Below, one piece after another: positions 1 through 43,008 of a stretch of DNA of 43,008 bases. Under the pieces are notes generated by a model. That model searched no databases, was not told where the DNA came from, and saw nothing but the letters and a program-made list of their open reading frames with translations. A program made the position numbers and the translations under genes. The stretch is from an uncultured Lachnospiraceae bacterium (GTDB lineage: Bacteria > Bacillota > Clostridia > Lachnospirales > Lachnospiraceae), in NCBI GenBank assembly GCA_947589095.1, contig CANQBX010000029.1:1-43008 (forward strand), read 5' to 3'. Each line of letters begins with the position of its first letter. Position 1 is the stretch's first letter.

Positions 1-72
1 TTTCCTGCAACACTAACGGCAACTTTTTTGCCGGGGTCTTTAGAAGTGGAAGTTAACTTTTCACTTCACTGG

Positions 73-115
73 AAAAAAGAATCACCCGTCCTCCTCAAAA
101 GAGAACGGGTGATTC
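73..115 (-). terminator. Intrinsic terminator after codY
   Basis: A perfect 11-bp inverted repeat (arms 79-89 and 105-115) is followed on the minus strand by six T residues (complement of 73-78). It lies 20 bp past the codY stop, so it should end the comM-dprA-topA-codY transcript. Positions 1-72, to its left, hold nothing I can identify. Confidence 0.9.
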
Positions 116-134
116 CGCGTTTCTGTTGCCGGTC

Positions 135-926
135 CTACTTGACGGCGCGGTTCCCGGGATTCTTGACCTGCCGAAGTTCGTCGAACACCACATCGTTCAG
201 CACTTTGATGTAGGTTCCCTTCATGCCGGAGGACCGTGACTCGATCACTCCCGCGCTCTCGAACTTCCGCAGCGCGTTCACGATCACCGAGCGGGTAATG
301 CCGACCCGGTCCGCAATCTTCGACGCCACCAGGATTCCCTCGTTGCCGTCCAGCTCCTCGAAAATATGGGTGATCGCCTCCAGCTCCGAGAACGACAGCG
401 TCCCGATGGCGGATTTGACGATCTGTATCTTCCTGGTCTCTTCCGCGTTCTCCTCGTTGACCGAGCGAAGCATCTCGAGACCGACAACGGTTGTTCCGTA
501 TTCACTGAGTATGATATCGTCGATGTTGTACTGGCAGTCCATCTTATAGATGAACAAGGTGCCCAGGCGCTCGCCCGCGATGTCGATGGGCGCTATGATG
601 GCCTGGTATTTCTTCACGTTCTCCTCCGTAAATCCCAGGGTCGCGAGATTTACGTTCTCCTTGGTGGAAAGGATGCTTAAAAGCCTCTCGTTTAAGAGCT
701 TGTCGATAAAACCTCCCAGATGCTCCCCGAGCAGTTCCTCGATCTCCTCCACACCGGGCCATGTGCCGATGCCGAGAACCTTTCCTTTCTTGCTGATGAC
801 CAGAATATTCGATTCCAGGATCTCACTCAGCACTTTACAGATGTCGTTGAAGACAACCTTATTGGAATTGTTGTTGTGCAACAATTTTCCAATTTTGCGT
901 GTTTTGTCTAACAACTGCACGCTCAT
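135..926 (-). CDS. codY: GTP/branched-chain amino acid sensing global repressor CodY
   Basis: CodY is the cytoplasmic regulator of low-G+C Gram-positives that binds GTP and isoleucine/valine and represses amino-acid uptake, biosynthesis and competence genes when nutrients are plentiful. The N-terminal two thirds are the GAF ligand-binding domain. The C-terminal winged helix is unmistakable: ASKIADRVGITRSVIVNALR followed by an E-S-R-S-x-GMKGTYI stretch. I start the gene at the ATG at 926 (MSVQLLDKTRKIGKLL, 263 aa, close to the usual ~260). It has AAAGGGG upstream and begins like other CodY proteins; an upstream in-frame start at 965 would add 13 unrelated residues. It is the last gene of the minus-strand cluster, followed by a terminator and preceded by its own promoter. 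Confidence 0.97.
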   Translation of the reverse strand: MSVQLLDKTRKIGKLLHNNNSNKVVFNDICKVLSEILESNILVISKKGKVLGIGTWPGVEEIEELLGEHLGGFIDKLLNERLLSILSTKENVNLATLGFTEENVKKYQAIIAPIDIAGERLGTLFIYKMDCQYNIDDIILSEYGTTVVGLEMLRSVNEENAEETRKIQIVKSAIGTLSFSELEAITHIFEELDGNEGILVASKIADRVGITRSVIVNALRKFESAGVIESRSSGMKGTYIKVLNDVVFDELRQVKNPGNRAVK

Positions 927-985
927 TACTTCCGAACCCCTTTCTCTGATGCAAAAAAGAGCCATAACTCTTGAGTGTCGCAGAA

Positions 986-1014
986 ATTATAGCATATCTC
1001 TTTTTGAATAACAA
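986..1014 (-). promoter_or_regulatory. codY promoter (sigma-A type)
   Basis: On the minus strand, TTGTTA (1009-1014) and TATAAT (986-991) are separated by exactly 17 bp, with TG one base upstream of the -10 hexamer (extended -10). The position, 60 bp before the chosen codY start and inside the topA-codY gap, suits a private codY promoter. An imperfect CodY-box-like 15-mer (1016-1030, 12/15 to AATTTTCWGAAAATT) adjoins the -35, which could allow autoregulation; that is inference. Confidence 0.7.
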
Positions 1015-1063
1015 CAGTTTTTTGAAATTTTAAACGCAAATTTCAAATTATAAATAATTATAT

Positions 1064-3184
1064 TTACAGTTCTTTCCTCGCAGCACTGTACCCGCAGGTT
1101 TCATTGCTGCAGAGAAGCTTGCTGCCCTTCTCCACCATATAGCTTCCGCACTTGGGACAGCGGGTCTGAGACGGTTTCTGCCACGACATGAAGTCGCACT
1201 CCGGGCTGTTGGCGCAGCCGTAATACCGCCTGCCTTTCCGGGTCTTCTTCTCCACCAGCTCGCCGCCGCATTTGGGACAGGCGACGCCGATCTTCTCCAG
1301 ATAAGGCTTTGTGTTCTTGCATTCCGGGAACCCCGGACAGGCCAGGAATTTCCCGTGAGGACCGTACTTGATGACCATACGGCGTCCGCAGAGCTCGCAG
1401 ATCTCATCGCTCTGTTCATCCTCGATCGTGACGGACTGCTGATCCTTCTCCGCCGCCTTCACGGCTTCGTCAAGATCCGGATAGAAATTACGCACTACGG
1501 TCTTCCAGTCCACGGAGCCATCTCCCACGCCGTCCAGCAGATATTCCATGTTGGCCGTGAACTTAAGATCCACGATGCTTGGGAAATTCTCCTTCATGAT
1601 GCGGTTCACCACCTCGCCCAGCTCCGTAACATACAGATTCTTCTTCTCCTTGGCCACATAACGGCGGCCTAAAAGGGTGGTGATCGTCGGCGCGTAGGTA
1701 CTGGGACGGCCAATGCCTTCCTCCTCCAGCGCTTTCACCAGGGACGCCTCCGTAAAATGAGCCGGCGGCTGGGTGAAATGCTGGCTTTCGCGCAGCTGAG
1801 ACAATTCCAACTCTTCCCCCTCGGTCAGATTCTCCAGGGACAGGCCCGTGTCCTCTTCATCGTCCTCCATGCCGGCGCACAGATAACCGTCGAACACACG
1901 CTTGGCCGCGGACAGGTTAAAATAATACTCTCCCGCCCTCACCTTCACCGCCATGGTCTCGTAGACCGCAGGCGTCATGCGGCTGGCCGCGAACCGTTTC
2001 CAGATCAGCTGATAGAGCCTGAACGAATCCCTTTCCAGAGAATCCTTTACCTGCGCAGGCGTCAGCCGGATGTCCGTGGGGCGGATGGCCTCATGAGCGT
2101 CCTGAACGTTGGCGCCTTTGCTCTTTACACGGGTGTCTTCCACGGCCGCATAGTTCGGGCCGTAAGTCTCCCCGATATAGGTGCGGGCGGCCGCGGCTGC
2201 CTCCTCTGCCACACGGGTAGAGTCGGTACGCAGATAGGTGATCAGTCCGATCGTTCCAAGACCTTTCACCGTCACGCCCTCATATAGCTGCTGGGCTAAA
2301 CGCATGGTTTTCTGGGTGGAGAAATTCAGGAGCTTTGAAGCCTCCTGCTGCAGGGTGCTGGTGGTAAACGGAAGCGGTGCCTTCTTGATACGCTCGCCCT
2401 TCTTCACTTCGTCCACCACATAGCGGCAGTCCCTGATGGCAGTCAGAACGCGTTCCACGCTCTCCTTCGATGTCAGTTCCATTCTGCCTTTTCCGTCACC
2501 GTAGAATCTGGCGGTCAGCGGCTTCTTCTTTCCTTTCCTGCCCGCCGCAGACGCCTTCGGATCCGCGGACGCGGAGGTATCGAGAAGATCCGCCTCCAGT
2601 TCCCAGTATTCCTCCGGGATGAACGCCTCGATCTCTTCCTCCCTGTCGCAGATCATGCGCAGAGCCGCGGACTGCACGCGCCCGGCGCTCAATCCGCGCT
2701 TTACCTTAGCCCACAATAACGGGCTGATGCGGTATCCCACCATCCGATCCAGGATACGCCTGGTCTGCTGGGCATCCACCAGGCTCATATCCAGCTGTCT
2801 CGGCTCCTTAAGAGAGGTCTTTACCGCATTCTTTGTTATTTCATTGAAACTGATGCGGTAGACTTTCTTTCCCTCGATCTCGTCCAGCTTGAGGGCTTTC
2901 ATTAAATGCCATGAAATGGCCTCGCCCTCCCGGTCCGGGTCGGTAGCCAGATAGATCACGTCCGCCTTCTTTACTTCCTTGCGAAGCTTCGCCAGAATGT
3001 CGCCTTTGCCGCGGATCGTGATGTACTTGGGCTCGTAGTCGTGTTCGACGTCGATGCCAAGCTGGCTCTTGGGAAGATCCCTGACGTGTCCGCCGGAGGC
3101 GTCCACTTCGTAATTGCTCCCCAGGAATTTCTTGATCGTCTTGACCTTCGCAGGTGACTCCACGATTACCAGATACTTTGCCAT
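1064..3184 (-). CDS. topA: DNA topoisomerase I (type IA)
   Basis: TopA relaxes negative supercoils by transient single-strand cleavage through a 5'-phosphotyrosine. All hallmarks are visible in the 706 residues: the TOPRIM domain with E9 in MAKYLVIVESPAKVKTI and the acidic TDPDREGE motif (81-88), the catalytic tyrosine Y317 in GLITYLRTDSTR, and C-terminal tetracysteine zinc ribbons from about residue 577 (CELCGRR, CPKCGGE, CPKCGSY, each with a second Cys pair). The start has a GAGGAG site. The gene begins 13 bp after dprA ends, so the two are cotranscribed; dprA-topA adjacency is typical of Firmicutes. Full length, nothing unusual. Confidence 0.98.
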   Translation of the reverse strand: MAKYLVIVESPAKVKTIKKFLGSNYEVDASGGHVRDLPKSQLGIDVEHDYEPKYITIRGKGDILAKLRKEVKKADVIYLATDPDREGEAISWHLMKALKLDEIEGKKVYRISFNEITKNAVKTSLKEPRQLDMSLVDAQQTRRILDRMVGYRISPLLWAKVKRGLSAGRVQSAALRMICDREEEIEAFIPEEYWELEADLLDTSASADPKASAAGRKGKKKPLTARFYGDGKGRMELTSKESVERVLTAIRDCRYVVDEVKKGERIKKAPLPFTTSTLQQEASKLLNFSTQKTMRLAQQLYEGVTVKGLGTIGLITYLRTDSTRVAEEAAAAARTYIGETYGPNYAAVEDTRVKSKGANVQDAHEAIRPTDIRLTPAQVKDSLERDSFRLYQLIWKRFAASRMTPAVYETMAVKVRAGEYYFNLSAAKRVFDGYLCAGMEDDEEDTGLSLENLTEGEELELSQLRESQHFTQPPAHFTEASLVKALEEEGIGRPSTYAPTITTLLGRRYVAKEKKNLYVTELGEVVNRIMKENFPSIVDLKFTANMEYLLDGVGDGSVDWKTVVRNFYPDLDEAVKAAEKDQQSVTIEDEQSDEICELCGRRMVIKYGPHGKFLACPGFPECKNTKPYLEKIGVACPKCGGELVEKKTRKGRRYYGCANSPECDFMSWQKPSQTRCPKCGSYMVEKGSKLLCSNETCGYSAARKEL

Positions 3185-3197
3185 GCCTCTTGCTCCT

Positions 3198-4301
3198 CTA
3201 GATCTTTTTCACATAATAATGGCCTGTCGGCTGCATAACATAACCCTTCAGCTCCAATTCAAGCAGAATCGTCATGCACTCCCCCAACGGCAGACCACTC
3301 TCTTCTACAACCTGGTCAAAGAACTTCGGTTGTAAATCTAAGCAACTATACACTATTTTTTCTTTCTTTGCAAGTGCATTTTCATTTTTTTTAGGAAGTC
3401 TTAACATCTTTTCATGCTTTATCTGAAAATACTCCAAAATGTCGTCAGGAGACGTCACGATTCCCGCTCCCTGCCGGATCAGCTGGTTGCATCCGCGGCT
3501 CAGATCCGACGTTACCATTCCCGGCACCGCCATCACCTCTCGCCCCTGCTCCAGCGCCAGCTCCGCCGTGATCAGGGATCCGCTCCTTTCTCTTGCCTCC
3601 GCCACGATGATCACATCCGCCAGCCCGCTGATCAGCCGGTTGCGCATCGGAAAATGCCCCTTTAAGGCTCCGCTGCCCAGCGGAAACTCGGAAATCACGC
3701 CGCCGCGCGCCGGAATTTCCAGATACATATTCAGATGTGTCCGCGGATAGCAGACATCCACGCCGCATCCGAGCACGGCATAGGTGTCGCCGTTCTCCAT
3801 AAGCGCCCCCTCATGTCCGGCCCCGTCGATGCCCAGCGCCATACCGCTGACGATCTGAATGCCGGCGCGGCTTAAGGACGCGCCAAGCATCCGGGCCATC
3901 TGAAGTCCGTAGCCGGAAGCAGCCCTGGCGCCGATGATCGCCGCGGAGGGACGGCCGTCGTCAGGAAAGCGGCCCTTCACATAGAGTCCTACAGGTTTCC
4001 CATAAATATGCTTAAGACGCTCCGGATATTCCTCATCCATGTAAGTAACGAACCGGATTCCCCGCTCTTCCAGGCTGCGGCATTCCCGCGCAGTCTCCGA
4101 AAGCTTCGGTTTCATATCATCGAAGCATGCGGCCGCCGGCCGGTTCAGGAGCTTTTCTTCCTTTAGCCGGCTTCCTTCCATATAATAAACAGCCTCGCAG
4201 GAACCGAAACGGTCCAGCAGCGTCTGGATCGTGATCGCCCCCAGCGGCGGAAGCTGACAGAGCCAGTAGAGATAATCCCGTTCTGTGAAATGTTCAGCCA
4301 C
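3198..4301 (-). CDS. dprA: DNA processing protein DprA (Smf)
   Basis: DprA binds incoming single-stranded DNA during transformation and loads RecA. The 367-aa protein has a short helical N-terminus, then a Rossmann-like DprA core: AAIIGARAASGYG (the G-S/A-R motif), GIQIVSGMALGIDGAGHEGAL, the TYAVLGCGVDVCYP stretch and FPMRNRLISGLAD. A C-terminal winged-helix domain (about 300-367) follows. Its start overlaps the end of comM by 8 bp, indicating translational coupling. With comM next to it, this is a competence/recombination pair, although no late-competence uptake genes lie in the window. Confidence 0.97.
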   Translation of the reverse strand: MAEHFTERDYLYWLCQLPPLGAITIQTLLDRFGSCEAVYYMEGSRLKEEKLLNRPAAACFDDMKPKLSETARECRSLEERGIRFVTYMDEEYPERLKHIYGKPVGLYVKGRFPDDGRPSAAIIGARAASGYGLQMARMLGASLSRAGIQIVSGMALGIDGAGHEGALMENGDTYAVLGCGVDVCYPRTHLNMYLEIPARGGVISEFPLGSGALKGHFPMRNRLISGLADVIIVAEARERSGSLITAELALEQGREVMAVPGMVTSDLSRGCNQLIRQGAGIVTSPDDILEYFQIKHEKMLRLPKKNENALAKKEKIVYSCLDLQPKFFDQVVEESGLPLGECMTILLELELKGYVMQPTGHYYVKKI

Positions 4302-5943
4302 GGCGCGTCACCTCCGATCCGGAAGACTGCCAATACTTTTCTTCCAGGCTCCGATAACCGATCGCCTCGCACAGATGCGCGTGACCGATCTGTTCCGCCC
4401 CGTCCAGATCCGCGATGGTTCTTGCCACCTTGAGTATCTTGGAATAGGCCCTGGCGCTCATGCCTTTCCTCTGGTAGACATCACGGAAAAATCCTTCCTC
4501 CTCCCGGCTAAGTCCGCAGAATCTGCGGATATCCTCGCCGGTCATCTGGCTGTTAAACCGGATCCGGCGGCCCGCGAACCGCTCCTTCTGGATCTCGCGG
4601 ACACGCTCCACACGCTGCCGGATCTGCCCGGAGGATTCTTCCTTCCGCTGCCCCCGCAGATCACCGAACTCTACAGGCGCCGCCTCTGTACAGATATCGA
4701 TCCGGTCCAGGATCGGCTTGGATATCTTCCCAAGATAGCGCCGGATCTGCTCCTCGCTGCAGTGACAACGGTTCCTGTCGGGAAAATGGCCGCACGGGCA
4801 GGGATTGGCCGCTGCCACCAGCATGAAATCCGCCGGGAATTCATACCTTCCGCTGACCCTCGAAAGGACGATCTTATGGCTTTCCAGAGGCTGCCGCAGA
4901 AGCTCGATGGCATTCTTCGAAAATTCCGGCAGTTCGTCCAGAAAAAGCACGCCGCCGCTGGCCAGCGACATCTCCCCCGGTTCCGGTGTCTTTCCCCCGC
5001 CCGTCAGCGCCTGCGCCGTCGCCGAATGGTGAGGGCTTCGAAACGGCCTTCTGGTCATAAACGGCTGCTCCTTCGGAAGCATGCCGCAGATACTGTAGAT
5101 CTTGGAGATCTCCAGCATTTCCTCCATCGTGCATGACGGCATGATCGTAGGGATCCGTTCCGCGATCATCGTCTTGCCGGTACCCGCCGGACCGATATAG
5201 AGCAGATTGTGGCGTCCGGCTGCCGCCACTTCTGTAGCTCTCTTCATAAGTCCCTGTCCCTGAACATCCCGATAATCGATATCATAGACGTCCCGCGAGA
5301 AGTCCGGAAATGCAGCCGCCGGCGGCAGATCCTCCTTTTCATCGGCACAATTTTCCACAGCGGACAGACCCGCATTAGCCGGATATCTCCCGGCCTTCGC
5401 ACCGCGGATATTCTCACTGTCATCGTTTCTGCCCCGATCGTTCACTTTCCCGATCAGATCCCCGATCTGCCCGACCCCTACGATCGTAAGCCCCGGTATC
5501 ATCTTCCCTTCCCGCACATTCTCCTCTGGCAGGTAGCAGACCTTCTTCCCGCAGTTCTTCGCCTCGATTACCATGGGCAGGATCCCGCGAACCGGCTTTA
5601 CAACGCCGTCCAGCCCCAGCTCCCCGATCAGTACGGAATCCTCAAGCTGCTCCCAGTTAAGTGCACCATGAGCTCCTAGAACCGCCGCCGCAATCGGCAG
5701 ATCAAAACCGGTTCCGCTCTTATGCACATCCGCCGGCGACAGATTTACCGTCACCTTCTTCGGCGGAAAGCGGAACCCTGCGTTCTTAAGCGCCGTCCTC
5801 ACCCGGTCCTGGGCCTCCCGCACCTCCGGCGCCAGCGCGCCGACCATCACAAAACCGGGCAGACCCTCCTGCACGTCCGCCTCCACATGAACAAGACAGC
5901 CTTCTACGCCCAGAAGGCCAATTCCACACACTTTACTAAACAC
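4294..5943 (-). CDS. comM: YifB/ComM family Mg-chelatase-like AAA+ ATPase
   Basis: ComM-type proteins are hexameric AAA+ helicases that promote branch migration during natural transformation. Order seen: N-terminal ChlI-like fold beginning MFSKVCGIGLLGVEG, the Walker A stretch IGPAGTGKTMIAERIP, the motif RPFRSPHHSAT, Walker B GGVLFLDELPEF, and the C-terminal Mg-chelatase subunit domain. I choose the GTG at 5943, with GAGGAGG just upstream (549 aa); this matches the family N-terminus, whereas the in-frame start at 5970 adds an arginine/glycine-rich tail with no family counterpart. First gene of the four-gene cluster. Confidence 0.95.
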   Translation of the reverse strand: MFSKVCGIGLLGVEGCLVHVEADVQEGLPGFVMVGALAPEVREAQDRVRTALKNAGFRFPPKKVTVNLSPADVHKSGTGFDLPIAAAVLGAHGALNWEQLEDSVLIGELGLDGVVKPVRGILPMVIEAKNCGKKVCYLPEENVREGKMIPGLTIVGVGQIGDLIGKVNDRGRNDDSENIRGAKAGRYPANAGLSAVENCADEKEDLPPAAAFPDFSRDVYDIDYRDVQGQGLMKRATEVAAAGRHNLLYIGPAGTGKTMIAERIPTIMPSCTMEEMLEISKIYSICGMLPKEQPFMTRRPFRSPHHSATAQALTGGGKTPEPGEMSLASGGVLFLDELPEFSKNAIELLRQPLESHKIVLSRVSGRYEFPADFMLVAAANPCPCGHFPDRNRCHCSEEQIRRYLGKISKPILDRIDICTEAAPVEFGDLRGQRKEESSGQIRQRVERVREIQKERFAGRRIRFNSQMTGEDIRRFCGLSREEEGFFRDVYQRKGMSARAYSKILKVARTIADLDGAEQIGHAHLCEAIGYRSLEEKYWQSSGSEVTRRG

Positions 5944-6049
5944 CGTACCTCCTCGCGCTGCTCTCCCCAATACGCGGAATCCGATGCGATACGCATCATT
6001 CAGTATTTCAGAATCAGACTGAAAATGAATTGTCGAAAATGATAATTTA

Positions 6050-6078
6050 AATATACTTCATGTATCAGAAAAACGCAA
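6050..6078 (-). promoter_or_regulatory. Candidate promoter of the comM-dprA-topA cluster
   Basis: On the minus strand, TTGCGT (6073-6078) and TATATT (6050-6055) are spaced 17 bp apart in an AT-rich patch, about 107 bp before the comM GTG. The -35 is weak (3/6), so this is the best visible candidate rather than a firm call. Confidence 0.35.
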
Positions 6079-6160
6079 GTGTTTTTCATGACTGGATCAC
6101 ATTTTACCGGCAGTGAGCAAGTGGACACTCTCGCGATAAGTTCATATATAATGTGTCATT

Positions 6161-6418
6161 GCACATAGTCGCGGAAGATACGCGAGAGGAAGCCCCGCCG
6201 CCTGCGCTCATGGTTCCGGATGGAAGAGGTTCTAAGACGAAAAGCGGCCGCCTCCGGGGCACCGTCAAATTCGGGAGAACTCTTGATGAGTTCTCCCTCA
6301 GCTTGCGCTCCGCCCCTGACTTGAGGTCAGGGGCTCCGACCCCGGCGGCGGCCGCTTTTCGCCTAAGAACCTCTAACCATCCTCCACAAATCGCGCAGAC
6401 GGCGGGGCTTCCTCTCGC
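6161..6418 (-). ncRNA. Structured element A (unnamed RNA-like or hairpin element)
   Basis: There is no protein gene here. Read on the minus strand, the sequence folds as nested stems. P1 pairs 6182-6206 with 6393-6418. Then comes an internal loop GCGCGATTT-x-x-GGA opposite CATGAGCGC. P2 pairs about 6225-6252 with 6345-6373. The closed end has two hairpins, GCCCCTGAC/GTCAGGGGC (6311-6334) and GGGAGAACTC/GAGTTCTCCC (6273-6297). The same unpaired sequences (CGGAGC, GGCGGAGCG, CTGAG, CGAATTTG) recur in element B. I call it ncRNA because paired regions covary and loops are conserved; a hairpin-type mobile repeat is the alternative. The family is not recognised and the transcribed strand is not proven. 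Confidence 0.55.
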
Positions 6419-6606
6419 TGTGTTTTCTCGGAAATCTGGTGCAGAATTATTTGCAGAAGCTGATAATCTTCTTGCCTGATTTTCCGGCAACCCAAATATA
6501 AACTTCCGCCAGACTGCATGGCCAACTGACTACACCGACAGATTCATCCAGCTAGCAAAACATCTAATCCGCGATACAAAAGCCCTGCTTTTTCCACCCA
6601 TCACGC

Positions 6607-6901
6607 CAGCGACAACACAGCGGGGCAGGCGGGGCCGGGACACATCCTGAGCGCGATTTACGGAGAAGGGTTAGTCTTTCTTAATGAGAAAACGCCGGTT
6701 TGAGGGCCGGAGCCCATGACCACAAGTCATGGGCGGAGCGGCAACCTGAGCGAGAATTTCTTCAGAAATTCTCGCGAATTTGCCGTTGCCCTCAAACCGG
6801 CGTTTTTGAATTTAGAAAGACTTCCCTTCGGAGTCATGAGCGCTCAGGATGTGTCCCGGCCCTGCCTGCCCCGCGTCCCCTTAGCGACCATGTGCGCAGA
6901 C
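6607..6901 (+). ncRNA. Structured element B (same family as element A, opposite orientation)
   Basis: Read on the plus strand it has the same plan as element A. P1 is about 6621-6654 with 6838-6874. The same internal loop appears (GCGCGATTT-x-x-GGAG on the 5' side, CATGAGCGC on the 3' side). P2 is about 6672-6706 with 6787-6823. The end hairpins are GCCCATGAC/GTCATGGGC (6712-6734) and GCGAGAATTTC/GAAATTCTCGC (6750-6774). A 3' flank GACCATGTGCGC resembles GACTATGTGC of element A. P1 and P2 arms share almost no primary sequence with A yet remain complementary. It ends five bases before the stop codon of the ABC-F remnant. The 188 bases between A and B (6419-6606) hold no gene or clear signal that I can see. 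Confidence 0.55.
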
Positions 6902-6906
6902 ATTTC

Positions 6907-7773
6907 TCACGTTCTCGTCTCCTCATACACCTCGAACCACTCCATGCAGGCCTCATTCCATGCCTCCCATGCCTTCCGCCATTTCTCCCGGATCCGCTCC
7001 TCTTCCTGAGGCTCCTCCTCCCACATCACTTCCATCCGCTCAAAACTCTCCTCCGCGGCTCTCCCCGCCTGCTCCAGCTTCTCTCCCGCCAGTCTTAATC
7101 TCCAATCCGCATACGCTTCCTCCTCCGGAATCTCCCTGAGCCTGTGACGCTCCGCCTTAGGCACAGCGCGGATCCCGGCGACCAGCGCCTCGTCCTCCGC
7201 AGCCACACGTGCAGTAATGGAATCCCCTTTCTCCCCTTTCCGCAGGCGCTCCAGATAATGCTCATACCCGAACGGATAATACATCACCTGCCCGTCCTCG
7301 AAGATCAGCATGCAGTCCGCCACCTGCCGCAGGAAATACCGGTCGTGAGACACGAACAGGATCGTCCCTTCATAGGCCTGAAACGCCGATTCCAGCGTTT
7401 CCTTGGCCTGAATGTCCATATGGTTCGTCGGTTCGTCCAGGATCAGGAAATTCGGCCGGCTCTGCAGAAGCTCCGCAAGCACCAGGCGAGCCTTCTCCCC
7501 TCCCGACAGATCCGACACCTTCGTCTGCGCGGCCCTGCCGCCGAAAAGGAAGGCCCCCAGGATCTGCCTTGCCTCCTTCTCCGTCAGAACCGGGAACAGA
7601 TCATGGAAATGCTCCGCCACGCTTTTCTCCGATTCGATCTCCGCGGAATGCTGGTCAAAATACCCGACGGTCACCTTCGCCCCGAGCCTGAGACTCCCCG
7701 AAATCGGAGGGAGAAGTCCGGCCGCCGTTTTCAGAAAAGTGGTCTTTCCCGCGCCGTTTCTCCCTAGATACAT
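6907..7773 (-). pseudogene. ABC-F family ATPase, 3' part only, interrupted by prophage
   Basis: The 288 codons encode the second nucleotide-binding domain of an ABC-F protein (soluble tandem-ATPase family acting on ribosomes). They start exactly at Walker A (GRNGAGKTTFLKT) and continue with the signature LSGGEKARLVLAELL, Walker B NFLILDEPTNHMDI and switch VSHDRYFLRQVA, followed by a Glu-rich helical C-terminal extension of about 100 residues. The first ATPase domain and inter-domain linker are missing because phage DNA begins right upstream. The in-frame ATG at 7773 is created at the junction and has no ribosome site, so a functional product is unlikely. The 5' half should lie past the far end of the prophage, outside this window. 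Base use is G+C-rich like the host genes. Confidence 0.9.
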
Positions 7774-9385
7774 ACTGAGCTTTATCTACTATAAACCCTA
7801 CATCAAATAACGGTACTATAACTATTACCTTATCTGGATACACCTCCACCTTATCTAAGTGCTCCAAAATATACTCTACTTTTAACTGCTTATTCTCATC
7901 CAGATACACAGATACCTCATTATCAATATTCTCCAGCACTCTATCTATCTCTGCTAAATCCTCATACTGAGTTTTATTATTTTCTATCTCCTGCCTCAGA
8001 TCTGCAATCTTATTTTCTATACTCTCTGCCTTTTTGGTGTACTCCTCTTTAGTAAGTATCCCATCTAACAAGGCATCCAGCAACTTATCTTTTCTGGAGA
8101 GCTCTCTCTGTAAATCCTCCTCTGTAGCTCCTCTGTTAGCCTCTAAGATTCTTTTCTTAAAGCTATTCAATTTACTTACCATATCAGCCTTTACAAGCTC
8201 TGTATTGGCTTGTAGCCGCTCTGAGATAATGCTCATGATCTCCATAAGGGAATTATAGGAGATATTAGTATTATCACATCCTGCTTCATTGATCTCCCCT
8301 ACTTTACCATTTACACTATCTCTCTTTCTAGTTTTTCTCCCCTTTTGCTGTTTTGTACTGCATACCCAATACTCCTCTTTAGTGCTTTTTTGCTTTCTCC
8401 AGTATGGAGCCCCACAAACTCCACACACGATCTTACCACTAAAGGAGTAACCGCTCACCTTTTTCCCTTTGCCTCTCTTATTTGATCCGGTAGCTATCAG
8501 CCGCTCCTCATGGATCTTACAGATAAGCTCCCACTCCTCCTCTGTAATGATAGGAGGTAGAGCATTTTTTACATACACCCACTCCTCCTTAGGGAGTTTT
8601 ATGATCTGCTTACTCTCAAAATCCTGCCGCTCCTTATTGATAATCATGGTACCCACATTCTTTATATCATACACAAATTTAGGGATATCCATAGGTTTCC
8701 ACGGATTTCCTACAGTGTTCCGGTATCCTGCCTCATTAAGCTCTTTGGCAATCTGAGTAGAGCCTTTTCTAGCCATGATCCCCTCACACATAAGCCGCCT
8801 TACCTTAGCTTGCTCTGGATTTATATAATACCTCCCATCTTTCTTATCCCAGCCAAAAATATTACCGTTTCCCTGTAGATCTATCTCTTTTCCCTGTCTG
8901 GCTTTCTCTATCCTGCCAGCATGGTAATTATGGAGCTTTTTAGAGAGGTTTCTGCTAAATTCCTCTGCTATGATAGCTCTAATACCAGTAATAAGAGCAT
9001 CATCTGGGCTGTAAAATTTCCCATCCAGATACATATACAGGAGCTTTCCGGTCTGTACTAAGCGATCTATAAAGAGATACCAATCTTTAGTATTTCTCAT
9101 GAGCCGATCTTGATCTTTAATCACCACAATATCAAATTTATCTATAAGCAGATCCTCATAGAGCCTCTGGTACTCATCCCTCCCTTTTACCATAGTACCG
9201 GTTTTGCTCCTATCTATATACTCATCCACCTTTTTCCACTTATGCTTAATAATACAATCCCTATTTTCTTCAATCTGGAGCTCTATAGCGTTAAGCTGTT
9301 CCTCCTCCGCTGTGGATACTCTGGCATAAAATACCGCCCTTAAACCCACTGTATCCAATAATGATTTTACATTCCTGTACGCCAT
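7655..9385 (-). CDS. Large serine recombinase (phage integrase)
   Basis: Catalyses site-specific integration of the phage. The start at 9385 (MAYRNVKSLLDT, 576 aa) has AAGGAG upstream; an upstream in-frame start at 9433 adds 16 residues and lacks support. The resolvase domain has catalytic S24 in FYARVSTAEEE and the conserved DRLMRNT; next comes a recombinase domain, a zinc ribbon (CGVCGAPYW...WVCSTKQQ) and a coiled-coil region (about 420-500). Oddity: phage-derived sequence ends near residue 537 (FIVDKAQ). The last ~39 residues are out-of-frame reading of the ABC-F gene, so the integrated gene borrows a host stop codon and the C-terminus in the free phage must differ. Confidence 0.95.
   Translation of the reverse strand: MAYRNVKSLLDTVGLRAVFYARVSTAEEEQLNAIELQIEENRDCIIKHKWKKVDEYIDRSKTGTMVKGRDEYQRLYEDLLIDKFDIVVIKDQDRLMRNTKDWYLFIDRLVQTGKLLYMYLDGKFYSPDDALITGIRAIIAEEFSRNLSKKLHNYHAGRIEKARQGKEIDLQGNGNIFGWDKKDGRYYINPEQAKVRRLMCEGIMARKGSTQIAKELNEAGYRNTVGNPWKPMDIPKFVYDIKNVGTMIINKERQDFESKQIIKLPKEEWVYVKNALPPIITEEEWELICKIHEERLIATGSNKRGKGKKVSGYSFSGKIVCGVCGAPYWRKQKSTKEEYWVCSTKQQKGRKTRKRDSVNGKVGEINEAGCDNTNISYNSLMEIMSIISERLQANTELVKADMVSKLNSFKKRILEANRGATEEDLQRELSRKDKLLDALLDGILTKEEYTKKAESIENKIADLRQEIENNKTQYEDLAEIDRVLENIDNEVSVYLDENKQLKVEYILEHLDKVEVYPDKVIVIVPLFDVGFIVDKAQYVSREKRRGKDHFSENGGRTSPSDFGESQARGEGDRRVF
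7755..7790. other. Prophage attachment junction (att site) in the ABC-F gene
   Basis: Host ABC-F coding sequence (G+C-rich) changes to phage sequence (A+T-rich integrase 3' end) within these bases, around TATGTATCTAGGGAG on the minus strand. The exact crossover dinucleotide cannot be fixed without the other junction or the empty site. The integrase frame crosses the boundary. Confidence 0.7.
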
Positions 9386-9525
9386 TCCTACACTCTCCTT
9401 TACTATCCTTATTTTATGCCTCTGTGAGCCCACCAGAGCCTCATACAGCCGCTCTAGCCATTCACAGGTATATTTTACCGCTGAGCACCATAACCGGATT
9501 ACAGAGCAAATTTCAGTTTGTAACT

Positions 9526-9554
9526 ATTATACATCTCCTGTATAAATTTAGCAA
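9526..9554 (-). promoter_or_regulatory. Candidate integrase promoter
   Basis: On the minus strand, TTGCTA (9549-9554) and a perfect TATAAT (9526-9531) are spaced 17 bp apart, just downstream of the lysis-module terminator. This would give the integrase its own transcript with a leader of about 135 nt. Confidence 0.5.
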
Positions 9555-9555
9555 C

Positions 9556-9600
9556 TAAAAAATGGGGAGGCACCAGCCTTTTATAGCCAATGCCTCCCCA
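9556..9600 (-). terminator. Terminator after the endolysin gene
   Basis: A perfect 10-bp stem TGGGGAGGCA/TGCCTCCCCA (9563-9572, 9591-9600) is followed on the minus strand by TTTTTT (complement of 9557-9562). It separates the late transcript from the integrase gene. Confidence 0.88.
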
Positions 9601-9628
9601 AAGGGAAAAAGTAAATGGAAGTAGCAAA

Positions 9629-10543
9629 TTAAGGTAATCTAATGATCTGCCCCACATTGATAAGATTTTTATTCTTGATCCCATTGAGGGATACCAGCTT
9701 ATCTACTGTGGTACCGTACTGCTTAGCGATCTTAGAGAGGGTATCTCCCTTTTTCACTGTATAGGTTTTCCCAGAGGTAGTACCCCCAATATCCGCCGCA
9801 TTTACCCAGCCATACACTGTAGCTCCCTTACCGGGTACCGCCTGTAAATGATAAGGATGAGGATTACCCTTAGCCACGTTAGTAACCTTAGCCAATCCTG
9901 CCTTACAAGCCTTAGCCACTCCAGCACTGTAGGAGCTTGTGTAATGGAGGCACCCATTGAACATTACCAGATCTCCCACCTTATACTCCGCTGTAGAGCC
10001 TGTACTAGGAGCTGAGGGCTTAGAAGCCTCCTCCTTAGTAGCCTTAAGGGAATATTTAGGAGTAACATAGCCCCTAATATATCTGGCATTTACAATAAGC
10101 TCTCTGGTACCCACAGCATCACTCTTATTTCCCTCTGTGATAATCATTTTAGTGCCGGAAATCTTAGTAACATAGCCGATATGATCGGATCTTCCGGTAC
10201 AATCTCCCACACCGTTATCATCCCAATCATACAGGACAATATCAGCAAGTTTAGGAATATAGGCATCATTCTCCACCCAGATCCCCATTTTCTGAGCCAG
10301 CTTTATAAACTCCTCACACCCACACTCCAGAGGGATGATATCAGTATAACCTAATTCGATAGCCACAGCGGATACAGTAGTAGCACACCAAGCATCACTA
10401 TACTTTACCGCATACCCTCTAGCCAGCGGCTTATGAGAGTTATACTTATCAATGATACTCCTGTGGGATCCATCTGCCTCTTTCTTTCCTATCCAACTGT
10501 TAATAAGGTTTACTACTTTCTCCCTTATCTGTTTCTCAGTCAT
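9629..10543 (-). CDS. Endolysin: CHAP amidase/peptidase with SH3-like and LysM domains
   Basis: Degrades host peptidoglycan at the end of infection, after the holin lets it through. The N-terminal ~170 residues are CHAP/amidase-like, with the presumed catalytic Cys in [17 protein letters not shown] and His in GRSDHIGYV. The middle (about 185-250) has the [11 protein letters not shown]-type wall-binding module found in clostridial phage lysins. The C-terminal 45 residues form one LysM ([18 protein letters not shown]). There is no signal peptide, so export depends on the holin just upstream. Ribosome site AAGGAGG. Confidence 0.93.
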
Positions 10544-10560
10544 AATAACCTCCTTACTGC

Positions 10561-10592
10561 AAAAGGGAGAGCCCCACTAAAGAGCTCTCCCT
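10561..10592 (-). terminator. Hairpin between holin and endolysin genes
   Basis: A perfect 9-bp stem AGGGAGAGC/GCTCTCCCT (10564-10572, 10584-10592) is followed by only four T on the minus strand, so it is probably a partial terminator or mRNA-stability hairpin. Confidence 0.45.
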
Positions 10593-10609
10593 CTGCCAAG
10601 TCTGCCGCA

Positions 10610-10921
10610 TTACTTCAATTTCAAATTCTTTAACTGCTCTAACATCTGGAGTACCTTATCATACCCCACCATAGAGCCTACCCACACCGCTACCGCCATG
10701 AGCACCATACACACGATATTAGGCGGAGTATATGGAATACCCATAAACAGATATACCAGAGCGGTACCGCCTACCCCCACGATAATAGAGATAATCAGTA
10801 CCACCACATTAGCGGAGTATTTTACACCGGCATCCTGCAAAAACTTCTTTACCGCCTCAGTAATGAGGGATACCGCCACCGCAAGGATTACCAGCAACGC
10901 TACAAAAAGTGCCAAAGTCAT
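10610..10921 (-). CDS. Phage holin
   Basis: A 103-aa protein with three strongly hydrophobic segments (about 3-22, 37-60 and 67-88) and a charged C-terminus (EQLKNLKLK). The size, membrane topology and position directly upstream of the endolysin gene fit a phage holin of the LL-H type, which forms membrane lesions that release the endolysin. The start has AAGGAGG. The subfamily is a judgement from the sequence pattern only. Confidence 0.85.
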   Translation of the reverse strand: MTLALFVALLVILAVAVSLITEAVKKFLQDAGVKYSANVVVLIISIIVGVGGTALVYLFMGIPYTPPNIVCMVLMAVAVWVGSMVGYDKVLQMLEQLKNLKLK

Positions 10922-10935
10922 AACACTCTACCTCC

Positions 10936-11373
10936 TTAATAATTCTGCAACTCTACCTCTTGCTGTATAGCCTCCTCTAAGGCTCCATTCAGCTTAGTAT
11001 CCAGCATAGCATCTATCTCATTTATTTCCTCTAGGATAAGCTGGTAGCTTTCCTCTGGAATCCGGTCTTTCAGTTTTAGCTCTAGCCTCAGCTTAAGGAG
11101 TAAAAACCTTATTTTCCCCTTAGAAAGATTTTCTATTTTGGATTTATTGAGGTAGAAAACTATAGAGGCACCAAAGATACCCCCTGTAGTTAAAATCTGC
11201 TGAGTGGCGTAACCGCTAACATCCAGCCCACTTCTCACCGCCCCTCTTATATCTAAGAGAGTGAGGATAAAAAGTAAGCCGGTAATGATAACGATCATCT
11301 TAGAAAACTCCTTACCACCCTTAGAGTTTTCAGTAGATAATCTGGATCCCCTCCTCCGCTTTCTCAAAGCCAT
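10936..11373 (-). CDS. Small membrane protein of the lysis module, unknown function
   Basis: 145 aa. A basic N-terminus (KRRRGSRL) precedes two hydrophobic helices (about 26-42 and 58-74), then a long charged helical tail rich in Glu/Leu/Lys. It lies 14 bp upstream of the holin gene and downstream of the XhlA-like gene, so it could be a second holin, an antiholin or a spanin-like partner. I do not recognise the family. Good GGAGG start signal. Confidence 0.8.
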   Translation of the reverse strand: MALRKRRRGSRLSTENSKGGKEFSKMIVIITGLLFILTLLDIRGAVRSGLDVSGYATQQILTTGGIFGASIVFYLNKSKIENLSKGKIRFLLLKLRLELKLKDRIPEESYQLILEEINEIDAMLDTKLNGALEEAIQQEVELQNY

Positions 11374-11399
11374 CCTTACCGCCTCCTAGTCACCTGTGC

Positions 11400-11738
11400 C
11401 TAGTGGATAGTTTGAGCTAAGAGAGCCAGCAATCCAGTAGCTAAAGCTCCGGCAAGAGCACCTACCAAAGTATTAAAGATAGTCCTTTTCATTGAGCTCC
11501 ACGCCTTAGCCGGTTCCTGCTCAATGTTTTCCACCTTGTTACTGAGCTTAGATACATCCTGTTTTATCTCCTCAACATTCTCATTAGTATGCTTACACTC
11601 TCCTATAAGCTCTACCATTGTTTTAGATATAGCATGGATCTCATTTACCACTGGCTTAAGCTCCTCGATCTGGTGAGAGTTAATCTTTGCTCTTTCTTCC
11701 ACCTTAACTAACCTCTCTACAATTTCTGGATCTGTCAT
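11400..11738 (-). CDS. XhlA-like (hemolysin XhlA family) membrane-associated lysis protein
   Basis: 112 aa. It begins MTDPEIVERLVKVEERAKIN, followed by heptad-patterned coiled coil (about 5-78) and one C-terminal membrane helix (GALAGALATGLLALLAQ). XhlA of B. subtilis PBSX has this layout and cooperates with the holin XhlB and amidase XlyA in lysis. The gene order here (XhlA-like, membrane protein, holin, endolysin) agrees. Family assignment is by layout and sequence pattern. Confidence 0.82.
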   Translation of the reverse strand: MTDPEIVERLVKVEERAKINSHQIEELKPVVNEIHAISKTMVELIGECKHTNENVEEIKQDVSKLSNKVENIEQEPAKAWSSMKRTIFNTLVGALAGALATGLLALLAQTIH

Positions 11739-11798
11739 AGCTGGCTATCCTCCTTTCTGCAACATCAAAAAGGAGAGCCCCCTTTGAGGCTCCCCCTC

Positions 11799-11927
11799 TT
11801 ACTCTGTTGCCAGCTCCGGTACTTCCAGATCAACCAAAATCTGCCTTACCTGTTCTTTGATGATCTCCGGCACATCCGCAAATTTCTTTTTACCCTTAAC
11901 AATGAGGGTAGCATAGATTACCGCCAT
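11799..11927 (-). CDS. CD1375-like small phage protein, copy 1
   Basis: 42 aa, MAVIYATLIVKGKKKFADVP..., preceded by GGAGG. It is one of the tiny conserved proteins found between tail-fibre and lysis genes of clostridial phages, with a Y-A-x-L-I-x-K-G-K-K pattern and a helical amphipathic C-terminal half. The role is unknown. It is paralogous to the next gene (shared IYA-LI-KGKK--DVPE). Confidence 0.75.
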   Translation of the reverse strand: MAVIYATLIVKGKKKFADVPEIIKEQVRQILVDLEVPELATE

Positions 11928-11983
11928 AATAGCTACCTCCTTTCTAAAAAATATTTTTAGGATTAAATTGATAAACATATCAA

Positions 11984-12097
11984 TTACACCTCATCACTTT
12001 CCGCAAGAATCTTTTCTACCTCTGCCCTCAGCTTTTCCGGTACATCCTCCAGAGTTTTCTTACCCTTTTTAATGAGCTCCGCATAAATCTTAGCCAT
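11984..12097 (-). CDS. CD1375-like small phage protein, copy 2
   Basis: 37 aa, MAKIYAELIKKGKKTLEDVP..., preceded by an AGAGAGGGT site. It is paralogous to the 42-aa product just downstream, so a tandem duplication seems likely. Function unknown; the position between the DGR and the lysis genes suits a late structural or assembly accessory. Confidence 0.72.
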   Translation of the reverse strand: MAKIYAELIKKGKKTLEDVPEKLRAEVEKILAESDEV

Positions 12098-12120
12098 GAT
12101 ATTTACCCTCTCTTTCTGCT

Positions 12121-12399
12121 TTACAGCATCATTTCATACACATCCACAAGAGCTAACTGCAAATCTGTAGCCTGTTGCTCTAAGGAGCTGTTTTGCTCAG
12201 ACAGGAGAGCAATATACTCATCCTTATCATAGATAATCTGCTCCTCAATCTCCCAGCCATTAAAGCCAGAACTGGGATCATCCTCTTTAGCTGGCTCATG
12301 AATCTCAGAGATACCATTGTTTACCGTCACATGGTACTCATCCAGCTCAAGCGGCAACACTGTCTTTGCTGTACTTCTTACCTTTGCATATTTCTGCAT
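12121..12399 (-). CDS. Conserved small phage protein, unknown function
   Basis: 92 aa with a strong AAAGGAGG site. It overlaps the reverse transcriptase 3' end by 53 bp, so the two are translationally linked. The N-terminal half is extended with many acidic residues. The C-terminal 40 residues (EYIALLSEQNSSLEQQATDL) look like a short coiled coil. Similar proteins sit next to CD1375/XkdX-like genes at the end of clostridial phage tail operons. I saw no resemblance to the four-helix Avd protein of DGRs. Confidence 0.72.
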   Translation of the reverse strand: MQKYAKVRSTAKTVLPLELDEYHVTVNNGISEIHEPAKEDDPSSGFNGWEIEEQIIYDKDEYIALLSEQNSSLEQQATDLQLALVDVYEMML

Positions 12400-13597
12400 T
12401 TCCTTTTACCTCCTTTAGATAATAATTGTGCATATATTCTACATTAGGAGCTACATACTTTTGATAGAGGCGGTATCCATCACAGTTTTTCAAGATCCCT
12501 TTGTAGCTATTAAAAGAGCACCACTCACCATAAGTAGGGCTCTCATTGTTTTCTCTCTTTTCTGAGATACTAAGCATTTTCTTTTTGAGATTTTTACAGG
12601 TACTCTTTCTGAGTAACGTGTACTCTCCAAAGAAACGATATCCCACAAAATCAATACCTCTAACCTTTGAGGGAAATACCTGCCAATTATGCTTTATCAC
12701 CTGTTTAAGATTTACAGCCATAAACTCATCCAACTCTAATTTAAGCTGGTGTAATTCCTCCTTAGAGGAGCCAAAGATCACCATATCATCCATGTATCTA
12801 AAGTAATATTTCACTCCCTTTACTTCTTTCAGCCAGTGATCTACCGGAGAAAGATTAAAGTTACCATCATACTGAGATACATAGTTTCCAATAGGGATCC
12901 CTACACCATCTATAAACTCCCTACCATTATCATCCACCACGATATTTACCAGCACCCCTAGCCGCTGGAGAATTTCAATATTTTCCTCAGTAGCCGGACA
13001 AGTGCTAATACTATCTATGATTTCATCTAACAGCCAGATAAGCTCTGGATCCTTAAATACCTCTCTAAGCCTTGCCTTTAGTACATCATGCACTATAGAG
13101 GGATAATACTTTCTCACATCCAGCTTAAGACAGTATTTAGTACCCTCTGGATCACTCACCAGAATACTAGGTACCCAATACTCTTTTACTACCTTGCCAT
13201 CCTTTTTAATAACTTTCTTATAGCCCCTAAGCTGATCTACTATAGGCTGTATCCCTCTTTTCGGAATTGCACTGTATGTATCCTTAGTCATATTCTTTAA
13301 GAGGTATGGCTCTATCACCTGTAATATAGCCCATTGGCATATCCGATCTGGATAATAAGGCAATTTATAGATTTCCCTTACTTTATCTCCCTCTTTCTTT
13401 TCAAAGGTTTCATAGGGAGAGGTTTTATAGGTATGTTCTATTAGGCTATCCTGCAATCTTCTCAAATAGCTATCTAGGTTCTTTTCTACCTGTTTTACTT
13501 CTGCATACCAGCCCTTTCCTTTCTTAGCGTGTTTGTGAGCCTGTCTAAGGTTTTCCATATCGCAGATTTTAGAAAATAAATCTCCTGTACCTTTCAT
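12347..13597 (-). CDS. DGR reverse transcriptase
   Basis: Copies the template-repeat RNA into cDNA with random bases opposite adenines. Of 416 residues, motif A is CLKLDVRKYYPSI (D160). Motif B is GIPIGNYVSQ (about 234-242), the I/V-G-x-x-x-S-Q form typical of DGR enzymes rather than the QGxxxSP of retrons and group II introns. The catalytic centre is YFRYMDDMVIF (YMDD 268-271). No maturase, endonuclease or HNH domain follows. I favour the ATG at 13597, which overlaps the stop of a small upstream ORF (ATGA); a GTG at 13606 is the alternative. It lies 3' of the template repeat and target gene, as in other DGRs. Confidence 0.93.
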   Translation of the reverse strand: MKGTGDLFSKICDMENLRQAHKHAKKGKGWYAEVKQVEKNLDSYLRRLQDSLIEHTYKTSPYETFEKKEGDKVREIYKLPYYPDRICQWAILQVIEPYLLKNMTKDTYSAIPKRGIQPIVDQLRGYKKVIKKDGKVVKEYWVPSILVSDPEGTKYCLKLDVRKYYPSIVHDVLKARLREVFKDPELIWLLDEIIDSISTCPATEENIEILQRLGVLVNIVVDDNGREFIDGVGIPIGNYVSQYDGNFNLSPVDHWLKEVKGVKYYFRYMDDMVIFGSSKEELHQLKLELDEFMAVNLKQVIKHNWQVFPSKVRGIDFVGYRFFGEYTLLRKSTCKNLKKKMLSISEKRENNESPTYGEWCSFNSYKGILKNCDGYRLYQKYVAPNVEYMHNYYLKEVKGNAEICKGKKYSKDSVAA

Positions 13598-13722
13598 GCT
13601 CCACACTCAGCCCCTACTTGTATTTGTATGTGCATAAAGGAGAGCCAGCTATCCACCATAGCACCACCGTACACATGATTAGAGTAACCGGTAAAACGGT
13701 TTACAGAGTTTCCTCTGCACAT
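13594..13722 (-). CDS. Small ORF between template repeat and reverse transcriptase
   Basis: 42 codons, MCRGNSVNRFTGYSNHVYGG..., with AAGGAG five bases before the ATG and a TGA that overlaps the reverse transcriptase ATG. This suggests translational coupling of the reverse transcriptase. No family is recognised, and it is too short and not helical enough for Avd. It may exist mainly as a leader, and its DNA also lies where the DGR RNA spacer needed for cDNA priming is expected. Confidence 0.45.
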   Translation of the reverse strand: MCRGNSVNRFTGYSNHVYGGAMVDSWLSFMHIQIQVGAECGA

Positions 13723-13854
13723 AGGCACTCCTTTATACTACTTTTTACCTCCTCCCCATCTCTGGAGAGGCTTTCTGTTTTGCCAAGAGGCAAGGTAGCT
13801 ACTTACTCACTTAGGTATTTCTAAGTGTTATGGTTAACACTAATTTCCTTATAT

Positions 13855-13978
13855 GCACATATAGTAAGTGACTGCTGATATTCCGATTACGATTAGAGGA
13901 GGCATTATTCAGATTAAGGTACCAACCGCATTTAGCACCATTATTCCATTTACCACCTAATTTAGTAACATGAAAATC
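13855..13978 (-). repeat. DGR template repeat (TR)
   Basis: A 124-bp segment aligned without gaps to 14159-14282. On the coding (minus) strand the TR is rich in AAT codons. By hand count it has 37 adenines; 23 differ in the VR (19 A to G, 3 A to T, 1 A to C), and none of the 87 other positions differ. The first non-adenine mismatches (base 13979 on one side, within a few bases beyond 13855 on the other) mark the borders. The 529-base stretch from 13607 to 14135 holds the small ORF above, this TR and a hairpin, and no other gene. Confidence 0.95.
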
Positions 13979-14059
13979 CTTGTAGCTACCCACAATACTA
14001 TCCTTATCACAAATACAGGTAAGATTTAGATAAGTTTTATTTAGTTTTCCTTAATACAG

Positions 14060-14106
14060 AAAGAGGATGTAAAACAGCACTTTTTAGCACCGCACACACC
14101 CTCTTT
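14060..14106 (-). other. Hairpin downstream of the variable repeat
   Basis: An 11-bp stem (14060-14070 with 14096-14106, one G-T wobble) with a 25-base loop lies 52 bases past the VR end and 29 bases past the target stop. It is not followed by a T run, so it is not an obvious terminator. In the BPP-1 DGR a hairpin/cruciform 3' of the VR promotes homing; the same role here is inference. Confidence 0.45.
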
Positions 14107-14135
14107 TCCTGTTTACCAGTATTTTTACTTTATCC

Positions 14136-15959
14136 TTATGCACTGATCTTAGTTTGAGGCACATACAGCAAGCGACCGCCGACATTCCGATTACGACTAG
14201 AGGAGGCACCACACAGATCAAGGCACCAACCGCACTTAGCACCATAAGTCCACCTACCACCCAATACAGCAACATGAAAACCAGTATAGAGATTCCAGAA
14301 ATAATTACCCACAGGTAAATTACTGGCACCCCCTACCGCTGTAGGGATAAGCAACTCCGGGAAATCCCCATCAATACCAAAGGAGCTAACATATCCCTCA
14401 CCAGTGTAAGCCTCAAAATCTAAGGGAGTATAGCCATCTCCAGTAGTATCATCTTTCATCTCACCATACTCTTTTACATATACTGTACTCTGAGTGGTAG
14501 TATTAAACTCATTCATACCATCCAGCCAAGTCCAGATATTACCCCAGAGGTTTTCCTCTCCTCTGTAGGATACAGAGCACTTACCATCCTCATCCTTAGT
14601 TTTATTAGGATCAATACCGGATCCGTTACCCAGCCCAGCGGTAGCACCGGTTACTACAGCCATGTTGGTTTTACCATCATCTACAAAGTTACATACACCT
14701 TTACCTACCGCACTCTGCACATCAAAGGTAGCATATTCAATAAGAGCAAGCCACTGAGTAGCAGACATAGCAAAAACATTATGTAACTGCCAACCGGCAC
14801 CCCTCTTTTTAGCCATCTTCCTAGCGTTTGCTCTAGTTAATACGGTAGATCCGGCACCGCTTGCCGGTTTCGCTCCGGCAATACTGCACAGCATATCATC
14901 ATCAGCGATAGTAAGAGAGGCATCATCCAGAATATACTTACCGCCCTCTCCGGCATCTGCATCCCAGATACAGCCCTCATAAGCCGCAAGGTAGATATGA
15001 TCCTGTAAGTTACCATTGGCATCCCTAAAACCTTTCACCGGTCTAAATCCCACCTTAGGATTAGGAGAAATATAAAACCGCCCCTTAGAATACTGCCGCC
15101 CTCTACCAGATCCAACTACCGTACTCTTGACCGGCACAGCCTTTACATAAAAGAGCGGCTGTTCTACCATTACCTGAGCCTTAGTACCAGCCTCATACTG
15201 TTTTTCCGCACCGTCTACCGTCTTAGTGATAGCCTTAGCTGTGGCTCCAGTTTCCACATAACCATCCTCTCCATGATAAGCCAGCACAGTACCATCATCC
15301 GCAAGGATACACCTCTTACGCATCCACGGAGCCAGAGTATCAAAATCCTTACCAGCGGTAAGATTCTCAGATCCGGCAATCCTTGTAACTTTTTTATTTA
15401 CAAAGTCTACCTCTACACCATACACATCCTCATCCTCATAGCCCACAAAACTCTTTACATCCTCAATCTGATCCTGTAAATCTATAATCTGAGATACTGT
15501 GGCTCCGGCACTAGGATCTACTGTTACATTTACGTTAGAGGCATTGGATACCGCTGTGATAAGATCCACCAGCAAACTACTCACGCCTACACCATTAAAG
15601 GGAGGCATCCAGTCCGCACTAGCAGAGCTTTCATCCGCTACAGAAATGCTATAGCAGATCTCTCCATCCTGCGGATCTGTGGCATACAGCCCAATATTTT
15701 TTACAGAGTAACCTTGCTGTAATTTCTCATTGGAAAATCTGGCACTTACCTTTACATTACTCTCATTCTGCCTCACAATAGAGGCTACCTTTTCAGATTG
15801 CCGGATAGTACCGATACCAGTAAGAGAGGCTAAATCACCTTTCAGATCACTATCTCCCACAGCAATCTTAGTAAACTCCAGCTTAGTAGCACCGGATACC
15901 ACCTTTGCCATCAAAGCCTGCCCTTTTTTCGTTATAACTGCACTCTTAAACGCTCCCAT
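14136..15959 (-). CDS. DGR-diversified tail fibre / receptor-binding protein
   Basis: 607 aa. The N-terminal ~170 residues are a phage tail-collar fibre domain (MGAFKSAVITKKGQALMAKV, with KNIGLYATDPQDGEICY), which would anchor it to the baseplate. Residues ~290-607 resemble the formylglycine-generating-enzyme/C-type-lectin fold used by DGR variable proteins, with aromatic and Gly-rich blocks such as LWGNIWTWLDGMNEF. The C-terminal variable repeat spans residues ~560-600 (GFHVAVLGGRWTYGAKCGW onward). Mutable positions such as those after LGG, RW and CGW would line the binding surface. It follows the tail gene YmfQ and precedes the TR and reverse transcriptase. Strong AAGGAGG start. Likely binds a host-surface receptor; the ligand is unknown. 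Confidence 0.93.
   Translation of the reverse strand: MGAFKSAVITKKGQALMAKVVSGATKLEFTKIAVGDSDLKGDLASLTGIGTIRQSEKVASIVRQNESNVKVSARFSNEKLQQGYSVKNIGLYATDPQDGEICYSISVADESSASADWMPPFNGVGVSSLLVDLITAVSNASNVNVTVDPSAGATVSQIIDLQDQIEDVKSFVGYEDEDVYGVEVDFVNKKVTRIAGSENLTAGKDFDTLAPWMRKRCILADDGTVLAYHGEDGYVETGATAKAITKTVDGAEKQYEAGTKAQVMVEQPLFYVKAVPVKSTVVGSGRGRQYSKGRFYISPNPKVGFRPVKGFRDANGNLQDHIYLAAYEGCIWDADAGEGGKYILDDASLTIADDDMLCSIAGAKPASGAGSTVLTRANARKMAKKRGAGWQLHNVFAMSATQWLALIEYATFDVQSAVGKGVCNFVDDGKTNMAVVTGATAGLGNGSGIDPNKTKDEDGKCSVSYRGEENLWGNIWTWLDGMNEFNTTTQSTVYVKEYGEMKDDTTGDGYTPLDFEAYTGEGYVSSFGIDGDFPELLIPTAVGGASNLPVGNYFWNLYTGFHVAVLGGRWTYGAKCGWCLDLCGASSSRNRNVGGRLLYVPQTKISA
14159..14282 (-). repeat. DGR variable repeat (VR)
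   Basis: The 124-bp counterpart of the template repeat, ending 20 bases before the fibre stop codon. All 23 differences from the TR lie at TR adenines. Changes include N to T, Y, D, C, G and S, K to V and R, and T to A, while codons without adenine (GGT, TGG, TGC, GCC, TCC) are untouched. The 3' end shares TATGTGC with the TR and is the likely start point of homing. Confidence 0.95.
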
Positions 15960-15973
15960 TTTTCTTATCCTCC

Positions 15974-16855
15974 TTAAGATTTAATTGTAATAACCACGCC
16001 TTTACTCACCGGAGAGGCTATGGCATTTGTACTACTGATACTTGCCTTACTCTGGATATCGTGAGTGATAATCTTTGTATGGGCAATCCCAACACCTATA
16101 GCTCCATACATAGAGCTATTTACAGCATTTTCCAAATCCACATCATGAGTAATCTGGCTTGCCATTCCTATAGATCCCACAACCGCCTCACTAAGAGGAG
16201 TGGTACTCTGATAGCTGGCTCTTATATCATGGGTAATTACATGAGCCTCAGCCTTAGATACTCCAACCGCATAATACAACGCTCCCTCTCCTATACTGTG
16301 AACATTGATATCACTGGTGAGGAGGTAACTCATAGCGGTACACACCACCACTCCCAGATACATAGGAGATATAGGAGGCGGAGCTTCTATAGTGTTCCTA
16401 AGCCTCAGCTCCAGATTAGCCGGTAACATCTCCTCCAATAGTCTAGTTACCTCATCAAAGGTACCAGATACTCCTAAATGAGTTTGTACCTCCAGCCAAT
16501 ACTCAGTAAAATGCTCCTGTATATCAAAGCTGGAAATATCTCCACCGCATAAAGAAAGGAGCCGGTTATACAGCTCCTTAAACGTGTAGGGTACTTTATC
16601 ATTCCACTTAGCCAGTACCCTAAATCTCCTCATTTCTAGGTTATCCTCTGCCTCTGGATAGATCCCCAACATACTCTCAAAATGCTTAATACCCTGCTCA
16701 TCCGCCGTTTCTATAAACATATTGTTAAGAGTACGATCAATAGCCTCTAGGATATATCTCAGCTCCGGCTCCTCTGTTTTTGCAATCTCCTTAAACTCCT
16801 TTAGCTTTCTGAGTATAGGCATCCAATAGCTAAGGAGGTTAATATCCTTAGCCAT
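15974..16855 (-). CDS. Baseplate/tail protein, YmfQ (XkdU, DUF2313) family
   Basis: 293 aa from the ATG at 16855 (MAKDINLLSYWMPILRKLKE), which has GGGAGG upstream and overlaps the baseplate J gene by 8 bp. The N-terminal ~190 residues carry the family pattern, including FESMLGIYPEAEDNLEMRRF and KVPYTFKELYNRLLSLCGG. The family lies between baseplate J and the tail fibre in PBSX-like phages and probably links the fibre to the baseplate. The C-terminal third has three related blocks with V/A-ITHDI motifs (about 190-280) that look like a short internal repeat. Confidence 0.88.
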   Translation of the reverse strand: MAKDINLLSYWMPILRKLKEFKEIAKTEEPELRYILEAIDRTLNNMFIETADEQGIKHFESMLGIYPEAEDNLEMRRFRVLAKWNDKVPYTFKELYNRLLSLCGGDISSFDIQEHFTEYWLEVQTHLGVSGTFDEVTRLLEEMLPANLELRLRNTIEAPPPISPMYLGVVVCTAMSYLLTSDINVHSIGEGALYYAVGVSKAEAHVITHDIRASYQSTTPLSEAVVGSIGMASQITHDVDLENAVNSSMYGAIGVGIAHTKIITHDIQSKASISSTNAIASPVSKGVVITIKS

Positions 16856-17936
16856 TAGTAACACCTCCCAACACCGGTATTTTCTCCTGTGAGAGTGCTA
16901 TATTGCTATCCACCCCATTAAGAGTAGTACCAGTTACATCCAGCACCCCCTCCAGATTAAGTAGCCGGTTTTCCACCTGTGAGATACGCACTGTAATAGC
17001 TCCATTCTCCCAGCTTTTCCTCAGCTCCAGAAAATAAGCCTCTATCACCTCAGTAGCCCTATCCTTAATCTGGCTCCATGAGTACCCATCATCCAAAACA
17101 AAGGCACATTTTACGGCTATATTTTCAGCCTCAGCGGATACTACTGTAACTGTATGCCCTATAGGAGCTATGCCGGATCCGGTACCCTGTGGATCTGGAT
17201 CTATCTCCTCCTGCACCTTTGATACCAGAGCTCCAGAGGCTACATTGAAATTACTATCAATGATAATCAGCTTAACAGTGCCGCCACCGTTCCATACAGG
17301 GATTACTACTGTACCACCAACACCATCTATAGCATCTGTTTTCTCTTTGTAATCCTGCTTATTTCCTCCAAAAGGATTACTTTGGAAAGAGTTAAGGTAC
17401 CTTTGCCTTAGTACCTCTGTATCCTCCTCATCCTCAGCCGGTATTAACAGCTCCACCAGCTCTCCCTCTAAATCCTTATGGATATATTCGATACTGGAGA
17501 GCTCTCCAAACTGTTTATTACCAATTGTGCCAGCCGTTTCACATTCTACTTGATAATAGTAGTATGTAGCCCTTTCATCCCCCTCCCCCTCCTCCTTACT
17601 TTCAATAAAGGAGAGGGCTCTGTAGTTAATCTCATCCAGATTATACCTAGAGCCTATAGGGATCTCCATGTTAAACTTACCCTTTAATACTGCATGGGTA
17701 GCCTCATGAGGGTAAATACCACGCTCAGAGCACCGGAGTACCAGATAATCCCTTGTGGCTGTGTCTGCATACCCATCTCTGATAATTCCATCTAAGAGGA
17801 TATAAATATTAGCGTGTTCAGCGGATACCGGAGCTATGGCGTTCATTACTACAGAGCCCTCACGCTTATCAACATCTGTAGCCACCCTTGCAAGGGATCT
17901 AGCTAAGATAGTTTCATAAGTTTGATCCTCATACAT
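16848..17936 (-). CDS. Baseplate J-like protein (XkdT)
   Basis: 362 aa. Baseplate J proteins form the wedges of contractile tails. The N-terminus shows the family pattern ARSLARVATDVDKREGSVV followed by AEHANIYILLDGIIRDGYADTATRDYLVLRC; the middle has the beta-rich J domain with NSFQSNPFGGNKQDY. The gene overlaps both neighbours by 8 bp, so the XkdS-XkdT-XkdU trio is translated as a unit. Confidence 0.93.
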   Translation of the reverse strand: MYEDQTYETILARSLARVATDVDKREGSVVMNAIAPVSAEHANIYILLDGIIRDGYADTATRDYLVLRCSERGIYPHEATHAVLKGKFNMEIPIGSRYNLDEINYRALSFIESKEEGEGDERATYYYYQVECETAGTIGNKQFGELSSIEYIHKDLEGELVELLIPAEDEEDTEVLRQRYLNSFQSNPFGGNKQDYKEKTDAIDGVGGTVVIPVWNGGGTVKLIIIDSNFNVASGALVSKVQEEIDPDPQGTGSGIAPIGHTVTVVSAEAENIAVKCAFVLDDGYSWSQIKDRATEVIEAYFLELRKSWENGAITVRISQVENRLLNLEGVLDVTGTTLNGVDSNIALSQEKIPVLGGVTNG

Positions 17937-18345
17937 ACATTTCCACCTCCTTACTTCCTAAATCCGTTACCAGCCTAAAATTTATCTGGAGATGATCGTT
18001 TTCCTGCACCACCACCAGATCCTCTATAGCTTTTATATGCTCATTTTCAAAAAGGCACTCCTCCATATACCTCCTAACCTCGCTCTCCAGATATTCCTCA
18101 CTATAAGAGTTTCCTATAAGGTTAGTGTACTCCTCCCCATACTGCCAGCTATAGATAACCCATCTGTATCTCTTAGCCCTTAAAGCTAAGTAAGCCCACA
18201 CACAAATAGCATCTACTCCCTCTACTATTCTTCCTGTAAGCCGGTTTTTCTTAAAATCCAATTCATACTCACGGATAGAGGAGGCGGTTATTTCTGGAGT
18301 AGCTAAGGTTATCTCCTCATTAGTAGCAAACGGAAATAAACTCAT
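17929..18345 (-). CDS. Baseplate protein, XkdS (DUF2634) family
   Basis: 138 aa, gp25-like small baseplate component. Recognisable features are the REYELDFKKNRLTGRIVEGVDAICVW stretch (about 26-50) and the YSWQYGEEYTNLIG motif. The start overlaps the upstream stop (TAATG). Its place between DUF2577 and baseplate J is the PBSX order. Confidence 0.88.
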   Translation of the reverse strand: MSLFPFATNEEITLATPEITASSIREYELDFKKNRLTGRIVEGVDAICVWAYLALRAKRYRWVIYSWQYGEEYTNLIGNSYSEEYLESEVRRYMEECLFENEHIKAIEDLVVVQENDHLQINFRLVTDLGSKEVEMYV

Positions 18346-18758
18346 TACGCACTCACCACCCTTGCTAAGATTACATACATATTGTTATTTTGGAGTTTCT
18401 GCACCGCCACCAGATCTCCCTTTTTAAGCCCATCTGTATAGGTTATCTGAGGCTGTATAGTAGTTGATACGTCTGGATCTGGATTATCCTTACTGGCAAA
18501 AGGATTACTCTGGGTAGTATCTACAGATACCCATGAGAGATAAGGTACTTTAATTTTCCTTGTGTATCCAGATACCAGATAATCCGCTATATACAGATCC
18601 TCAGCATTTAACACCAGATCATCTATCTTAACGCTATTAGCACTCTGCATTACCCCAAGCTGTAGGATAGGAGGATTATCCTTAGCACCTTGCTCTCTCA
18701 TCATTCCCAACATTTCAGCATAGTAATGATCTGCCTCCATAGTGCTCTCTTTTCCCAT
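18345..18758 (-). CDS. Phage protein, XkdR (DUF2577) family
   Basis: 137 aa. It begins with a short helical stretch (HYYAEMLGMMREQGAK) and continues as a small beta-barrel-like domain with KKGDLVAVQKLQNNNMYVIL near the end. DUF2577 proteins lie after XkdQ in contractile phages and are thought to be baseplate hub components. GGAGGG start signal; 1 bp overlaps with the next gene. Confidence 0.85.
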   Translation of the reverse strand: MGKESTMEADHYYAEMLGMMREQGAKDNPPILQLGVMQSANSVKIDDLVLNAEDLYIADYLVSGYTRKIKVPYLSWVSVDTTQSNPFASKDNPDPDVSTTIQPQITYTDGLKKGDLVAVQKLQNNNMYVILARVVSA

Positions 18759-18759
18759 G

Positions 18760-19722
18760 TTAGCCCTCCTTTACATCCATCATCTGCTTTAAGGTAAGGG
18801 TAAGTGTCATAGTAGCCACACCGTTACTCCATGAGTGAGTATCACTATCTATCCACACCACCCCGCTAAGCCCTGTGGAGCTATCCCTCACAACCGCTCC
18901 AGCTCCGGTAACAGCCCCATTAAAATTTACACAGTTAAGGGTAAAGGTTTTCTCCACGCTCTTAAACATACTCTTAGCTGTGGTAGTAGGATCCTTGCCC
19001 TCCTCCTTAGTGTAAGTTTGCTGGAATATTCCATACTTTGTTACATCCTCATCATTCTGTACTACTCCTGTTTGATTGCCCTCTCCATCATAGATCTTTA
19101 CCTTATTCACCATTCCATTAAGGCTCTCTTTGTACTGAGATGAGGTAATGTTGCTATCCTCTGTGAGCTCTATCTCACATACTACTTTTCCCATTTCCTC
19201 TACATTGAGGCATCCCAATTTAGCCACTACTCTATAACTTACCCCGTTTTGCTGGTAAGCCTGTGTATAAGCCCTCATGATGATCTCATAGATACTCACA
19301 TTCTGTACTATGAGTTTCTGAGAGATCCCCGTACTGGCAAGCTCCCCTGTAGGGATCTCCATATCCCTACATACCATCTGAGTAATAGCCTCTGCTGTCT
19401 TTCCGCTAAAGTTATAAGTGGCATTACTCTTAAGGGTATAATATAGTAGATCGTAGGCTGTGTAGGTAACTGTGCCGGTTACACTACTAGCCTCACGATC
19501 TACCACAAATCCCCTAAAGAGCTCTGTCTTTCCATCATCCTCAAAGAGATAAACAGGATCCGCTAAGTCAATAATAAGAGGAGTAATATTTTTATCCAAA
19601 GGAGCATTTACCACCTTAAGCTCCAGCTTTCTAGCCACCTCAGATTTAGAGCCTCCCCAGCTCATATCTGATACATACTCAGTAATATCCTGCTCCTTAT
19701 GTACTACTATCACACCTCTCAC
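18760..19722 (-). CDS. Baseplate hub protein, XkdQ/YqbQ family
   Basis: 320 aa, resembling the T4 gp27 / Mu gp44-type hub beneath the tail tube. The N-terminus shows a Trp-Gly-Gly motif (DMSWGGSKSEVARKLELKVVNAP) and later LFRGFVVDREASSVTGTVTYTAYDLLYYTLK. It lies between the LysM protein and DUF2577, as in PBSX. No peptidase domain is fused. Confidence 0.9.
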   Translation of the reverse strand: MRGVIVVHKEQDITEYVSDMSWGGSKSEVARKLELKVVNAPLDKNITPLIIDLADPVYLFEDDGKTELFRGFVVDREASSVTGTVTYTAYDLLYYTLKSNATYNFSGKTAEAITQMVCRDMEIPTGELASTGISQKLIVQNVSIYEIIMRAYTQAYQQNGVSYRVVAKLGCLNVEEMGKVVCEIELTEDSNITSSQYKESLNGMVNKVKIYDGEGNQTGVVQNDEDVTKYGIFQQTYTKEEGKDPTTTAKSMFKSVEKTFTLNCVNFNGAVTGAGAVVRDSSTGLSGVVWIDSDTHSWSNGVATMTLTLTLKQMMDVKEG

Positions 19723-19732
19723 CTCCTACTCT

Positions 19733-20374
19733 TTAAGGAATTGTTAAAACCCACCCTACTTGTATCTTATTAGGATCTTTAATCTTATCCCTGTTTGCCT
19801 CATAAATCTTATTGTACTGAGCCCCATTACCATAAAACTGTTTAGCAATTTTCCATAAGCAATCTCCGCTCTTGACTGTGTAAGTCCTGCCAGAGTTTGT
19901 ATCCTCCGGCTGAGTAGTCCTAGTGGATTGCTGAGGAGCCGGAGCCACGGTAGCTATAGTAACGGTAGCTCTCTTTGTTTTGATCTTTTTGTATTCCTTT
20001 AAGTTTAATGTGTAGTATATATCTCCTGTGGCATCCTGCTCTCCATAGCTAAAGCTCTCAATAGTAGCCTCCATATTAAGCACTCCGGTAATAATAACCC
20101 TTATCGGAGAGCCAGATTTTCTCCAGCTTTCAATCTTATCTACATAAGCTGAGGGCTTTTTTCGTCCAGAATTATTACTAAAGTTATAATCTTTTGCTGG
20201 AAAGAAAGAGCTGAGAGATATTTCCCTCAGCCCTGTCTTACCCATTAAGTTTATATCTCCAATCTGGATCACATTTACTACGGTATTTCTGTGAGATACG
20301 GATACCATAAAATCACTAGGCTTTACTGGTAACTGGAATTTTTCATCATGTTCCATCTGTAACCAAAACTCCAT
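19733..20374 (-). CDS. LysM baseplate protein, XkdP family
   Basis: 213 aa from the ATG at 20374 (MEFWLQMEHDEKFQLPVKPS), chosen because GAGGAGG lies just upstream; the longer frame to 20401 lacks a site. The N-terminal ~140 residues have the SFFPAKDYNF and INLMGKTGLREI patterns. A Thr/Pro linker follows, then a C-terminal LysM (YTVKSGDCLWKIAKQFYGNG). The protein connects the tube end or hub to the baseplate and can bind peptidoglycan during injection. Confidence 0.9.
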   Translation of the reverse strand: MEFWLQMEHDEKFQLPVKPSDFMVSVSHRNTVVNVIQIGDINLMGKTGLREISLSSFFPAKDYNFSNNSGRKKPSAYVDKIESWRKSGSPIRVIITGVLNMEATIESFSYGEQDATGDIYYTLNLKEYKKIKTKRATVTIATVAPAPQQSTRTTQPEDTNSGRTYTVKSGDCLWKIAKQFYGNGAQYNKIYEANRDKIKDPNKIQVGWVLTIP

Positions 20375-20390
20375 AGATATCCTCCTCTCA

Positions 20391-23300
20391 TTAAGGCACA
20401 TTAGGTACTAGCTTACGGAATTTCTTTATCATATCCTCCACTACCTTATCCACATCTGCCTCTTTTTCTATTACTACCGTATCTGCCAGCTTTTCTATGT
20501 TTACATTGGTACCTCCTGCATTTCTAGGCTTATCCTCCTGTGGTAATCCTGTATTTGTGCCTGTAGGAGCCAGAACATCCTCCCCTCTAGGCACCTCCTG
20601 TACTGCCTTTGTAATCTGTACTCCTCTGGTACTCGTTAGCCGCTCATATTGATCTGCTTGATTTCTGGTAAGTACCTTTTCACCCTCATGCAACACAGCC
20701 GGATAATTATTGTAAGGTACTCGATCTTTACCATAGGCAAAACCTAACCAGCCGCCTACTTTATCAATCGCTCCTCCTACCCAGCCGCCCACTTTACTAA
20801 TGGCATCACCAACCGTACTCAAACCATTTGCAATAGCTCCAAAGATGGGCTCCAACACTCCCCACACAGTTTCAATGGTATTTTGAATAGTGGGGAAAAC
20901 CGCCTCTACTACTTCCATCAAAGCATTAAAGATCTCCATAGCTATATCAATGATGGGAGAAATAACATCCCAAGCCCCACTGAAAATTTGAGCCATAATC
21001 TCAATAGCACTTTGAATAATAGGAGAAACAGTTTCAAAAACTTGTTGCAAAATTCCCATCACCGGTACTACTACCGTATTGATAACCTCCGCTATTTTTG
21101 CTCCAACCTCTGTAAAAATCTGAGATATGGTAGGCATTACTGACTGAATAGCTCCAGCCACTACAGAGATTACATTTTGTACTATGGGTAAAGCTGTTTG
21201 AATTACGTTAGCTATAGCCTGTATAATCGGCATAGCCGCATTAAGAGCCGTACTTATTACAGTGGCTATAATCGGAAAAACCTGTGCAACGATATTCCCA
21301 AAAGTAGAAATTATCTGCTGTATCACTGGGAAAATCGTCTGTATTACTGATCCTAGAGTGGTAAGGATGGGCTGTATAGCCGGTACTACTGCCTTAAAAA
21401 TCTGAGCCATAGTAGTGATAATAGTTTCTACCACCGGAATAGCACCGCTTATAAGATCTGCAAACCCTTGTATAAATCCTCCACCATCTCCAAAGGCACT
21501 CCCAAGAGCCTCTTGCACTATAGGAGCTACCCTTTCAAACATACCCCCTATCTGCTCCACCACAGGAGCCATAGTAGTAATAACATTAGTTACTACTGGT
21601 AACAGCCCATTAAAAACGGTTTTAGCGGTATTTATGGCATTACTAATAGCTGAGCCAATACCATCAAAAGCCGGATCTACTAAAGCTCCTAACTCTGTAG
21701 GCAAGGCACCCTTTAACCCATCTTTCAAAGAGGTTATAATAGTAGTACCTAATTCCTTAAGTTTAGGAGCTCCCTTTTCTACCGCCACTTTAATAGCATC
21801 CGGTAAGCCCTCAAAGATCCTACCGATCATAGGAATAGCATTATCAAAAAGAAAAGTAGTAGCACTGTCTACTAACTGCTCCATAGAGCCAGATACATCT
21901 CCGCCTATTGCCAGATTTCCTAACAAATTCTGAGCGGAGGCTTTCATAGCCGCAAAGGAGCCGGAGAAAGTAGCACTTGCCTCTTTTGCTGTAGTACCAG
22001 TTACCCCTAGATTATCCTGTATAGCGTGAATAGCACTATATACATCAGAGAGGTTATTTATATTGTATTTTACACCAGTTATCTTATTTGCATCTTTGAG
22101 GAGCCGATCCATCTCCTCCTTAGTACCGCCATAGCCTAACTTAAGGTTATCCAGCATGGTATAGTTTTGCTTAGCAAAACCAGAGTACGCATTTTGAATA
22201 GCCTCCATATCAGTACCAAACTTATTAGCATTATCCGCCATATCAATAATTGCCATATCTGCAATCTGAGCGGATTTAGCTGTATCCCCTCCCAAGCTGT
22301 TTAACAGGGAGGCGGAAAAGCCTGTTACTGTTTCCATATAATCATTGGCGGACAGTCCAGCGGTCTTAAATGCCATATCAGCATTAGCCTTTACAGTACC
22401 AGCATCACCCTTAAATAGAGTTTCTACGCCACCTATACTCTGCTCTAGGCTGGCTCCTTGACTAATAGAGCCTCCTATCAGAGCGGTAGCTCCAGCACCG
22501 GCAATACCAACCGCTATAGTAACTCCCTTTGCCAGAGTACCTAACATATTTTTTATCTTAGATAATCCGGCTGTGGCTCCATCCTTAAGAGCCACAGTAG
22601 CCTTAGCCACTGTAGATCCTATGGATTTCAACCCATTCTTTACGCTACCTAATACCTTACTTGCTCCATCCTTAATAGCCAGAAACGGCTTAGCAACCGT
22701 TTTCCCCACCGTTTTAAGGGTATTTTTGAGCTTATCCACTACAGGGCTTGCCTTGTCCTTAAGGGATACAAATGGGCTTGCAACCGTCTTTCCTACCGTT
22801 TTTAGCCCATTCCTTACCTTGTTAATGATATTAGTAGCCGCATCCTTAGCCCTTATCACTGGCTGAGCTACAAACTTACCTACTGTAGTAAGTGCCACTC
22901 TAACCTTATTGATACCGCTAGTAGCCATATCTCTGAGCTTAAGTGCCGGATACGCTACCGCTTTCCCTAGCCATGATACAGTATTTTTAATCTTAGCTAA
23001 GCCCTGTGAGGCAAGATCCCTCAGCCTCACTATAGGAGTATAGGTAGTAGCAATTTCCTTAAGCCTGTGGGTAATATTACTGATCGTACCAGTAGCCATA
23101 TCCCTTAATCTTACAAAGGGAGAGGCTACCAACCTCCCCAGCTCTCTTATTTTGCCATTGATCTGCTCTACCTTTGCTGTAGCCTCATCCTGTATCTGTG
23201 CTCTGGGAGCAATTCTCACTCTCCCCACGCTGTTTAATTCGTTCTTAATCCGATCTAACAGAGTGGTAGCCTCATCCTCCACCTCTACCGCTGGGGAGGC

Positions 23301-23612
23301 TGTAGCTGAGTTAACGGTATCTAAGGTATCCTGTATAGCACCTAAAACCCCAGAGGCACTATCATCTATAGATACCTCTGGGGAAACATTCATAGCCCCA
23401 GCCATATTAAGGGTATCTCTCACATTTTCGATCACATCAGAGGCTCTATCATTCGCTGTAATAGTGGGATTAGCTCTCTGATTTCCTAACCCTCTTATAC
23501 TGGAGTTTGTTCTTTCTATCTGCTCTGAAAAGCTACGCTGTAAATTAAGGTTTCTTTGTAGAGCGGCATACATATTATCTTTTAAGGATAGTCTAGCTCC
23601 AAACTCGATCAT
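20391..23612 (-). CDS. Tail tape measure protein
   Basis: 1,073 aa from the ATG at 23612 (MIEFGARLSLKDNMYAAL), with GAGGAGG upstream. Its length sets the tail length. Layout: a helical N-terminus, then eleven 29-residue repeats (about 48-366), a hydrophobic Gly/Ala segment (GVTIAVGIAGAGATALIGG) typical of membrane-inserting tape measures, the conserved TMP core (LEQSIGGVETLFKG; LGVTGTTAKEASATFSGSFAAM), and a long region of short hydrophobic repeats with PIIQ/PIVQ/PTIQ motifs (about 640-950). No lytic transglycosylase or peptidase domain is visible. It directly follows the chaperone frameshift ORF. Confidence 0.95.
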   Translation of the reverse strand: MIEFGARLSLKDNMYAALQRNLNLQRSFSEQIERTNSSIRGLGNQRANPTITANDRASDVIENVRDTLNMAGAMNVSPEVSIDDSASGVLGAIQDTLDTVNSATASPAVEVEDEATTLLDRIKNELNSVGRVRIAPRAQIQDEATAKVEQINGKIRELGRLVASPFVRLRDMATGTISNITHRLKEIATTYTPIVRLRDLASQGLAKIKNTVSWLGKAVAYPALKLRDMATSGINKVRVALTTVGKFVAQPVIRAKDAATNIINKVRNGLKTVGKTVASPFVSLKDKASPVVDKLKNTLKTVGKTVAKPFLAIKDGASKVLGSVKNGLKSIGSTVAKATVALKDGATAGLSKIKNMLGTLAKGVTIAVGIAGAGATALIGGSISQGASLEQSIGGVETLFKGDAGTVKANADMAFKTAGLSANDYMETVTGFSASLLNSLGGDTAKSAQIADMAIIDMADNANKFGTDMEAIQNAYSGFAKQNYTMLDNLKLGYGGTKEEMDRLLKDANKITGVKYNINNLSDVYSAIHAIQDNLGVTGTTAKEASATFSGSFAAMKASAQNLLGNLAIGGDVSGSMEQLVDSATTFLFDNAIPMIGRIFEGLPDAIKVAVEKGAPKLKELGTTIITSLKDGLKGALPTELGALVDPAFDGIGSAISNAINTAKTVFNGLLPVVTNVITTMAPVVEQIGGMFERVAPIVQEALGSAFGDGGGFIQGFADLISGAIPVVETIITTMAQIFKAVVPAIQPILTTLGSVIQTIFPVIQQIISTFGNIVAQVFPIIATVISTALNAAMPIIQAIANVIQTALPIVQNVISVVAGAIQSVMPTISQIFTEVGAKIAEVINTVVVPVMGILQQVFETVSPIIQSAIEIMAQIFSGAWDVISPIIDIAMEIFNALMEVVEAVFPTIQNTIETVWGVLEPIFGAIANGLSTVGDAISKVGGWVGGAIDKVGGWLGFAYGKDRVPYNNYPAVLHEGEKVLTRNQADQYERLTSTRGVQITKAVQEVPRGEDVLAPTGTNTGLPQEDKPRNAGGTNVNIEKLADTVVIEKEADVDKVVEDMIKKFRKLVPNVP
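22510..23471 (-). repeat. Eleven ~29-residue tandem repeats inside the tape measure gene
   Basis: In protein space, the unit P-x-V-x-L-x-D-x-A-T-x-x-I-x-K-V-x-x-x-L-x-x-V-G-K-x-V-A-x recurs about eleven times with a constant 28-30 residue step. The copies at the C-terminal side are most alike (GKTVASPFVSLKDKAS, GKTVAKPFLAIKDGAS). Expansion or contraction would change tail length in fixed steps. Confidence 0.8.
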
Positions 23613-23633
23613 AAGTATGCACCTCCTCAATAC

Positions 23634-23834
23634 TTAACTAAACAGCCAGAGAGGGCAAATTGCTTTACCCTCTGCTTTCCTTATCTGCTCATTACGCTCC
23701 TCCACCTCTTTCTCATAAAAGGCTTGTAGCACTATGAGCTCTCCTCTGGGCATCTGATAAAATACGGATGGGCGGATCCTACCATGTTTCCAATAGTAGT
23801 ACATCATCTGAGTAAGCCCATCCGTATCTATCAG
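23634..23834 (-). CDS. Tail assembly chaperone frameshift extension (gpT-like)
   Basis: A 66-codon frame with no start of its own, in the -1 frame relative to the upstream chaperone gene and fused to it by slippage at 23834-23840. It encodes LIDTDGLTQMMYYYWKHGRI followed by a charged helix with EKEVEERNEQIRK. In lambda and PBSX-like phages the long G-T fusion binds the tape measure protein during tail assembly. Position between the chaperone and tape measure genes is exact. Full fusion product is about 228 aa. Confidence 0.85.
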   Translation of the reverse strand: MIDTDGLTQMMYYYWKHGRIRPSVFYQMPRGELIVLQAFYEKEVEERNEQIRKAEGKAICPLWLFS

Positions 23835-24319
23835 TTTTTTACTTCTGTCACCGATCCATCACCAAAGCCGGACAGAGTAGAGATCTCAGCATAGATATTA
23901 GCAATCTCACCACTGAGGAGGATCTTTCTAATCAACTCCTTAGGCGTTTTTGCGTTAAACTTATTCATAAGATCCTTATTCTTAAACATGGGCTTTCCGG
24001 TAGGATCCACCACGCCCTCCATCACTACTAAGAGCTGGAGTAACGTGATCTCAATATCCGCATCCTTGCCCTTAATGGATACCGCCATATCCTGTACCTC
24101 CTCATACTTATCGGGAGAAAGGGCGGATACCGTGATAATAAAAGGCTTTCCGTAAATGTTGCTCAGTCTGGTAATCTCCATCTGCTTAGTAGGGAGCTTA
24201 ATCTCTCCAATATCACTCCCCAGCAAGAGATCCAAAATGTTAACAGCCTCTTTTTCCTTAACCTCTGCCTCATCAACTGTAATATCCCTATCCAGCTCTG
24301 TAATTTTCTTTGTAGCCAT
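23831..24319 (-). CDS. Tail assembly chaperone, XkdN-like (short form)
   Basis: 162 aa beginning MATKKITELDRDITVDEAEV, with AGGAGG upstream. It matches the layout of XkdN/gpG chaperones: mostly helical, about 140-160 aa, between tail tube and tape measure. The last codons (GTA AAA AAC TGA) contain the slip site, so a fraction of ribosomes should continue into the -1 frame. The short form normally greatly exceeds the fusion. Confidence 0.88.
   Translation of the reverse strand: MATKKITELDRDITVDEAEVKEKEAVNILDLLLGSDIGEIKLPTKQMEITRLSNIYGKPFIITVSALSPDKYEEVQDMAVSIKGKDADIEITLLQLLVVMEGVVDPTGKPMFKNKDLMNKFNAKTPKELIRKILLSGEIANIYAEISTLSGFGDGSVTEVKN
23834..23840 (-). promoter_or_regulatory. Programmed -1 ribosomal frameshift slip site A AAA AAC
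   Basis: The heptamer on the minus strand is A-AAA-AAC in the correct phase (zero-frame codons AAA AAC), immediately before the TGA stop. Tandem slippage to AAA AAA puts the ribosome in the 66-codon downstream frame. I did not identify a convincing stimulatory stem-loop or pseudoknot by eye. Confidence 0.85.
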
Positions 24320-24355
24320 TGTAACTACCTCCTGTTATAAATTTACTTTTAACCC

Positions 24356-24392
24356 AAAAAACCGGAGGGAGAGCCTATTTACTCCCCCTCCG
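24356..24392 (-). terminator. Attenuating terminator after the tail tube gene
   Basis: The stem CGGAGGG/CCCTCCG is extended by three more pairs after one mismatch (24363-24373 with 24382-24392). It is followed on the minus strand by TTTTTT. It lies between tail tube and chaperone genes, so it likely lowers expression of chaperone and tape measure relative to the abundant tube protein. Confidence 0.8.
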
Positions 24393-24416
24393 ATTTCATC
24401 ACTACATTACTTACTC

Positions 24417-24851
24417 TTATTGAGGAGTGATCTGATCCAGATACTCATACCCTGTAAACGTAAAAGGAGCCTCAGTTTCAAGCGGTTTCTGAGCCTCCCA
24501 ATCAAACAGGGTAAGATCATCAAACTGCACACCGGATACAGATACTCTCTCAGCACCAAAAGCATCCGGATCCGCCAGCTTACTAATAACGGTAAACCGT
24601 ACATCCTGCTTATTCCTCACCATATCAGCAATCTTAATAGCCATACGGCTATTTACCTTGTGCATGGTAAGAGAGCCGGTACCCTTACAGCCTACAACCT
24701 TGTTATCTGTAAAGAACATTCCACACTGTTTAATCTCCTCTTTGGTAAACTCTACCTTAGCCTGTGCCTTGTAGCACTCGCCTACATAGTCACTATCCAG
24801 CCAAACCTCACCAAAGGTACCATTACAAATCCTTTTAGTTTCTACAGCCAT
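24417..24851 (-). CDS. Phage tail tube protein (XkdM-like)
   Basis: 144 aa, MAVETKRICNGTFGEVWLDS..., predominantly beta with a C-terminal FTFTGYEYLDQI strand. It polymerises as the inner tube of the contractile tail. It follows the sheath gene and precedes the chaperones, as in PBSX. Length and pattern fit the family. Confidence 0.92.
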   Translation of the reverse strand: MAVETKRICNGTFGEVWLDSDYVGECYKAQAKVEFTKEEIKQCGMFFTDNKVVGCKGTGSLTMHKVNSRMAIKIADMVRNKQDVRFTVISKLADPDAFGAERVSVSGVQFDDLTLFDWEAQKPLETEAPFTFTGYEYLDQITPQ

Positions 24852-24865
24852 CTCTCAGCCCTCCC

Positions 24866-25966
24866 TTATTCCTTGTTAATGAAGATATCAACATCCTCAA
24901 TAGCATCCAGAATACTGATAGTACCTTTAAGGAATACATGAGAGCCGGTATTAGCCTCTTTAATCTCCTGCTCACTCATCTCAGAGGTATCAATACCAAT
25001 ACTCTCCAGATACTGTTTCTGCTTAGGTACATTGATCTCAATGGAGGAGCTATCTGCCCTCAGATACCCCCTACCACCATCTGTAGCCTCCAGCCCTCTA
25101 AGGTAGCCCTGTATAGCCGTAATAAGCAAACACTTATTATCATAGCTATTAGAGTAGTTACCAATATAGGAGCTGTTAATGGTAGTGTAAATATCGGTTT
25201 CAATGAGATCCTGTATAGCAGAAATCTTAATCTTTTTCAGATCCTCAGTTTCCACCTCATCCACAGTAATAAGGGAGTTTACACCTCTGCCGATCATGAT
25301 CCGATCACCATCATTATAGAGTACCAGTTTACCCTCATCAATGGCGGTATCTACTTCCTCATCCTCTGCGTTAGGAATAGCTGTAACCTCAGTAAGAGGC
25401 TTATAGGTAGCCGATACCCTCAGATCCAGCCCAGCCAGTAACCCAGCGATCCGGCTACAATACTGGGCAACCGTGTACTGATTCTCACCAACCTCTATCT
25501 TTCCATCCTGCCCACCGTTCACTAAGCAGAAATTCACTACCGCTCTGCTATCTCCCTCAGTTTCCGGCAACACCACTACAGGGCGGCGAACACTCGTTTT
25601 ACGGATCCCCTTAACCCATGTAGCAAACTTTGTAGCCTCCTCAGTGCTAATATCTGGAGCTCCACAAAGGTAATTTACTTTCTGAGAGCCGAAAAACTTA
25701 AAGCCCTCAGTATAATCCTCCGCATCCTGCCCCAGATTATAGATAATTACCTTGCTGGGAGTACCAAGAAACGCTCTTTCGATATAAGCGGTATTCTCAG
25801 CACTAAAAGCACTCTCTCCAGTAGGGATCTCATCAATGCCCCTCAGCACCATAGCACCCTTATTTTTCTCATCTTTGATGATAATACCTACCACCCCAAG
25901 GGTACCCATCTTGATAGCTGTAATGGCTTTTCTGGAGAATTCAATTACAATATCCGGTAATCCCAT
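24866..25966 (-). CDS. Phage tail sheath protein (XkdK-like)
   Basis: 366 aa. The sheath contracts to drive the tube through the cell envelope and is diagnostic of myoviruses. The N-terminus (MGLPDIVIEFSRKAITAIKM) and C-terminal region (LLITAIQGYLRGLEATDGG, then SIEINVPKQKQYLESIGID) are typical of the clostridial phage sheath family. It is shorter than T4 gp18, like other PBSX-type sheaths. Confidence 0.94.
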   Translation of the reverse strand: MGLPDIVIEFSRKAITAIKMGTLGVVGIIIKDEKNKGAMVLRGIDEIPTGESAFSAENTAYIERAFLGTPSKVIIYNLGQDAEDYTEGFKFFGSQKVNYLCGAPDISTEEATKFATWVKGIRKTSVRRPVVVLPETEGDSRAVVNFCLVNGGQDGKIEVGENQYTVAQYCSRIAGLLAGLDLRVSATYKPLTEVTAIPNAEDEEVDTAIDEGKLVLYNDGDRIMIGRGVNSLITVDEVETEDLKKIKISAIQDLIETDIYTTINSSYIGNYSNSYDNKCLLITAIQGYLRGLEATDGGRGYLRADSSSIEINVPKQKQYLESIGIDTSEMSEQEIKEANTGSHVFLKGTISILDAIEDVDIFINKE

Positions 25967-25979
25967 TTTTCATTTCCTC

Positions 25980-26456
25980 CTATCCATTAGATCTTGCCTC
26001 AGTTACAATATCCACCTCACCAATGAGCTCATAAGGATCATCCTTTGGTACATCCTCTGTAAAGTTTAGTGTGATTTTTACATACACACAGCCCTCATCC
26101 AATCTAAGCTCATCTGTGTAGGTTTCTATCTTTGCATATCTAGGTTTCTCCTTTACGCCCTCCAGAGGTATCACCGGCACCGCTCTCTTAAGTAAAAAAA
26201 GAGCCTTAAGCTCCTCCTTTACCCTGTATAGCTCCTCTGCCAGCACTTGATTAGCCTCATTCCGCTTACCAAAATACACAATCTGGAAAACAGGATCCTC
26301 TTGATATACATTAAAATTTTTCAGATTACTACCGCTGGTAGCCAGAGTGACTAAAAAGCAATCCCTCTTAAACTTGTTAGGTACCTCCTCTATATGTACC
26401 GGCTTTCCTGCATAAGCGGAGGAGATTACCTTACAGATACTATTAAGCAATCTCAT
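25980..26456 (-). CDS. Tail terminator-like protein (DUF6838-type)
   Basis: 158 aa, MRLLNSICKVISSAYAGKPV..., with the IVYFGKRNEANQVLAEELYR segment found in small tail-completion proteins next to sheath genes. It would cap the tail tube and sheath and join them to the head. It overlaps the upstream gp10-like gene by 4 bp (ATGA). The exact family name is recalled from pattern, not searched. Confidence 0.75.
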   Translation of the reverse strand: MRLLNSICKVISSAYAGKPVHIEEVPNKFKRDCFLVTLATSGSNLKNFNVYQEDPVFQIVYFGKRNEANQVLAEELYRVKEELKALFLLKRAVPVIPLEGVKEKPRYAKIETYTDELRLDEGCVYVKITLNFTEDVPKDDPYELIGEVDIVTEARSNG

Positions 26457-26935
26457 AAGTTACCTCCCTCCACTTCTCTCTTGATCTGTAGCATAAAGCT
26501 ATTTACCAGCCGCTCCAGTCTGGGCTTAGCATCATTAAAGCCTTTCTCCATAAAAAAGGAGCCCGGTACATAACGCTCAGTAAGCATTATCCCCTTGCCC
26601 CCATTTTTCAGATACTTAGCTCTGCCTCCTGCACTCAGCTTCTCAGCCGGTAAAAATCGCTTATGTTGCACATGACCATCATTCACATACAGAGCATACT
26701 CTACATTAGTACCTACCTCTACATAATCCTGCGGTATTCCATCCTCTACTACAAAGATACTATCTACCAATCTGGAGGTATCTACAGGTACATGGGGAAT
26801 TACAGAGGCATGGTAGATATTTCCCATCCTCTGTAGCAATATCCTCTTTTTGGCATCCCACATATCCACCAGATTAGCAAATCTTGTTACAAAATCATCC
26901 CAGCCCTCGATACTAAAACCCAGATCATCCGCCAC
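26453..26935 (-). CDS. HK97 gp10-like head-tail connector/tail completion protein
   Basis: 160 aa. Pattern of gp10/XkdI proteins: an N-terminal helical WDDFVTRFANL segment, then HVPVDTSRLVDSI and YALYVNDGHVQHKRF, ending in GSFFMEKGFNDAKPRLERLV. The family acts at the head-tail interface. Position after two connector genes and before the tail terminator is standard. Confidence 0.87.
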   Translation of the reverse strand: MADDLGFSIEGWDDFVTRFANLVDMWDAKKRILLQRMGNIYHASVIPHVPVDTSRLVDSIFVVEDGIPQDYVEVGTNVEYALYVNDGHVQHKRFLPAEKLSAGGRAKYLKNGGKGIMLTERYVPGSFFMEKGFNDAKPRLERLVNSFMLQIKREVEGGNL

Positions 26936-26938
26936 CGC

Positions 26939-27289
26939 TTACACCTCCTCAATACTAAGTAGAGGTACAGCTAAATGAGTGCGCTTGTGATACGGTCTAT
27001 CCGCTAAAGCCTTATACTCTGTGCTCAGTATGGGATTATCATACTCATCTATCTCATAGATATAGAGCACATCTCCCATCTTTACATCTGCATCCTCCTC
27101 AGTATAAAGAGTAAGCTCTGTGGTATTCTCTTTCTGAGGCTGTTTCTGAGCCGTATTAGAGCTGGTATCCGCTGTATGGCATGGATAAGTACCAATCTCC
27201 TCCAGCGTTTTTTGTGGTCTATTGTACTCCCCCAAAACAGAGGCATACCTCTTTACCACTACCACCTTATCCTCCATAAACTCCAGCAC
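26939..27289 (-). CDS. Head-tail joining protein, XkdH/YqbH-like
   Basis: 116 aa, apparently starting at a GTG with AGGAGGGG upstream; an in-frame ATG four codons later is possible. Small beta-rich protein with a Thr/Gln-rich loop (SSNTAQKQPQKENTTEL) and GDVLYIYEIDEY. Assigned as a stopper or joining protein chiefly from its place between the gp6-like and gp10-like connector genes. Confidence 0.7.
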   Translation of the reverse strand: MLEFMEDKVVVVKRYASVLGEYNRPQKTLEEIGTYPCHTADTSSNTAQKQPQKENTTELTLYTEEDADVKMGDVLYIYEIDEYDNPILSTEYKALADRPYHKRTHLAVPLLSIEEV

Positions 27290-27301
27290 AGCTACCCCTC
27301 C

Positions 27302-27649
27302 TTACTCTGCTCTCACATTGTATCTAGGGAATAGCCTTCGGTATGGATACAACTTATTTTTCACGCTATCCGGTAAAGGATCATCAAAGGATACACTCTC
27401 ATCCGCTAAAGTATAAGAGGTTTCCCCCTCAGCTCCTCTCTTACGGAAACGCTGTATTGCTAGATCCTCCTGCACGTTTTTCAACTGCTTAGGAAATACA
27501 TCATTACCAGCATCATCAATAAAGGTATCTCTACAAAATGCCTCTATATCCTCTCTGGCTTTCTCCAGCAACACAGAGAGTAAGGAGAGCTTTTTGGTAT
27601 TATCCTCTGAAAGATTTAGGATGATCCTACACCTCTCTAAGCTCTCCAT
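27302..27649 (-). CDS. gp6-like head-tail connector (YqbG/XkdG-region adaptor)
   Basis: 115 aa, mostly helical: MESLERCRIILNLSEDNTKK, AREDIEAFCRDTFID and QEDLAIQRFRKRGAEGETS. This is the standard pattern of phage gp6-like adaptors that bind the portal ring. It lies 13 bp upstream of the joining-protein gene. Confidence 0.87.
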   Translation of the reverse strand: MESLERCRIILNLSEDNTKKLSLLSVLLEKAREDIEAFCRDTFIDDAGNDVFPKQLKNVQEDLAIQRFRKRGAEGETSYTLADESVSFDDPLPDSVKNKLYPYRRLFPRYNVRAE

Positions 27650-27662
27650 AACGCTCTCCCCC

Positions 27663-27833
27663 TTACTCCTCCTCTACCAGAGTTACCCCAGAGAGCTTAG
27701 CCAGCTCCTTAGCGATCTCCAGATTATCAGTTTCCGCTTTACCGTTCATAAACTGCACCCCCAGAGTAGTACAAGTAAGGTATTTATTCTGGGAGATAAA
27801 CTTATAAACCTTTTTCTTTGCCTTATCCGCCAT
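27663..27833 (-). CDS. Small phage protein between capsid and connector genes
   Basis: 56 aa: MADKAKKKVYKFISQNKYLT... ending in acidic residues (VTLVEEE). Ribosome site AGGAGG precedes the ATG at 27833. It has a small beta-strand pattern (YKFISQNKYLTCTTLGVQF) and a helix. Similar small genes often follow capsid genes in clostridial phages and may be capsid decoration or head-completion proteins, but I cannot assign a function. Confidence 0.75.
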   Translation of the reverse strand: MADKAKKKVYKFISQNKYLTCTTLGVQFMNGKAETDNLEIAKELAKLSGVTLVEEE

Positions 27834-27847
27834 GATCCTTATCCTCC

Positions 27848-28945
27848 TTATTCAGTCTGAGCCTTAGTGGTAACAACGCCCTCAATGCTCACCTTAGCAC
27901 CATCAGCCAGTCCTACAGAGCTACCCTCTGCAATCTTAACCTCGCTATCAGTAGCCAACTTAACAGTAGGAGTACCGGAGATAGTAACAGTAGTAGCACC
28001 AGCACTAGAGCCGCCACCACCAGCACCCTCAGCCAGCTTAGTAACATTGATGATCTTAACACCGGCATAGGAATTAAGGAGCTTAATGGTACTCTCATTA
28101 AGGATATGCCCTTTCTGGTAATCACCCATCTTAGGAAGATCCTCATAGAAAGTAGGACGGAGCTCAGCAATCTCCACCTGCTCCAGATCCACCGCTAACA
28201 GGTTCTCGGCTCCCATGTGACGATTAAGCACCAGATTGAGGATACCAAAATCACTCTCAAACCGGTTAAAAGTAATTCCAAAAGCCTCACCTACACCAGC
28301 ATCACCCTTTACAAAGCGAATATTTTCACCCTGCTTAGCCAGCTTGTTAATCAGCCGCTTTACAGAGGCATTTACAAAAGTGAAATACTCGCCCTGTGCG
28401 CCGTGATCCCACATTTTCTGTAAGGCATCCAACAGAATATCCTCAGTAAGTCCATCTGTGGCATCCACCACATTCTCGGAGTTTACCAGATTGATAAGCC
28501 CATTCATCTGTCTGGGAGTGCTCTCCTGCTCCTCAGTCTTAGTACCATTGAGGTAATACCACTCCAGATCTCTCTTAGTTTCAGTAAGACGATCATTTAT
28601 TTCAGCGGTAAAGCTGTTACCGATACCCAGCGGATTAAGAGCCTGAGCGGTACCGGATACCTGAGTTACTTTCTCAATGATCTGGCACAGATTGCTCAAA
28701 GATCCTCTGCTAGAGATAATCGGAGTACCAGCCTCAGCACCCTCCAGCTTAAGGGTACCACGATCCTCATTCAACTTACGCTCTCTCCACGTTACAGTAA
28801 TATCCTTTGCCGGTACTCTCTTATTTCTCCCCAGCAACAGGGTAGTAAGCGGAGTATCTGTAGGAGAGGTAATTTTGATCTCCTCAGTAAGATCCATTAC
28901 CTCACCATCTAAAAACATCTTTCTTTTTACCATGTTATCAGCCAT
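27848..28945 (-). CDS. Major capsid protein (SU10-like, DUF5309)
   Basis: 365 aa, starting MADNMVKRKMFLDGEVMDLT. The core resembles the SU10-type HK97-fold capsid proteins (SPTDTPLTTLLLGRNKR; VTQVSGTAQALNPLGIGNSF; LEWYYLNGTKTEEQ; DALQKMWDHGAQGEYFTFVN). The C-terminus has a glycine-rich linker (GAGGGGSSAGA) and ~45 small-residue beta-type residues (VTISGTPTVKLATDSEVKIA), perhaps a surface-exposed appendage. It follows the scaffold gene by 5 bp. Confidence 0.92.
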   Translation of the reverse strand: MADNMVKRKMFLDGEVMDLTEEIKITSPTDTPLTTLLLGRNKRVPAKDITVTWRERKLNEDRGTLKLEGAEAGTPIISSRGSLSNLCQIIEKVTQVSGTAQALNPLGIGNSFTAEINDRLTETKRDLEWYYLNGTKTEEQESTPRQMNGLINLVNSENVVDATDGLTEDILLDALQKMWDHGAQGEYFTFVNASVKRLINKLAKQGENIRFVKGDAGVGEAFGITFNRFESDFGILNLVLNRHMGAENLLAVDLEQVEIAELRPTFYEDLPKMGDYQKGHILNESTIKLLNSYAGVKIINVTKLAEGAGGGGSSAGATTVTISGTPTVKLATDSEVKIAEGSSVGLADGAKVSIEGVVTTKAQTE

Positions 28946-28950
28946 GATTT

Positions 28951-29595
28951 TTATTCCTCGCTTTCATAAAATTTTGATTGAATCATACCCTTTACATTTC
29001 CATCCTTTTTAGCCTCTGCATAAGCATCCTTACCAGTTTTGCTCTTTCCGGTAGGAGGAGTAGAGCCCTTAAGAAAATCAGCCTTAGCCTTTTCCACCTG
29101 TTTAGCTACCTCAGCATCAAAGAGAGCTTTCATACCCTTAACCCTCTCAGTAAGTTTCTTTTTGCGCTCATCCTCATCTGTAATAGAGGCTAAATCTTCT
29201 ACTGCGATAAGATTTCTAAATCCGCTATCCAGCCCCAGCTCAGTTACAGCATCCACCACATCCAGCTTTAAGCCTTTAATGGTAAGATCCAGATCTTTCT
29301 TAGCCTGTGCCGCAAGCCGCTCCTGCTCCTCAGCCTTAGATCTCTCCTCAGCACTCATTTTCTCCTTAGCCGCCTTATCCTCCCACTCCTTATCACGCTT
29401 TTTAAGGGCATCCGTTACCCTCTTATCTGCGATCTTTTCATATTCTTTCTGGAGCTCCGCTCTGATTTCCTCCTCGGTCTTAGCCTTAGGAGTACCGCCC
29501 TCTGCCCCAGCTCCTCCAGTAGTGGTAGTTGTGGTAGTTTCCTTACCCTCTGCGCCTGTGGTAGTTTCCTTTGTTTCTTTGCTTTCCTCTGCCAT
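28951..29595 (-). CDS. Capsid scaffolding protein (DUF4355-like)
   Basis: 214 aa with a Thr/Gly-rich disordered N-terminus (about 1-40), a long Lys/Glu/Ala coiled coil (about 40-110), a helical middle (LDVVDAVTELGLDSGFRNLI) and a basic tail with GKSKTGKDAYAEAKKDG. This is the standard build of phage scaffolds, which direct procapsid assembly and then leave. It directly precedes the capsid gene. A candidate phage promoter motif lies 78 bp upstream. Confidence 0.9.
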   Translation of the reverse strand: MAEESKETKETTTGAEGKETTTTTTTGGAGAEGGTPKAKTEEEIRAELQKEYEKIADKRVTDALKKRDKEWEDKAAKEKMSAEERSKAEEQERLAAQAKKDLDLTIKGLKLDVVDAVTELGLDSGFRNLIAVEDLASITDEDERKKKLTERVKGMKALFDAEVAKQVEKAKADFLKGSTPPTGKSKTGKDAYAEAKKDGNVKGMIQSKFYESEE

Positions 29596-29672
29596 CTTAA
29601 TAGCCCTCCTTAAATTAAGTTTTGTATGTTGATCCCTCGTAAGTTACCAGCCCTACAACCCTTGTTTATTTC

Positions 29673-29709
29673 TTCATAAGTAAGGGTACAAAGTGGAAAA
29701 TTATATGTA
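29673..29709 (-). promoter_or_regulatory. Shared 37-bp motif upstream of scaffold/capsid operon (copy 1)
   Basis: 30 of 37 positions match the copy at 40542-40578. Minus-strand consensus: TACATA-A/T-AATTT, then TTTGTACCCT, two variable bases, CTTATGAA. It ends 78 bases before the scaffold start in an otherwise empty gap (29596-29770), with downstream genes in the same orientation. Most simply a phage promoter or activator site for head genes; an operator is also possible. Confidence 0.55.
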
Positions 29710-29762
29710 TTTCCTTTGTAGGAAATATGTAAAAATATTTCTCTCAAATATCCTCCATACTG

Positions 29763-29789
29763 AAAAAAAGAGGAGGCTGTTAGCCTCCT
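29763..29789 (-). terminator. Terminator overlapping the end of the 157-aa gene
   Basis: A perfect 8-bp stem AGGAGGCT/AGCCTCCT (29771-29778, 29782-29789) is followed on the minus strand by CTTTTTTT. The right arm encodes the last codons of the gene at 29780-30253. It would isolate the head operon, which then needs its own promoter downstream. Confidence 0.75.
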
Positions 29790-30253
29790 GTAATCTTTGC
29801 CCTCTTTATATTCGGATTTCTATGAGCCAGCTCCCTTATAGCATTTTCTGCCTGTGTTTTTATCTTTCTTGCCTCCATCTCTCTATCACTAGCATATTTA
29901 CACCCATTGTAAGTACCAAGAGCCTCACACCTATTCCTTGTACTCTCTAAATTATGGCTATCCTGCTCCCACTTCATCATTAACCAATCTTTATTTCCGC
30001 TATCCCTTGCCTCTGCAATATCCTCATCTGTGATATATGAATTTCTAGCAACCGCCTCATCCGTAAGTTTTTTATACAAAGCATATACCTCATCATACAT
30101 CCTTTTATAAAAAACTACATCCTCAGAGGCTACTCTTAAAACATCCTGTAATTTTTCCACTGTAACCTTTATGCTTTCCTGCCGCCCCTCATTATTAAGA
30201 TGGATATAAGCTCTATTGCACTCTGTTACATTCCCAATACCAAAAACATACAT
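29780..30253 (-). CDS. Hypothetical phage protein, helical
   Basis: 157 aa, MYVFGIGNVTECNRAYIHLN..., with AGGAGG before the start. A long charged helix dominates (about 30-70 and 95-150). There are scattered cysteines and no metal-binding pattern. It stands alone between two terminator-like hairpins, upstream of the scaffold operon. No family recognised; a structural or moron-type role is possible. Confidence 0.75.
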   Translation of the reverse strand: MYVFGIGNVTECNRAYIHLNNEGRQESIKVTVEKLQDVLRVASEDVVFYKRMYDEVYALYKKLTDEAVARNSYITDEDIAEARDSGNKDWLMMKWEQDSHNLESTRNRCEALGTYNGCKYASDREMEARKIKTQAENAIRELAHRNPNIKRAKITGG

Positions 30254-30310
30254 AGTATCTACCTCCTTTTTACAATCTTAATCACTAAAGAGGAGGATTT
30301 TTAGAAATAA

Positions 30311-30348
30311 AAATAAGGCTACCAGCCTTTTACAGCCAGTAGCCTTAT
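30311..30348 (-). terminator. Terminator downstream of the 86-aa gene
   Basis: A perfect 10-bp stem ATAAGGCTAC/GTAGCCTTAT (30313-30322, 30339-30348) is followed on the minus strand by TTTATTT. It shares its loop sequence CCAGCCTTTTA-x-AGCCA with the terminator at 9556-9600. Confidence 0.75.
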
Positions 30349-30358
30349 CTCTTTACCT

Positions 30359-30619
30359 CTATTCCTCCTGCAACTCATCCCACTTACCGGAAGTATCTAA
30401 CAGCTCCTCCCATGTTTTACCCTGTTTAATGCACTCATGATAGAGCCCCACTACACCGCCATACTTAACATCCACAGCATCCAGCACATCCACCGGCATA
30501 GCTCCATTAAACCCAAAAGGCTCACCTCCAACCTTATCATTATACTCCAGATAAGCCCTACCAATAGGAGATCTGCTATAAATATCCCTCTGGATCTCAT
30601 CAAATACCTTTTTTGCCAC
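30359..30619 (-). CDS. Small hypothetical phage protein
   Basis: 86 aa, MAKKVFDEIQRDIYSRSPIG..., with GGAGGCG upstream. Acidic, with no membrane segment or known motif. It lies 16 bp after the MuF-type head protein gene. Because that gene has a toxin-like C-terminal domain, this could be its immunity partner, but only position suggests this. Confidence 0.72.
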   Translation of the reverse strand: MAKKVFDEIQRDIYSRSPIGRAYLEYNDKVGGEPFGFNGAMPVDVLDAVDVKYGGVVGLYHECIKQGKTWEELLDTSGKWDELQEE

Positions 30620-30635
30620 CGTTCACGCCTCCTTT

Positions 30636-33104
30636 TTAATATGAGTAGCTAGTTTTGTAAATAAGTTGATTACTTTCTACATATACCGCTATATCATGGT
30701 ACACACTATTCATAATGCTCCATGTGTTAGGTAACAGAGCCCTAGCCCTATCCTGCTCCTCCTTTGTTCCGGCTGTACGCAAAGCACAAAAGGTAGCCCA
30801 TGTTTCACTAGCGGATCCATTCTCTCCTCTGTCCTTATTGTATGCGCTATCATGCCCCCAGCCTCCACAACTAAGAGTATTCCGGCTCAGCCTGTCCTTA
30901 GTAAACAAACCTATAGCATCTGTTAAAATACCCATCCTACACGCCTCCGGTCTATCCATTCCACTAGAGGTAAGGCTACAGTAATACTCGTCAAAGGCAT
31001 ATCTTACCTCCCTAGAGAGCCGGTTAAAGTTGGTAATCAGCTTTACCTCCTTAAACCCACTTTCCTTACCATGTTTCCAATTATAATATGAAATAGACTT
31101 ATTTACAAATGATACTAAATCTGTTTCTATGGCTTGCTGGATTTTCTTACCGGTTTCTGTGGCGGAGTAAGTAAAAGCTCTGGCAACACTACCTTTAGTG
31201 CCGGAAATTTCCTCTACATTGGATAAAAGATGATCTAACTGATGCCCCTCCTCATGATACTTAGTCTGCCAAGCACCTTTAAGCCCATTCCCCAGAGATC
31301 TCTCATGGGTATTACTGCTCATATCCATCTCTACCATATGCCTATATGGAGAGTACCATCCTTTACCTCTATCTCCATAATGATTAGTTTTAATCATATC
31401 AGAAAGAGCACTCTGCACTTTCAGAGCATCCTCATCCATTCTCTGAGCCATTTTTACCAGCTCTGAGCTGTAGGTATCAAAATCAAAGTTAGGATTATCT
31501 CTTAGGGCTTGCCGGATAGTCCTAAACTCCTTAATGTGAGTATATCTATCCATATCATCCCCTACAAAATCAATATCTAAGCCCAGATCTTTCTCAGAAT
31601 CGTATAAAGCCCTTATCTTATCATCTAAATCTCGCACCTCCCCCATGATCTTAACCCGATCATCCTTTATTTTCCTCTGAATATCATTCAAAGATACCCT
31701 ATAACCCTCTACAATGTTGGTATAATCGTAATATTCACTCTCTACCTCTGAGATTTTATCTCTTATCCGCCTCCTATCATCCCTAATAGCGGCACTCAGC
31801 TTATCAAACTCCTCCTCTGAGTATTTTCCATCCTCAAAATCCTTAGATAAAGCCTCTCTCCGCTGAGGAATGGTATTTTTCTCTGCATAAAGAACCTCCA
31901 TCTCCGCCTTTTTTACATCTGCATTTCTCTGAGCCTCCACTCTTTTTGCCTCCAGATCATCTATCTGTGATTGATATTTAGCCGGTACATTTTTGTACTC
32001 CTCATTTTTAGTATCAATCTGTGCCTGTATATCCCTCCTTTTACCATCATTCTCAGCAATAATCTTATCAACATCCGCCTGTATAAGATCCTTAGCGGTT
32101 TTAGGCTCATCTTTTAGATTGTCTTTCCATTTTTCGTAATTTTCTGCCCCTCTTACAGAGCCGGTAAGCTCATTAAGCTCATTATCTCCAAACTCATCCG
32201 ATACTACAGGAATATACACACATCTACAGTTAGGATGTCTGGGGAGAGTAGGCTCTGTGCCTCTCTTATAATGCTTTCCATTATCCGCCCTACAGAGAGT
32301 GCATACCCTAGCATCTCCGCCATTAGCACACCTATACTCCAGCTCCTCAACACCCATATCCTCATAAGCATCATTATGAGCACAGTATGTAACCCTCTTT
32401 GTTTCAGTCCTAGCCACTCTCTCCGCATTATACCTAGCTGTATCAATCCCCTTATTGATCCTATCCGTCATTTCTGGGATACCCTCGCCTAGTATCATGC
32501 TCTGAGTAAGCCCCACTCTCAAATTTCTCCCAAGAGTAGCCTTATCCTGCCAGAGCCGATCACTAAACATAGCCCCACTCCACGGATAATCCAGAGTTTT
32601 CTTTACCAAAGCCGGATTTAACCTGTTAAAATTGGCTTTTACCGGTATGCTCTGCCCCAGCTCATATACTTGCCTTAAAAACTGATCTGTATAGATATTA
32701 CTGAGCCCCTGTGTAAAGATATTCTGCTCCTTTTGCCCCAGCTTATTAAGCTCCTGTGTAATCTGCTCAAAAAGCCCTCTACTCCTAGTAAGCGCACTCT
32801 GATTAGCATAGCTCCAAGTACCTCCAGCCTTTTTAACCTTTGCTACTGTTTCTGCTACATCCGCTAAAATCTGTTTCTGGCAATCCCTATAAATAGAGGC
32901 TAAGACTTTTTCCATCTTAGCCTCATCCTCAAACGCTTTAAGGTTATTTTTCAGTACCGCCTCCTGCCGCTCCTTTATCAGTTTTGCCCTCCTAAGGCTA
33001 TCAGCATGGAGTATCTTCCTCTGCTCCTCTGTGAGCTGGCTATAAGGGATCCCATACATAGCTCTCACAGCTTCATTTACATAACCATAGCTTGTATTAG
33101 CCAC
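30636..33104 (-). CDS. MuF-type minor head protein with C-terminal HExxH metallopeptidase-like domain
   Basis: 822 aa, far longer than a plain gp7/MuF head protein (~300). Residues ~1-310 are the MuF domain, with ARVARTETKRV, the Cys motif RVCTLCRADNGK and RHPNCRCVYIPV. Residues ~340-520 are a charged coiled coil. Residues ~540-822 contain KYHEEGHQLDHLL, a zincin HExxH at 617-621, and downstream NGSASETWATF (E767), a plausible third metal ligand. MuF fusions to toxin or enzyme domains are known in Firmicutes prophages and are thought to be packaged and injected with DNA. The protease assignment is from the motif alone; substrate unknown. Gene lies directly after portal. Confidence 0.85.
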   Translation of the reverse strand: MANTSYGYVNEAVRAMYGIPYSQLTEEQRKILHADSLRRAKLIKERQEAVLKNNLKAFEDEAKMEKVLASIYRDCQKQILADVAETVAKVKKAGGTWSYANQSALTRSRGLFEQITQELNKLGQKEQNIFTQGLSNIYTDQFLRQVYELGQSIPVKANFNRLNPALVKKTLDYPWSGAMFSDRLWQDKATLGRNLRVGLTQSMILGEGIPEMTDRINKGIDTARYNAERVARTETKRVTYCAHNDAYEDMGVEELEYRCANGGDARVCTLCRADNGKHYKRGTEPTLPRHPNCRCVYIPVVSDEFGDNELNELTGSVRGAENYEKWKDNLKDEPKTAKDLIQADVDKIIAENDGKRRDIQAQIDTKNEEYKNVPAKYQSQIDDLEAKRVEAQRNADVKKAEMEVLYAEKNTIPQRREALSKDFEDGKYSEEEFDKLSAAIRDDRRRIRDKISEVESEYYDYTNIVEGYRVSLNDIQRKIKDDRVKIMGEVRDLDDKIRALYDSEKDLGLDIDFVGDDMDRYTHIKEFRTIRQALRDNPNFDFDTYSSELVKMAQRMDEDALKVQSALSDMIKTNHYGDRGKGWYSPYRHMVEMDMSSNTHERSLGNGLKGAWQTKYHEEGHQLDHLLSNVEEISGTKGSVARAFTYSATETGKKIQQAIETDLVSFVNKSISYYNWKHGKESGFKEVKLITNFNRLSREVRYAFDEYYCSLTSSGMDRPEACRMGILTDAIGLFTKDRLSRNTLSCGGWGHDSAYNKDRGENGSASETWATFCALRTAGTKEEQDRARALLPNTWSIMNSVYHDIAVYVESNQLIYKTSYSY

Positions 33105-33139
33105 CTTTTAGCCTCCTCTCTGCCTCCTACAGCCATTTT

Positions 33140-34702
33140 CTAGCTCTCACCCACAGCAATATCCGCCCCAGCACCATTAGGAGCCTCCTGTGGGCTCTGA
33201 GAGCTTATAATCTGAGCTCCTGCATTGAGATTAGGAAAAGGATTATTACCATCTGCTACTACATTCTGAGGAGAGTACGGATCTGAGCTCTTTTTCTCCT
33301 CCTCAATATCCTGCTTTAACTTCTCCAGCACATCCTTAGGATTATCAATGAAAGGCAACAGAGCTAACAGAGTTTCCTTATCCACCTTTCCATCCAGCTT
33401 AGTAACAGTATCCACCAGCTCAGTAATGTTGTTAGGTACATTTCTGGTAAATTCTACTTTCAGATTGAGCACATCCACCTCTCTACCTGTAAGCACCCTC
33501 AGAGGAGCGGAAATAACCCTAAACAGATCTCTTATAGCCTTTTCCATCTTGCGCTCTTTGATAATGCACTTTGTTTCCAGCCCAAAGAGCTTAAACCGGA
33601 TAGCCACGCCGGAGAGATTTCCTGCAAAATTCTCATCTGAAAGATCCGGCACCTGTGAAAACTTATAGATATTCTTCTCCAGCCGGTTTAAGTGATTTTC
33701 TAGGGCATCTGTCTGAATCTGCTTAGTAAGAAACTTAGCATCTCCATTCTCCATAACCTCCAGTATGCCCTCCTCCTTAAGTTTAGTAAGAGCATTATCA
33801 CTAGCTACCATGTTCTTAAGCATGAGGTAAGCATTTCTAAAAGCCTCAAACTCATTAGATACATCTGAGAGCACCTTATCATAATCATTTACAAGGCTTT
33901 CAATCCGCTCCAGATCGCTCATTTTCTCCTCATTGTTATACATAGTCACCACAGGGATCCTACCGTAAATATGCGGCTCTCTGTGATCGAATGTATAACC
34001 GGTAGTATCCCTCCCCATCACAATAGAGGCACTACCCCCATCCACGCACTTAAACACATCATAGCCGGTATTATCGTACACCTCTGCATAATGGGTAGTA
34101 GTGTTGGTATCCTCTGTATCAATATCATAGAGCCGGATAGCATACTGGAGCTCCTTTGTACTGGAGTTTTTATACACTAAGATTACATCCTCTGGAGATA
34201 GCCGCATAAACTTAGTTTTGCTCTCCTCATTCTGGTAAATCAGAATATGGGAGAGCCCCTTAATCATAGCCTCCTTACCCCACTCCATGAAAAGATCATC
34301 TTTCTCATTATCCAGACAAATTTTATCTACCTCATCCTGTACCACAGTATCCTCAATCTGCTCCAGATCCACACCTACATCCACCGGATCCACTTCTACC
34401 GGCTTTTTTGCCTCCTGTGGCTCAGTATAGTTAAGGATAATGGGATTTCCTAAGAAATAGCCCACTGTGTTATCTATAATCTGCCCAAAGAAATCATTAG
34501 ATACTTTATTGTTAGGCTTATTCTCATCCCTCTTTTTCCGGCTGGCTATCTTATGCTTATTTTCGTACAATTTTTGATATTTCCGGTATTTTGGAGCTAT
34601 CTTTTTAGCATGGGTACTAATCAAATCCTCCAGCAAAGTAGTACCAATTCTCTTAGCCTCAATTTCCACATTAAACTCACCATCCACCGGCTTACCAATC
34701 AT
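33140..34702 (-). CDS. Phage portal protein (SPP1 gp6-like)
   Basis: 520 aa from the ATG at 34702 (MIGKPVDGEFNVEIEAKRIG), which has AGGAGG upstream; the in-frame start at 34729 adds nine residues. The dodecameric portal is the DNA gate of the capsid. Family patterns include KVSNDFFGQIIDNTVGYFLG, GRIPVVTMYNNEEKMSDLER and DENFAGNLSGVAIRFKLFGL. A Pro/Ser/Asn-rich C-terminus (about 470-520) is probably disordered. Sits between large terminase and MuF genes, as usual. Confidence 0.95.
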   Translation of the reverse strand: MIGKPVDGEFNVEIEAKRIGTTLLEDLISTHAKKIAPKYRKYQKLYENKHKIASRKKRDENKPNNKVSNDFFGQIIDNTVGYFLGNPIILNYTEPQEAKKPVEVDPVDVGVDLEQIEDTVVQDEVDKICLDNEKDDLFMEWGKEAMIKGLSHILIYQNEESKTKFMRLSPEDVILVYKNSSTKELQYAIRLYDIDTEDTNTTTHYAEVYDNTGYDVFKCVDGGSASIVMGRDTTGYTFDHREPHIYGRIPVVTMYNNEEKMSDLERIESLVNDYDKVLSDVSNEFEAFRNAYLMLKNMVASDNALTKLKEEGILEVMENGDAKFLTKQIQTDALENHLNRLEKNIYKFSQVPDLSDENFAGNLSGVAIRFKLFGLETKCIIKERKMEKAIRDLFRVISAPLRVLTGREVDVLNLKVEFTRNVPNNITELVDTVTKLDGKVDKETLLALLPFIDNPKDVLEKLKQDIEEEKKSSDPYSPQNVVADGNNPFPNLNAGAQIISSQSPQEAPNGAGADIAVGES

Positions 34703-34730
34703 CTCTACATATCCTCCTTTTCTTTGCAAT

Positions 34731-34758
34731 AAAATAAGCCCCTCATTATTAGGGCTTA
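34731..34758 (-). terminator. Hairpin at the end of the large terminase gene
   Basis: The 7-bp stem TAAGCCC/GGGCTTA (34735-34741, 34752-34758) includes part of the terminase stop and is followed by TTTTATT on the minus strand. Short stem, so termination is probably partial. Confidence 0.5.
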
Positions 34759-36237
34759 AATCATAAAGTTTTTACGCTCCAACACTCTAATCTCATTACC
34801 GCTATCTGCCATATTCATAGCAAAATCTAAGCCGTCAAAGAGATCATCATGATCCACCTCCGGGAATAACAACAGGCACTCCTCCAGATCATCCATCCCC
34901 ATCCTAAAGAATACCTTGCCATTCTCAAAGTTGGCTGATCTCCTCATAGCCCTAGTAACCTTATCCTTAGAGGTATTGATATTGATAACAGGCAACAATG
35001 AGAGCCGCCTTAGCTCCTGTGCTAGAGCTTTTTGATAAGCATTAGCCTCCACGCCTATCCTCTCCACCATAGCATACTTATTTCTGCCATAGGAGATAAT
35101 GGTATCCAACTGGCTCTTGAAAGTAAGCCTCTCTTTCACATACTCCAGCACATATACATTTCTACTATCATCTACGCCTATTATCATGAGTACAAAGTAA
35201 TCATTTTTCTTTTGCTCCTCCTCAGAGATAGCCAAATCTGCTCCCATGTACACCCTAACCTTTATCCACTGATCTACACCCTCCTCAGTTTTCACCCTTA
35301 CTTTAGCGGTCTGAAAATCATAATCCAGCTTATACTCCTCATAGTACCGGAAATACTTAGCCTTAAATATTTTGCCCTTTGCCAACTCTGTATCATTCTG
35401 GTACTGCATATTAAAGATAATCTTGCCGCTGTCCGCTCTGATCTGCTTTAACCGCTCTAAGGTAAACTTATCCTCCCAGAGAGATCTCTCCTCACCATTT
35501 ACAATATTGATAGCCCTCTGGATATTCACCTTATAACTACCGCTCTTTATCAGATCCTCATACAGATCCAGCGGATTATACCTAGTGCCTAAGATATGAA
35601 TCTCTCCATCCGGCTCCAGAGTAGGTAGTAAGGAGCTGTAAAACCACTCTTTTAGATTAGCCCTTTGCCGCTCTGTCCTCGCATTTTCAAGCCCTACAAT
35701 ATCATCACCAATAATAATATCAAAGTGCTTAGAAATAACGGCTCCAGAGGCTCCCAGAGCGGTAACAGTAGCCTCCTTTTTTATCACAGTCCGCTTATTT
35801 ACCGTAAACTCCCGATCATTCCACACATTATCCTTACTCTTTTTCCAATCCCCAAAGATACGGATAAGATCTGTATTCTGCTCAAAGTGAGTACGGATTT
35901 CCTTAAGAAAAGCCTCCGCCTGTGTCTGTGTCTTAGAGCCTATCATAATTCTTATGTTAGGATCTCTAAGGATAACGGTTATACAATAATCCACATCACC
36001 CACGGTACTTTTACCAAAACCTCTAGGAGCTAGATCCATAGTGCTCCTGTTTGAGGAGATACTGGATATAATGCTCTTATGGAGATCTTTTACACTTCTC
36101 TTAGTGATATAAGTACATACTAGGTAATATGCCACCTCAAAACCGGAGTTAAGGATAAGATGTTTAATCATGGCATCTCTATTATCTGCCTGTGCCAGCA
36201 TTTCATCTACTATCTGTACTTTCCCATAATTTAACAC
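34756..36237 (-). CDS. Terminase large subunit
   Basis: 493 aa ATPase/nuclease that packages DNA into the procapsid. Walker A is LAPRGFGKSTVGD (about 68-80), Walker B is DIIIGDDIVG, and the RNase H-like nuclease part starts at VYMGADLAISEEEQKKNDYF with a later DDLFDGLDFAMNMADSG. Start is a GTG (VLNYGKVQ) with AGAGGAT upstream. The small subunit is not adjacent: a terminase-like HTH protein lies 2.6 kb upstream, with thyX and small genes between. Confidence 0.95.
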   Translation of the reverse strand: MLNYGKVQIVDEMLAQADNRDAMIKHLILNSGFEVAYYLVCTYITKRSVKDLHKSIISSISSNRSTMDLAPRGFGKSTVGDVDYCITVILRDPNIRIMIGSKTQTQAEAFLKEIRTHFEQNTDLIRIFGDWKKSKDNVWNDREFTVNKRTVIKKEATVTALGASGAVISKHFDIIIGDDIVGLENARTERQRANLKEWFYSSLLPTLEPDGEIHILGTRYNPLDLYEDLIKSGSYKVNIQRAINIVNGEERSLWEDKFTLERLKQIRADSGKIIFNMQYQNDTELAKGKIFKAKYFRYYEEYKLDYDFQTAKVRVKTEEGVDQWIKVRVYMGADLAISEEEQKKNDYFVLMIIGVDDSRNVYVLEYVKERLTFKSQLDTIISYGRNKYAMVERIGVEANAYQKALAQELRRLSLLPVININTSKDKVTRAMRRSANFENGKVFFRMGMDDLEECLLLFPEVDHDDLFDGLDFAMNMADSGNEIRVLERKNFMI

Positions 36238-36266
36238 ATCCTCTTAACCTCCTCTCTGCATATATG

Positions 36267-36289
36267 AAAAAGGAGCCTGCTACAGCTCC
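36267..36289 (-). terminator. Weak hairpin upstream of large terminase
   Basis: A 5-bp stem GGAGC/GCTCC (36272-36276, 36285-36289) with CTTTTTC following on the minus strand. Similar in look to other intergenic hairpins of this phage. Confidence 0.35.
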
Positions 36290-36290
36290 C

Positions 36291-36476
36291 CTAAAGAATT
36301 ACCCTAAAGAACATAACCACGATTACAACGCACATTGTAACTAGCGTTAGAGCTATCCAGCTCTTATCTGTGCTCTTATCCGGTAATTTCTCAAACACTC
36401 TATAAGAGCCTACCACACAGGCTATCAGCAATAGGAAAAACAACAGATTTACCGCCCTTGTTATCACTTCACTCAC
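36291..36476 (-). CDS. Small two-helix membrane protein
   Basis: 61 aa with two hydrophobic segments (about 9-24 and 42-60) separated by a charged loop (FEKLPDKSTDKSW). It overlaps the upstream HExxH gene by 8 bp. Function unknown. Confidence 0.65.
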   Translation of the reverse strand: MSEVITRAVNLLFFLLLIACVVGSYRVFEKLPDKSTDKSWIALTLVTMCVVIVVMFFRVIL

Positions 36477-36864
36477 TTACACCAGCCTCCTCAAATGCTT
36501 TATGGATCTTAGGGCTCTGTATAGCCATCCAATCCACCATCTCCTCATTTTTCGCCCAACACTCTACACTACCGCTATTTTGCCAGAGCCCACTCTCATA
36601 GAGAAAAGCATGGATAATCTCATGGCGGATAGTTGCTTTCTGGTACTCCCCCAGATCCTTTACACTCTTTGCACTCTGAGAGTAGTTAAAAAGCAATAAC
36701 TCCTTAACCGTAGTATCACACCATCCATCCGCCTCTCTATCATAGCGGTAATCATCCTCATCTATAATACGGATCTTATAGAGAGTGCCTAAGATATGCA
36801 CCTCTGTTTCCGGCTCTCTATGAGCCTGTACTGCCCCTGTAGCCCCCAGCTCTGCCAGATCCAC
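36469..36864 (-). CDS. Small zincin-like (HExxH) phage metallopeptidase
   Basis: 131 aa. The zinc motif is ATIRHEIIHAFLYESGL (HEIIH at 81-85), with acidic residues about 22 residues later (AKNEEMVDWMA) that could supply the third ligand. Proteins of this type are common in Firmicutes prophages near the packaging genes; their substrates are unknown. Start is a GTG. It belongs to a run of overlapping small genes (36.3-37.1 kb). Confidence 0.8.
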   Translation of the reverse strand: MDLAELGATGAVQAHREPETEVHILGTLYKIRIIDEDDYRYDREADGWCDTTVKELLLFNYSQSAKSVKDLGEYQKATIRHEIIHAFLYESGLWQNSGSVECWAKNEEMVDWMAIQSPKIHKAFEEAGVSE

Positions 36865-36872
36865 AATAATCT

Positions 36873-36986
36873 CTACTCCGGTAGCACATAGAGAGAGAGA
36901 GTAGCCTTATCCAGCTCATCAATAGCCTTTATCTCTCCCATAATGCTCTTATATTTTTTCAGATATACCACATCTCCTACTTTCAC
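36873..36986 (-). CDS. Very small KOW-like phage protein
   Basis: 37 aa, starting at a GTG (reads KVGDVVYLKKYKSIMGEIKA after the start) with AAGGAGG upstream. The GTGA overlap with the preceding gene's stop indicates coupling. The pattern VGDVVYL...GEI resembles the N-terminus of the 73-aa product at 41183-41404. Function unknown. Confidence 0.6.
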   Translation of the reverse strand: MKVGDVVYLKKYKSIMGEIKAIDELDKATLSLYVLPE

Positions 36987-37126
36987 TCAGCTCCGCCCTC
37001 CTTTGTCTTATCAATACTCTCCACATGGTACTCATTATTATTCTGTATAGCCATAAGAGCCATTACAAAGCCTCCAATAACGCCTCCTGCCATAAAGCAC
37101 ACAAAGCCCACTACAAAATAACTCAT
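36983..37126 (-). CDS. Small membrane protein, DUF3789-like
   Basis: 47 aa, one Gly-rich transmembrane helix (SYFVVGFVCFMAGGVIGGFV) followed by a short polar tail. Strong TAAGGAGG site before the ATG at 37126. The stop TGA overlaps the next GTG. DUF3789 proteins with this look are common in clostridial phages; function unknown. Confidence 0.72.
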   Translation of the reverse strand: MSYFVVGFVCFMAGGVIGGFVMALMAIQNNNEYHVESIDKTKEGGAE

Positions 37127-37145
37127 AATATACCTCCTTACTAAC

Positions 37146-37171
37146 AAAGGAGAGCCTTTTTACAGCTCTCC
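37146..37171 (-). terminator. Hairpin after thyX
   Basis: A 7-bp stem GGAGAGC/GCTCTCC (37149-37155, 37165-37171) with loop CTTTTTACA. Only three T follow on the minus strand, so this is at most a weak terminator. Confidence 0.4.
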
Positions 37172-37188
37172 TCCGCCCTATATGCCAC

Positions 37189-37824
37189 TCATGCCTCCGG
37201 TATCACCAGATCATCAAATACAACCGGCACTCTCTCCTGTAGCTCCCTCAGCAAGGGTATAGCTACCTCCTGCATCTGAGGATGAGGCTTACCAGTAGTA
37301 CCCACCGCTCTCAGCTTAAGGAAATACCTCCACTCTCTAAGGTTAGCTGTCATTACAATTTCCGTTTTGAGGCTATTAGGCAATACCGCTCTTGCCTTTT
37401 GCGGCTCCCAGCCATCCTCTAAGAGCTTTAAGTATTGATTTTCACACACTTCCATAGCCTCTCTCCAATTCTGCCACTCAAAAATATCCTTGCCCTCTAA
37501 CCAGAAAGGAGCTATAACAGTGATCTCTCCCTCATGCCCATAATTACAGTACCTTGTACTCTCCTGCGCAAAAGAGGCTAACCTGTGCCTTACAATCTCA
37601 TGAGATACCCCTCTATCCACAGTAAATTTTACTGAGAAAGAGTAGTGCTCCAGCATAGCCTCATGCCCTCTCTTAATGAGGGATCTTACCATCTTCTCCA
37701 CTGAGCCCTCTGTGATCTTATCTTCACTCTTGTAACATACCCTAGCTACTCTCTCAATCTTTTTCAGAATCTCCTCACCATTGAGAGGATCTAAGATCTC
37801 ATAACCAGCTCTAATTATTCTCAC
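37189..37824 (-). CDS. thyX: Flavin-dependent thymidylate synthase ThyX
   Basis: Makes dTMP from dUMP using FAD, NADPH and methylene-tetrahydrofolate, supplying thymine for phage DNA replication. The ThyX motif RHRxxSxxxxSxR is present as RHRLASFAQESTR, and MLEHYSFSVKF and LREWRYFLKLR fit the family. 211 aa, normal length. Starts at a GTG overlapping the stop of the upstream frame (GTGA), with GAGGAG about ten bases upstream. Confidence 0.96.
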   Translation of the reverse strand: MRIIRAGYEILDPLNGEEILKKIERVARVCYKSEDKITEGSVEKMVRSLIKRGHEAMLEHYSFSVKFTVDRGVSHEIVRHRLASFAQESTRYCNYGHEGEITVIAPFWLEGKDIFEWQNWREAMEVCENQYLKLLEDGWEPQKARAVLPNSLKTEIVMTANLREWRYFLKLRAVGTTGKPHPQMQEVAIPLLRELQERVPVVFDDLVIPEA

Positions 37825-38069
37825 AATTCCACATCTCCTCTCTTTATCCTCAACTCAACTATATCCGCCAAAGAAACAATTTTCTTTCTTGCCTCGTATC
37901 GTTCAGAAACATCTAATTGCAAACATTTACTATCATAGTCCTTTATTCTGCCTGTAAATCTATTGCCCTGTATTACAGATACATCTACCAGATCACCTAT
38001 CTCAAGCTGTACTAAATCCTCTGTTTCTACATCCTCTGCAATAAGTGAAAATTTAAGGTTTTTATAAAT
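37821..38069 (-). CDS. Small phage protein before thyX with no canonical start codon
   Basis: An open frame ending in a TGA that overlaps the thyX GTG. It encodes KNLKFSLIAEDVETEDLVQL followed by GDLVDVSVIQGNRFTGRIKD, a beta-rich KOW/Sm-like pattern. No ATG, GTG or TTG opens the conserved part. The best candidate is an ATT at 38067-38069 preceded by AAAGGAAAAGT. The frame continues upstream through an A-rich stretch directly into the TAA stop of the DUF3310 gene, in the same frame, so stop readthrough is the alternative. Function unknown. Confidence 0.55.
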   Translation of the reverse strand: MYKNLKFSLIAEDVETEDLVQLEIGDLVDVSVIQGNRFTGRIKDYDSKCLQLDVSERYEARKKIVSLADIVELRIKRGDVEL

Positions 38070-38084
38070 ACTTTTCCTTTTTTT

Positions 38085-38465
38085 TTATTCCTCTACCCCC
38101 ATGATTTTAGCTATTGCCATCTGGATAACCGCCTCCATAGGCGTATCCTTAGGTACTACCAGATCAATTACTATACGCTCTCCCTCAGTAATCGGATTAG
38201 GAACACACTTACAGTTAGGATGATACGCCGGAGGAGTAACCCTTTCCCTTTTCCGCTCCGCCTCCAGAGCCTCAATCTCAAACTTTATGTATTCCTGTGC
38301 TTTCCTCAGATCCTCTAAGATATCTCCCTTTCTGCCAGCTCTGGAGAGATACTTTACCGCATTTCCAAGATTGAAATTAAGCCCCCAATCTCTGATAACA
38401 TCCTTAGGCTCAAACTTCCTACCCTCCACATAATGAGAGGGCTTTCTTACTGCATCATGTTCCAT
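38085..38465 (-). CDS. DUF3310-containing phage protein
   Basis: 126 aa from the ATG at 38465 (MEHDAVRKPSHYVEGRKFEP), with AGGAGG upstream. DUF3310 pattern: PSHY, then EPKDVIRDWGLNFNLGNAVKYLSRAGRKG and a helix DLRKAQEYIKFEIEAL. It continues with a Cys-containing segment (HPNCKCVPNP) and a C-terminal valine-rich part. DUF3310 proteins occur among phage nucleotide-metabolism genes, which suits thyX nearby. Biochemical role is not established. Confidence 0.87.
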   Translation of the reverse strand: MEHDAVRKPSHYVEGRKFEPKDVIRDWGLNFNLGNAVKYLSRAGRKGDILEDLRKAQEYIKFEIEALEAERKRERVTPPAYHPNCKCVPNPITEGERIVIDLVVPKDTPMEAVIQMAIAKIMGVEE

Positions 38466-38647
38466 CTGTTTCTTTCCTCCTTTTCTTTGTCTTGCAAGGC
38501 ACAAAACTCCTCAGCACTCATACACTTAACACTAGGATAATGAGATCTAAGCTGTTTAGCTGTGCTCTGAGCCAGATCCTTACTCATCCGGCTTACCGCA
38601 CTGATAAAACCGGCACTATCAAAGCCAACTACCACAACCTCATCCAC
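38447..38647 (-). CDS. Small hypothetical phage protein
   Basis: 66 aa, starting at a GTG (reads DEVVVVGFDSAGFISAVSRM) with AGGAGG upstream. It overlaps the DUF3310 gene by 19 bp. The N-terminal strand plus helix and an acidic C-terminus are visible; no family recognised. Confidence 0.65.
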   Translation of the reverse strand: MDEVVVVGFDSAGFISAVSRMSKDLAQSTAKQLRSHYPSVKCMSAEEFCALQDKEKEERNRWNMMQ

Positions 38648-38811
38648 TGTAATACCCTCCTTTCTCTCCAGATAACTAACTTAATCACACTGGAAAGGAA
38701 AACTTAGATATTATTTATCTCTCCTTAACTTCCTTTGTTACTTTTCCACAAACGTCTTTTATATATCCCAGAGGGAAAATTACACACATTTAGCAAAAAT
38801 GCCTAAACAGA

Positions 38812-39273
38812 TTATCCCTCCATGAGCTTAGCGATCATATCCAACCGCTCCTTATCCGCCTGTGAGAGCTCTGTAGTACCGGTTATCTCTGTGCGCTCTA
38901 CCGCCTCTCCCATTAACAGGAGATCCAACTTAACAAGCCGCTCAAAATCCTGCACATTCCTTACCTTTATCTTGCCATCCAGCACATCCTTACTAAGCTG
39001 AGCCATAAAGTTATTTATGATAATCCGGTACTTTGTCCTTACATCTGTAAGCTGAGTATTTATCTGCTCCTCTCTCCGGTTTTTGGCATCCTCTATATTC
39101 CTCTGAGCTACCCTAGCTACCCAGCTAAAACTCCGGCTCCATCCAGCCACCGTTCTCTCTGTACGTCCAATCTCCGCCGCCACAGCCTTAAGAGATCTCT
39201 TTTCTCCTAACATATAGTAGATTTCAAAAGCCTTTTTCTGGAGATCGTTCTCCTTACTGAGCTTATCCGCCAT
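38812..39273 (-). CDS. Terminase small subunit-like HTH protein
   Basis: 153 aa. The N-terminus has a helix-turn-helix (KAFEIYYMLGEKRSLKAVAA, then EIGRTERTVAGWSRSFSW) like phage small terminases that recognise pac/cos DNA; the rest is helical. The large subunit is ~2.6 kb downstream, an unusual separation for this gene pair. The assignment rests on the HTH and overall layout. A DNA-binding regulator is an alternative. The 164 bases after it hold nothing clear. Confidence 0.75.
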   Translation of the reverse strand: MADKLSKENDLQKKAFEIYYMLGEKRSLKAVAAEIGRTERTVAGWSRSFSWVARVAQRNIEDAKNRREEQINTQLTDVRTKYRIIINNFMAQLSKDVLDGKIKVRNVQDFERLVKLDLLLMGEAVERTEITGTTELSQADKERLDMIAKLMEG

Positions 39274-39422
39274 TCTGCCGCCCTCCTTTCTGCCTCTTTT
39301 GTATTTTGAGGAAATTTCTTAAGTTTTGCTTAAATTCTATTTTCCTCTCATTACAAAAGGCTATTTTTACTCTTTCCTTTTTCCCTGTAATGATTTCATA
39401 GATTTTCCTGTAAAAATTCATT

Positions 39423-39454
39423 AAAAAAGAGCTACCGCTTTTTACAGTAGCTCT
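39423..39454 (-). terminator. Terminator overlapping the end of the 81-aa gene
   Basis: A perfect 8-bp stem AGAGCTAC/GTAGCTCT (39428-39435, 39447-39454) is followed by TTTTTT on the minus strand. Its loop CGCTTTTTACA is like that of other intergenic hairpins in this phage. The arm encodes the last codons of the upstream gene. Confidence 0.72.
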
Positions 39455-39687
39455 CTATCTCTTATATGTGTCATTAGTATAGCTATTAACATATTTCTAT
39501 CAGATATTTCTTTACTTAACTTCTCCTCCACTTTTCTCCCTTGTTCCCTAAATCCCTCTATATCTCGCCGGTTTACCTCTACTTGATCCCAATATTTCTT
39601 TACCAGTCTATCCTTTACTACAGAGGATATTTCCAGACTTTCTATTTCCTCTATGAGAGTTTTATCCCTCACCGCCCCATCACTCAT
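39442..39687 (-). CDS. Hypothetical coiled-coil phage protein
   Basis: 81 aa, MSDGAVRDKTLIEEIESLEI..., highly charged and helical throughout (YWDQVEVNRRDIEGFREQGR). GGAGGG site upstream. No family recognised. The A+T-rich 212-base gap upstream (39688-39899) holds no confident gene. Confidence 0.7.
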   Translation of the reverse strand: MSDGAVRDKTLIEEIESLEISSVVKDRLVKKYWDQVEVNRRDIEGFREQGRKVEEKLSKEISDRNMLIAILMTHIRDRELL

Positions 39688-39899
39688 TTTTCATAGCCCT
39701 CCTACATTATCATGAAATACAATCTCTCAAAAATATACATACCCACACAAGTACCAAAAAAACCTTATATAACTTTTTTGATACTATCCTTGTACTATCT
39801 GTAATATCTAACGACATTCCACAAAAAAGTACCATCAAAAGCAAAAAGATTACCTGTATCACCAAAATAAAATCTTTTATAACCACAACCTAACCCTCC

Positions 39900-40493
39900 C
39901 TATAAACCTCTCTTTAACAGCCATGTAATAAAACCCTCATCCGGCACCAGCTCTACATACTCATTATACCGATTGCTGAGGATTACCAGCTCATCCTCTG
40001 TAATCCTTACACTGTTACTCCCAAATCTCAGCATAGGTAGAGTAGTTTTCTCCTCTTTCGCCGGTTTCTCCTTTTTCTCCTCTTTTTCCTCAAAGAGCTT
40101 AGTAAGATCCATCTCAGTAAAGCCCATTACCTCTAAAGGAAAATCTACCGCTTGCAATTCCCATAACTCCGCCTTTAACAGATCCTCATCCCAAGTAGAG
40201 AGCTCTGCCAGCTTATTATCTGCGATCCGGTAAGCTCTTACCTGTTCTGGAGTAAGATGAGAGGCTACTATGTATGGTACCTTATCCAGCCCAGCTAAGA
40301 TACTTGCCTCTCTGCGTGTATGCCCAGCGATAACAACCAGATCCTCATCTACCAAAACAGGATTATTAAAGCCAAACTCCTTAATACTCTCCATTACTTT
40401 CTTTACAGCATAATCATTCACTCTAGGATTATTCTCATAGGGCTTAAGCTCCAGAGGATCAATATACTGCACCTTTAACTCACTGTTTCCCAT
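39900..40493 (-). CDS. ParB-like nuclease domain protein
   Basis: 197 aa from the ATG at 40493 (MGNSELKVQYIDPLELKPYE), with GGAGG eight bases upstream; the in-frame ATG at 40508 has no site. The ParB/sulfiredoxin fold is marked by ENNPRVNDYAVKKVMESIKE, GFNNPVLVDEDLVVIAGHTR and RIADNKLAELSTWDEDLLK. In phages such proteins often precede a DNA methyltransferase, but none is adjacent here. A Lys/Glu-rich linker (about 138-153) leads to a small C-terminal domain. Role: probably DNA-binding or modification accessory. Confidence 0.9.
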   Translation of the reverse strand: MGNSELKVQYIDPLELKPYENNPRVNDYAVKKVMESIKEFGFNNPVLVDEDLVVIAGHTRREASILAGLDKVPYIVASHLTPEQVRAYRIADNKLAELSTWDEDLLKAELWELQAVDFPLEVMGFTEMDLTKLFEEKEEKKEKPAKEEKTTLPMLRFGSNSVRITEDELVILSNRYNEYVELVPDEGFITWLLKRGL

Positions 40494-40541
40494 ACCATTT
40501 ACCTCCATTTCATTCTTTTATGAAAAAGTATGTAATTCGCT

Positions 40542-40578
40542 TTCATAAGATAGGGTACAAACCTGTAAATTTTATGTA
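40542..40578 (-). promoter_or_regulatory. Shared 37-bp motif upstream of the ParB-like gene (copy 2)
   Basis: It matches the motif before the scaffold gene at 30/37 positions and in the same orientation, ending 49 bases before the ParB-like start within a 90-base gap. On the minus strand it includes TTTACA and TATGAA hexamer-like parts 16 bp apart. Confidence 0.55.
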
Positions 40579-40583
40579 CTCAA

Positions 40584-40826
40584 TTACAAGTTAAACTCTC
40601 CCTTTTCGTTATAGGCTCCTGCACCAGCCTCTTTTAACTGTACTCTCTGCTTAGAATTTAGAGAGCTGATAGGAATTTCCATACTGCTCCTCCTCTTTTC
40701 CTGCTCTGGAGTCTCGTAAGGATGAGATACCTTTCTCCTTTTATTTTTATTAGGATCTGTATAGTATGGATCATGCTCTCTAAGCCACCTATCAGCCTCA
40801 TCCTCCTCTCTCCTAAATTTACTCAT
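40584..40826 (-). CDS. Small basic hypothetical phage protein
   Basis: 80 aa, MSKFRREEDEADRWLREHDP..., rich in Arg/Lys/Glu and predicted largely disordered (NKNKRRKVSHPYETPEQEKR). It overlaps the sigma-like gene by 8 bp. No family recognised. Confidence 0.65.
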   Translation of the reverse strand: MSKFRREEDEADRWLREHDPYYTDPNKNKRRKVSHPYETPEQEKRRSSMEIPISSLNSKQRVQLKEAGAGAYNEKGEFNL

Positions 40827-41223
40827 CCGGCTCCTCCCATGCTCCTAACCCTCTCTGGATCCTCTCTATTCCCCTCTTTATATTCTGACTGATAACAGAC
40901 TGATCCACTCCCATCACATAAGCTATCTCCTCTTGTGAATAGCCCAACACCAACACATAAGCAATACTCATATACTGATAAAAGGAGAGCTTACCCTGTT
41001 TATAACCCAGATTAAACTCCTCCCTATTTAGCCGATCATATTTCTCTATATCTATCCCTGTTACCGTTTTTAGATCCGCTAAAATACAAATAGCTACAGT
41101 ATCCCCCTTAAGGCTAAGGCTCTCCAGCCATCCCCAGCTTTTCAAAAAGCTCCTTATATTTCTGGAATCCTTATAACTCAGCCTAAGTAATTGATCGTTT
41201 ACGGTTTCCCTTACTGAGCCCAA
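40819..41223 (-). CDS. Sigma-70 region 4-like phage transcription regulator
   Basis: 134 aa. The C-terminal helix-turn-helix GYSQEEIAYVMGVDQSVISQ followed by NIKRGIERIQ resembles sigma region 4 and ArpU/late-activator proteins of Gram-positive phages, which turn on late (structural, packaging, lysis) genes. Its location just upstream of the packaging genes fits. It could act on the shared 37-bp motif; that is inference. Confidence 0.8.
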   Translation of the reverse strand: MGSVRETVNDQLLRLSYKDSRNIRSFLKSWGWLESLSLKGDTVAICILADLKTVTGIDIEKYDRLNREEFNLGYKQGKLSFYQYMSIAYVLVLGYSQEEIAYVMGVDQSVISQNIKRGIERIQRGLGAWEEPDE

Positions 41224-41404
41224 AGCCTCCGCCTCCCCTCTGTAGCTTTTCCATATACCTTAAATGCACCTCTGTAATAACCCCTGTATAGTATCCAGAG
41301 CCCTCTACTCTGGCTATATTCTTATTTATGGATAAAATAGTGCCATAGCTGTAATCAGCATCTAAAGGGCATCTCCACCTAACCAGATCTCCAACCTCAT
41401 ACAT
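41183..41404 (-). CDS. Small KOW-like phage protein
   Basis: 73 aa from the ATG at 41404 (MYEVGDLVRWRCPLDADYSY), with GGAGG eight bases upstream; an in-frame start at 41425 is unsupported. The N-terminal 55 residues form a small beta-barrel pattern (VGDLVRW...YGTILSINKNIARVEGSGYY). The C-terminus is Gly/Lys-rich and basic. It overlaps the sigma-like gene by 41 bp. Function unknown. Confidence 0.68.
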   Translation of the reverse strand: MYEVGDLVRWRCPLDADYSYGTILSINKNIARVEGSGYYTGVITEVHLRYMEKLQRGGGGFGLSKGNRKRSIT

Positions 41405-41472
41405 ACCAACAGCCTCCAATAACAAGAATAAGGATTATAAGAGATCTCTCCCCATAATCCTTTATCTCCTGC

Positions 41473-42231
41473 TTATTCCTGTATTTCCTGCTTTATCTCC
41501 TGCGCTCTGTCCTGTATGGCTATGGTATATTGAGTAGAGTAAATTCCCTCTCTCCAGAGCTTTCTAGCTCTGCTCTCTCCCATGTTATAAGCCATCAAAG
41601 CCTTATCTAAGCTCCCATATTTCTCATACAGCTCCCCTATAAAGCTCAATCCTACTCTGATATTTCCATAAGGATCACTTAAATCTGTTACACCCTCCTC
41701 CAGCATCCTCTCCTTATGCCATTTCTTTTGGATCTGCATATAGCCTATGCTGTTTCCATCATCTCCAGAGGCATTATACTTATAATCGCTCTCAATCTCT
41801 ATAAGAGCTACTATGGTATAGTAATCTATGCCCTTTTCCCGACACAGGCACCAGAGATAAACCTGTACCACCTCTGGAAAACACCCACCAGCTCTCACAT
41901 ACTCATCCGGTATCCGAAAATACTTAAAACCGCTTTCCTCCACCTCAGATCCCCAATCTGCACTCATGGTATTAAAGGGATATATGTAATTATTAGGATC
42001 CCTATACTCCTGCATCTGGAGAGCCTCAGTAACTCTCCAATACTCACTCTCTGTACTGCTTACAGATACCGGCTCTAAGATACTTTCTACCTCCTCACCA
42101 GTAGGCTCACTGGCTACAGAGCTCTTTATCAGCAATACCCCAGAAAACACCGCCACAAAGAGTATCAGCATTAAGATCATTACTTTTTTCCTTTTTTCCG
42201 CCTCTCTTTTCCTTATTCTTGTAGATCTCAT
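41473..42231 (-). CDS. Membrane-anchored lytic transglycosylase (SLT fold)
   Basis: 252 aa. A basic N-terminus (RIRKREAEKRKK) precedes a transmembrane helix (VMILMLILFVAVFSGVLLI); a Glu/Ser-rich linker follows. The C-terminal domain (about 125-240) has the SLT pattern: YYTIVALIEIESDYKYNASG with the catalytic Glu, SIGYMQIQ, and DPYGNIRVGLSFIGELYEKY with ALMAYNMGES. The enzyme cleaves peptidoglycan glycan strands outside the membrane. Its place in the early/middle region, away from the lysis module, is unusual. An inverted repeat (41430-41438/41454-41463) lies just downstream. Confidence 0.9.
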   Translation of the reverse strand: MRSTRIRKREAEKRKKVMILMLILFVAVFSGVLLIKSSVASEPTGEEVESILEPVSVSSTESEYWRVTEALQMQEYRDPNNYIYPFNTMSADWGSEVEESGFKYFRIPDEYVRAGGCFPEVVQVYLWCLCREKGIDYYTIVALIEIESDYKYNASGDDGNSIGYMQIQKKWHKERMLEEGVTDLSDPYGNIRVGLSFIGELYEKYGSLDKALMAYNMGESRARKLWREGIYSTQYTIAIQDRAQEIKQEIQE

Positions 42232-42533
42232 GTAGTACCTCCTGCTATTGCTCTCCTTAGCCCCTCAATAGATACATTCATACTCTTTACTTGCCCCTCC
42301 AGCCTCCTCAGAGTTTTCTCAACGTCTGCCGGATCTGTAGAATACCAGTACCCATAAGAGGAGCTACATACCGGATTACCCCTCTGCCTAAGGGTAGTAA
42401 CAAGATCTCTAAGCTCTCTGCCTCTAAGATTAAACATCTCAGCAAGATCCCTATTCTTAACAGCCGTTTCCTCGCTAAAATGATTATCTTTCAGATAATC
42501 CAATACAAGCTCTCCTAAATTGATATTTGCCAT
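42228..42533 (-). CDS. Phage winged-helix-like protein
   Basis: 101 aa. The N-terminal ~65 residues (AVKNRDLAEMFNLRGRELRD, then TTLRQRGNPVCSSSYGYWYS) look like a winged helix used by phage DNA-binding or replication-accessory proteins. A C-terminal helix (ADVEKTLRRLEGQVKSMNVS) may oligomerise. GGAGG site; 4-bp overlap with the transglycosylase gene. Confidence 0.75.
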   Translation of the reverse strand: MANINLGELVLDYLKDNHFSEETAVKNRDLAEMFNLRGRELRDLVTTLRQRGNPVCSSSYGYWYSTDPADVEKTLRRLEGQVKSMNVSIEGLRRAIAGGTT

Positions 42534-42602
42534 CTCAGCACCTCCAATTTATTACTAAATAACCTAATCACTCTTACCCAAAATATTTAGAGAGAATATA
42601 AG

Positions 42603-42634
42603 AAAAGTGGAGCACTGATATATCAATACTCCAC
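42603..42634 (-). terminator. Terminator after the GASSATG-repeat gene
   Basis: A 6-bp stem GTGGAG/CTCCAC (42607-42612, 42629-42634) with an inner TGATATATCA palindrome is followed by TTTTCTT on the minus strand. Confidence 0.6.
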
Positions 42635-42649
42635 CATTCTCCATTACAT

Positions 42650-43008
42650 TTATTCCTCTACCGGATCCCCATCCTCATCTACTTCCACAATCTCCCCATC
42701 AATGCACCTGTAATAAGTATCTGCTTTAATTTTCTCACCATCTACTACTACCATCCTAGCACCAGCCAACTCCCAACTCTCTACCTCATACGGATCCTTA
42801 TATTCTCCATCACAGTATTTATCTCCCACATATCTCCAATCCGACAAAATAAGATGAGCACCTACGCATCCCTTAGCCCTTGCCTCATGCCCCCATGCAA
42901 CGGCAACACCAGTAGGATTACTGGCGGAGGAGGCTCCTTTATACCCTGTGGCGGAGGAGGCTCCACAATTCCCTGTGGCGGAGGAGGCTCCATAATCCCC
43001 TGTGGCGG
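42650..43008 (-). CDS. DUF7666-like GASSATG-repeat protein, 5' part beyond window
   Basis: The frame is open from the right edge to the stop at 42650 (119 codons visible). It begins with tandem GASSATG repeats (GDYGASSATGNCGASSATG), then GVAVAWGHEARAKGCVGAHL and a compact C-terminal domain, LSDWRYVGDKYCDGEYKDP to DGEIVEVDEDGD. A TTG at 42847 could be misread as a start, but the repeats upstream in the same frame show the gene is longer. Such proteins occur in Clostridia phages; function unknown. The repeats suggest a beta-solenoid. Confidence 0.82.
   Translation of the reverse strand, partial: ATGDYGASSATGNCGASSATGYKGASSASNPTGVAVAWGHEARAKGCVGAHLILSDWRYVGDKYCDGEYKDPYEVESWELAGARMVVVDGEKIKADTYYRCIDGEIVEVDEDGDPVEE
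42923..43008 (-). repeat. 27-bp tandem repeats in the right-edge gene
   Basis: Three full units and part of a fourth, each starting GGCGGAGGAGGCTCC on the plus strand with a 27-bp period (42923, 42950, 42977, 43004). They encode the nine-residue GASSATG-x-x unit. Only the last codons of each unit vary. The array continues off the window. Confidence 0.9.

What the first reader, a model, noticed from the sequence alone, without database searches (positions are those of the whole stretch)
12347..15959. Complete-looking diversity-generating retroelement in a contractile-tail prophage
The window contains a DGR-type reverse transcriptase, a 124-bp template repeat (13855-13978) and a 124-bp variable repeat (14159-14282) at the 3' end of a tail-fibre gene. 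Ungapped hand alignment gives 23 mismatches, all at template adenines (19 A to G, 3 A to T, 1 A to C), and none at the 87 other positions. Chance or ordinary drift would not give this. It is established that DGRs mutate adenines during TR-to-VR retrohoming; that this phage diversifies receptor binding is inference. The A-to-G excess is notable.
Basis: partly seen in the sequence, partly recalled or inferred. Interest (0 to 1): 0.9.

Follow-up and report, generated by a model that had tools for sequence, protein, structure and literature searches.

The report
Phage mutator with rule-bound adenine changes
A bacterial prophage carries a known kind of gene-diversifying element that rewrites the tip of its tail fibre, and comparison with its relatives shows that about a quarter of the letters thought to be randomised are instead nearly always changed to the same letter, set by their neighbours.

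Summary
The element itself is a new member of a known kind. No Avd gene was recognised; the TR-RT spacer resembles Rfam RT-17 RNA (below threshold) rather than the BPP-1 Phage_DGR RNA.

The A>G excess led further. In 76 non-redundant DGRs of the window's RT lineage, template adenines followed by G became G in 253 of 264 cases, never T or C; at fourfold-silent sites 49 of 50. When one TR has served different VRs, such sites differ in 2 of 74 comparisons, against 194 of 340 for adenines followed by A or T. BPP-1-like and some other RT lineages do not show this. So in this lineage AG (and mostly CAC/TAC) adenines appear to be recoded, not diversified, probably by the RT itself. I found no report of this in the open papers searched. 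RT causation, and activity of this prophage, remain untested.

The parts
14136..15959 (-). DGR target: 607-aa tail fibre protein, VR at its 3' end
   Evidence: ORF; PHROG 5302 tail protein 2.1e-159; Pfam Phage_tail_fib 22.3 bits, just under its 23-bit cut-off
14159..14282 (-). variable repeat (VR)
13855..13978 (-). template repeat (TR), 37 adenines; A-only homology extends to 13853
13958..13958 (-). TR adenine in AG context (silent TTA to TTG), G in VR; the others in AG: 13876, 13873
13920..13920 (-). TR adenine in AC context, G in VR; the others in AC: 13966, 13869, 13865
13607..13852 (-). TR-RT spacer, predicted structured (13597-13870 folds at -88.6 kcal/mol, z -4.0)
13731..13797 (-). RT-17-like RNA (Rfam RF03020), 27.4 bits, below the gathering score 40.4
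   Evidence: 9 of 17 window-type relatives pass the gathering score just upstream of the RT
13776..13792 (-). hairpin TGCCTCTTGGCA + AAACA, recurrent in the lineage (pattern within 200 nt after TR in 53 of 76)
13852..13861 (-). TR 3' end, complementary to 13627-13636
13627..13636 (-). spacer 3' element, complementary to the TR 3' end
12347..13606 (-). DGR reverse transcriptase (start probably 13597); YMDD, IGNYVSQ
12121..12399 (-). 92-aa companion ORF overlapping the RT 3' end; role unknown
24866..25966 (-). tail sheath (contractile tail)
   Evidence: PHROG 1480, 4.7e-121
7655..9433 (-). serine recombinase, probable phage integrase
   Evidence: Pfam Resolvase + Recombinase

Best explanation
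A DGR of the usual working plan: TR RNA, with its structured spacer, is copied by the RT into cDNA that is wrong at adenines, and the cDNA replaces the VR of the fibre gene, varying the fibre tip. The new part: the RT of this lineage follows a strong rule set by the template base 3' of the adenine. After copying G it puts C opposite the next A almost always, so AG in TR becomes GG in VR; after copying C it does so often (CAC and TAC mostly, AAC less); after A or T the result is mixed and A is often kept. Template adenines are thus of two kinds: AA/AT adenines diversify, while AG and many AC adenines are recoded to one usual outcome, so TR can spell Ser, Gln, His or even stop where the fibre carries Gly, Arg, Arg or Trp. 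Shown: the TR/VR pattern, its context dependence, its presence at silent sites, its link to RT lineage. Inferred: that the RT is the cause, that this copy is active, and that the fibre tip binds a receptor.
For: Observation. RT class. Context rule, 76 non-redundant DGRs of the window's RT lineage, last 35 nt of TR left out: AG 253/264 changed, all to G; AC 169/219, 161 to G; AA 439/705, 217 to G; AT 355/683, 208 to G. Silent sites: third-position AG 95/99, fourfold AG 49/50, all to G; 90/94 and 44/45 when the 5 DGRs whose reading frame I could not confirm are dropped. Different VRs from one TR (10 groups, 23 VRs, 13 comparisons): sites differ AG 2/74, AC 7/58, AA 102/169, AT 92/171 (Fisher AG vs AA+AT 1e-20). 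Codons, whole TR: AGT to GGT 117/119, AGC to GGC 77/83, AGG to GGG 33/33, CAC to CGC 50/51, CAG to CGG 32/33; in-frame TAG to TGG 3/3 in confirmed frames. Permutation within each DGR: AG to G 258/270 seen, mean 46%, maximum 54% of 1000. RT representatives below 80% identity: 182/190. Other lineages: AG changed 3/7 (L353 lineage, BPP-1 relatives), 6/21 (L429), 1/19 (L474), 0/4 (L240). Same genome, other RT: AG 0/4 in seven other DGRs of G000, G005 and G010, against 14/14 in their window-lineage DGRs (added up).
Against: 11 of 75 lineage DGRs with an AG have at least one unchanged one, among them L075, the closest RT from a named genome (76% identity), with two. The window itself offers only 3 AG and 4 AC adenines, and 4 of these 7 lie in the last 35 nt of TR, where fixed TR/VR differences are possible. 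Comparison lineages have few AG sites, and the 6-DGR clade L461 shows 2/2. The AC part is confounded: AAC is changed only 39/69 even here. The rule does not track one RT residue cleanly. No wet-lab or read data.
Confidence: 0.82

Rival explanations
1. Selection, not mutation: AG sites encode residues that must be Gly or Arg in the folded fibre, so only VRs with G survive.
For: Conserved fibre columns coincide with many AG sites (VR Gly 72/72 where TR has Gly 54, Ser 17, Arg 1).
Against: The same outcome at silent sites: fourfold AG 49/50, third-position AG 95/99, all G (44/45 and 90/94 in confirmed frames).
Confidence: 0.05
2. Template slippage: the RT re-uses the base it has just copied, the model offered for AC contexts of BPP-1 bRT in PMC12875486 (section 7 and part 1 of 2 of section 12 read).
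For: Predicts G at AG.
Against: Predicts C at AC and T at AT; seen at AC 161 G, 2 T, 6 C, and at AT 208 G, 57 T, 90 C.
Confidence: 0.05
3. A deaminase edits the TR RNA (A to inosine) at AG/AC before reverse transcription, on top of ordinary RT errors.
For: Would give only A>G at chosen contexts.
Against: No deaminase was among the family matches of the DGR-region proteins scanned; other DGRs in the same genomes show AG 0/4, though few sites; the rule goes with RT lineage.
Confidence: 0.07
4. The window's DGR is a decayed relic that no longer retrohomes.
For: Activity cannot be shown from one assembly; no Avd recognised.
Against: Open RT with YMDD and IGNYVSQ, no TR/VR difference outside adenines, structured spacer; relatives vary their VRs.
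Confidence: 0.1

Closest known systems
Bordetella phage BPP-1 DGR (mtd-avd-TR-brt; L311, NC_005357)
   Same: Order target-VR-TR-RT, adenine-only TR/VR changes, GxxxSQ RT motif, structured TR-RT spacer
   Different: BPP-1 has avd between VR and TR and a Phage_DGR (RF03022) spacer; no bAvd match in 10 of 11 window-type records and none inside a window-type DGR. In BPP-1 and its natural relatives AG adenines are not recoded at a high rate (7/19 changed in 24 DGRs; 3/7 in the L353 clade).
DGRs with the closest RTs (L003 81%, L004 80%, L075 76%, L074 63%)
   Same: Same arrangement and fibre family; L003, L004 and L075 share most spacer elements
   Different: Sequence divergence; L074's spacer is shorter (185 nt); L075 has two unchanged AG sites.
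RT-17 RNA (Rfam RF03020)
   Same: Place (between TR and RT) and strand; 9 of 17 window-type relatives pass the gathering score
   Different: The window's copy scores 27.4 against 40.4, and its spacer is 246 nt against a 95-nt model.
Context-dependent errors of BPP-1 bRT (PMC12875486)
   Same: The template base 3' of the adenine governs the error spectrum; C misincorporation most common
   Different: That paper stresses G misincorporation at AC (VR C); here AC gives VR G. Near-fixed recoding at AG is not described in the parts read (passages; section 7; section 12 part 1 of 2); its heat maps were not available.

Membership tests
Diversity-generating retroelement | TR/VR pair with mismatches confined to TR adenines | tested here: met
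   23 of 23
Diversity-generating retroelement | RT with (I/V/L)GxxxSQ motif, nearer to DGR RTs than to retron or group II RTs | tested here: met
   IGNYVSQ; profile best match 8ub7 at 3.5e-51 against 5e-26; the tree held RTs with a TR/VR pair only, so no tree test with outgroups
Diversity-generating retroelement | VR at the 3' end of a coding gene, TR outside it and next to the RT | tested here: met
   VR ends 23 nt before the end of the fibre ORF; TR lies between the fibre ORF and the RT
Diversity-generating retroelement | VR varies while TR stays the same | tested here: inconclusive
   Met in relatives sharing a TR; no second strain of the window's own phage turned up in the sets fetched
BPP-1-type DGR | avd gene | tested here: not met
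   bAvd PF22296: none in G000; 3/3 BPP-1-type records as positive control, 1/11 window-type records and not in the DGR; VR-TR gap 42-208 nt in 73 near DGRs, the window included
BPP-1-type DGR | Phage_DGR RNA (RF03022) in the spacer | tested here: not met
   no match in window 13400-14400 up to E = 1; found in L311
RT-17 RNA | Rfam gathering score 40.4 | tested here: not met
   window 27.4 bits; 9 of 17 relatives met it
C-type-lectin-fold variable protein | CLec fold with variable residues exposed | not tested
   structure machine busy at every attempt; sequence searches gave nothing significant (5vf4, E = 5)

The most novel reading that the evidence does not exclude
In a large RT lineage of DGRs, template adenines come in two functional classes fixed by their neighbours: AA/AT adenines generate diversity, AG (and CAC/TAC) adenines are recoded to G in nearly every copy (616 of 657, or 94%, of this class; the class is 24% of the 2692 adenines counted). 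The TR of these elements is written in a code that differs from the protein it produces, tolerates in-frame TAG codons (read as Trp), and drifts freely between AG and GG spellings of conserved glycines; about a quarter of the adenines usually counted as mutable would not diversify.
Probability: 0.72. Interest if true: 0.75.

Novelty: new variant of a known kind. Interest (0 to 1): 0.6.

Why it matters
How a DGR reverse transcriptase errs at adenine and almost nowhere else is an open question. A natural lineage in which the error is close to certain and of one kind when the previous template base is G gives a clean handle on it: the same enzyme class, in the same host genomes, with and without the rule. 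It also changes how TRs are read (which sites diversify, what the unmutated protein would be) and how repertoire sizes are estimated.

Tried and rejected
Selection as the cause of AG to G: rejected at silent sites. Slippage: rejected at AC and AT. Host base composition: the rule holds at low and high G+C of the locus (AG to G 94/99 and 26/27). A single motif-4 residue (Tyr242, GNYxSQ, against Leu, GxLTSQ): AG changed 333/358 in Tyr RTs and 15/69 in Leu RTs, but this follows phylogeny, and Tyr/Phe RTs of L240 (AG 0/3 in its Tyr/Phe members) and L152 (0/2) break it, as do single sites in L019, L063 and L495; kept only as a lead.

Companion ORF 12121-12399 as an Avd substitute: next to the RT in 67 of the 71 window-lineage loci (of 76) where a downstream ORF was found, joined to the RT frame in G010/G013, and found in exactly the 4 of 26 genus genomes with a window-lineage RT; but a relative follows a fibre gene in L519, where two RT queries found no RT, so it may belong to the fibre. 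Not decided.

TR 3' end to spacer 3' end pairing: own spacer pairs better than those of other DGRs in 54 of 73 (P = 1e-6); the effect is modest (mean score 8.3 against 7.2), several best pairs lie elsewhere, so it is support, not proof.

Filters: 518 loci, 433 with a TR/VR pair, 222 kept (length at least 75, at least 7 mismatches, at least 85% at TR adenines, TR identity at most 93%), 208 in the RT tree. The pair finder requires at least 80% of mismatches at TR adenines, so the set says nothing on adenine specificity itself. Reading frames were set by the longest open frame through VR; two of the 76 (L212, L228) are plainly misframed and three more did not pass my check, hence the recount. The 38-DGR clade L293 also shows the rule (AG 53/55) and the 10-DGR clade L149 mostly (19/22); node supports between them are weak to fair (0.37-0.93). 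Same-TR test in other clades, AG sites differing: L293 0/15, L429 7/9, L353 2/4, L240 1/2, L474 0/3; the 'all other' line of that call mixes in groups of window-type loci and is not used. Genome-contig members give AG to G 83/92, the others 174/177. The window-lineage rows used for the same-genome contrast (L051, L049) are represented in the tree by loci with the same TR (L111, L081).
Full report
Observation. The TR/VR claim was recomputed and is exact: 124 positions, 37 TR adenines, 23 differences, all at adenines on the minus strand (19 A>G, 3 A>T, 1 A>C), none at 87 other positions, P = 9.9e-16. The whole cassette reads on the minus strand in the order fibre gene (15959-14136), VR, TR, spacer, RT (13606-12347). 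The window is contig 29 of an unnamed 4.1-Mb assembly; it carries host genes topA, dprA and yifB on its left, a serine recombinase, and a head-tail gene set with tail sheath, portal, terminase, major head and baseplate proteins. So 'DGR in a contractile-tail prophage' stands.

Class. The RT has YMDD and IGNYVSQ, the DGR form of motif 4 (PMC3521204, passages seen). A profile of 14 relatives finds the 328-aa RT 8ub7 at 3.5e-51, then retron-type and group II RTs at 5e-26 or worse; that 8ub7 is the BPP-1 enzyme is my recall, supported by the equal length (L311). The closest RTs are in IMG/VR contigs (81% and 80%), a Roseburia MAG (76%) and a Clostridia MAG (63%); the 26 genome-contig members of the lineage also include Enterococcus, Aerococcus and a Cloacimonadota MAG (titles). 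The window's host was not identified. No Avd was recognised: the bAvd profile rings in 3 of 3 BPP-1-type records and in 1 of 11 window-type records, that one not in the DGR by its position, and not in G000. In 73 near DGRs of the first set, the window included, only 42-208 nt lie between VR and TR. The TR-RT spacer of the window folds more stably than all 200 shuffles (z -4.0); it matches Rfam RT-17 below threshold, and 9 of 17 window-type relatives pass that threshold just upstream of the RT, whereas BPP-1 gives Phage_DGR there.

The A>G excess. Previous surveys report G as the commonest change (PMC3521204, section 11, headed 'essentially random'; PMC6642488, passages: about half to G). I built a set of 222 non-redundant TR/VR pairs out of 518 loci and asked what each TR adenine became, given the next template base. 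In the RT lineage of the window (76 DGRs; last 35 nt of TR left out because fixed differences may occur there) the answer is sharp: followed by G, 253 of 264 changed and every one to G; followed by C, 169 of 219 changed, 161 to G; followed by A or T, 794 of 1388 changed with a mixed outcome (425 G, 204 T, 165 C). Trinucleotides: CAG 163/166, TAG 66/71, GAG 15/17, AAG 14/15; CAC 40/42, TAC 82/97, GAC 7/10, but AAC 39/69. Over the whole TR, AG, CAC and TAC make up 24% of 2692 adenines, and 94% of them are G in VR.

Is it mutation or selection? At fourfold-degenerate third positions the AG adenine became G in 49 of 50, at all third positions 95 of 99; without the 5 DGRs whose frame I could not confirm, 44 of 45 and 90 of 94. 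Amino-acid selection cannot produce that. Permuting outcomes among the adenines of each DGR gives 46% on average and never above 54% in 1000 runs, against 258 of 270 seen (skips adenines in incomplete end codons, hence 264 there). RT representatives below 80% identity give 182 of 190.

Independent copying events. Ten groups of window-lineage loci share a TR (over 97%) but have different VRs (23 VRs, 13 comparisons, each to the first of its group). VR letters differ at AA 102/169, AT 92/171, AC 7/58, AG 2/74. In the L429 clade the same test gives AG 7/9: there AG adenines do diversify. TR and VR therefore disagree in a regular way in the window's lineage: VR column 14 is Gly in 72 of 72 while TR has Gly 54, Ser 17, Arg 1; near the 3' end VR is Arg in 72 of 76 where TR has His 46, Gln 22, Arg 6, stop 2. 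Over the whole TR, AGT became GGT in 117/119, AGC GGC in 77/83, AGG GGG in 33/33, CAC CGC in 50/51, CAG CGG in 32/33, and in-frame TAG TGG in 3 of 3 in confirmed frames (L105, L188, L106; two more in the misframed L228).

Lineage, not host. AG was changed 3/7 in the L353 clade (relatives of BPP-1), 6/21 in L429, 1/19 in L474, 0/4 in L240 and 2/2 in L461, but 53/55 in L293 and 19/22 in L149. BPP-1's own TR has no AG in the 119 nt aligned. In genomes that hold both kinds, window-lineage DGRs (WIN, L051, L049) have AG 14/14 and AC 16/17, the other seven DGRs AG 0/4 and AC 26/66 (counts added up). The numbers outside the rule-bearing lineages are small. The rule holds at low and high G+C.

Mechanism. 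Simplest reading: the RT inserts dC opposite A when the base pair it has just made is with a template G, and often when it is with C. PMC12875486 (section 7 and part 1 of 2 of section 12 read) shows for BPP-1 bRT in E. coli that the 3' template base governs errors and that C misincorporation is commonest, but stresses G misincorporation at AC and proposes slippage. In the present lineage AC gives VR G and AT gives T least often, so slippage does not explain it. RNA editing of TR is not excluded. Motif-4 Tyr (GNYxSQ) goes with the rule and Leu (GxLTSQ) with its absence (333/358 and 15/69), but this is confounded with phylogeny and has exceptions.

The window in this light. Of its 37 adenines 3 are AG and 4 AC; all 7 are G in VR; of the 30 AA/AT adenines 16 changed (12 G, 3 T, 1 C). 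Expected A>G from the other lineage members is 15.0 +/- 2.7, observed 19: the excess over one third (P = 1.7e-6) is real, but not unusual for its lineage. Four of the 7 sites lie within the last 35 nt of TR.

Against. 11 of 75 lineage DGRs with an AG break the rule at least once, including L075. Activity of the window's copy, fibre fold and exposure, and receptor role are untested; structure prediction never ran. That the AG rule is unreported rests on searches and 112 of open PMC papers only, with passages seen of PMC8144416, PMC4891356, PMC11792537 and PMC10907252; Wu et al. 2018 and a paper that I recall to be on determinants of adenine mutagenesis were not held.

Noticed in passing
window 12121-12399 (-): 92-aa ORF overlapping the RT end; family next to the RT in 67 of 71 lineage loci with a downstream ORF, joined to the RT frame in G010/G013, and in exactly the 4 of 26 genus genomes with such an RT; but one relative (L519) follows a fibre gene with no RT found.
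   Followed up: partly
G000:C28:30936-32021 (L061, L067): A second DGR with its own TR/VR in the window's genome, from another RT lineage, with a balanced spectrum (3 G, 4 T, 2 C).
   Followed up: partly
G005 (L051, L060, L068, L070, L071): A genome of the same genus holds at least five DGRs with TR/VR pairs found.
   Followed up: no
L519:1471-2936 (-): A fibre gene ending in a VR-like motif (HASSYSDAGVGGRLMFL) with no RT recognised in the 3.2-kb locus (two RT queries): perhaps a former or trans DGR target.
   Followed up: no
window RT residues about 201-235: The window RT and L003 carry a long insert between RT motifs that most of the 14 aligned relatives lack; L005, L007 and L049 have a shorter one.
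   Followed up: no
G000:C45:30842-31843 (-): A further RT match in the window's genome with an in-frame TGA.
   Followed up: no
L007:11212-11336 (+): An azaaromatic (yjdF) riboswitch in the contig of a related DGR.
   Followed up: no
window 37189-37824 (-): Thymidylate-synthase family gene (PHROG 85) towards the right end.
   Followed up: no
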